A DNA stretch of 51,402 nucleotides from positions 1-51,402 of the forward strand of contig JADGEE010000008.1 in NCBI GenBank assembly GCA_016744535.1. Direction: 5' to 3'. Below the pieces are notes generated by a model that searched no databases, was not told the origin of the DNA, and saw nothing but the letters and a program-made list of their open reading frames with translations. This stretch comes from Campylobacteraceae bacterium. Its GTDB lineage: Bacteria; Campylobacterota; Campylobacteria; Campylobacterales; BB28. This document shows positions 1 through 51,402 of this stretch, in pieces. How positions within the stretch are numbered: position 1 is the first letter of the stretch; each line of letters starts with the position of its first letter. A program made the position numbers and the translations under genes.

Positions 1-1625
1 TAATAATTTTGAAATTTATTATTAATAGCAGGAAAGAGAGTGATAAAAAGTGGATTCTTTAACTCTATATTTTTTAATATATCTATTAATTTTTCATAAT
101 TTTCTTTAATATAACTCTCTTGATTGTCTCCGTTATAAAATCTTAACCAATCTTCAAACCTAACTAATAGAAAATTAAAATCACTATTTAAATTTGTCAA
201 TAAATCTTGAAAAATTTGATTATATCCTCCAATATTTACATTAACATTTAAATCAAATTTTTTACTAAAATCTTCTATATTCTCTTTTAAGTTATCAATA
301 GTAAAAGTCGAAGATATAAAGACAGAATCTCTATTTAAAAAATTTTTATTAAAAAATTCTATTTTATCAACTTCTATTATTGGATTATTAGTAATAATTT
401 CTACTATTTTTAAAAAATGATTTTTAAAATCATTTATATATTTTCCATATAGTAACTCATTATATTTAAACATTATTTTTAATTCATCTGATGGAAATAT
501 AGTTATATCAAAATTATAATTTGTTTGACTAAAGTTCTCAAAATTTTCAAGTTTAATCTCTTCATTTAATTTTGATTCAGGATAGTTATCAAAAACCATA
601 AGCTCTTCTATTAATTTATCTTTTAACTCATCTTTTAAATTTAAACTCTTCTGAATATCTGCTAATGAGTAGTAGTGATAGGCTTTTGCATTAATTGAAT
701 CACTCATAACTTTTTGAATTAATTCTGTAAAGTTTTCTTTATTAAATTTAACTCTTATAGGAATCGCATTTATAAAAAGCCCTATAATTCTCTCAACTCC
801 CTCTAAATTAGAAGGTCGTCCAGAAATAGTAGCTCCAAAGATTGCATCATTTGTACTATTATATTTTGCTAACATTATTCCAAATATAGATTGAATAATT
901 ATATTTAATGTAACTTCACTTTTATAGGCTATTTGATTTAATTTTTGAGTTATATTATTATCTATTTTAAAATTTAATACTGCGTGTTTATGCTCTTTAG
1001 TATCTTTAAATTTTGGCAAATGAGTAACTCTCTTAAATCCATTTAAATAATTTTTCCAAAACTCTTTGGCACTATCTCTATTTTGATTTTTAAGCCATTT
1101 AATATAATTTGAGTATTGCGTTGCAGGGGCTAAAGTGTAAGAATTATTATTTTTAAGTGCTAAATATATTGTAAAAAGCTCATCTACAATTATTCCCATA
1201 GACCAACCATCAAGGATAATATGGTGTGAACTTAAAACAACTCTATATAAATTTTTTTCTATTTTAAAAATAGCTAACCGTATTAATAAATCTTTTGCTA
1301 AATTAAAATATTTTTTTTTATTTTCTGTTTTGTATTTTTGGATTAATTCTAAATTATCCATCTCTTTATAGTAAATTTTTATTTTTCGTTTTTTAAGTAC
1401 AATCTGTTTAGGTTTTTCACTTTTTTTATATGAAAATACAGTTTTGAATATATCGTGTCTTAAAATTAACTCATTCCAAGCTTGTTCAAACGCTTCAACA
1501 TCAAGTGTACCTATAAAGTCAAAACTTAACTCTTCAAAGTATGGATAAGTTCCATCTTTACGAGTTAAAGAGTGAAATAAAATTCCCTCTTGAAGTGGAC
1601 TTAGTGAATAGATATTTTTAATCAT
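1..1625 (-). CDS. Nonribosomal peptide synthetase, N-terminal part (condensation domain + FkbH-like domain), truncated by window edge
   Basis: The reverse strand is open from an ATG at 1625 to the window edge, about 541 residues, so the gene is partial. The protein opens directly with a condensation domain: SPLQEGILFH near residue 8, and the catalytic HHxxxDGW motif (H134, H135, D139, G140, W141) that catalyses peptide-bond formation. From about residue 430 a second domain begins with ISSTFT, then GGYNQIFQ and VRFEDW (about 492). These are hallmarks of the FkbH/HAD-IIIC-related segment found inside some NRPS chains. No adenylation or carrier domain lies in the window; they would be further left. 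A weak ribosome site (AGGGAT) precedes the ATG. The gene diverges from the rhodanese/ATPase operon, which suggests a shared product. NRPS identity is firm; the product is unknown. Confidence 0.9.
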   Translation of the reverse strand, partial: MIKNIYSLSPLQEGILFHSLTRKDGTYPYFEELSFDFIGTLDVEAFEQAWNELILRHDIFKTVFSYKKSEKPKQIVLKKRKIKIYYKEMDNLELIQKYKTENKKKYFNLAKDLLIRLAIFKIEKNLYRVVLSSHHIILDGWSMGIIVDELFTIYLALKNNNSYTLAPATQYSNYIKWLKNQNRDSAKEFWKNYLNGFKRVTHLPKFKDTKEHKHAVLNFKIDNNITQKLNQIAYKSEVTLNIIIQSIFGIMLAKYNSTNDAIFGATISGRPSNLEGVERIIGLFINAIPIRVKFNKENFTELIQKVMSDSINAKAYHYYSLADIQKSLNLKDELKDKLIEELMVFDNYPESKLNEEIKLENFENFSQTNYNFDITIFPSDELKIMFKYNELLYGKYINDFKNHFLKIVEIITNNPIIEVDKIEFFNKNFLNRDSVFISSTFTIDNLKENIEDFSKKFDLNVNVNIGGYNQIFQDLLTNLNSDFNFLLVRFEDWLRFYNGDNQESYIKENYEKLIDILKNIELKNPLFITLFPAINNKFQNY

Positions 1626-1689
1626 TTTATCCCTTTTTTTAATTATTAAGAGAATCTAAAATTTTTTTATAGTTGATAAAAATTAAAAA

Positions 1690-1706
1690 AAACTATATCA
1701 TAGTTT
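1690..1706. promoter_or_regulatory. Perfect palindrome (candidate operator) overlapping the putative NRPS -10 box
   Basis: AAACTAT-ATC-ATAGTTT is a perfect 7-bp inverted repeat with a 3-bp centre, in the 144-bp gap between the divergent NRPS and rhodanese genes. On the minus strand positions 1700-1692 read TGATATAGT, which resembles an extended -10 (TGnTATAAT-type) for the NRPS. A protein bound here could therefore control one or both directions. It does not match the Fur-box consensus I know. That it is an operator is inference. Confidence 0.4.
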
Positions 1707-1769
1707 CTATGAAATAATTTGGAATAAAAATATTAAAAAAACTAAACCAATATTAGGAATATTAAAATT

Positions 1770-2195
1770 ATGATATTTGACAAAGTATTTAATGAGATAA
1801 ATGAAATTACAAATGAAAAAATAAGTTATTTAGGGGATTTATCTGCAAAAAATGGATTTAATCTATCTTTAGAAGATTCTATTTTTCTTGATGTAAGAAC
1901 TCCACAAGAGTATGAAAATTTACATCCTAAAGGGGCAATTAATGTACCGATTTATTTTAATATAAACGGTAAAGTTATAGAAAATTTAAATTTTGTAAAA
2001 GATATTGATAATATAACTAATAATACTTATAATAAAAAAATTATTATTATCTGTAAAGCAGGTATAAAATCACACTATGCTAGTAATTTATTGGCTAAAA
2101 GTAATTATAATAGTGTATATAATATAACAAATGGTTTTATTAATGATTGGATGGTAAATAATTTACCTACAATTTCAATAACGAATATAGGTTAG
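1770..2195 (+). CDS. Rhodanese-like sulfurtransferase
   Basis: This is a 141-residue single-domain protein. It carries the rhodanese CH2A-like start FLDVRTPQEYE (about residues 39-49), the HPKGAINVP segment, and an active-site loop CKAGIKS with the catalytic cysteine at residue 95. Rhodaneses carry sulfur as a cysteine persulfide and hand it to acceptors. The gene is first in a tight operon with a P-type ATPase (2-bp gap) and a cupin-methyltransferase fusion, and diverges from an NRPS gene. A role in sulfur supply or thiol modification for the locus is plausible but inferred. An AGGA ribosome site lies about 12 bp before the ATG. It could also serve a housekeeping thiol function. Confidence 0.85.
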   Translation: MIFDKVFNEINEITNEKISYLGDLSAKNGFNLSLEDSIFLDVRTPQEYENLHPKGAINVPIYFNINGKVIENLNFVKDIDNITNNTYNKKIIIICKAGIKSHYASNLLAKSNYNSVYNITNGFINDWMVNNLPTISITNIG

Positions 2196-2197
2196 AT

Positions 2198-4237
2198 ATG
2201 TTAATTGAAGTATGCTTAGTTACGGTTACATATTTTGGTTTTAGACTAAAAGAGGAAAAAGATAAAAAAAAGCTTGTAAAAAAGTCTAATATTTATAAAG
2301 ATATGCATAATATTAAAAAAAAGAGAGTATTAGTATCTAAAAAAAATGATTTAGAACAAAGGGAGTTGAGTAAAGAGGAGGAGGAAAAAAAATTAAAGTT
2401 TAATTTAAAAATTAGTTTATCTCAATTAGCAGTAGCTGGTGTACGACATTTTTATCCTCAAATAGCACCTTTGTATTTAGCTATGTATACATACTCTAGT
2501 TTCTCTTTTTTTAAGAATACGGAAAAGTCTTTAAAAAATAAAAAAATTGGCAATAATGTACTAACTTCTGTTATGAGCTTAGTAGCATTGGGTACAGGAC
2601 ACTATGTTGCACTTGGTATATTAAGTGTATCTTATGCTGTGGGGGATTTAATTATTGCAAAAACTAGAAGAGGTTCAGAGAGTATATTAGTAAATAGTTT
2701 TGATAATTTTCCAAGCAAAGTATGGTGTTTAAAAAATAATATTGAAATTGAAATTAATTTAGAAGATATTAGACAAGGTGATGTTGTAATTGTAAATATT
2801 GGAGATACTATAGTTGTAGATGGCGTAGTTGTAGATGGTACTGCAATTGTTGATCAACACACTTTAACAGGAGAGTCTCAACCTGCGGAGAAAACAGTAG
2901 GTGATAGAGTTTTTGCTTCAACACTATTAGTGAGTGGAAAAATATATATACAAGCAGAAAAAACAGGAAAAGAGACAACAATTTCAAATATAGATAATCT
3001 ACTTAATAACTCTATTAACTTTAAATCAAAAATACAATTAAAAGGTGATTTATGGGCAGATAACTCCGCTATACCTTTTCTTACAGCTGCAACAGTTGGT
3101 AGCGTAATATTTAATCCAGCAATAGGACTTGTGATTTTGAGTGCAAGTTATGGTAATGGAATAAGAGTATTAGCACCACTTGTTACATATACTCATACTA
3201 AAATAGCTTCACAAAAGGGTGTATTAGTTAAAGATGGTAGAATATTTGAAAAACTACAAGAGATAGATACTATATTATTTGATAAAACAGGAACTCTAAC
3301 AAATAATAAATTAAAAGTTGGAGAGATTACTATTTACGATAAATATGATAAAAATGAGATTTTAAAATATGCAGCAGCTGCTGAGTGTAAAATGACACAC
3401 CCTATTGCAAAAGCTATATTAAATGAAGCAAAAATTTTAAATTTAGAATTACCTAATATTGTTGATGCTAATTATAAAATAGGATTTGGTATAAGCGTTC
3501 AAATTGATGATAAATTGATACAAGTTGGTAGTGTAAAATATATGAATTTAGAATCAATAAACATAAGTCAAAAAATTAAACAAGTTATGTATAAAACCCA
3601 CGAAGATGGAAACTCCTTAATTATGCTTGCTATTGATAAAAAAATTGTAGGAACTATTGAGATAAAAGCTACGGTCAGACCTGAAGTACAAAAATTAATT
3701 CACGATTTAAGAAAAGAGGGAGTTAAACATATGTATATAGTCTCTGGTGATCACGAACAACCCACAAGAAGATTAGCAAATCTTTTAGACTTAGATGGTT
3801 GTTATTATGATGTATTACCTCAAGACAAATCATCTATTGTTGAACGCTTACAAAAAGAGGGTAAAAAAGTTTGTTTTGTAGGTGATGGTGTAAATGATGT
3901 GATAGCAATGAAAAAAGCTGATGTATCAATCTCTTTAATAGGAGCAACAGTTATAGCAACAGATGTAGCAGATGTAATATTAATGGATGGTTCATTAGTT
4001 CATTTATGTGATTTAATTAATGCTTCTAAAAACTTAGATAAGGATCTTAGTAAAATGTTTAGAACATCTGTAATACCAAGTGCTATTATTTTATCTACTA
4101 TACCTTTTGGTATAGGATTTACAGCAGCAATTATTGTTAAAAATGTGGTTTTTACTATAAATATGAGAAGTGTATTAAAACCATTAAGAAAACATAAAAA
4201 AAAGAGTTCTAAAACAAAATATATTAGCAAAAATTGA
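2198..4237 (+). CDS. P1B-like (heavy-metal type) P-type ATPase lacking the CPx motif
   Basis: This 679-residue membrane pump has all the catalytic P-type ATPase motifs: actuator loop TLTGES (about 224-227), phosphorylation motif DKTGTLT (D362), nucleotide-site CKMTHP (HP near 400) and hinge GDGVND (about 562). The overall layout matches P1B metal exporters. Two expected features are missing. There is no N-terminal CxxC metal-binding domain, only a Lys/Glu-rich stretch. In the membrane helix that normally carries CPC/SPC the sequence reads SYGNGIRVLAP (about 317-327), without cysteine or the usual proline. The substrate is therefore unclear: an atypical metal, a metal-metallophore complex or another small cation. 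It lies between a rhodanese and a thiol-dioxygenase/methyltransferase fusion, opposite an NRPS. Confidence 0.85.
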   Translation: MLIEVCLVTVTYFGFRLKEEKDKKKLVKKSNIYKDMHNIKKKRVLVSKKNDLEQRELSKEEEEKKLKFNLKISLSQLAVAGVRHFYPQIAPLYLAMYTYSSFSFFKNTEKSLKNKKIGNNVLTSVMSLVALGTGHYVALGILSVSYAVGDLIIAKTRRGSESILVNSFDNFPSKVWCLKNNIEIEINLEDIRQGDVVIVNIGDTIVVDGVVVDGTAIVDQHTLTGESQPAEKTVGDRVFASTLLVSGKIYIQAEKTGKETTISNIDNLLNNSINFKSKIQLKGDLWADNSAIPFLTAATVGSVIFNPAIGLVILSASYGNGIRVLAPLVTYTHTKIASQKGVLVKDGRIFEKLQEIDTILFDKTGTLTNNKLKVGEITIYDKYDKNEILKYAAAAECKMTHPIAKAILNEAKILNLELPNIVDANYKIGFGISVQIDDKLIQVGSVKYMNLESINISQKIKQVMYKTHEDGNSLIMLAIDKKIVGTIEIKATVRPEVQKLIHDLRKEGVKHMYIVSGDHEQPTRRLANLLDLDGCYYDVLPQDKSSIVERLQKEGKKVCFVGDGVNDVIAMKKADVSISLIGATVIATDVADVILMDGSLVHLCDLINASKNLDKDLSKMFRTSVIPSAIILSTIPFGIGFTAAIIVKNVVFTINMRSVLKPLRKHKKKSSKTKYISKN

Positions 4238-4275
4238 TTTAATTAGAATTATAAAAGAGTAAAAAAGGAGTTAAA

Positions 4276-5907
4276 ATGGAAGGAATAGGTTATGAAAATT
4301 TATCAAAGTCATTACAAAATATTGCAAGAGGCTTAGAGATTGAAAATTATATGGATTCTGATAAATTAGCTAATTTAGTTGAATCCTCAAATGTTAAATT
4401 AGAAGATTTAGAACCTTGGGCAGAATTTAATCATAGTCAAATTCATAGTTATGGAAGACGAATGTTACATAAAGGTAGAAATTTTGAAATTATGTTAATG
4501 TCTTGGTATCCAGAAGACTTTTCAAGTATACATGACCACGGTTATGCGAACTGGGGAATAGTTCAAGCACACGGAAATTTTGAACACGCAGTATTTAAAG
4601 TTTCAGATGAACATATAACAACAGTTCTAAGAGAGAATATTAAATCTTCTAATATTATAAAAGTGTCAAATGAATTAATTCATCAATTGGGAAATCCAAG
4701 TAATAATAATATTTTAAGTTTACATATTTATGGTAGAGATGAAAATAAAAATGATATTACAAGTCATGCAAGAATTTTTGACTTAGATGAAAATAAGGTA
4801 CAAAGGGCAGATGGAGGTATGTTCTTAGCTTTACCTGAACCTGAAATAAAAGTAAGAGAGCAGATATTAAAACCTGATTATGCTACGTGGTTAAGACATA
4901 CAACAGAATTAATTAAAAGATTACAAAAAGCAAAAGATACAGGTATCGAGTTTGATAATAAAAATTTAGAAGATCTTATTAGTAAATTTTTAAGTAAAGA
5001 TAAATTTCAAGAGATATTAACTAACTTAGAATATCATACTGATTTAGAAGGTTATGTAACCGATACCAAATTTTGGAAGCTTTTTAAATGGGAATTAATA
5101 CGGGCAGCAGAATTACATATTAGGTTATCATCCTCAAAGTTGAGTGATTTAGACTCTTTTTCTACATATGCAATACAATATGATGCAATTATTGGTCAGC
5201 CTTGTTTGGATGATTTTACAGCTAATTATATTAACTTTTTTAAAGATAAATATAATATTGATTTTACTACATCTTCTTTATTATCTGTAGGTTGTGGTAC
5301 AGCATTGACTGAATTATATATGCAGAATAATTTAGGTATAAAGCATAATGATCTTTTAGGTATAGATGTCTCTGAAGCTATGGTAAAAGTGGCACAAAAA
5401 AGGATTAATGCAAAAGTTGGAGATGTATTAAAACTACAAACAAATCAAAAATGGGATTTAATATATATTGGATTAAACGCATTACAATATCTTCCTCACG
5501 ATAAATTAGAACTATCTATTAAAAATTTAGCTAATGAGTTAAAAATAGGTGGATACTTTTTTGGTGACTTTGTGACATCTGATCATATTAGAAATTATCC
5601 CAATCTACTTACTTCTAAAGATAAAACTATTATCTCTTTAAGAACACCTAAACTTATTGAAAAAGATGGATTTATGTATCAATGTAGTGAAATAGTTAAT
5701 TTAAATAGTCAAGGTGAATCTTTAAAAATTACTTACGAGGGTAAACATTATAGATATCTGCCCACTATTAGCAAAATAAGAGGATATTTTGAAAATTCAT
5801 TTAAAGGAAAAGTAGATCTATACGATGCTGTTAGTTTAAAAGTTATTAAAGATACAGATGATACTTGTAGTTCAACAAGGTATATAATAATAGCACAAAA
5901 AGAGTAA
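4276..5907 (+). CDS. Fusion: cysteine dioxygenase-like cupin + SAM-dependent methyltransferase
   Basis: This is a 543-residue two-domain protein. The N-terminal part resembles cysteine dioxygenase: HDHG with H86 and H88, the second cupin motif with H136, and a conserved SLHIYG segment (about 147-152). This is the three-histidine iron site of thiol dioxygenases. A helical linker follows. From about residue 335 a class I methyltransferase begins with SVGCGTA, followed by GIDVSEAM and the acidic GDV segment. A strong AAAGGAG ribosome site precedes the ATG. It is the last gene of the rhodanese-ATPase operon. Oxidation of a cysteine-like or thiol group plus methylation is inferred; the substrate is unknown. 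I do not recall a characterised protein with this fusion. Confidence 0.8.
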   Translation: MEGIGYENLSKSLQNIARGLEIENYMDSDKLANLVESSNVKLEDLEPWAEFNHSQIHSYGRRMLHKGRNFEIMLMSWYPEDFSSIHDHGYANWGIVQAHGNFEHAVFKVSDEHITTVLRENIKSSNIIKVSNELIHQLGNPSNNNILSLHIYGRDENKNDITSHARIFDLDENKVQRADGGMFLALPEPEIKVREQILKPDYATWLRHTTELIKRLQKAKDTGIEFDNKNLEDLISKFLSKDKFQEILTNLEYHTDLEGYVTDTKFWKLFKWELIRAAELHIRLSSSKLSDLDSFSTYAIQYDAIIGQPCLDDFTANYINFFKDKYNIDFTTSSLLSVGCGTALTELYMQNNLGIKHNDLLGIDVSEAMVKVAQKRINAKVGDVLKLQTNQKWDLIYIGLNALQYLPHDKLELSIKNLANELKIGGYFFGDFVTSDHIRNYPNLLTSKDKTIISLRTPKLIEKDGFMYQCSEIVNLNSQGESLKITYEGKHYRYLPTISKIRGYFENSFKGKVDLYDAVSLKVIKDTDDTCSSTRYIIIAQKE

Positions 5908-5935
5908 TTTGGTGTTCAAATTATCTCCTTTTTAA
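5905..5935 (+). terminator. Candidate intrinsic terminator
   Basis: A 7-bp perfect stem TAATTTG / CAAATTA with a 5-nt loop starts at the stop codon of the cupin-methyltransferase gene. A pyrimidine stretch with a T run follows (TCTCCTTTTT). It sits in the short gap between convergent genes and fits termination of the rightward operon. The stem is AT-rich and weak. Confidence 0.45.
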
Positions 5936-5940
5936 ATTAT

Positions 5941-6273
5941 TTAAGAGTTAATTTTATTCTTTTTAAGAGAATCTAAAAACTCTTCTATATTAAATCTATC
6001 TCTTACACTCTCAAGCATTAAGTGAACTAACATATCTCCTAAATCTATAACTACCCACTCCTTAGATTCATCAATATTTAGAAACTCTTCACCTTTTGGC
6101 TTTAATTCATCTTTTAAATGGCTAAGTAGTGCAAGATTATGTCTCTCATTTAATGCAGTTGCTACAACTACAAAATCTACAAAATAATCATTATCACTTA
6201 AATCAAAAACTTCTACTTTTTCCGCTTTTTTATCATCTAATAAATCAACTATATCTTCAACTCTTTTATTCAT
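5941..6273 (-). CDS. rsfS: Ribosome silencing factor RsfS (Iojap family)
   Basis: This 110-residue protein is the usual length for RsfS, which binds ribosomal protein uL14 on the 50S subunit and blocks subunit joining when translation must slow. Family segments seen are the N-terminal VEDIVDLLDDKKAEKVEVFDL, the DYFVDFVVVATA strand and the C-terminal EWVVIDLGDMLVHLM. The ATG at 6273 has a good AAGGAG ribosome site. It overlaps the upstream nadD gene by 8 bp, the common nadD-rsfS pairing, so the two are cotranscribed and probably translationally coupled. Confidence 0.95.
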   Translation of the reverse strand: MNKRVEDIVDLLDDKKAEKVEVFDLSDNDYFVDFVVVATALNERHNLALLSHLKDELKPKGEEFLNIDESKEWVVIDLGDMLVHLMLESVRDRFNIEEFLDSLKKNKINS

Positions 6274-6805
6274 AATGCTCCTTATAATATGTTTTAACTT
6301 CTGTTAAAATTTTTTTTGGGATTAAATTATAGCTTAACTCTTCTCTTATGTTAGTTGAGCTAATTGGAATATTAATCTCTATTTTTTTAAATTTTTTTGG
6401 AATAGTAATATTATCTCTTGAAATAATTACAAACTCAATTAATTTATTCAACTCTTCAAAACAATTCCATTTACTTAAATTTTTTAAATTATCAGCACCG
6501 ATAATTAAATATTTTACACTGACACCACAAGAGTTTAAATATTTCAGACTTTCAATTGTAGTAACCACTCTATTGTGATTTATCTCAAATTCACTCACTT
6601 CAACATTGTGAAATTCACTAACTAACTCTCTTAACCACTTTAACCTCAATTTAGGAGGTGCAAAAAATGTCTTTTTAAAAGGATTTAGAAATGTAGGCAT
6701 AACAATTAATTTATCAATATTTAATATCTTTATTGATTTTCTGATAATTTCAATGTGTCCCTTATGAGGTGGGTCAAATGAGCCTCCAAAAAGTGCCACT
6801 CTCAT
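6266..6805 (-). CDS. nadD: Nicotinate-nucleotide adenylyltransferase NadD
   Basis: This cytoplasmic enzyme joins nicotinate mononucleotide and ATP to give deamido-NAD in NAD synthesis. The 179-residue sequence begins with the nucleotidyltransferase motif GGSFDPPHKGH (residues 8-18). The C-terminal ISSTNIR (about 148-154) is the second family signature. Length is slightly below the typical 190-210 residues, as is common in small epsilonproteobacterial versions. An AAAGG ribosome site precedes the ATG. It is followed by overlapping rsfS; NAD kinase lies a few kilobases away, though not in the same operon. Confidence 0.95.
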   Translation of the reverse strand: MRVALFGGSFDPPHKGHIEIIRKSIKILNIDKLIVMPTFLNPFKKTFFAPPKLRLKWLRELVSEFHNVEVSEFEINHNRVVTTIESLKYLNSCGVSVKYLIIGADNLKNLSKWNCFEELNKLIEFVIISRDNITIPKKFKKIEINIPISSTNIREELSYNLIPKKILTEVKTYYKEHYE

Positions 6806-6849
6806 TAATAAAACCTTTTAATTGGAATTATAACTAAATTTCAATCTAT

Positions 6850-7695
6850 TTATTTTTTTGAAAAACGGATAAAAGTTACGTCATCTTCTAAATCTTGATT
6901 ATTAATAACTTTTAAAACTTCATTTAATTTATTATCATCAAATATAGTTTCTATATTTGACGGATTGATTAACTCTTCACTCTCTTCGGTTAAACCGTCA
7001 GTATAGAGAAAAATTTTCTCAAATCCATTTAATTTAATCGAAGTTACTTTGATATCAGTTATAAAGCTCATAAGTGGAATATTATTTGACTTTAATCTAT
7101 GAATAGTTGTATTATCTTTTACTAATTGAGGATACATTCCTGAACTAAAATACTCTAAACTCTCAAAACTTTTATGAATCCATATAAATGCACAAGATAG
7201 TTGTTCAGCATCTGTAAGAGTTGCTTGTAGATTTGGAAGTATTTTATTTGATAACTCCTTTAAACTTTTAACATCTTTTACATGCTGTTTAACCGCAGAA
7301 GCAACTGAAAATGAGGTAAGTGATGGTAAAATTCCGTGACCCATCGCATCTAACATATAAAATAGAATTCCACCATCTCCTGTTTTGTAAATAGAGTAAC
7401 TATCTCCACTTAAAATATCAGAAGCTTTATAAATTATATCTATTTTGAAATTTTCATCTCCCTCAAAATCATTTACTATCATACCTTTTTGTTTTTTATG
7501 AGCTTTCTCTTGTTCTAATATATGATATTTATTTATCTCATCTAAAGATTCATTCTCCTCTAAGCGTCTTCTCTGCTCTTTATCACTCATTTTAATAATT
7601 TTTTCTAATCTACCACCAATTCTCTTATATTTTTTAAGTAATTGTTTATACTCATCTTTCAACTCATTTAAAGTTATATTATCAAATTCAATCAT
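6850..7695 (-). CDS. SpoIIE/PP2C-type serine phosphatase
   Basis: About 281 residues. The N-terminal third is charged and likely coiled coil (LKDEYKQLLKKYKRIGGRLEK). The rest is a PP2C-like SpoIIE domain: ILSGDSYSIY and LDAMGHG hold the metal-binding aspartates, and FLYTDGLTE is the third motif. Such phosphatases dephosphorylate STAS-type antagonists in partner-switching systems. The divergent gene starting at 7808 is a STAS-like protein, which supports that role. I prefer the ATG at 7695 over the TTG one codon earlier because it is better spaced from the AAAAGG ribosome site. A gene-for-gene partner-switch is inferred. Confidence 0.85.
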   Translation of the reverse strand: MIEFDNITLNELKDEYKQLLKKYKRIGGRLEKIIKMSDKEQRRRLEENESLDEINKYHILEQEKAHKKQKGMIVNDFEGDENFKIDIIYKASDILSGDSYSIYKTGDGGILFYMLDAMGHGILPSLTSFSVASAVKQHVKDVKSLKELSNKILPNLQATLTDAEQLSCAFIWIHKSFESLEYFSSGMYPQLVKDNTTIHRLKSNNIPLMSFITDIKVTSIKLNGFEKIFLYTDGLTEESEELINPSNIETIFDDNKLNEVLKVINNQDLEDDVTFIRFSKK

Positions 7696-7780
7696 CAAGT
7701 ACCTTTTTTAAATTAAAACCTAAAAAAATTATATCAAATTATATAATTTTACTCTTTAAAGATTTATTGTAAATATTTTT

Positions 7781-7789
7781 TGTTATAAT
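7781..7789 (+). promoter_or_regulatory. Extended -10 promoter element
   Basis: TGTTATAAT is a perfect extended -10 (TGnTATAAT). It lies 18 bp upstream of the STAS-like gene start, with an AAAAGGAG ribosome site in between. It would drive the STAS - parA - kinase - regulator operon. Confidence 0.7.
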
Positions 7790-7807
7790 CCTTAAAAGGA
7801 GTGCTAA

Positions 7808-8080
7808 ATGGGTTCAATTATTTATGAAGATAATAGAGTTAAATTTGAAGGTGTTATTAATGAAAATGAAATCTCTCCAATGAGAGAGCATTTAAATTTA
7901 GTAGCTCCAAATGTGATTGATTTTGATTTCGTTGAATGTAAAGATTTACATACTTCTATTTTACAAGTCATTGTTGCTTATAAAGAGTTATATGAAGCTA
8001 AATTTAATTTTGGACAAGAGCCAAGTACATATCAAAAAATGCTAGAGGGATTTTATTTAAGTGATAACGATACTAATTAG
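7808..8080 (+). CDS. STAS-like (anti-sigma antagonist type) small protein
   Basis: This 90-residue protein has an STAS-like pattern. A short beta start (SIIYEDNRVKFEGVI) is followed by a helix, a buried strand VIDFDFVECKDLHTSI where STAS proteins carry the phosphorylatable serine/threonine, and a helix LQVIVAYKELYEAK. The Thr-Ser pair after DLH is the candidate phospho-site. It is first in an operon with a ParA-like ATPase and two-component proteins, and faces a SpoIIE phosphatase. Similarity is by pattern only, so the family call is moderate. Its last 20 bp overlap the next gene. Confidence 0.6.
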   Translation: MGSIIYEDNRVKFEGVINENEISPMREHLNLVAPNVIDFDFVECKDLHTSILQVIVAYKELYEAKFNFGQEPSTYQKMLEGFYLSDNDTN

Positions 8081-8807
8081 TAATAGAAAAGGTGGAAGTG
8101 CAAAATCTACAACAGCCGTGAATTTAGCAACACAGCTTTCAAAAGAGAGTTCAGTCTTATTGATAGATTTTGATACACAAGGTCACGCTAGTTTTGGAGT
8201 TGGAAGTTTTCCCGTAGAAGAGAGTGGTTCGCACTCTATTTTTGAGGGTAGTACTCTTAGCGAGAGCTTTAGACCCACGGTAATGGATAATTTAACAATT
8301 TCACCAGCATTGGAGTTTTTTGATGTTTATGAGTATTCAGAACTTCAAGGTGTTTTAAAAAATCGCTTTAAAAAAGAGCAGTTAAAAGAGTTTTTTGATT
8401 TTTGTATAATAGATACAGCTCCAACTTATGACACACTGCTAAAAAATTCACTTGAAGTAGCCCAGTGTGTAGTAATTCCAGTTATTCCACATCATTTAGG
8501 AGTGATTGGAGTTGGGCAAATGTTTAGAGCAATTTACCAAATGTCACTTAGTATTGGAAAAAAAGCCCCTCTTATTGGAATACTTCCTGTTATGTATAAT
8601 CCACATATTAAAGAGCATAAAGAGAATTTAGAAAAAATTAAAAAAGCTTTTGGAAAAGATAAAATTTTTTCACCAATTGGAGTTGATATAAATTTAACGA
8701 AACAGTTTGAGACACAAATACCTGTGGTTATTTCAGAAAAAAGAACTAAAGGTGCTGAAAATTATAAAAAATTCAGTGATGAGTTAAGAGAAAAATTAAA
8801 GAGATAA
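8061..8807 (+). CDS. ParA/MinD-family ATPase
   Basis: This is a 248-residue ATPase with a deviant Walker A motif KGGSAKSTTA (about residues 10-19), Walker A' LLIDFDTQG and Walker B-like FCIIDTAPTYD. ParA proteins form nucleotide-dependent dimers that position cargo on DNA or in the cell. No ParB partner or centromere-like repeat is visible next to it. Its neighbours are signalling proteins, so positioning of a signalling or chemosensory-like assembly is more likely than DNA partition (inference). The start is GTG at 8061, inside the end of the STAS-like gene, implying translational coupling. Confidence 0.85.
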   Translation: MITILISNRKGGSAKSTTAVNLATQLSKESSVLLIDFDTQGHASFGVGSFPVEESGSHSIFEGSTLSESFRPTVMDNLTISPALEFFDVYEYSELQGVLKNRFKKEQLKEFFDFCIIDTAPTYDTLLKNSLEVAQCVVIPVIPHHLGVIGVGQMFRAIYQMSLSIGKKAPLIGILPVMYNPHIKEHKENLEKIKKAFGKDKIFSPIGVDINLTKQFETQIPVVISEKRTKGAENYKKFSDELREKLKR

Positions 8808-8808
8808 T

Positions 8809-10347
8809 ATGTCAAAAGATAAAATTCAAAATTTTAATATTTTATATGTTGAAGATGAAGAGATAATAAGAGTTCATACAGCAAGAATTTTGGGAAGAAT
8901 TATAGAAAAAGAGAATATTTTTATAGCTCAAAATGGAGCAGAAGGTCTCCAAGCATTTGAAACTGTGAAGATAGATTTAGTAATTAGCGATGTTATGATG
9001 CCTATCTTAGATGGACTTGTTATGATTGAAGAGATTAAAAAGATAGATAAAAAAGTTCCTATTATTTTAACAACTGCATTTGATTCACCAGAGTATTTTT
9101 TAAAGGCAATTGAGCTAAACATAGATAAATACGCAATAAAGCCAATTTCAGGTGCAAAACTTAAAAACATTATATTAGATATATATAAAAAGACTCTACT
9201 TAAAAGAGAATTAAGTGAACAGAGTAAACTATTAAATGAGTATAAACACGCAATAGATGAGAGTTCAATCGTATCTAAAGCTGATAAAAAAGGTAGAATA
9301 ACTTATGTAAATGACCTATTTTGTCAATATTCTGGTTATGTTCGAGAGGAGTTAATAGGAAAACCTCATAATATAGTGAGACATCCTGAAACAGATTCTA
9401 AGATTTTTAAAAATTTATGGAATACGATTTTAGATAAAAAAATTTGGCGAGGAAGAATTAAAAATAGAACAAAAAATGGAGGCTTTTATATTGTTGAAAC
9501 TGTAATTACTCCAATTTTAAATTCAAAAGGTGAAATTAAAGAGTTTATCTCAATTAGGCAAGATGTAACAGATTTTGTAAAAGTTGGAAGGGAATTAATA
9601 GAGCAAAAACACAAAGAGAAAGAGAATGAGAAGAGACACTTAGAAGAGCTTCATAAGACAAAAGATTCATTTTTAGTTGTATTCACTCACGAGCTTAAAA
9701 CTCCACTAAATGCTATTATAAATTTTGCTTCTTTTGCAATTAGAAGACTTAATAAACCTGATATAAAAAGTAAAGAGAAAATCATAGATATGATTGAAAC
9801 TGTAAAAGAGAATGGTCACGATATGTTAGATATTGTAAATTCAATATTAGATATCTCAAAACTAAAAGCTAATAAAATGACTTTTGTAATAACTAATTTT
9901 GATATGAATGATGTAGTAGAAGAGATAGTTCAAAGATATTCATCTCTAATTGAAAAAGATGGCATAGAGATTAAATATGATTTTAATCATCAAAATATTA
10001 AGATTTATAGTGATAGAAATAGAGTAAAACAGCTTTTATCTAATTTAATATCAAATGCCATAAAATATGGAGATAATTTAATTAAAATTTCTACAAAATT
10101 AGAGAGTGAAAAATTAATTTTAATACTTGAAGATAATGGAAAAGGTATTAAAAATAAAGATGGAATTTTTGAACTTTTTGAGCAAGATGAGAGTGACGAT
10201 ATGAAAAGAACTGCAAAAGGAACAGGTGTAGGGTTACATTTTGTAAAACTTTTATGTGATGGACTTGATATTGATTTAAGCTTAAAAGATTCAGAAAGCT
10301 TAGGTGGAGCAGAATTTATTTTAAAATTTAAAATTAAGGAGAAATAG
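8809..10347 (+). CDS. Hybrid histidine kinase with N-terminal receiver domain (REC-PAS-HisKA-HATPase)
   Basis: 512 residues with no membrane segment, so cytoplasmic. Domains in order: receiver (about 8-130) with phosphoacceptor D61 in SDVMMP; PAS (about 150-255) of the Aer-like kind with NIVRHPE; a short coiled linker; HisKA with the H box FTHELKTPLN; HATPase with DNGKGI and GTGVGLHF. The receiver placed before the kinase suggests that the kinase itself receives a phosphosignal. It begins one base after the parA stop and ends directly against the next response regulator, so the pair is cotranscribed and probably cognate. Confidence 0.9.
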   Translation: MSKDKIQNFNILYVEDEEIIRVHTARILGRIIEKENIFIAQNGAEGLQAFETVKIDLVISDVMMPILDGLVMIEEIKKIDKKVPIILTTAFDSPEYFLKAIELNIDKYAIKPISGAKLKNIILDIYKKTLLKRELSEQSKLLNEYKHAIDESSIVSKADKKGRITYVNDLFCQYSGYVREELIGKPHNIVRHPETDSKIFKNLWNTILDKKIWRGRIKNRTKNGGFYIVETVITPILNSKGEIKEFISIRQDVTDFVKVGRELIEQKHKEKENEKRHLEELHKTKDSFLVVFTHELKTPLNAIINFASFAIRRLNKPDIKSKEKIIDMIETVKENGHDMLDIVNSILDISKLKANKMTFVITNFDMNDVVEEIVQRYSSLIEKDGIEIKYDFNHQNIKIYSDRNRVKQLLSNLISNAIKYGDNLIKISTKLESEKLILILEDNGKGIKNKDGIFELFEQDESDDMKRTAKGTGVGLHFVKLLCDGLDIDLSLKDSESLGGAEFILKFKIKEK

Positions 10348-11661
10348 ATGAAAAAAATATTAATTGTTGATGATAGTAAAACAAATAGAGCCACAATAGG
10401 GTATATGTTAGATGATTGGTGTGAAGACAATGAAGTTGAGCTTGTAATGAAAGAGGCTACGGATGGTGTAGAAGCTCTTGAAATTTGTAAAAACACACAC
10501 TTTGATTTGATTTTTATGGATATTATGATGCCAAATATGAATGGTATTGAAGCTACTACAGAGATTAGAAAAATTGCTAAAAAAGAGACTATGATTGTAG
10601 CTGTTTCGGCATTAGATGATGATAAGAGTAAAAACGAAATTTTACAAAATGGAGCAGAAGATTATATAACAAAACCGATTAATGAAGATATATTTAGAAA
10701 GAGAGTTGCAAATTATTTAAGTCTGATTGAGAGTAGAAAACATACAAAATTTAATGCTGAAGCCGTCAATGTTATTGATAATAAAATATACTCAAGAAGA
10801 TTAACTTTTATTGTAAAAGATGAATTAACTCTCTCTGAATTTTGGGATTTTTACCTATTTGATGATTCTAATTGTAAATATAGAGATAAATTAACAGATT
10901 TGATTAGAGTTATTTATGGATTGGGTCTTTTACAAGTAAAATTAAAATATAACTTTGAAATTACAGTTGAAGAGGGTGACGAGACAATATTTTTTACTAT
11001 GAATAATATAAAATTATTAAATCAAAATATTGTAGAGAGAATTATTTCAAAAAACTATACTTTAAGTGAGCATAAGATAGACGAAGATAGAGTTAGTTTT
11101 CAATTTAATAAGAGTTGTGAAACTGTCACTAATGAAGAGTCTAAAACAGAGATAAAAGAAGAGATTAAAACAGAGATAAAAGTTGAAGAAGTAGAGATTC
11201 AAAAGAGTGAAGATAAACTTCAAATATTTGATTTTATAGAAGAGGAAGATATAGAAGAGCTTGAAAGTCTTGCACACGAATTACAATCAATGATGATGTT
11301 AGTTGGAAGTTCTGAATTAGAAGATGAAGAAGTTTTAGAAATTGCAAGTTATATTTCTCACTTCTCTAAAATTTTAACAACTTATAATGAAACTTATGCA
11401 ATTTCAACTGCTTTAACCACTCTTTCAGGAGATATAACTAACAATGTTGAAACTTTTAAAGAGAAATCAAAAGATATTGGAATGCTTTGTGAGTCATTTA
11501 ATAAGGATTTAACTATTTGGATTAGAAAACTTTTTTATGATGGGGCACCAAGTATAGACTTTTTAGATAGCTCTATTATCTCAAATGCAAATATGATTTC
11601 AAACTTTATTACTCCAACATCTGAAACAGTTGAAAAAGTTGATGATATTTTTGATTTTTAG
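10348..11661 (+). CDS. Response regulator with large uncharacterised C-terminal region
   Basis: 437 residues. The N-terminal receiver (1-125) has the acidic pair D8-D9, phosphoacceptor D58 in MDIMMP and a conserved lysine in the YITKP motif. Residues about 135-260 form a mixed alpha/beta region I do not recognise. A Glu/Lys-rich linker (about 265-290) follows, then a helical region (about 300-425) vaguely like a phosphotransfer or four-helix bundle. There is no DNA-binding domain, so its output is probably protein-protein contact. It starts directly after the upstream kinase stop codon. Its function in the ParA/STAS module is unknown. Confidence 0.8.
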   Translation: MKKILIVDDSKTNRATIGYMLDDWCEDNEVELVMKEATDGVEALEICKNTHFDLIFMDIMMPNMNGIEATTEIRKIAKKETMIVAVSALDDDKSKNEILQNGAEDYITKPINEDIFRKRVANYLSLIESRKHTKFNAEAVNVIDNKIYSRRLTFIVKDELTLSEFWDFYLFDDSNCKYRDKLTDLIRVIYGLGLLQVKLKYNFEITVEEGDETIFFTMNNIKLLNQNIVERIISKNYTLSEHKIDEDRVSFQFNKSCETVTNEESKTEIKEEIKTEIKVEEVEIQKSEDKLQIFDFIEEEDIEELESLAHELQSMMMLVGSSELEDEEVLEIASYISHFSKILTTYNETYAISTALTTLSGDITNNVETFKEKSKDIGMLCESFNKDLTIWIRKLFYDGAPSIDFLDSSIISNANMISNFITPTSETVEKVDDIFDF

Positions 11662-11670
11662 GAGATTTTT

Positions 11671-11874
11671 ATGTATAAAGTAATTATAGAAAATGAGTGT
11701 AACTGTTTTATAAAAAGTGACTTAGAGAGTGAAAAAAGCTTTAATAGTGAATTTGAAGCTAAAATGGAAGCAGAAGATATGTTAGAGAGTATGAATAAAA
11801 GTTTTTGTAAAAAACATAAATTTAGATTAGAAAAGTCTTATGATGGAAAAATTTTTAAAATAATTATATATTAA
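11671..11874 (+). CDS. Small protein of unknown function
   Basis: 67 residues beginning MYKVIIENECNCF. It has three cysteines, two of them as CNC near the N-terminus and a third in SFCKKHKF, and a central acidic helix (EAKMEAEDMLESMN). There is no signal peptide or membrane segment. It follows the response regulator by 9 bp with an AGGAG-like site, so it is the last gene of the STAS-ParA-kinase operon. I have a general impression that similar short Cys-containing proteins occur in this phylum, but I cannot name a family. Confidence 0.65.
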   Translation: MYKVIIENECNCFIKSDLESEKSFNSEFEAKMEAEDMLESMNKSFCKKHKFRLEKSYDGKIFKIIIY

Positions 11875-11883
11875 AATTTTAAG

Positions 11884-12756
11884 TTAGGCTTTTCCACCCC
11901 AGCCTAATTTTTCTCTTAACACATCAAAATAGTTTCTCTCTATTCTGTGTATTAATTGAACTTTTCTTTTAGCCAATTTTATAGAAATTGTATCATTTGG
12001 ACTTAAGTTAAAAATTTCTTGTCCATCTACAATAACTTCAGCTCCAATTTTATCATCTATCTTAAACTCTATCTCAAAATCAACAGGTAAAACAAGTGGT
12101 CTTTGAGTGAGTGAATGAGGGCATATTGGAGTTATAATAAAAGCTTCAGTTAAAGGAAATACAACTGGACCATTAGCAGATAAATTATAAGCAGTTGAGC
12201 CTGTTGGAGTGGAAATTATTAAACCATCACCATAATATGTATTAAAAACTTCGTTATTTATCATAGCTTGAATATTAACCATTCTTGATAATACTTTTCT
12301 ATTAATTACCACATCATTAAACGAAAATATCTCTTTATCATTAATTTTAGCTTCTATTATCATTCTTAAATCTATTCTATATTCGCCATTTTTTAATTTT
12401 TTAATAAATAAAGCTATCTCGTTTGGATTTATATCTGTTAAAAACCCAAGTTTACCAACATTTATTCCAAGAATAGGTTTGTTATATTTATAGCTTCTTC
12501 TAGTAAGTGAAATAAGTGTACCATCTCCCCCTATGGCTACTAATACATCACTCTCTTTGCACATAAAATCAAAATCTACTCCATAGACATTAATCATTCC
12601 AGCACTTATACTATCTATTAGTACCTCTATCCCCTCTGCTTCAAAAATCTCTTTTATTTTAAAAAAATAATTTTTAAGTTCAGGAGTAGAAGGTCTTAAT
12701 ATAACACCAACTTTTTCTAATTTTGTTAATTTTTCATTACTATTTACTATTTTCAT
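11884..12756 (-). CDS. nadK: NAD kinase
   Basis: 290 residues, a normal length. The enzyme phosphorylates NAD to NADP in the cytoplasm. Diagnostic motifs are VAIGGDGTLI (about 89-98), the nucleotide-binding STPTGSTAYNLSANGP segment and the C-terminal TQRPLVLP. The ATG at 12756 has no recognisable ribosome site. A TGTTAATAT element on the minus strand just upstream could be a -10 close to the start, so initiation may be nearly leaderless. The gene converges with the small ORF ending at 11874 and diverges from a lipoprotein gene. Confidence 0.95.
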   Translation of the reverse strand: MKIVNSNEKLTKLEKVGVILRPSTPELKNYFFKIKEIFEAEGIEVLIDSISAGMINVYGVDFDFMCKESDVLVAIGGDGTLISLTRRSYKYNKPILGINVGKLGFLTDINPNEIALFIKKLKNGEYRIDLRMIIEAKINDKEIFSFNDVVINRKVLSRMVNIQAMINNEVFNTYYGDGLIISTPTGSTAYNLSANGPVVFPLTEAFIITPICPHSLTQRPLVLPVDFEIEFKIDDKIGAEVIVDGQEIFNLSPNDTISIKLAKRKVQLIHRIERNYFDVLREKLGWGGKA

Positions 12757-12797
12757 TTACAAATATTAACATATTGATTTTTATCTTTTGCATAATT

Positions 12798-12806
12798 TGT
12801 TATAAT
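12798..12806 (+). promoter_or_regulatory. Extended -10 promoter element
   Basis: TGTTATAAT lies 21 bp before the ATG of the lipoprotein gene, with an AAAAAAGG ribosome site downstream. It marks the start of the lipoprotein-pdxJ transcription unit and also shows that the longer upstream reading frame is not the true start. Confidence 0.65.
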
Positions 12807-12827
12807 TTCCATAAAAAAGGTAAATTT

Positions 12828-13304
12828 ATGAAACAGTTTATATTAATATTAAGCATAATTATATTTTCAGGATGTGTTCAAGATAGAAGTTTCGGAATTT
12901 TTACAAAGGATATAATTTATCAAAAAGCTATTAAAAACACTCACAAAGGTGATATTATAAATTCACAAGAGACTAAAGCCATTTTAATAAGTACTTATTT
13001 AAATCCTATATATAGTGAATATAAAAATAACGAATATTTTTATATAGGGATTTATATAAATAATGAGCTTTCAAATGAAAATAGTACTTTAGAAGATATT
13101 AATTATACTCTTACTTTAAATAATTTAAAACCAATTTCTATAAAAAAAGCTAAAAAAAATGATAAATTTAAAAAAGAGTTAGCTTTTATAAACAGTTGGT
13201 TTAAATATTACATTGTAGAGTTTGATAAATCAAAAGATAAAGATTTAAATTTAACTTTTAACTATCATAAGTTTGGAACAACTGAATTAAAATTTATAAA
13301 ATAA
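12828..13304 (+). CDS. Predicted lipoprotein of unknown function
   Basis: 158 residues with a lipoprotein signal peptide: MKQFILILSIIIFSGC, lipobox FSGC with the lipidated cysteine at residue 16. The mature part is Lys/Asn-rich with alternating strands and no domain I recognise. I chose ATG 12828 because it follows a ribosome site and an extended -10. The open frame extends 35 codons upstream, but that stretch covers the promoter. It is 17 bp before pdxJ and likely cotranscribed. Attachment to the outer or inner membrane is not decided. Confidence 0.75.
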   Translation: MKQFILILSIIIFSGCVQDRSFGIFTKDIIYQKAIKNTHKGDIINSQETKAILISTYLNPIYSEYKNNEYFYIGIYINNELSNENSTLEDINYTLTLNNLKPISIKKAKKNDKFKKELAFINSWFKYYIVEFDKSKDKDLNLTFNYHKFGTTELKFIK

Positions 13305-13321
13305 AAAATAAAGGAACATGG

Positions 13322-14101
13322 ATGTTATTAGGAGTAAATATTGACCATATCGCAGTTTTAAGAGAGGCAAGAAAGATAAATGACCCTGACCCACTAGATG
13401 CTTTATCTTTAGCAAAAAGAGCTGGTGCTGATCAAATTACAATTCATTTAAGAGAAGATAGACGACATATTGATGATTATGATACAGAGAGAATTATCGA
13501 AAATTCTCAACTGCCTGTAAATTTAGAGTGTTCTATTAATTCTGATATTATAGATGTTGTCTGCTCTTACGCTCCATATCGTGCAACGCTCGTGCCTGAA
13601 AAGCGAGAAGAAGTTACAACAGAGGGTGGGCTTGATGTTAAAAAGTATTTTAATGAAATTGTAGAAATTATAGAGAGATTAAAAGATAATGAGATAGAAG
13701 TTTCATTGTTTATCGACCCTGATTTAAAGATGATTGAACTCTCCAATAAAATTGGAGCAGATATGGTTGAGTTACATACTGGAACTTATGCAAATATTTA
13801 TGCGATGTTATACTCAAATTTATCAAATACAAAACATTCTATTAAAGAATTAGAGTTACCTAAAAGTGAATTAAAACTTAAATTAATTGAATCAATTAAA
13901 AAAATAGAACACTCTGCAAAAGAGGCTAAAAATTTAGGGCTAGAAGTAGCAGCAGGACACGGACTGAATTATCAAAATGTAAGAGAAATTTTAAAAATTA
14001 AAGAGATAGTAGAGTTAAATATTGGTCAAAGTATAATAGCTAGAAGTGTATTTACTGGATTTGAGAGTGCAGTTAGAGAGATGAGAGAGTTGATTAATTA
14101 A
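13322..14101 (+). CDS. pdxJ: Pyridoxine 5'-phosphate synthase PdxJ
   Basis: 259 residues. PdxJ condenses the PdxA product with 1-deoxyxylulose 5-phosphate to form pyridoxine 5'-phosphate. Family signatures seen are GVNIDHIAVLREAR at the N-terminus, DQITIHLREDRRHI, CSYAPYRATLVPEKREE, the HTG segment in VELHTGTYA and AAGHGLNYQNV. The length is typical for epsilonproteobacterial PdxJ. The partner gene pdxA is not adjacent as often seen in this phylum but lies 1.67 kb downstream, past a toxin-antitoxin insert. Confidence 0.97.
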   Translation: MLLGVNIDHIAVLREARKINDPDPLDALSLAKRAGADQITIHLREDRRHIDDYDTERIIENSQLPVNLECSINSDIIDVVCSYAPYRATLVPEKREEVTTEGGLDVKKYFNEIVEIIERLKDNEIEVSLFIDPDLKMIELSNKIGADMVELHTGTYANIYAMLYSNLSNTKHSIKELELPKSELKLKLIESIKKIEHSAKEAKNLGLEVAAGHGLNYQNVREILKIKEIVELNIGQSIIARSVFTGFESAVREMRELIN

Positions 14102-14115
14102 AAAGAGGATGTGTA

Positions 14116-14319
14116 ATGCAAACTTTTAAAATAGATATAAATGAAAATATAGTAGATAAAATAGTATGGTTTTTAAATAACTTTGATGGTGTAAAAGTTG
14201 AAAAGTTTGATAATAATTCAAATATAAATATTTTAAAAAATAGTGTTTCTAATGAGAAAGAAGAAGTTTTAAATGGAAGATTTACAAAAATAGATGATAT
14301 TGATGAGTGTAAAAATTAA
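14116..14319 (+). CDS. Antitoxin-like small protein, no adjacent toxin
   Basis: 67 residues: MQTFKIDINENIVDKIVWFL, then an acidic tail with NGRFTKIDDIDEC. The beta-strand-then-helix start and the acidic tail resemble RelB/Phd-type antitoxins common in this phylum, but this is pattern similarity only. Its stop codon overlaps by one base the start of a large membrane-protein gene rather than a toxin. It may be an orphan antitoxin left from an older TA pair, or a partner of the membrane protein. It lies 14 bp after pdxJ. Confidence 0.5.
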   Translation: MQTFKIDINENIVDKIVWFLNNFDGVKVEKFDNNSNINILKNSVSNEKEEVLNGRFTKIDDIDECKN

Positions 14320-15275
14320 TGAATAACTTAAAAGGATTTAATTTTAACTTTTTTATAGATACTTTAAAAAAGTATTATTTTTTCATACTTTTATTTATGA
14401 TAATATCTGATTATCTTCTTTACCTTAATTTAGGATTTGAATCATCATATTTTACGTATATTATTGATATAAACTTTGATGTAGATAGAATTGTTTTAGC
14501 TATGGCTTTTCCTATAATATTTATTATATTGATAATGATTTTAATTTATATATTTAATTCAATTTTGTTAATGCTAGTTAATGGAATAAATATACTTCTA
14601 AAGAAGTGTATAAGCAACTCTGTTACATTAAATTACAATATATTTATTTCTATAATTTTATTTATTATTATTTTTATAGTTAGTGTTAGTCAAAATATAA
14701 TTAATGAATTTTATGGAACTGTAATAGTAGCTTTTATATCTATTCTTTTTATTTTATTCTTTAAAAATAATTTATTGATAATTTTATTCTCTTTAGTAAA
14801 TATATTTGCTCTTTTTTTAGATAATAAAAATCAATGGACAGATTTAAGTAAAATTGAAAATAATTCAATAAAAATAAATTTTATTAAAAATAATTCTATT
14901 AATCTCTTTTTAAACCCATTTCTACTCCAAACAAATAATTATGAGACCTTACTTGAATTAGATAAAAAAGGAATTATTGAAAAAAAATTTAATGATAAAA
15001 ATATATCTTATTTAATAACTAATATTAATAATAATAAATATATAAGAGTTCCAATTGATGGAGAAAAAATTGAAAGCAATTCAACAAAATTAATGACAAG
15101 TAAAATTCTACCTCTTTCAAAAAATAACGCTATACACTTTATTATAAATCCTAAAGATTGTAATTATACTAATAAAACTTGTAATATCGTAGCTTTAATG
15201 ACTTCATATCATAAAGCAGGAAATAAAGAGTATTATAAACTATTAACTTATAGCATAATAGATGGGAAATATTAA
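14319..15275 (+). CDS. Membrane protein of unknown function
   Basis: 318 residues, not recognised. About five hydrophobic segments occur in the first 170 residues (near 17-38, 55-90, 105-125, 130-147 and 150-165). A soluble Asn/Lys/Ile-rich C-terminal half follows that would face one side of the membrane and contains two cysteines (CNYTNKTC). Its ATG overlaps the stop of the antitoxin-like gene (TAATG), so the two are coupled. Extreme AT and Asn/Ile use and its position between pdxJ and a RelBE-like pair suggest acquired DNA. I assign no function. Confidence 0.55.
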   Translation: MNNLKGFNFNFFIDTLKKYYFFILLFMIISDYLLYLNLGFESSYFTYIIDINFDVDRIVLAMAFPIIFIILIMILIYIFNSILLMLVNGINILLKKCISNSVTLNYNIFISIILFIIIFIVSVSQNIINEFYGTVIVAFISILFILFFKNNLLIILFSLVNIFALFLDNKNQWTDLSKIENNSIKINFIKNNSINLFLNPFLLQTNNYETLLELDKKGIIEKKFNDKNISYLITNINNNKYIRVPIDGEKIESNSTKLMTSKILPLSKNNAIHFIINPKDCNYTNKTCNIVALMTSYHKAGNKEYYKLLTYSIIDGKY

Positions 15276-15292
15276 AATTAAAAGGAAAAAAA

Positions 15293-15499
15293 ATGTTAGA
15301 TATACATCCAAAATATATTATTGATGAAAATTTAATTCAAACAGAAGTAATTTTAAATATAGACGAATGGAATAGTGTTTTAGAAAAGTTAGAAGAGTTA
15401 GAAGATATAAAAGCTTATGATGAAGCAAAAAATATAAAAGATGAAATTATCCCTTTTGAAATGGCAATTAAAGAGATAAAAGATGGTCTAGTTAATTGA
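15293..15499 (+). CDS. RelB-like antitoxin
   Basis: 68 residues, acidic and helical: the N-terminal part includes ILNIDEWNSVLEKLEEL, and the C-terminus has IIPFEMAIKEIKDG, a tail typical of antitoxins paired with RelE/ParE toxins. It is followed by a RelE-family toxin gene whose TTG start overlaps this gene's TGA stop by 4 bp, the usual coupled antitoxin-toxin layout. The antitoxin would bind and neutralise the toxin and autorepress the operon (known for the family, not shown here). An AAAAGG ribosome site precedes the ATG. Confidence 0.75.
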   Translation: MLDIHPKYIIDENLIQTEVILNIDEWNSVLEKLEELEDIKAYDEAKNIKDEIIPFEMAIKEIKDGLVN

Positions 15500-15747
15500 A
15501 ATATATCATAAATATTAAAAAATCAGCTCAAAAAGAGTTAGCAAAAATTGAAGAAACTCATCAAAATAAAATTATTGAAAAAATTTATGGATTAGCAGAT
15601 AATCCTTATAAAAACTCTATTAAATTAACAGCGAGAGAAGCTTATCGTATTAGAATTGGGAATTATAGAGTAATTTATGAGATAGAAGATAAAAAGTTAA
15701 TAATTTTAGTTATAAAAATAGGACATAGAAGAGATATATATAAATAG
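15496..15747 (+). CDS. RelE/ParE-family toxin
   Basis: 83 residues beginning MKYIINIKKSAQKELAKI, a RelE-superfamily start, with the conserved core YRIRIGNYRVIYEI and the C-terminal IGHRRDIY. RelE members cleave mRNA at the ribosome, and ParE members poison gyrase. The IKIGHRRDIY ending is more like the RelE/YoeB-type ribonuclease branch, but I cannot be certain. The start is TTG overlapping the antitoxin stop (TTGA). The pair sits between pdxJ and pdxA and is a probable mobile insertion. Confidence 0.85.
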   Translation: MKYIINIKKSAQKELAKIEETHQNKIIEKIYGLADNPYKNSIKLTAREAYRIRIGNYRVIYEIEDKKLIILVIKIGHRRDIYK

Positions 15748-15770
15748 AGAAAATAACAAGGTTAATAACA

Positions 15771-16706
15771 ATGAATAAAACAAAAATAGCAATAAGTATT
15801 GGTGACTTAAATGGTGTTGGAATTGAAATTGCTTTAAAATCTCACAATATTATAAAAAAGTTTTGTGAGCCAATTTATTGTATAAATGAAAATATGTTAA
15901 ATAGAGCTTTAAAACTTTTAAATTTAAATTTGCCAAGTAATTTTATTATTTCTAATTTAGATGGAGATTTTAATATAACACCATCACTTGTTACAAAAGA
16001 GTCAGGAGAATTTTCATTTAACTCTTTTATAAATACTGTTAATTTGGCAAAAGAGACTAAAGTAGATGCAATTATTACACTTCCAATTCATAAAGAGGCG
16101 TGGGCAAAAGCTGGAATTAATTATAAAGGACACACTGATTGTTTAAGAGATATTTTTAAAAAGAATGCAATTATGATGTTAGGATGTGAGAAGATGTTTG
16201 TAGGACTTTATACAGAACATATTCCATTAAGAGAAGTTGTAAATTATATTCAAAAAGAGAAATTAATAGATTTTTTAATAGATTTTTATAATGAAGTAAA
16301 AAATGAAAAGATAGCTGTTTTGGGCATTAATCCACACGCAGGAGATAATGGAGTTTTAGGCGATGAAGATTTTATAATTAATGAGGCGATAAAATTGACA
16401 AATAAAAAATTAAATAAAAATATTTTTATTGGTAGCATTGTTCCAGATACCGCATATACACCTAAAATGAGGAGTGAGTTTAACTATTTTGTAGCGATGT
16501 ATCACGACCAAGGGTTAGCACCACTTAAAGCACTATATTTTGATGAGAGTATTAATGTAAGTCTAAATTTACCAATTATTAGAACTTCCGTAGACCACGG
16601 AACTGCTTTTGATATCGCTTATAAAAATTTAAATCCTAATAATTTAAGTTATATAAATGCTATACAAGAGGCAATAAAATTATCAAATTTAAGAAAGAAG
16701 TGTTAA
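15771..16706 (+). CDS. pdxA: 4-hydroxythreonine-4-phosphate dehydrogenase PdxA
   Basis: 311 residues, normal length. PdxA oxidises 4-phosphohydroxy-threonine with NAD; the product is used by PdxJ in vitamin B6 synthesis. Metal-binding and substrate signatures are present: GHTDCLRDIF, GINPHAGDNG, VPDTAY, and MYHDQGLAPLKAL followed by RTSVDHGTAFDIA. It is 23 bp after the toxin gene and directly precedes a GTG-started J-domain gene. It probably belonged to a pdxJ-pdxA operon before the insertion. Confidence 0.97.
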   Translation: MNKTKIAISIGDLNGVGIEIALKSHNIIKKFCEPIYCINENMLNRALKLLNLNLPSNFIISNLDGDFNITPSLVTKESGEFSFNSFINTVNLAKETKVDAIITLPIHKEAWAKAGINYKGHTDCLRDIFKKNAIMMLGCEKMFVGLYTEHIPLREVVNYIQKEKLIDFLIDFYNEVKNEKIAVLGINPHAGDNGVLGDEDFIINEAIKLTNKKLNKNIFIGSIVPDTAYTPKMRSEFNYFVAMYHDQGLAPLKALYFDESINVSLNLPIIRTSVDHGTAFDIAYKNLNPNNLSYINAIQEAIKLSNLRKKC

Positions 16707-17519
16707 GTGAAAGTAAATATCTCTTCAAAATGGATACTTATATCAATGACCAGTGATTCACAATATTTTCAAATGATTGATAGTTTTATAAATAAGAGCT
16801 TTTCAAAAATTTTAAAACTCTCTGATACTATGATAGTTTTTCATAATGAAAATGAGCTTAGAAAGAAAAAACAGTTACTATTTTGGATAAGTAGTATCTA
16901 TAAAAAAGTTAATAAAAATGTTTTTCCATCTTTTTTACAAAGTATCATTAGGGCGGAGAATTTACACTTAAAAGTTAAAATTGTCAATTTTCAAAAAAGT
17001 TTAACACCAACTCTTATTTTAACTATGAGAAAATATGCAAATGAGGATTTAATAGTTATTAAAAGTTCATTAGTTATAAATAAAACAATTACTCATTTTT
17101 TAAGAGTATTTTTTAAAGATTCTAAAACTAAAAATATTGATGGATATGATATAGGAGTTTATAGCGATACTCCAGAGAGTATAAAAAAAATAAAAGAGTT
17201 AATACTTAGAAAACAGATTTTACAATTTAAAGTTAATTGTAAATATGACTTTTATGTAAAATCTTTTTTTAATATTAATATAAAAAATGATGCACCTAAT
17301 AAATTAAACTTTGAATTACAAAAGTCATTTTTGCTTTTAGGAGCATCTAAAAGTGAAAAATTTGTTATAGTTAAAAGAAAATATTTAAAATTAGCTAAAA
17401 AATATCATCCTGATTCTGTATTTGATAAAGAAGATAAAGTCATAGAGTTTCACACTAAAAAATTTCAAGAAATTCAAGAAGCTTTTAGTAATATAAAGCT
17501 TTATTTTAAAACAATATAA
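16707..17519 (+). CDS. J-domain (DnaJ-like) protein
   Basis: 270 residues. The C-terminal 65 residues are a J domain: helix II KRKYLKLAKKY followed by the essential HPD tripeptide (H234-P235-D236), then the helix III segment FQEIQEAFSNI. The J domain stimulates an Hsp70 (DnaK) ATPase. The first 200 residues have no recognised fold and no membrane segment. A C-terminal J domain is unlike canonical DnaJ. The GTG start follows the pdxA stop with no gap, so translation is coupled. The client is unknown. Confidence 0.8.
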   Translation: MKVNISSKWILISMTSDSQYFQMIDSFINKSFSKILKLSDTMIVFHNENELRKKKQLLFWISSIYKKVNKNVFPSFLQSIIRAENLHLKVKIVNFQKSLTPTLILTMRKYANEDLIVIKSSLVINKTITHFLRVFFKDSKTKNIDGYDIGVYSDTPESIKKIKELILRKQILQFKVNCKYDFYVKSFFNINIKNDAPNKLNFELQKSFLLLGASKSEKFVIVKRKYLKLAKKYHPDSVFDKEDKVIEFHTKKFQEIQEAFSNIKLYFKTI

Positions 17520-17531
17520 AAGGAGTTTACT

Positions 17532-17711
17532 TTGGAAGTAAATGCTAGACCACTTGAATTAATGAATGAAGTTGCGATTAATATGATAAAAAAATCTCAC
17601 GAAATGGATGAGCGGCAAGTTTTACCTATCTTTAATGATGTTGATGAGAATATAAGAGAGTTAGTTGCTATATTTTTACAAAAAGGTCAAAACTTAGATA
17701 TAATTGCTTAG
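17532..17711 (+). CDS. Small conserved-looking protein, TTG start
   Basis: 59 residues, beginning MEVNARPLELMNEVA. An in-frame TTG at 17532 follows a strong AAAAGGAG site with 6-bp spacing. The frame ends at TAG 17709-17711, 19 bp before rsmG, which itself has a strong site and a TTG start. The protein is acidic and helical (DERQVLPIFNDVDENIREL) without a signal peptide. The tight operon position between the J-domain gene and rsmG and the good ribosome site make it likely real. Function unknown. Confidence 0.65.
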   Translation: MEVNARPLELMNEVAINMIKKSHEMDERQVLPIFNDVDENIRELVAIFLQKGQNLDIIA

Positions 17712-17730
17712 ATTATAAAGGAGTGGAATA

Positions 17731-18270
17731 TTGCAAATTGATAAATATAAAAAAGATTTATATATTAAATATCTACTAGAGTGGAACAAAATTCATAAAT
17801 TAACCAATTATAAAACAAAAATAGAAATTGAAGAGAATATCTTTGACAGTATCTATCCAATTAAATTTTTACCTGAAATAAAAACTGTTTTAGATGTCGG
17901 AAGTGGAGCAGGTTTTCCCGCTATATTTTTAGCTATTGCTATGCCAAATGTAAAATTTATTTTAGTTGAACCACTTGGAAAAAAATATAGCTTTTTAAAT
18001 TTTATTAAATGTGAGCTTGAGCTTAATAATGTGGAAGTAAAAAAAGTTAGAGTTGAAAATTTAGAGAGCAAAAAGTTTGATTTAATAACTTCAAGGGCTG
18101 TTGCTGATGCAAAAATTTTATTGAACTTAGTTAAAAATTTTATTGGAGATAATACAACTTTACTTTTTTATAAGGGTGAGTTATCTCAAAATGAGATTAA
18201 TTTTCAAATGCAAAAGATAAAAAGAGATAGAAGAGTCTATCTAATAATAAAGGGAAAAGATGTTATTTAA
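17731..18270 (+). CDS. rsmG: 16S rRNA (guanine-N7) methyltransferase RsmG
   Basis: 179 residues. RsmG (GidB) methylates a guanosine in the 530 loop of 16S rRNA. Seen are WNKIHKLTNY near the N-terminus, the SAM motif DVGSGAGFPAIFLAI (about 52-66), the motif II region with KFILVEPLGKK, and SRAVAD (about 125-130). The start is TTG with an AAAGGAG site. The last 11 bp overlap the next gene. Length is slightly under 200, usual for this phylum. Confidence 0.95.
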   Translation: MQIDKYKKDLYIKYLLEWNKIHKLTNYKTKIEIEENIFDSIYPIKFLPEIKTVLDVGSGAGFPAIFLAIAMPNVKFILVEPLGKKYSFLNFIKCELELNNVEVKKVRVENLESKKFDLITSRAVADAKILLNLVKNFIGDNTTLLFYKGELSQNEINFQMQKIKRDRRVYLIIKGKDVI

Positions 18271-18490
18271 AATTTTAGTTTTAATTTTAGTTTTAATAGC
18301 TGTATATTATATATTTTTTAATAAGAGTAGTAAAAAAAAGAGTAAAAAAGTTGATAAAAATAAGAAAAAAGAGATTAATAGTGAAACTATGTTAGCTTGT
18401 ACTAAGTGTAATGTTTATGTAAGTGCAAAAGATGCTATTATTAAAGATGGTAAATATTACTGTTCAGAGGAGTGTGCGAGTAAAGATTGA
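18260..18490 (+). CDS. PP0621-like small membrane-anchored zinc-ribbon protein
   Basis: 76 residues. The N-terminal hydrophobic helix (MLFKILVLILVLIAVYYIFF) is an uncleaved anchor, followed by a Lys-rich linker (about 22-38). A C-terminal MLACTKCNVYV...YYCSEEC pattern gives four cysteines in two CxxC/CxxxC pairs, a likely zinc ribbon or TRASH-like site. This matches the PP0621 family layout. It overlaps rsmG by 11 bp, so it is cotranslated. Role unknown. Confidence 0.75.
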   Translation: MLFKILVLILVLIAVYYIFFNKSSKKKSKKVDKNKKKEINSETMLACTKCNVYVSAKDAIIKDGKYYCSEECASKD

Positions 18491-18520
18491 TTACACTCTC
18501 TTAATAAAAGGTGAGATATA

Positions 18521-19384
18521 TTAACTAAATCTTTCCTTTTTATACTCACTTGGAATTAAAACATCTTTTGATTTAATTAAATTTTCATAAAATCCTCTAT
18601 TAAAACCTATTTCAAAAAGTTTATCTATTGCGTTTAATTGCTTATCATTTAAAATAATTGAATCTTTATTTGCATACATATTTAAATATTTCTCTAGTTT
18701 TTCATTATCAACTCTTATTAAATTTCTCTGTATTAACATTTTAGAGAGTAAATTCTGATTTTTATTTGCAACTTCAACTGCTTTTATTAAAGTATTTTCT
18801 AAATCAATTGCTCTTAAAATAGGAATTGAACGCCTAATAGCCATTCCACCAAGCGGTAATGGTAAATCATCTTTAATAAAATCAATCCAAATATCAAATA
18901 TTTCAGCTTCAACTTCAAGTGAATTATCAAAATCTAAAATTGATTCGTGAATTAAAACTCCTGCATCAACTTCACCATTAATTACAGCTTTTTCTATATC
19001 TAAAAAGTTATAATATTTAATTCTAGCTTCAGGGTAGCGAAGTTTAAAAATTAGTGCATTTGTAGTATATTTTCCACTAAGTGCTACTCTAAAATTTCTC
19101 TTTAGAGTTTTTTCCTTTTTTTTGATAAGCTTTGGACCATAGCCGTAACCAAAACTAACAGCAGTTTTTAACAGAGCATATTCATCTACAATAAAAGGAT
19201 ATAATCCAAAACTAATAGCACTTATATCAAATTTATTTTCTATTGCTTTTTCATTAAGAGTTTCAATATCAAGTGCAAAATTTTCAAATTTAAATCCGTT
19301 TAAATTAACCCAACCAAACTTAATTGCATAATACATAAAAATATCATCTGCATCAGGAGAATGTGCCACGCTTATATTTTTCAT
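18521..19384 (-). CDS. mqnD: Menaquinone biosynthesis protein MqnD-like (1,4-dihydroxy-6-naphthoate synthase)
   Basis: 287 residues of the MqnA/MqnD family. MqnD acts in the futalosine pathway, turning cyclic de-hypoxanthine futalosine into 1,4-dihydroxy-6-naphthoate. The N-terminus has HSPDADDIF, where MqnD usually has SPCPNDTF. It continues with DIETLNE, AISFGLYP, GYGPKLI, the SGKYTTNALIF segment, GVLIHES and LPLPLGG. The last two, with the DIETLN motif, favour MqnD over MqnA. Neighbours give no menaquinone context. It is divergent from a DHH phosphoesterase gene. Confidence 0.8.
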   Translation of the reverse strand: MKNISVAHSPDADDIFMYYAIKFGWVNLNGFKFENFALDIETLNEKAIENKFDISAISFGLYPFIVDEYALLKTAVSFGYGYGPKLIKKKEKTLKRNFRVALSGKYTTNALIFKLRYPEARIKYYNFLDIEKAVINGEVDAGVLIHESILDFDNSLEVEAEIFDIWIDFIKDDLPLPLGGMAIRRSIPILRAIDLENTLIKAVEVANKNQNLLSKMLIQRNLIRVDNEKLEKYLNMYANKDSIILNDKQLNAIDKLFEIGFNRGFYENLIKSKDVLIPSEYKKERFS

Positions 19385-19433
19385 AATTTATAACTACCTT
19401 TATCTATTTTTTACATTGTTTTATTATATAATA

Positions 19434-19442
19434 TGTTACAAT
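19434..19442 (+). promoter_or_regulatory. Candidate extended -10 for the DHH phosphoesterase operon
   Basis: TGTTACAAT (extended -10 with one change from TATAAT) lies 29 bp before the ATG at 19472. A second possible -10, TATAAT, sits at 19427-19432. This favours the internal ATG as the start, since the longer frame would begin inside the promoter. A T9 run follows directly. Confidence 0.5.
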
Positions 19443-19471
19443 TTTTTTTTATTAAATATAAGGTTTTTATT

Positions 19472-20410
19472 ATGTATAAAGAAGCGTTTGAGTTAATTCA
19501 AAAATCAAATAATATAGTTTTATTGTCTCATATAAATCCAGACGCAGATGCCTTAGGTAGTTCACTTGGATTATTTAATATCTTAAAAAGTATGAATAAG
19601 AATATATCAATTATCAATTATACAAAAGAGTTAGCAAGAAATTTAGATTTTTTACCAAATTTTAAAAAAATTAAGCACGAATTACCATCTAAAATAGATT
19701 TAATTATAAGTTGTGATTCTGGAAATATTGATAGATTAGGTTTTGAAATTAGTGAGATTGATATTTTAAATATAGATCATCACAAGAGTAACACTAATTT
19801 TGGTGTTATTAATTTGGTTGAGCCAACATTTCCATCAACTACATCTGTTGTATATAAATTATTAATAGATAATGAAATAGAGATAAGTCAAGAGTGTGCA
19901 ACTTGTCTCTATACAGGATTAGCTGATGATACAGGTTTTTTTAAATATGAATCAACTACTGCAAATACATTTGAAATAGCTAATAAATTAGTTGAATTTG
20001 GTGCAAATCCACACTATATTGCAAAAATGATGACCGAGAGAGTATCTTTAGCACAACTTAGATTAACTTCACTAATATTAAATACACTAGAATTAACACT
20101 AGAAGGAAAAGTTGCAAAAGTTATAATGACACAAGATATGTTAAAACAAAGTGGTGCAAAACTCTCTGATACTGATGAAATTGTAACTATGGTTAGGGCA
20201 TTGGCTAGTGTTGAAGTATCTATATTTTTAAGAGAAGACCCAGAGGGAGTAAAAGTTTCACTTAGAAGTAAAAATTTTGTAGATGTAAGTGAAATTGCTG
20301 TTAGTTTAGGTGGTGGTGGACACAAGAGAGCTGCTGGAATTAACTATAAACATAGAGATTTTGAATTAGTATATAAAGAGATATTAGAAAAATTAAAAAA
20401 GGTTATTTAA
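19472..20410 (+). CDS. DHH/DHHA1 phosphoesterase (NrnA-like nanoRNase / pAp phosphatase)
   Basis: About 312 residues. The DHH domain shows the metal ligands in SHINPDADALGS, SCDSG, and IDHHKSN. The C-terminal DHHA1 domain ends with the substrate-binding GGGGHKRAAG. NrnA enzymes degrade 2-5 nt RNA fragments and/or dephosphorylate pAp, and some relatives hydrolyse cyclic dinucleotides. The ATG at 19472 with an AAGG site is preferred over an upstream start at 19433. It abuts the M23 peptidase gene with no gap (TAA-ATG), opening the long rightward operon. Confidence 0.88.
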   Translation: MYKEAFELIQKSNNIVLLSHINPDADALGSSLGLFNILKSMNKNISIINYTKELARNLDFLPNFKKIKHELPSKIDLIISCDSGNIDRLGFEISEIDILNIDHHKSNTNFGVINLVEPTFPSTTSVVYKLLIDNEIEISQECATCLYTGLADDTGFFKYESTTANTFEIANKLVEFGANPHYIAKMMTERVSLAQLRLTSLILNTLELTLEGKVAKVIMTQDMLKQSGAKLSDTDEIVTMVRALASVEVSIFLREDPEGVKVSLRSKNFVDVSEIAVSLGGGGHKRAAGINYKHRDFELVYKEILEKLKKVI

Positions 20411-21787
20411 ATGTTTGTAGAGAGAAAAAAGAGGGGTAAAAAAATTTTGTTTTTAGTTGTATTAGTATCAATAATTACAACTGTTGTATATTTTTATAAC
20501 TCTTCTATGTTTGAGCAACTCAAGCCAACAATTGTAATTGAAAATAAAATATATTGGAATCTAAAGAATCCTGTTAAAGTTAGAATTTTTGATAATATAG
20601 GTATTAAAAATTATAAAGCGATATTAAGTGATGGTGAAAATAGTGTGGTTTTAGTTAATAAAACGCTAGAGACTCCATTAAAAGATTTAAAAGTTGAAAT
20701 TGAACCACCAAGACTTGGAATGTTTTTTGAAAAGAGCAATATATCTTTAATAATTGAAGCTACTGATTCTAGTAAATGGAATTTTTTTGCTGGAAATAGT
20801 AATTCTAAAAGTAGCGAGGTTATAATAGATAATAAAAAACCAACTCTATTTACAATAAATAACTCTTACGGAATTAGAAAAGGTGGGAGTGCTTTAGTTA
20901 TATTTAAAGCCGAAGATGAGAACTTAGATGAATTGTATGTAAATACAAATTTTGATAAAAAATTTAAAGCACAAAAATTTTATAAAGATGGGTATTATAT
21001 CTCTTTAGTAGCTTGGCCTGTTTCAAGTGATAGTTTTAGTGCTACAATCGTAGTAAAAGATAAAGCTGGGAATAAAAATAAGACAAAATTAGGATTTTAC
21101 TTAAAACACAAAACTTATAGAACTTCAAAAATTACTCTGAAAGATAAATTTTTAGAGGGTAAAATAAGTGAACTTTTTAGTGAAGAACATTCAATAGATG
21201 AAGCAAAATCATCAATAGATAAATTTAAATTTGTAAATGAAGATTTAAGAAAATTAAATGAAGATTTAATTGAAGACATTACTTCAAATGTATTTATAGA
21301 TGAGAAAATTACTACATTTAATTTAAAGCCTTTTTATCCTCTTAAAAATGCAGCAGCAGTTGCTAGTTATGGTGATCATAGATATTTTTATTATAATGAT
21401 AAATTAGTTAGTGAATCTTATCATTTAGGTCTTGATTTAGCAAGTGTTGGATTTGCTGATATTAAATCAAATAATAAGTCTCGTGTTGCTTATGCAGATT
21501 TTAATGGAATTTATGGAAAAATGCCTATTTTATATCACGGTTTAGGGTTATATAGTCTTTATGGACATTGTTCAGAAATTAATTTTAATGTAAATGATAT
21601 AGTAGAGCCTAATAAAGTTATAGCAAAAACTGGTAAGAGTGGTTTAGCACTTGGGGATCATCTACACTTTGGGATATTAGTTCAAGGGGTTGAAGTTAGA
21701 CCTGAAGAGTGGATGGATAAGAAGTGGATAAAGTTAAATATTAATGATATTATAGAAAACGCAAAAAAATTAATAGATAAAAAATAA
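20411..21787 (+). CDS. M23-family peptidoglycan endopeptidase, membrane-anchored
   Basis: 458 residues. There is one N-terminal membrane segment (about 10-28) after a basic KKRGKK, so the bulk is periplasmic. The middle (about 35-230) is beta-rich. A helical Glu/Lys stretch (about 245-290) precedes the LytM/M23 domain, with HLGLDLAS for the first zinc His and Asp and GDHLHFG for the HxH motif. Such enzymes cut peptide crosslinks and shape cells in Helicobacter and Campylobacter. It sits immediately before minC and lpxC as in relatives. The exact orthologue (Csd- or Pgp-type) is not resolved. Confidence 0.88.
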   Translation: MFVERKKRGKKILFLVVLVSIITTVVYFYNSSMFEQLKPTIVIENKIYWNLKNPVKVRIFDNIGIKNYKAILSDGENSVVLVNKTLETPLKDLKVEIEPPRLGMFFEKSNISLIIEATDSSKWNFFAGNSNSKSSEVIIDNKKPTLFTINNSYGIRKGGSALVIFKAEDENLDELYVNTNFDKKFKAQKFYKDGYYISLVAWPVSSDSFSATIVVKDKAGNKNKTKLGFYLKHKTYRTSKITLKDKFLEGKISELFSEEHSIDEAKSSIDKFKFVNEDLRKLNEDLIEDITSNVFIDEKITTFNLKPFYPLKNAAAVASYGDHRYFYYNDKLVSESYHLGLDLASVGFADIKSNNKSRVAYADFNGIYGKMPILYHGLGLYSLYGHCSEINFNVNDIVEPNKVIAKTGKSGLALGDHLHFGILVQGVEVRPEEWMDKKWIKLNINDIIENAKKLIDKK

Positions 21788-21798
21788 GATAGTTAATT

Positions 21799-22407
21799 AT
21801 GATAGTAAAACAGAAAAACTTAAGAGTATTTGAAATTGAGATTGAAAATGAAGTAGAATTTGTAAATTATATAAATAAGAATTCTATAATTTTAGGGAGA
21901 TTTTTATTACTATTAAGAGGTAATATAACAGATAGTATTACTAATTTTTTAAGAGAGCAAGATATAGCTTTTTTTGATATTAATATTATAGATAAGAGTA
22001 GTAGTATTTTTAATACAAAAGATAAAAGTGATATAAAAGCTAAAGAGGAAATATATAAAGAAGAGATTAGAGTTGATGATAGAAAAATTGATAATATAGA
22101 GGTAGAAGAAGAGTCTAAATTAATATTTAATAAAACTATTAGAAGTGGTGAAGAGATTGTAAGCGATAGAGATATTGTAATTTTTGGAAGAGTTAATAGT
22201 GGTGCTAAAATTACAACAACAGCTAGTCTTGAAGTTTTTGGAAAAGTAGATGGAATATTAGAGTGTATGGGAGAGTATTTAATTGCCAAAGAGATAGGAA
22301 TGGGTGAAGTTATTTTTAATGGTGAAATGATAGAAAAAAGTGTTTTTGATGGAAAAATAAAAAAAATTTCAATTGAAAACTCTCTTTTAAGTATTAAGGA
22401 GCTTTAA
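21799..22407 (+). CDS. minC: Septum site-determining protein MinC
   Basis: 202 residues. The C-terminal half (about 110-195) is the right-handed beta-helix of MinC: TIRSGEEI, FGRVNSGAKIT, EVFGKVDGILECMGEYLIAKE. The N-terminal FtsZ-inhibiting domain is divergent, with a Lys/Glu-rich linker. MinC with MinD blocks FtsZ rings away from midcell. minD is not in this window. Its stop overlaps the lpxC ATG by one base (TAATG), and the minC-lpxC pairing is known from Helicobacter. Confidence 0.88.
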   Translation: MIVKQKNLRVFEIEIENEVEFVNYINKNSIILGRFLLLLRGNITDSITNFLREQDIAFFDINIIDKSSSIFNTKDKSDIKAKEEIYKEEIRVDDRKIDNIEVEEESKLIFNKTIRSGEEIVSDRDIVIFGRVNSGAKITTTASLEVFGKVDGILECMGEYLIAKEIGMGEVIFNGEMIEKSVFDGKIKKISIENSLLSIKEL

Positions 22408-23291
22408 TGAGACAAAGGAGCATTGCTAAAAGAGTTGAAGTTACAGGAATTGGTTTACATAAAGGAGAAGCTGTTAAAATGATACTTGAGCCACTTGAAT
22501 CTGATTTAGGTATTATTTTTTATAGAAGTGATAAGGCAATTTCAATAGAGTTGAAACCTGAAAATATTATTGATACAAAATTAGCTACTGTTTTGGGAAA
22601 AGATGGTGTTACTATCTCAACAATAGAACATCTTTTATCAGCTCTTTACTCTTATGGAATTGATAATATAAGAGTTATTTTGGATTCAGATGAAATGCCT
22701 GTATTAGATGGAAGTTCAATTGGGTTTTGTATGCTTTTAAATGAAGCTGGTTTAAAAGAGTTAGATACTTTTAAAAAAGTTTTAGTTTTAAAAAAAGGCA
22801 TAGAGGTAAAAGATGGTGGTAAATTTGTAAAATTATCACCTTCAAAAAATTTAGAATTTGATTTTAAAATAGATTTTAATCATCATTTAATAAAAACTCA
22901 ACACTTTAATTTTAAATTTTCAAAGAGTTTTTATATCGAAGAGATAGCAAGAGCTAGGACTTTTGGCTTTTTAAAAGATGTCGAGTATCTTCGCTCAATT
23001 GGACTAGCTAAAGGTGGTAGTTTAGATAATGCTATTGTATTAGATGAGAGTAAAGTTCTAAATCCAGATGGATTAAGGTTTGAAAATGAATTTGTAAGAC
23101 ATAAAATTTTAGATGCAATTGGAGATTTAGCAGTATTGAATTATCCTATTATTGCAAAATATTCAGCTTTTGCAGGAAGTCACTACTTAAATAATCAATT
23201 AACATTAAAACTTTTAAGTGATAAACAAAATTATGAAGTAGTTCAATTGGAATCTAATTTAGAATTAGAGAGGGTATATGCAGAGAGTTGA
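22407..23291 (+). CDS. lpxC: UDP-3-O-acyl-N-acetylglucosamine deacetylase LpxC
   Basis: 294 residues. This cytoplasmic zinc enzyme performs the committed step of lipid A synthesis. Signatures are GIGLHKGE at the N-terminus, STIEHLLSALYSYGIDN (zinc-ligand His), MPVLDGSS, the EEIARARTFGF segment, the RHKILDAIGDLAVL zinc site and AGSHYLN with the catalytic His. Length and order are typical. It overlaps the tsaB-like gene by 14 bp. Confidence 0.97.
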   Translation: MRQRSIAKRVEVTGIGLHKGEAVKMILEPLESDLGIIFYRSDKAISIELKPENIIDTKLATVLGKDGVTISTIEHLLSALYSYGIDNIRVILDSDEMPVLDGSSIGFCMLLNEAGLKELDTFKKVLVLKKGIEVKDGGKFVKLSPSKNLEFDFKIDFNHHLIKTQHFNFKFSKSFYIEEIARARTFGFLKDVEYLRSIGLAKGGSLDNAIVLDESKVLNPDGLRFENEFVRHKILDAIGDLAVLNYPIIAKYSAFAGSHYLNNQLTLKLLSDKQNYEVVQLESNLELERVYAES

Positions 23292-23748
23292 TATATGTAT
23301 AGTAGCACTAAGCTCACCAATATTAATTGGAATTTATGATAATTTTAAATTAAAAGAAGAGATTAAAAGTTTGGAAAAGACTAGTGAAATTTTACCGCAA
23401 ATCTTTAGTGAAATTTTAAAAAAATATGAGATAAATTCTATCTATTTTGCAAATGGACCAGGTAGTTATATGTCGATAAAGTTAGTTTATATCTTTTTAA
23501 AAACTTTGAGTATTATAAAAAATATTCCAATATTTGCAACTGATGGCTTCTATTTTACCAATTCAGCTATTAAAGCTCTTGGAAATAGATATTTTATAAA
23601 AAAAAATAATATAATAGAAATTGTAAAACTAAAAGATATTATTACTAATTTTACTTTACCAAATAATTTAGATAAATCTCAATTTACTATTAATTTAGAA
23701 CCATTATATATTTTAGATGCAGTTGAACTTCCAAAGGAGAAAAATTGA
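23278..23748 (+). CDS. TsaB-like protein (t6A tRNA modification), short form
   Basis: 156 residues. The N-terminal fold resembles TsaB: an early strand with [14 protein letters not shown], then [13 protein letters not shown] matching the family's GPGSFTGLR motif, and an ATDGFYF strand. TsaB is a scaffold for TsaD in N6-threonylcarbamoyladenosine formation on tRNAs reading ANN codons. It is shorter than the usual 220 or so residues and lacks much of the C-terminal lobe, as I recall is common in this phylum. It overlaps lpxC by 14 bp and thrB by 4 bp. Confidence 0.75.
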
Positions 23749-24629
23749 TAATTGAAGTTCCAGCTACAAGTGCAAATTTAGGACCTGGGTTTGATACTTT
23801 AGGAATTGCACTAAATTTAACAAATAGAGTTGTAATAAAACCTTCAAGGTTTTTTAGTGTATCAATTAGAGGTGAGGGTAGTAGAAATAGAAAATTAAAA
23901 TCAAATAATATTTTTGTAAATATTTTTAATGAATACTATATAAATTTAACAAATAGAAGAGATAATTTTAAATTTACTTTTTTTAATCAAATTCCAATTT
24001 CAAGAGGACTTGGAAGTAGTTCTGCTGTAATTATAAGTGCAATTATTGCAGCTTATGAGATGGCTAATGTATCTATTTCAAAAAAAAGAGTATTATCAAC
24101 AGCTCTCAATTTTGAATCGCACCCAGATAATATAACTCCAGCAGTTATGGGTGGATTTAATACAGCAGTAGTTGAAAAAAATCAAATAATATCTCTAAAA
24201 AAAGAGATGCCTTCATATTTAAAAGCAGTAGTAGTAATTCCAGATAGACCAATTTCAACTGCTCAATCAAGAACTACTCTCCCAAAGTTTTACTCAAAAA
24301 ATAGTGCAATTTTTAATTTATCTAAAAATTCACTATTAACAGCTGCTTTTTTTAATGAAAATTGGGAATTACTAAGAGTTGCATCAAAAGATAAGTTTCA
24401 TCAAAAATACAGAATGAATGCACTACCTGAACTTTTTGAAGTTCAGAAAGTTGCTCTTGAAAATGGTGCTTTAATGAGTACTTTGAGTGGAAGTGGTTCA
24501 ACATTTTTCAATATGGTATATGAAAATGATGCAAAAAGGATGGCAAAAAAATTAAAAGATAAATTTCCACAGTTTAATATTAAAATTTTAGATTTTAATA
24601 ATAGTGGGGCGAGAGTTATTTATGATTAA
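23745..24629 (+). CDS. thrB: Homoserine kinase ThrB
   Basis: 294 residues of the GHMP kinase family. It phosphorylates homoserine in threonine synthesis. Motifs: [15 protein letters not shown] at the N-terminus, the ATP-binding [13 protein letters not shown] (about 84-96), and C-terminal LSGSGSTFF. The start is TTG with an AAAGGAG site, overlapping the tsaB-like stop by 4 bp (TTGA). Its position between the tsaB-like gene and ylxR-infB is the conserved epsilonproteobacterial order. Confidence 0.96.
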
Positions 24630-24639
24630 AGTTTATATT

Positions 24640-24648
24640 TGATATAAT
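24640..24648 (+). promoter_or_regulatory. Extended -10 promoter just before ylxR-infB
   Basis: TGATATAAT (extended -10) ends directly before the ATG at 24649. A transcription start 6-9 bp downstream would fall at or just before the second ATG (24658), giving a leaderless or nearly leaderless mRNA. No ribosome site is visible upstream of either ATG, which supports this. Confidence 0.5.
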
Positions 24649-24657
24649 ATGACTATT

Positions 24658-24894
24658 ATGAGTAAGCCAGTTAGAATGTGTATAGTCTGTAGAGAGCGGT
24701 TTTTACAAAATAGTTTAATTAGACTTCAATGTAAGCAAAAGAAGTTAAGAAAATATAACAATATAGGAAGAAGCTTCTATATATGCCAAAAGTGTGTAGA
24801 TAACAAAAAGTTATTTAAGATACTGTCTCATATATGTAAAGCAGACGAAGTAGGGTTAAGGAAAAAATTTAAGGAGATTTTATTTGATGCATAA
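24658..24894 (+). CDS. YlxR-family (DUF448) RNA-binding protein
   Basis: 78 residues from the preferred ATG at 24658; an ATG at 24649 adds three residues. It has the family start KPVRMCIVCRERF with a CxxC pair, GRSFYIC, and a second CxxC-like pair in ICQKC. YlxR proteins sit next to infB in many bacteria and bind RNA or RNase P in studied cases. The start choice rests on the promoter at 24640-24648. It overlaps the infB start by 8 bp. Confidence 0.85.
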   Translation: MSKPVRMCIVCRERFLQNSLIRLQCKQKKLRKYNNIGRSFYICQKCVDNKKLFKILSHICKADEVGLRKKFKEILFDA

Positions 24895-27508
24895 AGTTCG
24901 TGTTCATGAAATTGCAAAAGAGTTAGGAGTAAAAAGTAAGGAAGTTGTTGAGAAAGCAAAAGAGATAGATATAGAGCTCAAAGCAGCTTCTAGTGCTGTC
25001 TCTTCTGATGTTGCACAAAATATTGTTCAATATATGATGAGTGGGATAATCCCAGAAAAGAAAGAAGATACAAAACCAAAAGAGAAAGATAGAGATATAA
25101 AAAAAGAAGAAGAGAAAGTAAAAATAGTTGAAAAAGTAATAGAAAAGAAAAAAAAGGAAAATATAAAAACAGAAAAGAAGGTAGAGGTAAAGGTTAAAAA
25201 AGAGAGTAAGCCTATAGAAAAACCTAATATTAAAGAAGAAGAAAAAGAGATTAAAAAAGAGAAAGAAGAATCTTTAGCTGAAGCTTCAATTTTAAGAAGA
25301 AGAGTTGGTAGAATAAAGATTATTAAGAAAAAAGCTATTCCAAAACCTCCTAAAAAAGAAGAAAAAATTCTTAAGAAACCAATAAAAGAGGGAGTTAATA
25401 AAGTAGCTAAAAAAGATGATGAAAATAATTCTCTTGAACAACTTTTTATAAAAACTACTAAGGTAAAGAAAAAGAAAAAGCCTACTGTTCATACTCCAAA
25501 AAATGAAAATGTAAAAAAGATTGATTTTGAAAGAGAGTTACAAGATAGAGTTTCATATGATGATAGTGAAGAGGTTGTATTACTAGACTTTTCATTAAAT
25601 GTTGAAGAGAAAAAAGAGGTAGTGAAACCTAAAAATCTTGATGATAAAAATATAAAAGTAACTAGAAAACCATCATTTTTAAATCAACATGGGATTAGAA
25701 GAAGTAGAAAAAAAAGAAAAGCATATAAGAGAGATGAAAAACTTGAAGATGTGAAAATTATTACAATTCCTGAAAATATTAGAGTTTATGAATTTGCAGA
25801 AAAGATGAATAAGACTCCATCAGATATTATTAAAGTTCTTTTTAATCTTGGAATGATGGTAAATAAAAATGACTTTTTAGAAGCTGACTATATTGAAATT
25901 TTAGCAGATGAGTTTGATGTTGAAGTGAAAACAATTGATCCACTTGAAGAGATGGATTATACAAAAGCTTATGATGGAGTTGAAGATGAGTATTTAATTG
26001 AGAGAGCTCCTATTATTACTATTATGGGGCATGTTGATCACGGAAAAACTTCTTTACTTGATAAAATTAGAAATACTAAAGTTGTAGCTAAAGAAGCTGG
26101 AGGTATAACTCAACATATTGGGGCTTATATTATTGATAAAAATGATAAAAGAATAACATTTTTAGATACTCCTGGGCACGAAGCTTTTACACAAATGAGA
26201 GCTAGAGGAAGTCAAGTAACTGATATTGTAATTATTGTTGTGGCGGCTGACGATGGAGTAAAACCTCAAACTATCGAAGCTATTGCTCACGCAAAAGCTT
26301 CAGGAGTTCCTATTATTGTAGCAGTTAATAAAATAGATAAATCTGATGCAAATATTGACTTAGTAAAATCTCAAATGGCTGAACAAGAGTTAAGTCCAAT
26401 TGATTGGGGTGGAGAGTATGAATTTGTTCCTGTTTCAGCTCACTCTGGAGAGGGAATTGATGATTTATTAGAGACTATTTTACTTCAAGCAGAAGTAATG
26501 GAGCTAAAAGCTAATCCAAAAAGAGAAGCAAAAGCAGTTGTAGTGGAATCTAGTATTGAAAAAGGTAAAGGTGCATCTGCTACTATTATTGTTCAGAATG
26601 GAACTTTAAGCATTGGAGATACTTTTGTAGTTAATAGAACTTATGGAAAAATTAGAACACTCACTGATGACTTAGGTAAAAGAGTTAGAAAACTAGAACC
26701 AGGTGAGCCTGGAGTTATAACAGGATTTAATGAAGTTCCAATAGCAGGATCAATTTTAGTTGTAACTGAAGATGAAAAAGAAGCAAAAGAGTATGCAGAA
26801 AAAAGAGCTAATTACTTTAGACAAAAAGAGTTATCTAAAACTACAAAAGTTAGTTTTGATGAGTTAGGTAGCTTAATTGCAGAGGGTAAAATTAAAACAC
26901 TTCCAGTGATTATTAAAGCTGATGTTCAGGGAAGTCTTGAAGCAATTAAGGGTAGTTTAGAGAAATTAAAAAATGAAGAAGTTAAAATAAATATTATTCA
27001 TTCTGGTGTAGGTGCAATTAGTGAAAGTGATATAACTCTTGCAAGTGCAAGTGAAAACTCTGTAATACTTGGATTTAATGTAAGACCAACTGGAAATGTA
27101 AAAAATAGAGCTAGAAATGATGGAATTGAAGTAAAGGCTTACTCAATTATTTATGATTTAATTGATGATGTAAAAGCACTTTTAAGTGGTATGATGACTC
27201 CAACTATTAAAGAGGAGATTTCTGGTCAAGCTGAAGTTCGAGATACTTTTACAATTGCAAAAATTGGAACAATAGCAGGTTGTATGGTAACTGACGGAAC
27301 TATGCTTAGAAATGCAAAAGCTAGATTAATTAGAGATGGTGTTGTAATTTATAGTACAAGTATTAGTTCACTAAAAAGATTTAAAGATGATGCTAAAGAG
27401 GTATCTAAAGGTTATGAGTGTGGTATTATGCTTGAAAACTTTAATGACTTAAAAGCTGGTGATGTGGTTGAAACATATAAAGAAGTTGAGGAAAAAGTTT
27501 CAATATGA
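24887..27508 (+). CDS. infB: Translation initiation factor IF-2
   Basis: 873 residues. IF-2 is the GTPase that places initiator tRNA on the ribosome. It has an N-terminal IF2 domain (HEIAKELGVKSKEVV), a Lys/Glu-rich low-complexity linker (about 55-270), a second N2 domain, then the G domain with GHVDHGKTS (near residue 381), DTPGHEAF, NKIDKSD, and C-terminal domains with IEKGKGASATI and VRPTGN. A TTG three bases earlier is possible, but ATG at 24887 gives the family-like MHKVRVHEIAKEL and is 10 bp after AAGGAG. It overlaps rbfA by 4 bp. Confidence 0.97.
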   Translation: MHKVRVHEIAKELGVKSKEVVEKAKEIDIELKAASSAVSSDVAQNIVQYMMSGIIPEKKEDTKPKEKDRDIKKEEEKVKIVEKVIEKKKKENIKTEKKVEVKVKKESKPIEKPNIKEEEKEIKKEKEESLAEASILRRRVGRIKIIKKKAIPKPPKKEEKILKKPIKEGVNKVAKKDDENNSLEQLFIKTTKVKKKKKPTVHTPKNENVKKIDFERELQDRVSYDDSEEVVLLDFSLNVEEKKEVVKPKNLDDKNIKVTRKPSFLNQHGIRRSRKKRKAYKRDEKLEDVKIITIPENIRVYEFAEKMNKTPSDIIKVLFNLGMMVNKNDFLEADYIEILADEFDVEVKTIDPLEEMDYTKAYDGVEDEYLIERAPIITIMGHVDHGKTSLLDKIRNTKVVAKEAGGITQHIGAYIIDKNDKRITFLDTPGHEAFTQMRARGSQVTDIVIIVVAADDGVKPQTIEAIAHAKASGVPIIVAVNKIDKSDANIDLVKSQMAEQELSPIDWGGEYEFVPVSAHSGEGIDDLLETILLQAEVMELKANPKREAKAVVVESSIEKGKGASATIIVQNGTLSIGDTFVVNRTYGKIRTLTDDLGKRVRKLEPGEPGVITGFNEVPIAGSILVVTEDEKEAKEYAEKRANYFRQKELSKTTKVSFDELGSLIAEGKIKTLPVIIKADVQGSLEAIKGSLEKLKNEEVKINIIHSGVGAISESDITLASASENSVILGFNVRPTGNVKNRARNDGIEVKAYSIIYDLIDDVKALLSGMMTPTIKEEISGQAEVRDTFTIAKIGTIAGCMVTDGTMLRNAKARLIRDGVVIYSTSISSLKRFKDDAKEVSKGYECGIMLENFNDLKAGDVVETYKEVEEKVSI

Positions 27509-27861
27509 AAAAATCAGTTAAATTACAAAAGATAGAGTCTCTTTTAAGAGAGTTAGTCCCTGAGGCTCTATCTAATTTTGAAGATAGTAGAATTAATTCA
27601 CTATTGATTACAGATGTAGATTGTAGTAAAGGTAAATATGATGCTACGGTTTACATTAGTCCTGAATTTATTACAGAAGATGAGCAAAAAGAGACTTTAG
27701 TACAGTTAAGAAAAGCAAAACACACAATTAAAGCAAATATATTAAATGCAACAGATTGGTATAGATGTCCTGAATTTAATTTTAAATTTGATAAAAATAT
27801 AGATAAAATGAATAGAATGAATGAAATATTTAAAAAGATAAAGGCTAAAAATGAATCTTGA
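27505..27861 (+). CDS. rbfA: Ribosome-binding factor A
   Basis: 118 residues, normal length. RbfA binds the 30S subunit during late 16S rRNA maturation and cold adaptation. The KH-type fold is supported by QKIESLLRELVPEAL, DVDCSKGKYDATVYI (family: strand with DxxxVYxS) and the C-terminal FKFDKNIDKMNRMNEIF with basic, helical character. ATG overlaps the infB stop by 4 bp, and its own end overlaps rimP by 11 bp. infB-rbfA-rimP order is conserved in the phylum. Confidence 0.95.
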   Translation: MKKSVKLQKIESLLRELVPEALSNFEDSRINSLLITDVDCSKGKYDATVYISPEFITEDEQKETLVQLRKAKHTIKANILNATDWYRCPEFNFKFDKNIDKMNRMNEIFKKIKAKNES

Positions 27862-28267
27862 ATCTGCTATTTACAATATTGTAAAATCTGCTGGAGTTGA
27901 GCTTTATGATATAGAGACTATTAAGTCAGATGGGCATAATCTTTTTAGAGTTTATATAACAAGCAAAGATGGAATAAATTTAGATAAATGTGCTGAAATT
28001 AGTAATTTACTCTCTCCTATTTTAGATGTACAAAATCCTCTTTATAGTAAATATACATTTGAAGTAAGCTCACCTGGAATTGAGAGAAAACTTAAAAAAA
28101 TTGAGCATTTTGAACAAGCTATTGGTGAGAGAGTTAAAATTCAATTAAATGATAAAAAAGAGTTTAAAGGTCTTATTAATAGTGTTGAAGATGAAAAAAT
28201 AGTGGTTGATGATAATGAAATTAATTTAAATGATATAAAGTCTGCAAAAACATATTTTCAATGGTAG
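27851..28267 (+). CDS. rimP: Ribosome maturation factor RimP
   Basis: 138 residues. RimP assists 30S assembly, near the S12 binding region. Typical features are an N-terminal IVKSAGVELYDIE, LFRVYITSKDGINLDKCAEIS, the DVQNPLYSKYTFEVSSPGIER signature region and a C-terminal Sm-like beta domain. It overlaps rbfA by 11 bp and ribD by 7 bp, so the operon is tightly packed. Confidence 0.95.
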   Translation: MNLESAIYNIVKSAGVELYDIETIKSDGHNLFRVYITSKDGINLDKCAEISNLLSPILDVQNPLYSKYTFEVSSPGIERKLKKIEHFEQAIGERVKIQLNDKKEFKGLINSVEDEKIVVDDNEINLNDIKSAKTYFQW

Positions 28268-29271
28268 ATGAATTTTTTATCTCTCTTGCAATTAAAAAAG
28301 CTTGGGAGTATCAATTTTTAACTTATCCAAATCCAGCCGTCGGTGCAGTTGTTGTAAAGGATGGTAAGATTTTATCTATTTTGGCACATCACGGTGCAGG
28401 AAAACCACATGCAGAAGTTGAAGCATTAAAAGAGGCTTATTATAAATTAACAAATGATAAAACTATTTTAAAGTTAAAATCTTCAAACAAAATACACGAA
28501 TTTTTATATAAAAATCATAACAATATATTTAATACTTCAACTATTTATGTAACACTTGAGCCTTGTAACCATTATGGAAAAACTCCTCCTTGTTCTCTAT
28601 TGGTTGAAAAATTAAAACTTAAAAAAGTTGTAATTGCTACGCTTGATTTAAATTCAGAAGCAAGTGGTGGAGTTGATAGACTTAAAAAAGCAAATATTAA
28701 TGTAAAAGTTGGTGTTTTAGAAAAAGAAGCAAAAGAGTTATTATATCCATTTACTAAATGGCAAAAAGATAAATTTATATTTTTTAAAATGGCTCAAAGT
28801 TTAAATGGAGAGATAACAGGTGGATATATAAGTTGTGATGAATCACTTGATTTTGTACATGAATTAAGAGATAAAATTGATTTAATTATAATTGGAGGAA
28901 ATAGTGTAAGGGTAGATAGACCAACACTTGACACTAGAAGATTAAAAAACTCTACTAAAAATCCTGATATTTTAATTTACTCAAGAGATAAAAACTTTGA
29001 TAAAAGTATACCACTTTTTAATATTCCAAATAGAAAAGTTTTTATCGAAGATAATTTAAATGAAATTAATAATTATAAATTTATAATGATAGAGGGCGGT
29101 TATGAAATGCTAAAAGCTACTAAAAATATTATTGACTGGCATTTGATTTTCATTGCTCCAAAAATTTTTTCAAATACTAACTTAAATAAACCTATACCTT
29201 TAATAGAATTAAATTATTTACACACAATAAAAAGTGGAGTTGATTTAAAAATTTTTGCTAAAATAAAATAA
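28261..29271 (+). CDS. ribD: Bifunctional riboflavin biosynthesis protein RibD
   Basis: 336 residues. The N-terminal deaminase has HAEVEAL (zinc His and catalytic Glu) and TLEPCNHYGKTPPC (zinc cysteines). The C-terminal reductase (about 170-330) has the FFKMAQSLNGEI start and IIIGGNSVRVDRPTL, with a late IEGGYEML. It deaminates and then reduces the pyrimidine intermediate of riboflavin synthesis. It ends the conserved operon; a restriction-modification island begins 9 bp later. Confidence 0.96.
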   Translation: MVDEFFISLAIKKAWEYQFLTYPNPAVGAVVVKDGKILSILAHHGAGKPHAEVEALKEAYYKLTNDKTILKLKSSNKIHEFLYKNHNNIFNTSTIYVTLEPCNHYGKTPPCSLLVEKLKLKKVVIATLDLNSEASGGVDRLKKANINVKVGVLEKEAKELLYPFTKWQKDKFIFFKMAQSLNGEITGGYISCDESLDFVHELRDKIDLIIIGGNSVRVDRPTLDTRRLKNSTKNPDILIYSRDKNFDKSIPLFNIPNRKVFIEDNLNEINNYKFIMIEGGYEMLKATKNIIDWHLIFIAPKIFSNTNLNKPIPLIELNYLHTIKSGVDLKIFAKIK

Positions 29272-29280
29272 GGAATTTCT

Positions 29281-29910
29281 ATTATAAAAAAAACACAAAA
29301 AGAATTATTTATAGAATTGGCAAATCCAAATGAAGATGGTATATCAAGATGGGTAAATACATCAGAATTTATTAATAAATATTCATCTTTAGAATTATTA
29401 AATGGATTAAGTTGGGGTAGAAAATCATCATCTTTGGCAAAACAATATATATTAGAAGTTGATAAATCTATTACAAGTGGTAATAAAATTGATAGAATTA
29501 GATTAAATGGATTTAATACTTCAAATGACAAAAATATTTCTCAAACAATAAGAATAGATATAAAAAAAGAAATTTTAAAACAGAGATGTATTGTACTTGG
29601 TACAAATAGGAGTTGTGACCACAAAGTAGAAGTAGACCATAAAGATGGTAGAAAAATTGATGAAAGAGTAATGAATACTAAAACACAAACTTTAGATGAT
29701 TTTCAATCATTAAGTAAACCTGCAAATGATGCTAAAAGACAATTTTGCAAAGAGTGTAAAGAAACTAACTTAAGATATGATGCTAAATTATTAGGTTATC
29801 CTATTTCATTTATTAAAGGTGATATAAACTATACAGAAAAAATAAAATGTATCGGTTGTTTTTGGTATGACCCAATAGCATTTAGACAAAAATTACAAGC
29901 CAAAAGTTAA
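29281..29910 (+). CDS. HNH-type restriction endonuclease (type II), with unusual start codon
   Basis: About 209 residues if translation starts at ATT 29281, or 197 from TTG 29317. HNH-like features are CDHKVEVDHKDGR (central DH...VDH with catalytic His), SLSKPANDAKRQFC, then CxxC (FCKEC) and a later CIGC, suggesting one structural zinc. It is followed by an HTH regulator and an adenine methylase, the R-C-M layout of type II systems. The AAGGAAT site at 29270-29276 is well spaced for ATT 29281 or ATA 29284 but is about 40 bp from the TTG. The codons between encode a protein-like IKKTQKELFIEL. Specificity unknown. Confidence 0.75.
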   Translation: MIKKTQKELFIELANPNEDGISRWVNTSEFINKYSSLELLNGLSWGRKSSSLAKQYILEVDKSITSGNKIDRIRLNGFNTSNDKNISQTIRIDIKKEILKQRCIVLGTNRSCDHKVEVDHKDGRKIDERVMNTKTQTLDDFQSLSKPANDAKRQFCKECKETNLRYDAKLLGYPISFIKGDINYTEKIKCIGCFWYDPIAFRQKLQAKS

Positions 29911-29972
29911 TAAAATAATATGCTAAAGTTAATAAAATATTTGTATTTTTTAAGTTTTTATAGGATATAATT

Positions 29973-30182
29973 TTGAAAATAAACAAATTCAAGGTAAAAG
30001 AATTAATGGCAAAAAAGAAGATAAATAGTCAAACTGAATTAGCAAAAATACTCGGTATTTCTAAAAATCAGTTATCTAATATTTTATCCGAAAAATTTAA
30101 TCCTATTAAGAGTAATGTTATAGAATTAGCAAATTTTTTGGAAGTAAGTCCATTAGAAATTATTGAGGATAAAAAAGGTTAA
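29973..30182 (+). CDS. XRE-family HTH regulator (controller protein of RM system)
   Basis: 69 residues, nearly all one helix-turn-helix: TELAKILGISKNQLSNIL as helices 2-3, followed by a SNVIELANFLEVSPLEI tail typical of XRE/Cro proteins. Lying between endonuclease and methylase genes, it is the likely C protein that times their expression (inference). The start is TTG with AGGA 7 bp upstream. TATAAT at 29966-29971 overlaps the same area. A C-box type palindrome was not found in the 62 bp upstream. Confidence 0.8.
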   Translation: MKINKFKVKELMAKKKINSQTELAKILGISKNQLSNILSEKFNPIKSNVIELANFLEVSPLEIIEDKKG

Positions 30183-30184
30183 AA

Positions 30185-31189
30185 ATGAACTATATAGGTT
30201 CAAAATTAAAATTATCATCTTGGATACAAGAGGAAATTAAAAAAGTAGTTGGTAATGATTTATCTAATAAAGTTTTTTGTGATATGTTTGCAGGTACAGG
30301 AATAATTGGAAGAAGTTTTAAAAGAGAAGTTAAGCAAGTTATTAGTAATGATTTAGAATATTATAGCTATGTATTAAATAAAAATTATATTGAAAATCAT
30401 CAAGAGATAGAAGATAAAGAGAAATATATAAAAGAGTTAAATAATTTATCTTTAATAGATACTGGTTTTATATATCAAAATTATTGTATGGGTAGTGGAA
30501 GTGGACGGCAATATTTTAGTGATGAAAATGGTAAAAAAATTGATTCTATAAGAGTAAAAATAAGAGAATGGAGAGAAAATAGAAAAATTAGTGATAATTT
30601 ATACTATTTTTTATTAACATCACTTATTGAAAGTGCTGATAAAATAGCAAATACTGCTTCTGTATATGGTGCATTTTTAAAACATATTAAAAAATCAGCT
30701 TCAAAAAACTTGATTTTAAAATCTTCTAATTTTATAAAAAACAGTAATTCTCATCAAGTTTTCAATAAAGATAGTAATGAATTAATACAAAAGATAAGCG
30801 GAGATATTTTATATTTAGACCCTCCATATAATCAAAGGCAATATAGTGCTAATTATCATATATTAAATACTATTACACTATATGATAATTTTATTCCAAA
30901 AGGTAAAACAGGATTGAGGGAATATAATCGTTCAAATTATTGTAAAAAAAGTGAAGTTCATAATAATTTTGAAGATTTAATAAAAAATGCAAAATTTGAG
31001 TATATTTTTTTAAGTTATAATAATGAGGGATTGATGAGTGAACCTGATATTAAAAATATTATGAAAAAATATGGGATATATAGTTTAGAAAAAAAAGATT
31101 ATCAAAGATTTAAAGCAGATAAAACAGAAAATAGAAATCATAAAATAGATAAAACTTTTGAATATCTTCATATACTTAAAAAAGTTTAA
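30185..31189 (+). CDS. Type II DNA adenine-N6 methyltransferase (D12-like)
   Basis: 334 residues. It opens MNYIGSKLKL, as in D12-class enzymes, with SAM-binding FCDMFAGTGIIGR (about 36-48) and catalytic DPPYNQRQYS (DPPY near residue 217), so it methylates adenine N6. The target-recognition region lies between. It follows the HTH gene by 2 bp and protects the host from the HNH endonuclease upstream. The recognition site cannot be read from sequence. The three genes sit between ribD and a metalloprotease gene, which suggests insertion. Confidence 0.88.
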   Translation: MNYIGSKLKLSSWIQEEIKKVVGNDLSNKVFCDMFAGTGIIGRSFKREVKQVISNDLEYYSYVLNKNYIENHQEIEDKEKYIKELNNLSLIDTGFIYQNYCMGSGSGRQYFSDENGKKIDSIRVKIREWRENRKISDNLYYFLLTSLIESADKIANTASVYGAFLKHIKKSASKNLILKSSNFIKNSNSHQVFNKDSNELIQKISGDILYLDPPYNQRQYSANYHILNTITLYDNFIPKGKTGLREYNRSNYCKKSEVHNNFEDLIKNAKFEYIFLSYNNEGLMSEPDIKNIMKKYGIYSLEKKDYQRFKADKTENRNHKIDKTFEYLHILKKV

Positions 31190-31209
31190 ATAAAATAAAA
31201 AGAGTAATT

Positions 31210-32673
31210 ATGAAAAAAATTCTTTCACTTCTACTTCTACCTATTTTTAGTTTTAATTTTTTATATGCCGATATTCAATTTATAGACAAAACAATGAGTA
31301 GTCGCTCACTAGGTGAAAATCTAAACTCATTAATATCAGGACAATTTAAAATTGAGTGGGGAGATAATGTTCCAATTAATGAGACTTGGGAAGATTTAGA
31401 TTCTAATGGTTATCCTGACTATATAGATATAGTTGCTAACTCATTAACTTATTCACTAAATAAATTTAAAAGTATTGGATTTGAATTTGATGAATCTTTG
31501 AGTGATATTGCTATTATTATTGCAAATACAAATGCTAAATATAATGGTACAACTCAATATTTACCAGCAGAAAGATATGGAGGAGCTTATTATTATGCAG
31601 ATAATAAATTTTATTTTATATTAAATTCTACTATGCCTACAATTTTAGGACAACTCTCACAACAAAAAAATATCGAAGTTACAATAGCTCACGAATTAAT
31701 GCATGTTTTACAATATTATATAATAAATAAATATGATTATTATCATAATGGGAATGATAATTGGTTTTATGAAGCTAGTGCAGTCTTTTCAGAAGAGATA
31801 TGTTATCCAGAGCATAATTATCACACAAGATATATAAAAGAGTTATATGAAAATTTAAGCGAAGGAATCTTTTCAAATATTGGTTATGCACCTTATCGTG
31901 GAGTCTATTTTTTACAATTTTTAGAGCAAAAATATAGTGACTTTTCACTTTATAATTTATGGAAAAATTATGCTAAATTACAAGATCCAATTAAAGCGAT
32001 AAATACTTTTATAACTTCAAAAAAGACGACACTAAATAAATTATTAAAAGAGTTTTATGACTCTATTTTTGAGGTTAATAAATATTATATTGATAATGCT
32101 GAAATTTATAAAAATTTTATTATAAATAATAGTTTAGACGAAGATATAAGTGTTAATACAGGTGGGTGTATTAAAAATGACGATTTACTAATAGATTTTA
32201 ATAGAGACGATAATTATTTAATCTATGATTTAAATTTATCAAAGTGTTCTATCTTTTTAGGTGAAGAAAATTTAAGCAATAGAGACGATTTAAAAAATAT
32301 AAATTATACTTCAGTAGATTTAATTCAAGGTTGGAATTTAATAGCATCTCCAATTAATAGCAATATAGATAGTTTATTATTATTTAAAAATAATAAAATT
32401 TTTGGTTATTATAATGATAATTGGATAGAAGAACCTAAAATATTAATTCCAAAGTTTGGTTATTGGGTCTATTCAAATATTAAAAAAAGAATCTATTTTA
32501 GTGGAAATAGTTATAATATAGATAATTTAAATATAAGTGATAGTTGGAAGTTATTAGGAACTGGAAATAAAATGAAATTAAATAATTTTAATATATGGGT
32601 ATTTAGAGATAACAAATGGTTTAATAATATAAATTATTTAAATAGAGGTGAAGGATTTTGGATTAAAAAATAG
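31210..32673 (+). CDS. Secreted zinc metalloprotease-like protein
   Basis: 487 residues. The cleavable signal peptide (MKKILSLLLLPIFSFNFLYA) ends near residue 20. An HELMH zinc motif at H161-H165 is followed by a downstream NWFYEASAVFSEE, where the glutamate is the likely third ligand, as in MXAN_6640-type putative proteases. The C-terminal 130 residues hold two related units, each with a W(N/K)L start and an aromatic-rich end (FGYWVYS, EGFWIKK), like a small beta binding module. Export is clear; substrate is unknown. A terminator-like hairpin follows. Confidence 0.75.
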   Translation: MKKILSLLLLPIFSFNFLYADIQFIDKTMSSRSLGENLNSLISGQFKIEWGDNVPINETWEDLDSNGYPDYIDIVANSLTYSLNKFKSIGFEFDESLSDIAIIIANTNAKYNGTTQYLPAERYGGAYYYADNKFYFILNSTMPTILGQLSQQKNIEVTIAHELMHVLQYYIINKYDYYHNGNDNWFYEASAVFSEEICYPEHNYHTRYIKELYENLSEGIFSNIGYAPYRGVYFLQFLEQKYSDFSLYNLWKNYAKLQDPIKAINTFITSKKTTLNKLLKEFYDSIFEVNKYYIDNAEIYKNFIINNSLDEDISVNTGGCIKNDDLLIDFNRDDNYLIYDLNLSKCSIFLGEENLSNRDDLKNINYTSVDLIQGWNLIASPINSNIDSLLLFKNNKIFGYYNDNWIEEPKILIPKFGYWVYSNIKKRIYFSGNSYNIDNLNISDSWKLLGTGNKMKLNNFNIWVFRDNKWFNNINYLNRGEGFWIKK

Positions 32674-32677
32674 GTTA

Positions 32678-32705
32678 AATTAGTAGCTAATTGTCTCTTT
32701 TTATT
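32678..32705 (+). terminator. Candidate terminator after metalloprotease gene
   Basis: The perfect 6-bp stem AATTAG / CTAATT with a TAG loop begins 5 bp after the stop codon and is followed by GTCTCTTTTTATTTT. The stem is short and AT-rich. The rest of the 243-bp gap to 32916 is AT-rich, with a TATAAT-like -10 at 32882-32887 before the amidohydrolase gene. Confidence 0.45.
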
Positions 32706-32916
32706 TTAATTCTTCATAGTTAATATTACAACTTTCCAAAAAAAAATATCTCACATCTATTAAAAGTTTCTATATAGGTATTTTTTGAACTCTCTAAATT
32801 ATTGAGTCTTAAATTTTTTACAGTTATAACATATTTGATTAATTTTCAGAAAAATATCACAAAAATATCATTTATTTTTAATATAATAGTAATCTAACTT
32901 AATATAAAGGAAAGTA

Positions 32917-34020
32917 ATGAATAAAAAAGTAATAATCGTAGTTTTTACATTAACTATGGTTTTAGTAAATTGGCTTAATGCTAGAAGTTTTGAGGATTTT
33001 AAATCCTCAAATACAAAGTGTTATGATAGAGAGAAAGAACCACATACATTTGTAGTTGATGCACACACTCACTTTAGACCATTTGGAGGTCCTGCAATTC
33101 CTTTTTCTGAACTTATAAAGTATTATAAAAAAGAGGAAGTATTTTTTGTAAATATTTTTGGAATAGGTCAAAAATTACCGTGGGATAGTGAGTGTACTTA
33201 TTATCTTGATTGTCCTGGTACTTCTGTAACTCCATCGTTAAGCAATGATTTTATTAATGCAGCAAATATCGCAAGATATAAACCTAAAAATTTTCATATT
33301 ACACTCTCAATGACATTTCCTGATTTAAGTAAACCAAAAGAGATACTAGAAAATATAAAACTTTTAGACAAAGAGTATCCAAATTTATTTAAATGGATGG
33401 GTGAAGTTAATTTAGTTAAACAAGCACTTTTTCCAAATGGGCATAATTCAACTCCAATGTCTGTAATTGCAAAATGGAAAGATTTTATGAAAGTATTAAG
33501 AGATAGAGATATTCCAATTTCATTTCATTCAGATATTGGACATAATGGAGATATAAGAGAGCAAACTAAATATTTAGGTTTAATGCTAGAAGTTTTAAAT
33601 ACTTATCCAGATAATAAAATTGTTTGGCATCATATGGGACTTTCAAAAGAATTAACAGAACTTGACCCTAAAGGGCATATTGAAATGCTAAAAAAACTTT
33701 TAGATAGTTTTCCTAATCTATATTTAGATTTTGCGTGGCGTGTAATTCCTGATTACTACTTTAAAGAGAAAAAGAGTAGAGATATGTATGTAAAATTTTT
33801 TAATGAATACTCTACTAAACTTTTAGCAGGAACTGATTTTGTTGCGGCTAAATCAAAGAAATTTTATATGCTTAAAGAGGAGATAGATGTAAATAGTGAA
33901 ATAAATAAATATTTAAATGATGAAGCTTTTAGAAATATTGTACTTGGAGAAAATTATTTTAAATTGCTTAACCTTCCTTACAAAGCTCCAACTATTTGTA
34001 AAAAAATAACTATAAGATAA
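32917..34020 (+). CDS. Exported amidohydrolase-family protein
   Basis: 367 residues with an N-terminal signal peptide (VIIVVFTLTMVLVNWLNA; cleavage near residue 22), so periplasmic. The mature part has an amidohydrolase/TIM-barrel metal site: VDAHTHF (H50, H52), FHSDIGHN, WHHMG and a late AGTDF aspartate. This fits the amidohydrolase-2 (ACMSD-like) group. Reaction unknown; export is unusual for that group. AAAGGAAAG precedes the ATG. It converges with luxS. Confidence 0.75.
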   Translation: MNKKVIIVVFTLTMVLVNWLNARSFEDFKSSNTKCYDREKEPHTFVVDAHTHFRPFGGPAIPFSELIKYYKKEEVFFVNIFGIGQKLPWDSECTYYLDCPGTSVTPSLSNDFINAANIARYKPKNFHITLSMTFPDLSKPKEILENIKLLDKEYPNLFKWMGEVNLVKQALFPNGHNSTPMSVIAKWKDFMKVLRDRDIPISFHSDIGHNGDIREQTKYLGLMLEVLNTYPDNKIVWHHMGLSKELTELDPKGHIEMLKKLLDSFPNLYLDFAWRVIPDYYFKEKKSRDMYVKFFNEYSTKLLAGTDFVAAKSKKFYMLKEEIDVNSEINKYLNDEAFRNIVLGENYFKLLNLPYKAPTICKKITIR

Positions 34021-34023
34021 AGT

Positions 34024-34062
34024 GAGGAGTTTAACAACTCTCTCCTCTCTTATCTATTTTTT
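34024..34062 (+). terminator. Candidate terminator between convergent genes
   Basis: GAGTT-TAAC-AACTC (34027-34040) can be extended outward through GAG (34024-34026) and CTC, and a T-rich run follows on the plus strand (about 34055-34062). It would end the amidohydrolase transcript. It lies partly within the 3' end of luxS on the other strand. Confidence 0.4.
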
Positions 34063-34561
34063 TTAAATCTTTATTATCTAAAAGCAACTTTTTATTACTC
34101 ATTACTCCAACTCCATTTTTAAGAACATATTTTGCTACTTTTTTAGCGTCTTTTAGTGAGTGCATTTTACAAGTTCCGCATTGGTAAATATTAAGTTCAG
34201 GAATATCTTGTTGCTTTTTTACTTTTAAAATATCTTTCATAGCTTGTTTCCAAGCTTTTGCAACTCTCTTTTCATTAGGAGTTCCAATCAAACTCATATA
34301 AAAACCTGTTCTACAGCCCATTGGAGATACATCAATTATCTCAACATCTTTTGCATTCAAATTTTCTCTGATAAATCCAGCAAATAGATGCTCTAGTGTA
34401 TGTATGGCTTTACCACTCATTGAATTTTTATTTGGCATATAAAATCTTAAGTCAAAAATTGTAATATTATCACCTTTTGGTGTTGTCATTTTTTTTGCAA
34501 CTCTAACAGCAGGTGCAATCATTTTTGTATGGTCTACTCTAAAACTATCTAATACAGGCAT
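34031..34561 (-). CDS. luxS: S-ribosylhomocysteine lyase LuxS
   Basis: 176 residues. LuxS cleaves S-ribosylhomocysteine to homocysteine and the AI-2 precursor, recycling the product of SAM-dependent methylation. Seen are SFRVDHTKM, the HTLEH zinc motif (about 57-61), MGCRTGFY with the catalytic cysteine, and CGTCKMHSL with the third zinc ligand. The C-terminal tail is a little longer than in E. coli. An AAAAGGAG site precedes the ATG. It is monocistronic, divergent from an epimerase gene. Confidence 0.97.
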
Positions 34562-34610
34562 AAATTCTCCTTTTTATTTTAAGTATCTTCTTATAATTTT
34601 GCTTAAAAAG

Positions 34611-34619
34611 TGATATAAT
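34611..34619 (+). promoter_or_regulatory. Extended -10 promoter element
   Basis: TGATATAAT lies 28 bp before the epimerase ATG, with TAAGGGA as ribosome site between. It is a perfect extended -10. Confidence 0.65.
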
Positions 34620-34647
34620 TTTTTAATTATTATAATTAAGGGATTTT

Positions 34648-35700
34648 ATGAAAATTTTAATTACAGGAACAGCGGGTTTTATTGGATTTCATTTAGCAAA
34701 TTATTTAATAAATAGAGGCGATGAAGTTATAGGAATTGATAATATAAATGACTATTATGATGTAAATGTAAAATATGGAAGACTTGAGAGAAGTGGAATT
34801 GATAGAGAAAAAATCGAATATAATAAAATTATAAAGAGTGGTAAATTTGAGAATTACTCATTTATGAAATTAAATCTTGAAGATAAAGACAATTTAGATA
34901 AACTTTTTAAAGATGAAAAATTTGATAAAGTTTGTAACTTAGCGGCACAAGCTGGAGTTAGATATTCACTTACAAATCCAAATGCTTATATTCAAAGTAA
35001 TATCGTAGGTTTTATAAATATTTTAGAAGCTTGTCGTTTTAATAATATTAAACATTTAGCTTATGCTAGTAGCTCTAGTGTTTATGGACTTAATGAAAAG
35101 ATGCCATTTTCAACAAGTGATAATGTAGACCATCCTATGAGTCTCTATGCTGCAAGTAAAAAATCAAATGAGTTAATGGCTCATACTTATTCACATCTAT
35201 ATAATATTCCAACAACTGGACTTAGATTTTTTACAGTTTATGGACCTTGGGGAAGACCTGATATGGCACTATTTCTATTTACAAAAGCAATTTTAGAAAA
35301 CAAGCCAATAGATGTTTTTAATAATGGTGATATGGTTAGAGATTTTACTTATATTGATGATATAGTTGCTGGAATTGTAAGGGTAATTGATAATCCATCT
35401 AAAGCTGATTTAAATTGGGATTCTAAAAATCCAAATCCATCAACATCAACAGCTCCATATAAAATATATAATATTGGAAATAATAACCCTATAAAATTAC
35501 TTGATTTTATTGAAGCGATAGAGAAAAAACTAGAGATAAAAGCAAAGAAAAACTTTTTACCAATTCAAGCAGGTGATGTTTCAAAAACTTATGCTGATGT
35601 AAGTGATTTAATCGAGGATTTAAATTATAAACCAAACACTTCAATAGAGACAGGGATAAATAACTTTATTAATTGGTATAGAGAGTTTTTTAAGGTTTAA
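34648..35700 (+). CDS. NAD-dependent epimerase, likely UDP-glucuronate 4-epimerase
   Basis: 350 residues, an extended short-chain dehydrogenase. The N-terminal [11 protein letters not shown] is the NAD-binding glycine motif, and the catalytic site is SSSSVYG with YAASKK (YxxxK). [24 protein letters not shown] and the long [15 protein letters not shown] segment match the UDP-glucuronate 4-epimerase subgroup, which makes UDP-galacturonate for surface polysaccharides. There is no other glycan gene nearby, so substrate is by family resemblance only. Confidence 0.85.
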
Positions 35701-35771
35701 TTTAGCATTTCTCAAGTTATCTCTTTTGAACTCTAAAAAAAATCAACTCTACTAAAGTAGATAAATTTCTA
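35701..35771. other. Intergenic sequence with a small hairpin
   Basis: The first part of the 235-bp gap between the epimerase gene and efp. It contains TCTACT-AA-AGTAGA (35748-35761), a 6-bp stem with a very tight loop, perhaps a weak terminator. The remainder of the gap is covered by the open frame described next. Confidence 0.3.
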
Positions 35772-35939
35772 TTATAGAGCAAACATAATTATAGTAATTA
35801 AAACACTTGCCCATTTGATAAAAAACTCTTTTGAAAATAGATTATTTTCATTTAAGGTAGTTTGAGTAATTTTTTGAGCGTATTCAAGTAGAATTTTCTT
35901 ACCCCATAACTCAAGAAAAGAAGGAGAGTAGAGTTTTAT
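35772..35939 (-). pseudogene. Small membrane-protein frame without a standard start codon, overlapping efp stop
   Basis: The minus strand is open for 55 codons with protein-like content: LYSPSFLELWGKK, LLEYAQKI, then a C-terminal hydrophobic helix FIKWASVLITIIMFAL. No ATG, GTG or TTG begins it. The first codon after the in-frame stop is ATA, which overlaps the efp TAA as ATAA, in the place where coupled genes usually have ATGA. It may be a gene that lost its start codon (G to A) or one that uses ATA. I do not recognise a family. Confidence 0.35.
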
Positions 35940-36502
35940 TTAACTTTCTCCATATATGTTCCTTCACTTGTATCAACTTTAATAGTATCACCTTCTAAAA
36001 TATGAAATGGAACTTGAACAACAGCACCAGTTTCAAGAGTTGCAGGTTTTTTACCACTACTTGAAGTATCACCTTTAAAGTTTGGTGGGGTTTCAACAAT
36101 TTTTAACTCTACATTACTTGGTGGCTCAAGTGAAATTGCTTTATCATTATAAAATAAAATTTCCACATTCATTCCATCAATAATCCACTTTTTAGTATCA
36201 CCAACTTGCTCTTCGCTTAATCCTAATTGGTCATAACTTACTGTATCCATAAATTGATACATTTCACCATCATTATATAAATATTGCATTGTTTTATTCT
36301 CTAAATTTGGAGTTGAGCACTTATCTCCTGCGTGAAAAGTTTTATCAATTACTTTTCCATTTAAAAGAGATTTTATTTTACATCTAACAAAAGCTGCCCC
36401 TTTTCCAGGCTTTACATGTTGATAATCTGTTATTCTATATGGAACTCCGTCCATCTCAATTCTAAGTCCTTTTTTTAAATCACTCATAGAAACATTAGCC
36501 AT
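35936..36502 (-). CDS. efp: Elongation factor P
   Basis: 188 residues, three beta-barrel domains. EF-P rescues ribosomes stalled at polyproline. K34 in the [10 protein letters not shown] loop is the position modified by beta-lysylation in other bacteria. The EDLK-like start is MSDLKKGL, domain II ends with [12 protein letters not shown] and the C-terminal [10 protein letters not shown] is the family pattern. An AGGAG site precedes the ATG. No EpmA/EpmB genes are seen in the window. Confidence 0.97.
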
Positions 36503-36575
36503 AAAATCTCCTAAAATTTTTTCGGATTATATTTAAAAACTACTTAATATTTTGTTTAATTATATTATAAAATAA

Positions 36576-36584
36576 TGCTATAAT
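36576..36584 (+). promoter_or_regulatory. Extended -10 promoter element
   Basis: TGCTATAAT lies 19 bp before the kinase ATG at 36604, with AAAAGGAGTG as ribosome site. It is a clear monocistronic promoter for the kinase. Confidence 0.65.
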
Positions 36585-36603
36585 ATATTTAAAAGGAGTG
36601 TGA

Positions 36604-37926
36604 ATGGGTGGATTATTTAATTTAAAAACTATAAAAAATAATTTATTTATAATAGCTATTTTAATTATATTAACTTTCATTTTAACAAAAGTTGGGATGG
36701 AACACCCTATTTTAACTACAATTATCTTTTTTTTATTATTAATTTTATACTATTTTTTTTATAAATTATTTAAAACAGTTAATATTTCACAAAAATATTT
36801 AAAGAGTGTTTTTGATACTCAAAATAATATTATCATAGTTACAAATGGAAAATTTTTAACTGATGTAAATAGAAGTTTTTTTGATTTTTTTGATTTTAAA
36901 TCTCTAAAGGAATTTAGAGATAAATATGATTGTATTTGTGAGCTTTTTGATAATATTAATGGTGAAAAAGTTATAGATAAAAAAGTAAATGGAGTAAATT
37001 GGGTTGAGCTAATATTTTCACATCCTCAAATCGAGCATAAAGTTTTAATAAAATTAAATAATAGAGAGTATTTTTTTAAAGTTAATGCAAAAAAGATGGA
37101 CTTTGATAAAGATCGTCAAAATTTAGTTGTATTTACAGATATTACAGAACTTCAATCGTATCAGAATCATTTAGAAGATAAAGTTAATATAGAGATAGAG
37201 AAGAGGATTAGACAAGAACAGCTATTAATTCAACAATCCAAAATGGCAGCTATGGGTGAAATGATAGGAGCAATTGCACATCAGTGGCAACAGCCATTAA
37301 ATGGTCTTGCACTAATGATTCAAGATATAGAAGAGGCTTATAAGAGTGATGATATAAATGAAATTTATATCAAGAGTAGTGTAAGTGATTCTATGAAGCA
37401 AATTGACTTTATGTCTAATACAATTAATCAATTTAGAAATTTTTTTAGACCTAATAAAAAGAAAATTACTTTTGATGTATTAGATGCTATAAAAGATGCT
37501 ATATTTATAATCTCTAGTCAATTAAAAAATAATCGTATAAAATTATCTTTAAGTGAAGATAGTTTTAAAATAGAAGGATTTGCTAATGAATTTAAACAAG
37601 TTATCTTAAATATTATAAGTAATTCAAAAGATGCAATTATTTCAAACCAAAAAAGCATTAAAGAGATAGATATAAAAATTTATAAAACAGATAATTTAAG
37701 TGTTATTAAAATTAGAGATTATGGAGGAGGTATTTCCATAGATAAAATAGATAAAATTTTTGAACCATATTTTACTACAAAAGGAATAAATGGAACTGGA
37801 ATAGGTCTTTATATATCCAAAATCATTATAGAAGATAGTATGGGAGGAGAGCTATCTTTTTATAATACAAACGATGGAGTTGAATTTAAAATAGAGTTTG
37901 AAAATAGAGAAAAAGAGAAAATTTAA
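36604..37926 (+). CDS. Membrane sensor histidine kinase
   Basis: 440 residues. Two adjacent hydrophobic segments at about 13-60 give a short hairpin in the inner membrane with almost no periplasmic loop. A PAS-like region follows (about 70-195), then the H box AHQWQQPLNG with H226, of the HQW(R/Q)QPL type common in this phylum, and an HATPase domain with NSKDAI, RDYGGGI and NGTGIGLYI. No response regulator is adjacent, so it is an orphan kinase here. It converges on ccsBA with a single base between stops. Confidence 0.88.
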   Translation: MGGLFNLKTIKNNLFIIAILIILTFILTKVGMEHPILTTIIFFLLLILYYFFYKLFKTVNISQKYLKSVFDTQNNIIIVTNGKFLTDVNRSFFDFFDFKSLKEFRDKYDCICELFDNINGEKVIDKKVNGVNWVELIFSHPQIEHKVLIKLNNREYFFKVNAKKMDFDKDRQNLVVFTDITELQSYQNHLEDKVNIEIEKRIRQEQLLIQQSKMAAMGEMIGAIAHQWQQPLNGLALMIQDIEEAYKSDDINEIYIKSSVSDSMKQIDFMSNTINQFRNFFRPNKKKITFDVLDAIKDAIFIISSQLKNNRIKLSLSEDSFKIEGFANEFKQVILNIISNSKDAIISNQKSIKEIDIKIYKTDNLSVIKIRDYGGGISIDKIDKIFEPYFTTKGINGTGIGLYISKIIIEDSMGGELSFYNTNDGVEFKIEFENREKEKI

Positions 37927-37943
37927 ATTACTTTAAATTTCTC
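37915..37943. terminator. Bidirectional terminator containing both stop codons of convergent genes
   Basis: A 12-bp stem with one bulged A (left arm 37915-37927, right arm 37932-37943, loop TTAC) spans the junction of the kinase and ccsBA. The two stop codons, TAA 37924-37926 and TTA 37928-37930, lie within the stem-loop. T-rich sequence follows on the minus-strand side (TCTCTTTTTCTC) and weakly on the plus side. Confidence 0.65.
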
Positions 37944-40900
37944 TTTGGATACGCAAGAGCGATAATTGTAAAAGTGATAATAATTGTATAGTATACAAAA
38001 TCAGGAATAGGAACAGGGTCACCTTTAGCATATGAATGAAGTCCAGATAGATAAAAATTTACTCCAAAATATGTCATAATAACTGAACTAAATCCAATTA
38101 AACTAGCTACATTAAACGCATATATAGAGTTTAATTTAGGGATAAATCTCATATGAACTATAAATACATATACAAGTATTGTTACAAGTGTCCAAGTCTC
38201 TTTTGGATCCCAACCCCAATATCTACCCCAAGACTCATTTGCCCAAACACCGCCTAAAAAGTTTCCAATTGTAAGTAAAATTATCCCGACAATCAGACCC
38301 ATTTCACTGATATAAGTTAACTCTTTAATTGATAAATCTAAGAACTTATTATTTTTTCTTAAGATAAATAGAATTAAATTGATAAATCCTAAAATTGCTC
38401 CAAGTCCTAAGAAACCGTAACTTGCTGTAATCATAGATACGTGGATTGTAAGCCAGTATGATTTTAAAACAGGAACTAAATTTGAAATTTGAGGGTCCAT
38501 CCAACTTAAATGTGCTACAAATAGAATTAAAGTTGATAAAATTACTGTGGCTGAAATTGTCATTGATGATTTTTTAGCAAAAATAGTTCCTGCTAAAATC
38601 GTTGCCCAAGAGATATAAATCATTGATTCATATCCATCACTCCAAGGTGCGTGACCTGAAACATACCATCTTAGTGCCAATCCAAAAGTATGAATTACAA
38701 ATCCACCAAGTAGTAGATATTTAGCTATTTGAGTAACTCTCTCTATATTTAACTTTTGATTTAATATGTGTATAAATGATAAAACTAATAAAATTAATCC
38801 GATTATTCCATAAAATGGTATTAAGTTTTGAAAGATATTTAAATCGTTATATAAAATTTCTGCTTTTATTTTGCTATCATTTAAAATAATACTTGCTCCA
38901 TAAAATTGCTGAAACTCTACAATTTTTTCTAAATTTTCATCAACTTTACTCCAATCATTCGTACTAATTGCTAAATCAATAGATTCAAAGTAATCTCTTG
39001 TAAGTGTTTTTACACTCTGAATATCCTCTTTAGAAAAAGATTTCATAGCTTCCATAGGAGAGTACCAACTACTATCTTTATCATTTGGTTTAGGAAAAAC
39101 TTTGAGTAAATCTCCTGTATAAATCATATAAGATATACTTACTCTCTCATCAATTTTTAAAACTTCTTTATCAAATTTATCTCTAAAAGCTGGTCTTTTT
39201 CTAGTTGCCTCCTCTACATAAGTAAGTAGTTTATATCCAGTTATCTCATCAAAAAAATCTACAAAAGCTAAATATTTTTCACTCTTATCAACTCCTAAAA
39301 CTTCATTTACTTTTGAGTTATTAACTTTTATTAATTTAACAACTTGCCACTCGGCTGGTTTTACAGTCATTCCTAAAAATATCTGATTTGCACTAAGTCC
39401 ATAAAATTCACTCTTTCTTGAGAGTTTATTTAAAATTTCAGTTGAAAGTGTATTTATAGGTTTTATTCTTCCTGTTACATCTTGAACTAAAAGTTCACTA
39501 AATTTATCTGCGTGAGTCTTATCAAACGATTGAATGATTTTTAAAATATCTTCTGTATTAATTTTTGTATCTGTATTTGCACTTAAGTTTGGTGAAAAGC
39601 TAAGCATTAAAACAGTTAATAAAATAGCTACTAATGAGCTTTTATCTTTTTGAATTTTTGATAATTTTTTTCTCAATTGTGCAAATCTCCCTTTTGGTGC
39701 TAGAAGTGCTAAAAACATTCCAATTCCTAACATCCAATATCCAAAATATGTAATAAGTGTTCCAAAGTAGTCGTGATTTACAGAAAGAATTGTTCCACCC
39801 TCATCTTGGTCATAAGAGGCTTGATAAAATCTAAACCCTTTATGTTCTAATATATGATTCATATAAATTCTAAAATCAAAACTATAATCACCATCTAAGA
39901 CTCTAACTTCACTAGCATAAGATGATGGACTCATAGAACCAGCATATCTTTCAAGTTGAAAATCTTTTAATTTGATAGCAAAAGGGAGTTTTATATATTT
40001 ACTTCCATAATTTACATCAAATTTAAGTCCATCTAATCCAAAACCGACATCTGTGCCTAACTCACCATTTTTACCAAATAGTGTTACATCTTTAGTTTTC
40101 TCATTTACAGTAAATTTAAATTTAAAAGCATCAATTGTCCCACCTCTAGCTCTCTCACCTGCTATTAGTTGGATTGAGGCACTCTCATAAAAGTTTTTGA
40201 GTACAAATTGAGTTGTATCATTTGAGTATAAATATCTTCGCTCTAATTTATGAAACTCATTTGCACTAAGTCTATTACTCTCTCTTGTATCCATTGAAAA
40301 AGAATCAATCTCTTCATTTATTTTAAAGAAAAGTTCTTTCTCTTCAATTTTGATTTCAACACCTTCACAGCCTTGATTAAAACAGAAATTTATACCATTT
40401 ACAGATTCTTGATTATCTGCTTTTAAAAATATCGCCTCTGGTGCGTCACCTGTTGAAATCATGAGTGATAAAATAGGTTTACCATTCTCTTTATCTTCTA
40501 CAATTGAATTGACTGCATTTGGGATAAATTCAATTAAATCTATATCAATCTTTTTATCTTTTATAGCTAATTTTTGACTAAATTCGTGACTTCCAAGCTC
40601 TGCTAAAAGTAGTTTATCTTCTGAATAATAGACTTTTTCACCATCAAAAATTTTTACTTGAAAATAACTATCACTTGAAATCATATTACTACTACTAGCA
40701 CCCTCACGAATTGGCATAGTCCCTTCATATCCAACATATCTTGTAAGACCTGATCCAATTAAAATAAATAAAAACGCTAAGTGAAAAGCAAATATTGCAA
40801 ACTTTTCTCTCTTATATAATTTAAACCTAAATATATTTACAACTAAATTGAGTGTAATAAATATTAAAAGAAACTCAAACCATTTTGCATTATAAATTAA

Positions 40901-41026
40901 AACTTTTGCACTATCAGTTCCATAATCATTCTCGATAAATGTAGCAGTAGCGGTAGCCACAGCAAATATAAGAATTAAGATACTCATCATCTTCATAGAT
41001 GTGAGAGTTTTGAAAAAATTACCCAT
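37928..41026 (-). CDS. ccsBA: Fused cytochrome c biogenesis protein CcsBA (ResB-ResC)
   Basis: 1032 residues. System II cytochrome c synthase carries heme across the membrane and attaches it to apocytochromes. The N-terminal CcsB/ResB half has membrane segments near 10-30, 50-65 and 72-95, a large periplasmic domain, and a segment near 430-450. The C-terminal CcsA/ResC half has many helices and the tryptophan-rich heme motif WANESWGRYWGWDPKETW (about 945-962) with flanking histidines. The single-chain fusion is typical of Helicobacter and Campylobacter. It is monocistronic, starting from ATG 41026. Confidence 0.95.
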   Translation of the reverse strand: MGNFFKTLTSMKMMSILILIFAVATATATFIENDYGTDSAKVLIYNAKWFEFLLIFITLNLVVNIFRFKLYKREKFAIFAFHLAFLFILIGSGLTRYVGYEGTMPIREGASSSNMISSDSYFQVKIFDGEKVYYSEDKLLLAELGSHEFSQKLAIKDKKIDIDLIEFIPNAVNSIVEDKENGKPILSLMISTGDAPEAIFLKADNQESVNGINFCFNQGCEGVEIKIEEKELFFKINEEIDSFSMDTRESNRLSANEFHKLERRYLYSNDTTQFVLKNFYESASIQLIAGERARGGTIDAFKFKFTVNEKTKDVTLFGKNGELGTDVGFGLDGLKFDVNYGSKYIKLPFAIKLKDFQLERYAGSMSPSSYASEVRVLDGDYSFDFRIYMNHILEHKGFRFYQASYDQDEGGTILSVNHDYFGTLITYFGYWMLGIGMFLALLAPKGRFAQLRKKLSKIQKDKSSLVAILLTVLMLSFSPNLSANTDTKINTEDILKIIQSFDKTHADKFSELLVQDVTGRIKPINTLSTEILNKLSRKSEFYGLSANQIFLGMTVKPAEWQVVKLIKVNNSKVNEVLGVDKSEKYLAFVDFFDEITGYKLLTYVEEATRKRPAFRDKFDKEVLKIDERVSISYMIYTGDLLKVFPKPNDKDSSWYSPMEAMKSFSKEDIQSVKTLTRDYFESIDLAISTNDWSKVDENLEKIVEFQQFYGASIILNDSKIKAEILYNDLNIFQNLIPFYGIIGLILLVLSFIHILNQKLNIERVTQIAKYLLLGGFVIHTFGLALRWYVSGHAPWSDGYESMIYISWATILAGTIFAKKSSMTISATVILSTLILFVAHLSWMDPQISNLVPVLKSYWLTIHVSMITASYGFLGLGAILGFINLILFILRKNNKFLDLSIKELTYISEMGLIVGIILLTIGNFLGGVWANESWGRYWGWDPKETWTLVTILVYVFIVHMRFIPKLNSIYAFNVASLIGFSSVIMTYFGVNFYLSGLHSYAKGDPVPIPDFVYYTIIITFTIIALAYPKRNLK

Positions 41027-41129
41027 ATATAACCTTTGTTTAATATTTTTTAATTATATTTAATTATATTAAAAATATTCATAATTGTACTTTGTAAAAC
41101 TAAATATTACTTTAATAGATTTAATTTTT

Positions 41130-41693
41130 TTAAAGTTCAAAAATTTCTTTAAAATCTATTTCAAAATTACATTTAGTTTTGTTATCAGGATTCAACTCAA
41201 TTTGAGTAACTCCCTCTTTTTGAAATTTATCTTTTAAAATATATTTATCATTAATTAATTCATAAATTTCTGCCTCAAGTTTTTGAGGTTCAATTATAAT
41301 GTAGTATTTTACTTTAGCACTCTCATAGATTCTATATTTAGTGGTTTTATCTTTTTTAGCAGTTGATGGCGATAAAATTTCAACAATCAAAGCAGGTGTT
41401 TTTGTAAGATTTTTTGCTTCTAAATCCATATCACAAACTATTAAATTATCAGGCTGTACAATCATATCTTTTTTAAATATCCAATCAATGGGCATAAAAG
41501 CTTTACATCTTTTACAATTTTTTAATTTTGATTTAAGTTCAAAATGTATATTTCCACTAATATTTTGATGTTTGGGTATAGCCATTGGACTCATAGCATA
41601 AGCAACTCCGTTAATTACTTCCCATCTACCTTCCCAGTTTTTATAATCCTCATAAGTATAATGAGGTAAATCCTCTAATTTTATAGCGTCCAT
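41130..41693 (-). CDS. Uma2-family (DUF820) PD-(D/E)xK nuclease-like protein, copy 1
   Basis: 187 residues. Uma2 layout: YEDYKNWEGRWEVINGVAYAM, then QPDNLIVCD, ALIVEILSPSTAKKDKTTKY with the Asp, Glu and Lys of the PD-(D/E)xK core, and YYIIIEPQ. The family is a predicted nuclease, very abundant in cyanobacteria and usually of unknown role. An AAAGGAT site precedes the ATG. It is downstream of a 64-residue gene and is duplicated nearly intact at 42410-42973. Confidence 0.85.
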   Translation of the reverse strand: MDAIKLEDLPHYTYEDYKNWEGRWEVINGVAYAMSPMAIPKHQNISGNIHFELKSKLKNCKRCKAFMPIDWIFKKDMIVQPDNLIVCDMDLEAKNLTKTPALIVEILSPSTAKKDKTTKYRIYESAKVKYYIIIEPQKLEAEIYELINDKYILKDKFQKEGVTQIELNPDNKTKCNFEIDFKEIFEL

Positions 41694-41709
41694 TTTAGTA
41701 TCCTTTATA

Positions 41710-41749
41710 AATTTTTTAAGACAATAATTTTTTAAGACAATAATTTTTT
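41710..41749. repeat. 16-bp tandem repeat at the end of the 64-residue gene, copy 1
   Basis: AATTTTTTAAGACAAT occurs twice in tandem (41710-41725, 41726-41741), followed by a partial third unit. It covers the stop codon of the 64-residue gene. The corresponding place in cassette 2 lacks the second copy, so this expansion came after the cassette duplication. Confidence 0.8.
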
Positions 41750-41926
41750 TACTTCATTTACATTTTTTTGTAAATCTCTAAGTATTCCAGTAAATCCTAC
41801 GATATCTTCATCATTAAATGAGCAAACATCTATATTAGTAAATGAGACAACACTTATAATGCACCCTATTTTACTATTTATTTCATCAAGTTTATCAATA
41901 GCATTGAAATTATCATTTTCACTCAT
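41732..41926 (-). CDS. 64-residue protein of the duplicated cassette, copy 1
   Basis: 64 residues, not recognised. An acidic N-terminus (SENDNFNAIDKLDEINSKI), a Val/Ile/Ser-rich middle (CIISVVSFTNIDVC) and a C-terminal helix ILRDLQKNVNEVKKLL, with no membrane segment. It differs from its copy at 43022-43216 only in the first few residues and at one or two sites. It lies upstream of the Uma2 gene on the same strand and shares a 167-bp divergent region with the HTH gene. It could be an antitoxin-like partner; that is a guess. Confidence 0.65.
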   Translation of the reverse strand: MSENDNFNAIDKLDEINSKIGCIISVVSFTNIDVCSFNDEDIVGFTGILRDLQKNVNEVKKLLS

Positions 41927-42093
41927 TTTAATCCTTAATATTTTTTAATTTCATCTATTTTAATCTTTAAATACTTTAGATTTTCTTAATAATTATTAAA
42001 TAATCTTACTTTATTTTACTTTTATTTTTTTGTTGTCTTATAGTTATTTTTTAGATAAAATCAAAAAATATTGAAATTTCAGAGGGAATAAAA

Positions 42094-42372
42094 TTGAAAT
42101 TTATAAGAACTTTACTTAATTATGAAGAGCGATTAACAGGAAATAAAAAAGAAGATTTAGCTAAACATATAGGTGTTACACAACAAACAATTAATAACTG
42201 GATAAATGGGCTTTTACCGCGTAAAAAGATATATCTAAAGAGAATGGCAGGTTTTTTTCAACTCTCTTATGATGATTTTATAAAAATAAGAGAACAAGAG
42301 GCATTAGAGGAGTTTAATTTAACTCTCAAAGAGTTTATTCAGATGAGACGAAAAGAGAAAAAAGAGGATTGA
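42094..42372 (+). CDS. XRE-like HTH regulator of the duplicated cassette, copy 1
   Basis: 92 residues from a TTG start with AGAGGGA upstream. The HTH is at about 20-42 (DLAKHIGVTQQTINNWINGL), followed by RKKIYLKRMAGFFQLS and a charged C-terminal helix that is identical in copy 2. It reads away from the 64-residue/Uma2 pair, so it probably binds the shared intergenic region and controls both directions (inference). Confidence 0.75.
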   Translation: MKFIRTLLNYEERLTGNKKEDLAKHIGVTQQTINNWINGLLPRKKIYLKRMAGFFQLSYDDFIKIREQEALEEFNLTLKEFIQMRRKEKKED

Positions 42373-42409
42373 AGGCTATCAAATGTTATAAAGAGTTGAG
42401 AGAGAAAAA

Positions 42410-42973
42410 TTAGAGTTCAAAAACTTCTCTGAAATCTATCTCAAAATTACATTTAGTTTCATTATCAGGATTTAACTCAATTTGAGTAAGCCCTTCTTTT
42501 TGAAATTTATCTTTTAAAACATATTTATCATTAATTAATTCATAAATTTCTGCTTCAAGTGTTTGAGGTTCTATTATGATGTAGTATTTCACTTTAGCTT
42601 TTTCATAAATTCTATATTTAGTGGTTTTATCTTTTTTAGCAGTTGATGGCGATAAAATTTCAACAATCAAAGCAGGTGTTTTTGTAAGATTTTTTGCTTC
42701 CAAATCCATATCGCAAACTATCAAATTATCAGGTTGTAAAATCATATCATCTTTAATAACCCAATCCATAGCCATAAAAGCTTTACATCTTCTGCAATTT
42801 TTTAATTTTGATTCAAATTCAATAATTATATTTCCACTAACCCTTTGATGTTTTGGTATAGCCATCGGACTCATAGCATAAGCAACTCCGTTAATTACTT
42901 CCCATCTACCTTCCCAGTTTTTATAATCCTTATAAGTATAATGTGGTAAATCCTCTAATTTTATAGCATCCAT
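42410..42973 (-). CDS. Uma2-family nuclease-like protein, copy 2
   Basis: 187 residues, mostly identical to copy 1, with the same QPDNLIVCD, VEILSPSTAKKDKTTKY and YYIIIEPQ motifs. Differences cluster in the middle (QRVSGNIIIEFESKLK, AMDWVIKDDMI). I start at ATG 42973 to match copy 1; a TTG at 42991 would place the ribosome site AAAGGAT inside the gene. Both copies keep the catalytic residues, so neither looks decayed. Confidence 0.85.
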   Translation of the reverse strand: MDAIKLEDLPHYTYKDYKNWEGRWEVINGVAYAMSPMAIPKHQRVSGNIIIEFESKLKNCRRCKAFMAMDWVIKDDMILQPDNLIVCDMDLEAKNLTKTPALIVEILSPSTAKKDKTTKYRIYEKAKVKYYIIIEPQTLEAEIYELINDKYVLKDKFQKEGLTQIELNPDNETKCNFEIDFREVFEL

Positions 42974-43021
42974 TTGAATATCCTTTATCAATTGTATTAT
43001 TATAATTTTAGCAAATTTTTT

Positions 43022-43216
43022 TTAAGATAATAACTTCTTTACTTCATTTACATTTTTTTGTAAATCTCTAAGTATTCCAGTAAATCCTACGATATCTTCA
43101 TCATTAAATGAGCAAACATCTATATTAGTAAATGAGACAACACTTATAATACACCCTATTTTACTATTTATTTCATCAAGTTTATCAACAGCATTGAAAT
43201 TATTATCTTTACTCAT
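43022..43216 (-). CDS. 64-residue protein of the duplicated cassette, copy 2
   Basis: Almost identical to copy 1: it begins MSKDNNFNAVDKL where copy 1 has MSENDNFNAIDKL, and the rest is the same. The conservation of this small protein is higher than that of the HTH or Uma2 proteins, which suggests selection or recent conversion. Spacing to Uma2 (48 bp) and HTH (167 bp) matches copy 1. Function unknown. Confidence 0.65.
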   Translation of the reverse strand: MSKDNNFNAVDKLDEINSKIGCIISVVSFTNIDVCSFNDEDIVGFTGILRDLQKNVNEVKKLLS

Positions 43217-43383
43217 CTTAATCCTTAATAGTTTATAATTTCATCTATTTTAATCTTTAAATGCTTTAATATTCCTTAAATACAACTAATCAACATCTTA
43301 ATATATTCTTTATTTTCTTATGTAATTTTTTTTTCATACTCTTTTGGTTATGATTAAAATATTTTCAAAAAAGGAAAAACTAA

Positions 43384-43665
43384 TTGAAGTTTATAGATAC
43401 CTTATTAAAATATGAACAAGATTTAACAGGAAATACAAAAAATGAATTAGCTAAACATATAGGTGTAACTACTAGAACTTTAAATAAATGGATCATTAAA
43501 GAAGCTAGACCACGAAAAAAGATATATTTAGAAAGAATGGTTAAGTTTTTTCAAATCTCTTATGATGATTTTATAAAAATAAGAGAACAAGAGGCATTAG
43601 AGGAGTTTAATTTAACTCTAAAAGAGTTTATTCAAATGAGACGAAAAGAGAAAAAAGAGGATTAA
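43384..43665 (+). CDS. XRE-like HTH regulator of the duplicated cassette, copy 2
   Basis: 93 residues from TTG with AAAGGA upstream. It shares with copy 1 the LAKHIGVT core and an identical C-terminal 34 residues (from YDDFIKIREQEA on), but the recognition helix differs (TTRTLNKWIIKEAR against TQQTINNWINGLL). The change is concentrated where DNA is read, which would let the two regulators act on different operators. Confidence 0.75.
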   Translation: MKFIDTLLKYEQDLTGNTKNELAKHIGVTTRTLNKWIIKEARPRKKIYLERMVKFFQISYDDFIKIREQEALEEFNLTLKEFIQMRRKEKKED

Positions 43666-43680
43666 TAAATTAATTATTTT

Positions 43681-45621
43681 TTAACTCTTTAACTCCTCAA
43701 CTATCTCTTCAAGTTCTAAAAACCTCTCAACCATATTTTCATATTCACTCTCTGTTGATTCTAACTCTTCGGCAATTTTTGTAATGCCTTTTTTTTGATA
43801 ACACTCTGGGTCTGCTAAACACTCATTTAATTTTTCGATTTTCCCCTCATACTCTTCAATCTTTTGAGGAAGTGAATCATATTCTCTTTGGTCTTTATAG
43901 CTTAATTTTGTCTGCTTTCTCTCTTTTTTATAATTAATTACTTTTTTATCTTCTACAAAATTATAACTTTCAATCTCTTTTAACTCTTTTTCAATTTCAA
44001 GGTATTCCGTATAACTTTGAAATGATTCTTCAACAATTCCCTCACCTTTAAAAATTAAAAGTTTATCAGCAATTTTATCAATAAAATATCTATCGTGACT
44101 TACAAATATAACAGCACCCATAAATTTTTGTAAATTCTCTTCTAAAATGTTAATAGTTGGAATATCAAGGTCATTTGTAGGCTCATCTAAAATAAGACAA
44201 TCAACTTTTTTTGTAAATAATAAAGCTAAGGCAACTCTATTTTTTTCGCCACCACTTAATAATCCAATTTTTTTATCTAAATACTCTTTTGGAAATAGAA
44301 AATTTTTAAGGTATCCATAAACGTGTAAATTTTTGCCCCAAACTTCAACTCTGTCTCCGCCATCAGGGCAAAATGTTTCGATTAAATTTTTATCTTCATT
44401 TAATATAGTTCTGTGTTGGTCAAAATATCCTATTTTAAAATCACCCTTTTTAATAATTCCCTCATCAATTTTTAAATCTCCTAAAAGTAGTCTTATAAAA
44501 GTTGATTTACCACTTCCATTTTTTCCAACAATAGCTATTTTATCTTGCTGAATTATTCTTGTAGAAAAATTTTCAATTAAGAGTTTATCTCCTAATGATT
44601 TTTTAATATTCTCAACTTCAAATAACATCTTTTTTTTATTTAATCTATTCTCTTTATCATTTTGAAAATTGTGTTTTTCTCTTTTTAACTCGATTGACAT
44701 TTTTCTAATGAGTGATGGATTACTTTTAGCTTTATCTCTAATTTCAAGCAGTCTAGCTTTTCTTCCCTCATTTCTCTTTCTTCTAGCAGTTACTCCTCTT
44801 TGATACCAATGCTCCTCCGCTTTTAAAAGTCTTAATAAATTTTCGTGGTCTTTTGCTATATTTTGTAAAAGTTTCTCTTTTTCACTTAAATAGTTACTAT
44901 AACCACCTCTAAAAGTTCGTAATTTACAATCTTCTATCTCAATAGATTTATTGGCAATATTATCAATAAAATATCTATCGTGACTTACAAATATTATTGT
45001 AAATTTTCCTTTTAAAAGCATCTCTTCTAAAAATTCAACCATATATACATCAAGGTGGTTTGTTGGCTCATCAAGTAGTAAAATATCAGGTTTTTTAAGT
45101 AAAAGTCCAGCTAATGCTACTCTTTTTTGCTCTCCTCCACTAAGTAAATTTACAACTCTATTCTCATACTCTTTAAGTGAAAACTCTTTTAATACTCGCT
45201 GAACTAAATTATCTAAATCCCAAGCGTTAAAAAAATCTAATTTTGCAGATAATTCTGACTGTTTTCTAAGTAACTCTTGATTCTCATAATCACTGTTTAA
45301 TTTTTCAGTTATATTATCAAAGTCTTTTTTTAACTCTTTAAGTTCGGCTAATTCCTCTTCAATTGCCTCTTTTACACTTAAACCATCTCTAAATTTTGGA
45401 ACTTGTGATAGCATTTTAATTATAATATTATTTTTAGTTATTCGTTTTCCATCATCAATCTCAATAAGACCTGTAATTATCTTCATAAGAGTTGATTTAC
45501 CGCTTCCATTTTTTCCAATTATCGCAACTCTATCACCCTCTTCAATCGTAAAATTAACTTCACATAAAATTTTTTCTGTATCGTAGTGTTTGCTAACTTC
45601 TAGTAAGTCTATTAATGCCAT
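43681..45621 (-). CDS. ABC-F family ATPase (Uup-like)
   Basis: 646 residues with two ATP-binding cassettes and no membrane part. Cassette 1: Walker A GKNGSGKST (36-44), signature LSGGEQKR, Walker B LLLDEPTNHLD. Cassette 2: a second GKNGSGKST, LSGGEKNR and LILDEPTNDLD. The linker between cassettes is rich in Arg/Lys, and the last 90 residues look like a coiled coil, as in Uup. ABC-F proteins act on the ribosome or on DNA structures. A GGAGAG site precedes the ATG. It is the next gene downstream of the Ech-like operon on the same strand. Confidence 0.9.
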   Translation of the reverse strand: MALIDLLEVSKHYDTEKILCEVNFTIEEGDRVAIIGKNGSGKSTLMKIITGLIEIDDGKRITKNNIIIKMLSQVPKFRDGLSVKEAIEEELAELKELKKDFDNITEKLNSDYENQELLRKQSELSAKLDFFNAWDLDNLVQRVLKEFSLKEYENRVVNLLSGGEQKRVALAGLLLKKPDILLLDEPTNHLDVYMVEFLEEMLLKGKFTIIFVSHDRYFIDNIANKSIEIEDCKLRTFRGGYSNYLSEKEKLLQNIAKDHENLLRLLKAEEHWYQRGVTARRKRNEGRKARLLEIRDKAKSNPSLIRKMSIELKREKHNFQNDKENRLNKKKMLFEVENIKKSLGDKLLIENFSTRIIQQDKIAIVGKNGSGKSTFIRLLLGDLKIDEGIIKKGDFKIGYFDQHRTILNEDKNLIETFCPDGGDRVEVWGKNLHVYGYLKNFLFPKEYLDKKIGLLSGGEKNRVALALLFTKKVDCLILDEPTNDLDIPTINILEENLQKFMGAVIFVSHDRYFIDKIADKLLIFKGEGIVEESFQSYTEYLEIEKELKEIESYNFVEDKKVINYKKERKQTKLSYKDQREYDSLPQKIEEYEGKIEKLNECLADPECYQKKGITKIAEELESTESEYENMVERFLELEEIVEELKS

Positions 45622-45675
45622 TATCTCTCCAAACTTTTTATTATGGAAATTATATTAAAAACTTACTAAATTTTC

Positions 45676-46194
45676 TTAAACTCTCTCACTCATTTTAGTT
45701 CGGTCATTTTGTCCAAATGGATTTTTAAATATTTTTCCAAATAATTTAAATGGCTTCTCTATATCTTTATTTTTCTTTTCTAAAATTTCTAATCCTTGCA
45801 CAACTCCATCAATAATTTGCTCTGGTCTAACGGCACATCCTCCAATGTATACATCAACAGGAATATATCTATCAACTCCATTTTCGACATTATACATATC
45901 TCTAAAAACACCGCCAGTAGATGTACAACTCCCAACAGCAATTACAACTTTAGGCTCAGGCATTTGGGTATAAATCTCAACCAATCTCTCTCTACTTCTA
46001 TGTGTAACTGGCCCAGTTACTAATAAAACATCTGATTGCTTTGGATTTCCTCTGTTTATCATTCCAAATCGTTCAATATCAAAAACAGGAGATAAACACG
46101 CAAGTATCTCTATATCACACCCATTACAACTTCCAGCGTTATAGTGAAGTATCCAAGGCGATTTTTTTCTATATTTTTTTAATTTATCAAACAT
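45676..46194 (-). CDS. Ech/Hyf-type hydrogenase small subunit (NuoB-like, EchC position)
   Basis: About 172 residues. It has the four-cysteine [4Fe-4S] pattern of NuoB-like hydrogenase small subunits: SCNGC, then GSCTSTGG and IGGCAVRPE. VTGPVTHRSRERL and PVDVYIGGCAVRPEQIIDG match group 4 hydrogenases. The last motif has AV where GCPPRPE is usual. ATG 46194 is chosen because the TTG two codons earlier abuts the AAAAAAGG site. It follows an EchB-like gene by 12 bp. No EchD, E or F follows; an ABC-F gene comes next. Confidence 0.82.
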   Translation of the reverse strand: MFDKLKKYRKKSPWILHYNAGSCNGCDIEILACLSPVFDIERFGMINRGNPKQSDVLLVTGPVTHRSRERLVEIYTQMPEPKVVIAVGSCTSTGGVFRDMYNVENGVDRYIPVDVYIGGCAVRPEQIIDGVVQGLEILEKKNKDIEKPFKLFGKIFKNPFGQNDRTKMSERV

Positions 46195-46206
46195 AATCAA
46201 CCTTTT

Positions 46207-47025
46207 TTAATTAAGTATAAATAGATTTAAAATTCCTAGAGGCAAAGTTATACCTAAAGCGATTTTTAACATTTGCGAATAACTAACTCTAGCGGTTGAA
46301 TTATCTACTAAATTAACTAATAGAAAAACTCCCATAACTAAACTAATTCCTAATATATAATTATCTCCTGCAAACAAAAATATAAAAGCGTAAGCAAAAA
46401 CATACTCTAACCACTTAGCAGTATATAGGGCTTCATAAAAAATTCCACTATACTCAATTTCAACTCCACCTATTATCTCTTGATGAGCATCTGCCACATC
46501 AAAAGGCGACTTTTTTAACTTTATTGGCAACACAACTAATAGAGCTATAAACATTGGCAAAAGAGTTAAAAGTGAAAAATCGCTTTCTAAAATTACTTTT
46601 ACTTCAAATGAACCAGTTATCATATAAAAAGCAATTGCAGAAAGAATCAAAATAGGCTCATAACTTAAAACTCCTAATAATTCTCTCACTCCTCCAATTT
46701 GGCTATAAGTTGAATTAACTGAAAAACCTGCAATGATTAAAATTGCACTTGAAAGCAGATGAAAAAATATCACCATCAATAAATCGCCACCTAAAATAAA
46801 AATAGCTAAAGTTACCCACATCGCAATAAAATGCAAAACTCCTAAACTTGCGTGAAAGGAGTGAATCATCATTGGGCGTTTATCCATCAATTTAAAAAAG
46901 TCATAAAATGGCTGTAATACGGGAGGACCTTGCCTATTTTGTATTCTAGCTTTTAAAACTCTCTCTATTCCATAAATTAATCCACCAAAAACAGGGGCTA
47001 AAAGTATTAATAAAAAACTAATCAT
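46207..47025 (-). CDS. Ech/Hyf-type membrane subunit (NuoH-like, EchB position)
   Basis: 272 residues with about eight membrane helices. The NuoH/HycD family segment GIERVLKARIQNRQGPPVLQ (about 20-39) and the quinone/proton-site-like SPFDVADAHQEIIGGVEIEYSG (about 173-194) with conserved acidic residues are present. This subunit anchors the peripheral arm in energy-converting hydrogenases. Its ATG overlaps the antiporter-like gene by 4 bp. The order antiporter - NuoH-like - NuoB-like equals echA-echB-echC. Confidence 0.85.
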   Translation of the reverse strand: MISFLLILLAPVFGGLIYGIERVLKARIQNRQGPPVLQPFYDFFKLMDKRPMMIHSFHASLGVLHFIAMWVTLAIFILGGDLLMVIFFHLLSSAILIIAGFSVNSTYSQIGGVRELLGVLSYEPILILSAIAFYMITGSFEVKVILESDFSLLTLLPMFIALLVVLPIKLKKSPFDVADAHQEIIGGVEIEYSGIFYEALYTAKWLEYVFAYAFIFLFAGDNYILGISLVMGVFLLVNLVDNSTARVSYSQMLKIALGITLPLGILNLFILN

Positions 47026-48803
47026 AATATAACTCCTGAAATTAATAATATGATATAAAAAGCTACTCCACCAATAGCAAAAAGTTTTAATGGCATTTTA
47101 AAATAGTAAGATGCTAAATTAATATCAACTCTCTCTGCACAGTTATAGACTTTTGTTCTATCTACATTTTTAAAGTGAAATAGAGACAGAAGAGGAATTG
47201 ATATAACTATCAACCAACCTAATAAAATAGTCCAAAATGGCACTAAAGTTATTAAGCTTTTTGTATTTGTTATATCACTTGCAATTGGAATTAAAATATT
47301 AGTTAAAATAGGTGTTATAAAAATTCCTGAGCTTAAAAGCATTAGAGCTAAAATTATATTTGGAAATAGCATATTAAAAGGAATTTTCTCTTTTATAAAG
47401 TTTTCGTCTTCCTTTATTAAAACTCTTGCACTAACTTTAAAATAAATTAAAACTAATATAACTCCACCAACACTCATTAAAACTAAAAGAGGTATTTGAG
47501 TAACTCCCTCTAGTGCTAACCACTTACCTAAAAATGCCCCAAATGGTGGAAGTGTCAAACTTACAAAGCCTAGCATTATAAAAAAAGTTGTATATGGTGC
47601 TATATTTATTAATTTATTTAAACTCTCTACCTCTTTTTTATTGTAAAGTTTTTCTAAAATACCAGCTTGTAAAAATAGCATAGCTTTAGATATACCGTGA
47701 AACCAAATTATAAGTAGACTTGCTGTAATTGCTAAATTTGTACCAATTGCACCTAAAGCTATCATCAATCCTAATAATCCAATTGTTGAGTAAGCGAGTA
47801 TCTTTTTAAAATTCTCCTCATTTAATGCACTAAGAGAAGCTGTTACTAAAATATACCCACCAAAAATAGCAATTATATTTCCGCTTAGAGTTCCTATTAA
47901 AATAGGTGAGAGTTTTAAAATTAAATAAGGTGCTATTTTAACCATTGTTGAGGAGTGTAAAATTGCACTTACAGGAGTTGGAGCAACCATCGCACCAAGT
48001 AACCACTTATCAAATGGACTTTGAGCCCCTTTTACTAATCCTGCAATTGCGATAATTATAAATGGTAAAAATGTCACCTCTTTTGATTCTATTATAGAGT
48101 TAAAATAGATTGGAATATCTTGCCAAATTAATAAAATTATTCCAATTAATAATGCAACTCCTCCGACTTGATTCATCCATAATGCCCTAAGTGAATTTTC
48201 AATAGAAATTGCATTAAATCTATATCTAATTAATAAGTAAGATGCTAGCGTTGTAGTCTCAAATAGTAAAAAAAACCACTCTATATTATTCACAACAACT
48301 ATAAAATTCATAACCCCTAAAAATGAGATTAAAATCGCTATGAAATTTCTCTTTTTTTGTTCACTAAACTCTTTTTCATAATCTAAATATCCAAGTGCAT
48401 AAATTACAATCAATCCTCCAACTATATTTATAAGTAAAAACATAAATATAGAGAGTGAATCTACACTTATATCAACTTCATTGCTTGATGGTAAAATAGT
48501 TAAAAGATAATTAAATAGAGTTAATTGTAAAATTGCAAAAATTAGAGTTTGAATATTTTTAAATTTAATACCTTGAATTAAAAAGTAGAGTATTAAAATA
48601 GTGTCTAAAGCTTGAAAAAATATATGAATATTATGTGATAGAGTAAAATTTAAAGTTTCTACATTTAAATAAGCAAATAGACTTGAAAATATTAATAAAC
48701 TAACACTAATATAAGCTAATAGCTTATAAAATTTGCCACTAAAACTAATTGCTAATCCTAAAATAAAAGGCATTAAAATAAGAATTTCTACTATAAAATG
48801 CAT
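47022..48803 (-). CDS. Proton-translocating antiporter-like subunit (NuoL/EchA/HyfB type)
   Basis: 593 residues, about 14-16 membrane helices. The core resembles NuoL/Mrp: IVNNIEWFFLLFETTTLASYLLI, GLVKGAQSPFDKWLLGAMVAPTPVSAILHSSTMVK and FHGISKAMLFLQAG, with the key lysines and histidines of the antiporter fold. It would pump ions driven by the redox arm. It starts 4 bp after the upstream hybrid kinase stop, so it may share that kinase's transcript. The redox large subunit is absent from the window. Confidence 0.85.
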   Translation of the reverse strand: MHFIVEILILMPFILGLAISFSGKFYKLLAYISVSLLIFSSLFAYLNVETLNFTLSHNIHIFFQALDTILILYFLIQGIKFKNIQTLIFAILQLTLFNYLLTILPSSNEVDISVDSLSIFMFLLINIVGGLIVIYALGYLDYEKEFSEQKKRNFIAILISFLGVMNFIVVVNNIEWFFLLFETTTLASYLLIRYRFNAISIENSLRALWMNQVGGVALLIGIILLIWQDIPIYFNSIIESKEVTFLPFIIIAIAGLVKGAQSPFDKWLLGAMVAPTPVSAILHSSTMVKIAPYLILKLSPILIGTLSGNIIAIFGGYILVTASLSALNEENFKKILAYSTIGLLGLMIALGAIGTNLAITASLLIIWFHGISKAMLFLQAGILEKLYNKKEVESLNKLINIAPYTTFFIMLGFVSLTLPPFGAFLGKWLALEGVTQIPLLVLMSVGGVILVLIYFKVSARVLIKEDENFIKEKIPFNMLFPNIILALMLLSSGIFITPILTNILIPIASDITNTKSLITLVPFWTILLGWLIVISIPLLSLFHFKNVDRTKVYNCAERVDINLASYYFKMPLKLFAIGGVAFYIILLISGVIL

Positions 48804-48807
48804 AAAA

Positions 48808-50526
48808 TTAATCCTTGTTGAATATTTTATTTGAAAGTATTTTTATAATTTCTTCAATATTAAATTCATTTAATAATTTTAATAAATATTCCCTACACTT
48901 ACTATTTTTTAAACTTTTTATTAATTTTTTCAGTTGAGTATAGTTACCTATTTGAGCATTTTGAAATATATTATTTTTTAAATTAGTCTCAATATTACTA
49001 CAAATTTCCATCTCTTTTGAAGTTTTTTTGAGAGAAATTTGTATTTTATCAATTAATAAATTAAATCTAAATGGTTTAAATACTACATCATTAAAAATAT
49101 CTTCTGAAATTTTTTTGCTGAAAACTTGAGCAGTCATAGCTATAATATTAGCATTTAAATCATATTCTTTTATAATTTTAGCACTCTTTACACCATCTAT
49201 TTCAGGCATTATAATATCCATTAAAATAACATCTGGTTTCTCTTTTTTATACATATCTAGTGCTTTATATCCATTATTTGCACTATATACTTTAAAATCA
49301 TTATTTTTTAAAATAGTATTTAACATCTCTATATTTGCCTTCTCATCATCTACAATTAATATTTTTTTGTTACTATTTTCATATATTATTTCTATTTTTT
49401 TACTTTTAATATTTAGAGATGGATCTAGTTTAAGAGTAAAAAAGAATTTTGTACCTCTATTTTGTTGAGAAGAGACACTTAATACTCCACCCATTAACTC
49501 TACATTTTTTTTAGATATTGCAAGTCCTAAACCTGTTCCTTGATGAGATGTCTCTTTTGTTTTATAAAAGATATTAAATATATTTTTTAATTCACTCTTT
49601 TTAATTCCTATTCCACTATCATTTACTTCAAAATAATAATTATCTATCTCTTTTTTTAAAATTACTATTTTTACAAATCCATCTTTTGTAAATTTTAAAG
49701 AATTTCCAACTAAATTTAGTAAAATTTGAAATAGTTTTGCTTTATCTCCTATAATAGAGGAATCTTGTTTTAAATTGTGTTCTATTGAAAAATTTATCTC
49801 TTTTTTTTTTGCTTGAATTCTAAAATTATTTTTTATAAATTTTACTAAATCATAAATTAAAAACTCACTCTTATGTAGTTCTATCTGTTCTGCTTCAATT
49901 TTAGATATATCCAAAATATCATTTATTAAGTGAATCATATAATTTCCAGAATCACTTAATTGTTGAATATAGTTTTTCTGTTTTGTATTTAATTTTGTTG
50001 TTTTTAAAAGTTCTGCATAACCTATTACAGAATTCATAGGAGTTCTTAATTCGTGACTCATATTTGATAAAAATATAGATTTAGCTCTATTTGCACTCTC
50101 TGCTTTCTCTTTGGCTAAATGTAGTTTTTTCTCTTGAGACTCTTTTTCTGTAATATCTCTAGCAATTTCTAAAAAATATGTTTGTCCTTTAAAATTAATT
50201 ATAGATATATCAACTTCTGCCACATAAGTAGTATTATCTTTTTTTGTATGAGTTGTTTTAATAGATAAATTATTATATTTTTTTAAATATTTTAAATTTC
50301 TTGCACATTTATATTTATTACATTTTAAATCTATATCAGAGATATTCATATTAAGTAGTTCATCTTTTAAATAGCCAAGTTTTTCAGAAGTTTTTCTATT
50401 TATATATATTAAATTTCCATTTTCATCTGTAATAATAAATAAATCACTACTACTGTCTATTAAATTTTTTAAAAGGATAAGTTCAGAGTTTAAATTTTCA
50501 TCATCTAAATTAAAAATTTTTTTCAA
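48808..50526 (-). CDS. Hybrid sensor kinase (PAS-HisKA-HATPase-REC), soluble
   Basis: 572 residues, no membrane segment. PAS at about 25-125 (DENGNLIYINRKT, plus a cysteine pair near residue 73), a coiled linker, H box SNMSHELRTPMNS, HATPase with NLVGNSLKF and GTGLGLAISKK, then a C-terminal receiver with VDDEKAN and MDIIMPEIDG. After the receiver about 60 residues are helical, without an obvious Hpt histidine motif. It overlaps the response regulator gene by 4 bp and directly precedes the Ech-like genes. Confidence 0.88.
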   Translation of the reverse strand: MKKIFNLDDENLNSELILLKNLIDSSSDLFIITDENGNLIYINRKTSEKLGYLKDELLNMNISDIDLKCNKYKCARNLKYLKKYNNLSIKTTHTKKDNTTYVAEVDISIINFKGQTYFLEIARDITEKESQEKKLHLAKEKAESANRAKSIFLSNMSHELRTPMNSVIGYAELLKTTKLNTKQKNYIQQLSDSGNYMIHLINDILDISKIEAEQIELHKSEFLIYDLVKFIKNNFRIQAKKKEINFSIEHNLKQDSSIIGDKAKLFQILLNLVGNSLKFTKDGFVKIVILKKEIDNYYFEVNDSGIGIKKSELKNIFNIFYKTKETSHQGTGLGLAISKKNVELMGGVLSVSSQQNRGTKFFFTLKLDPSLNIKSKKIEIIYENSNKKILIVDDEKANIEMLNTILKNNDFKVYSANNGYKALDMYKKEKPDVILMDIIMPEIDGVKSAKIIKEYDLNANIIAMTAQVFSKKISEDIFNDVVFKPFRFNLLIDKIQISLKKTSKEMEICSNIETNLKNNIFQNAQIGNYTQLKKLIKSLKNSKCREYLLKLLNEFNIEEIIKILSNKIFNKD

Positions 50527-51173
50527 TTATTTCCTTTTTTAAAGATATAACCTTCACCTTTTATATTATATATTAAATTATTTCCTATTTTCTTTTTTAA
50601 ATCTCTCATATGAGTCGCCATTGTATTAAAACTTATATCTTTATTTTCCCAAACATACTCTCTTAGAGTCTCATAAGTAACTAAATTACCTATATTTTTA
50701 ATAAGAGTATATAAAATTTTACTTTGAACTTTTGTAAGATTTACCTCTAAATTATCTTTTTTTAAAATTCTCTTATCTAAGAAATATGAGTTATTATTAG
50801 ATAATTTTATTTCACCTTGTAATGGTTTTAAAATATGTTTAATTCTAATTTCAAGTTCAGCTAACTCAAATGGTTTTTTCATATAATCATTTGCACCAAT
50901 TTCAAAAGCTTTTTGAATATTTTCAATTGAAGTGTATGAGCTAATAAAAATTATAGGTGTTTTTAAATTTATATCACGAAAATATTTAGCAACTTCAAAT
51001 CCATTTATTTCAGGTACATTTACATCTAAAATAAAAATATCATAATTAGCTAAATTGGCTTCAAGTATAACTTCACCATCTTCAAATGTATCAATTTCAT
51101 AGCTTTTTAATTTAAAGTATCGTGAAATATGCTCTTTTAATAGATAATCATCTTCTAAAAGTGCTATTTTCAT
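50523..51173 (-). CDS. OmpR/PhoB-type response regulator
   Basis: 216 residues. The receiver (1-118) has ED (7-8), phosphoacceptor D50 in FILDVN and the KKPFE lysine. The C-terminal winged helix (about 125-215) includes TKVQSKILYTLIKN and the recognition-helix segment FNTMATHMRDLKKKIG. It is a DNA-binding transcription regulator. Its start codon overlaps the upstream kinase stop by 3 bp (ATGA) and its end overlaps the hybrid kinase, so kinase-regulator-kinase are one operon. Confidence 0.92.
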   Translation of the reverse strand: MKIALLEDDYLLKEHISRYFKLKSYEIDTFEDGEVILEANLANYDIFILDVNVPEINGFEVAKYFRDINLKTPIIFISSYTSIENIQKAFEIGANDYMKKPFELAELEIRIKHILKPLQGEIKLSNNNSYFLDKRILKKDNLEVNLTKVQSKILYTLIKNIGNLVTYETLREYVWENKDISFNTMATHMRDLKKKIGNNLIYNIKGEGYIFKKGNN

Positions 51174-51402
51174 TTAAAGTCTTTAAATTTATATATAAAA
51201 GATGTTTTTTTATTTTTAGAAACTACATCCATTTTTATATTTTCCTCTTGAGTAATATTATATACGATATCTAAACCTATACCTAGTTTATTTTTTTTTT
51301 TTTTTTCTTTATAAAAATCTTTAAAAATATTTTTTATATTTTTTATCTCTCTACCACTATTTGTAATATTTAACTCTAATAATGAATTTTTAATATTTAA
51401 AT
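51170..51402 (-). CDS. Histidine kinase, C-terminal part (truncated by window edge)
   Basis: About 77 C-terminal codons are in the window, ending in TGA 51172-51170. The fragment has the HATPase G1-type NSGREI and G2-type LGIGLDIVYNI boxes and a closing beta strand (KTSFIYKFKDF). It sits immediately before the OmpR-type regulator with a 3-bp overlap, so it is the probable cognate sensor. The ATP-lid region between the boxes contains a run of lysines coded by an A16 tract; the reading frame is intact here. Confidence 0.82.
   Translation of the reverse strand, partial: LNIKNSLLELNITNSGREIKNIKNIFKDFYKEKKKKNKLGIGLDIVYNITQEENIKMDVVSKNKKTSFIYKFKDFK
51291..51306 (-). repeat. A16 homopolymer in kinase coding sequence
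   Basis: The plus strand shows 16 consecutive T, so the minus coding strand has 16 A. It encodes the lysine stretch EKKKKN between the two ATP-binding boxes of the kinase. In this sequence the frame is on. Such tracts slip during replication, and a change of length not divisible by three would truncate the kinase. Confidence 0.75.

Follow-up and report, generated by a model that had tools for sequence, protein, structure and literature searches.

The locus studied here occupies the left end of contig C129, from its edge, in a Campylobacteraceae genome of 3.02 Mb in 174 contigs, whose relatives in our searches were Campylobacterota; the whole stretch of 51,402 nucleotides that was analysed is called the window. 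A nonribosomal peptide synthetase (NRPS) gene on the minus strand (3-1625; PF00668, E 2e-96), cut by the contig edge, faces three genes on the plus strand across a divergent intergenic region of 144 bp (1626..1769, from the ORF coordinates). These are a single-domain rhodanese of 141 aa (1770-2195; PF00581, E 1.3e-13), a P1B-like P-type ATPase of 679 aa (2198-4237), assigned by the TIGR01525 model (377 bits), alignments and a tree, and a cysteine-dioxygenase-methyltransferase fusion (CDO-MT, 4276-5907; CDO_I 3e-8 plus class I methyltransferase 9e-10). Each of the four genes has an open reading frame and matches its family, and the gaps between the plus-strand genes, 2 bp from rhodanese to ATPase and 38 bp from ATPase to CDO-MT, suggest that these three genes form a single operon. 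The divergent four-gene arrangement described in the sequence-only reading was thus confirmed, and so were its sulfurtransferase, as the rhodanese has both the PF00581 fold match and the active-site cysteine loop CKAGIKS, and its thiol dioxygenase fused to a methyltransferase, for which PF05995 and PF13649/PF08242 matches were found in one gene. The GC content of the locus is not distinctive (25.5% vs 25.8%), and promoter-like matches in the 144-bp intergenic region were no commoner than in shuffles.

The N-terminal condensation (C) domain of the NRPS (354..1619, minus strand; PF00668, E 2.3e-96) has an intact HHxxxDG motif (HHIILDG) and by eye appears to be of the DCL or 'SPLQEG' type. It is followed by the N-terminal half of an FkbH region (3..353, minus strand), cut by the contig edge. 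Taken by itself, this half gave no FkbH call in Pfam, but it could be aligned with the N-terminal part of a complete FkbH protein from Niallia (L063). A condensation-domain search of the genome pointed to the contigs C129, C26, C58 and C10. Contig C26 terminates within an FkbH domain for which the matching N-terminal half is the edge of C129, and domain searches identified there (C26:26060-31177, minus strand) the HAD half of FkbH (TIGR01686, 287 bits) followed by PCP-C-A-PCP-TE. The genome holds exactly one FkbH HAD half, on C26, and one N-terminal half, on C129; the two contig ends do not overlap, and alignment to the uninterrupted Niallia FkbH places a gap of about 24 residues, or about 70 bp, between them. 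We infer that C129 and C26 carry one NRPS gene, with a join that is unbridged by any read seen. The joined gene would read C-FkbH-PCP-C-A-PCP-TE, that is, a glycerate-loading module, one amino-acid module and a thioesterase, and its motifs are intact on both contigs (C domains HHIILDG and HHIISDG, A domain YTSGSTG, two PCP GGxS, TE GYSIG). The earlier proposal of an NRPS with N-terminal condensation and FkbH-like domains, against which a lack of adenylation and carrier domains further left would have counted, therefore stands: C26 carries the A, PCP and TE domains, together with the HAD half of FkbH.

The HAD half contains the DxDxT motif (DCDNT), with columns that are invariant with three relatives, and a PCP follows directly after FkbH in a module without an A domain. 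FkbH domains in NRPSs take the place of an A domain and load glycerate, as in the vioprolide and cystomanamide lines (PMC8949500), and this points to a product of the ester or lipopeptide type. Those lines have an FAAL plus an FkbH module, whereas here an FAAL-type line lies on another contig of the genome; in the NRPS of the window the condensation domain before FkbH could form a glycerate ester, the synthetase is on its own, with a single further module before the TE, and the A-domain pocket is unlike a standard code. We know of no ATPase, rhodanese or CDO-MT in the vioprolide and cystomanamide lines. Campylobacterota are the source of few known natural products. The NRPS-PKS for barnesin A from Sulfurospirillum belongs to the same bacterial class and, like the NRPS of the window, begins with a C domain, but it has a different domain order and a trans-AT PKS part, and FkbH is not mentioned for it (PMC13096860).

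Relatives of the FkbH-NRPS were taken from genome contigs as the best 80 loci among the matches listed, and CDO-MT, rhodanese or an ATPase of the clade described below was found at 0 of these 80. A counterpart over the full length was found in a Campylobacterota MAG labelled Helicobacter cetorum, isolate SulCav (L073), where an NRPS is collinear with C129 plus C26 through the TE. Its A-domain pocket, DAKN.G.DIK as read by eye, is near-identical to the DAKNLGLDIK of the A domain on C26; pocket codes were read by hand with GrsA as the reference. As the L073 pocket is nearly the same and no CDO-MT was found in the L073 genome, the idea of an A domain specific for cysteine sulfinate made by the CDO, with Lys at 239, was dropped. 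Four other loci (L068, L069, L075 and L118) have the first part of the domain order in common and the pocket DASTIAAVCK. The neighbours of the L073 NRPS are an ABC exporter, an SPFH gene and a periplasmic-binding gene, and SPFH and DUF697 genes adjoin the NRPS in L075, L117 and L122, with a periplasmic-binding gene also in L075 and L117. The exact four-gene set of the window was found nowhere else in the genomes and loci searched; with none of the best 80 FkbH loci carrying the partners and no CDO-MT relative of full length, the expected co-occurrence of all four genes in other genomes was not borne out.

The ATPase scores above the cut-off of the heavy-metal family model (TIGR01525, 377 bits vs 346) and contains the core motifs TGES, DKTGT, HP and GDGVND of the P1B catalytic core. 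P1B ATPases are defined by a metal motif of the CPC/CPH/SPC type (or SC) in the helix before DKTGT (PMC4932525). In the window ATPase this helix, M4, reads SASYGNGIRVLAP and CPC, SPC and SC are absent; a metal motif was found there in 0 of 10 clade members, and a Pfam search of the ATPase gave no match to an HMA domain, which is common in P1B ATPases but not universal. Thus the 'metal-type' label given to the ATPase from the sequence holds for the family model and fails for the membrane metal motif. In a maximum-likelihood tree of 25 rows, built with a quick method, the ten sequences of the clade lie on one side of a branch with 100% SH-aLRT. The ATPase has its catalytic domains and HP motif in common with CopA, ZntA and P1B-6/FezB, and it differs from them in lacking the metal motif and HMA domain and in belonging to a separate clade that lies by NRPS or SPFH/SBP genes. 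Among 397 Campylobacterota genomes, high-scoring members of the clade were present only in this genome, in two copies. Within the genomes behind the FkbH loci, a Thiomargarita MAG has four copies with 35-45% identity and two Magnetococcales have one copy each, to which a search of their class added one (3 of 48 genomes); two further relatives (G404 and G401) have partial copies.

An iron pump akin to that of ferrosomes (P1B-6, FezB-like), with a site made of other residues, is a highly improbable account of this ATPase. The next-best matches in the phylum, at about 30-32% identity, do bear the motif QADYSCALKLATP, and one of them lies downstream of a ferritin-like gene in a Campylobacterota MAG (L061, 4591-8497), but these ATPases, which by their motif we take to be P1B-6, form their own clade apart from that of the window ATPase, whose members have non-coordinating residues in place of the SC pair. 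The L061 stretch is itself a possible ferrosome-type locus.

The NRPS-ATPase association proposed from the sequence recurs independently in Magnetococcales. In two loci (L190, 2327-11292; L191, 2291-13066) an ATPase of the clade overlaps an A-methyltransferase-PCP-reductase NRPS gene by 4 bp, with a PCP-C gene upstream in the operon; the group is completed by an SDR in L190 and by an ABC exporter and, by eye, a phosphopantetheinyl-transferase-like gene in L191. As the two loci come from near relatives, we treat them as a single event. The third Magnetococcia copy (L193) lies with SBP, DUF697, C39-ABC and SPFH genes. The second copy in our own genome, on contig C86, belongs to an operon that also holds a pair of RaSEA-like radical SAM genes, an SDR, an EgtB-like gene and a carboxynorspermidine decarboxylase, followed on the other strand by DUF697, ABC exporter, SPFH and SBP genes. 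By its content this cluster resembles a locus for biosynthesis and secretion that is as yet uncharacterised. The same cluster (G000:C86; L058, 6361-14975; L194, 1138-5360) also encodes a PP2C-type phosphatase and a 182-aa protein without a Pfam match. The four Thiomargarita copies and those of G401, G404 and Methylobacterium had no NRPS or SPFH/SBP-type neighbours in the stretches read. The ATPase clade and the FkbH-NRPS family thus have overlapping partners (SPFH, SBP, DUF697 and ABC genes). A link between NRPS and ATPase appears plausible on these gene neighbourhoods, and a metal role does not; our confidence in the link is moderate, given one independent operon plus shared neighbours.

The CDO-MT consists of a cysteine-dioxygenase-like cupin (4276..4941, plus strand; residues 1-222; PF05995, E 2.6e-8) and a class I SAM methyltransferase (5266..5904, plus strand; PF13649 8.5e-10, PF08242 3.4e-8; core residues 336-429). 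The cupin matches the structure of Bacillus subtilis CDO (PDB 3eqe, 1e-8), and in an alignment with this protein and cyanobacterial relatives it keeps the three histidine iron ligands, a YGR motif with the Arg60-like residue for the carboxylate, and the Tyr157 equivalent, which are common to B. subtilis CDO and the cyanobacterial CDO-like family. It is nearer (about 40%) to the cyanobacterial family than to B. subtilis CDO: up to residue 222 or so it is 37-40% identical to single-domain proteins in 5 of 386 genomes of the Leptolyngbya phylum. The operons of these nearest CDO kin found also encode an EamA transporter, a glutathione-synthetase-like ATP-grasp protein and a GNAT (L170-L174, order EamA / ATP-grasp with GNAT / CDO-like). 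An inserted ORF of 381 aa (10271-11416) interrupts the CDO gene of Leptolyngbya PCC 7375 (L170). The fused methyltransferase was seen only in our genome and is absent from every relative found. A full-length CDO-MT relative was found in none of 397 Campylobacterota genomes, none of the 386 genomes of the Leptolyngbya phylum and none of 399 genomes of the Thiomargarita phylum, the last being a sample searched with no positive control, and no CDO-MT relative was detected in plasmids or by an exact-peptide scan of genome contigs. A single-sequence AlphaFold prediction gave no usable model (pLDDT 33). A sulfide-detoxification operon of the cst type was considered for the sulfur genes and rejected, with no persulfide dioxygenase or SQR partner adjoining.

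The sequence-only reading had favoured a metal-handling, sulfur-modified peptide. A metallophore locus, with a sulfur-modified chelator as the NRPS product and its metal as the cargo of the ATPase, would agree with the score of the ATPase above the heavy-metal cut-off and with sulfur enzymes that could make soft ligands. Neither half of this proposal was upheld: the ATPase is without CPC, SPC or SC and without an HMA domain, and the NRPS has no siderophore-type domain, with no heterocyclisation (Cy), catechol or hydroxamate domain on C26 and an FkbH that points to an ester or lipopeptide. We therefore regard a metallophore as quite improbable, and, for any gene cluster, a 'heavy metal translocating P-type ATPase' label as weak evidence of one. 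It is possible, though we hold it only tentatively, that the genes are neighbours by chance and that rhodanese, ATPase and CDO-MT are an independent unit for thiol or sulfur handling, placed opposite the NRPS by accident. The failure to find the four-gene set elsewhere, the lack of all three operon genes with the NRPS relative in L073, the unrelated cyanobacterial operons of the nearest CDO kin and the generic nature of the rhodanese are consistent with this. The tight divergent layout, the separate NRPS operon of the ATPase clade in Magnetococcales and the SPFH/SBP/DUF697/ABC partners that both families have elsewhere argue against it.

We give a probability of about 50% to the reading that these genes are one arm of the route to a nonribosomal peptide that contains glycerate and is probably a lipopeptide, together with tailoring enzymes and a P-type pump whose substrate is not a metal. 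The first C domain would accept a chain, acyl or peptidyl, that may come from another synthetase of the genome (C58 or C10), and join it to glycerate, which FkbH would load from 1,3-bisphosphoglycerate, as is known for the family. The second module would add one further amino acid and the TE would release the product. The facing operon, which we infer to be tied to the NRPS, would supply tailoring and transport: the CDO-like domain may oxidise a cysteine-type thiol to the sulfinate, the fused methyltransferase may methylate product or substrate, the rhodanese may handle sulfane sulfur, and the P-type ATPase may have a cargo that is not a transition metal but might be the product itself, or else a lipid or ion that its export requires. 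The pump has kin in peptide-making gene groups of distant bacteria, and its role may therefore lie with the molecule made here rather than with a metal. To our knowledge no P-type ATPase has been shown to serve a nonribosomal peptide pathway; literature searches for such a case found none, and no relevant paper turned up that treats FkbH, P-type ATPase and NRPS together. A clade that lacks the CPx motif, has kept its motor and lost its metal site, and recurs by NRPS and secretion genes makes the idea of a pump for nonribosomal peptides testable. A wider reading, which we consider rather unlikely, is that the CPx-less ATPases, as found in Campylobacterota, Magnetococcia and large sulfur bacteria, make up a new functional class of pumps for the making or export of nonribosomal products, moving product, lipid or counter-ion together with SPFH, DUF697, SBP and ABC exporter proteins.

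The two other synthetase lines of the genome are on C58 and C10. C58 encodes FAAL-ACP-KS-ACP-aminotransferase-C-A-PCP-C, in which we take the first AMP-binding domain to be an FAAL. C10 encodes A-PCP-C-A-PCP-C-A and is open at both ends; it joins neither C129 nor C26 by end overlap. The pocket codes of C58 and of the second C10 module are threonine-like, with the GrsA sequence as ruler. The two condensation domains on the 6.7-kb contig C10 (L046) have equal scores and apparently identical sequence, from either a recent duplication or an assembly effect.
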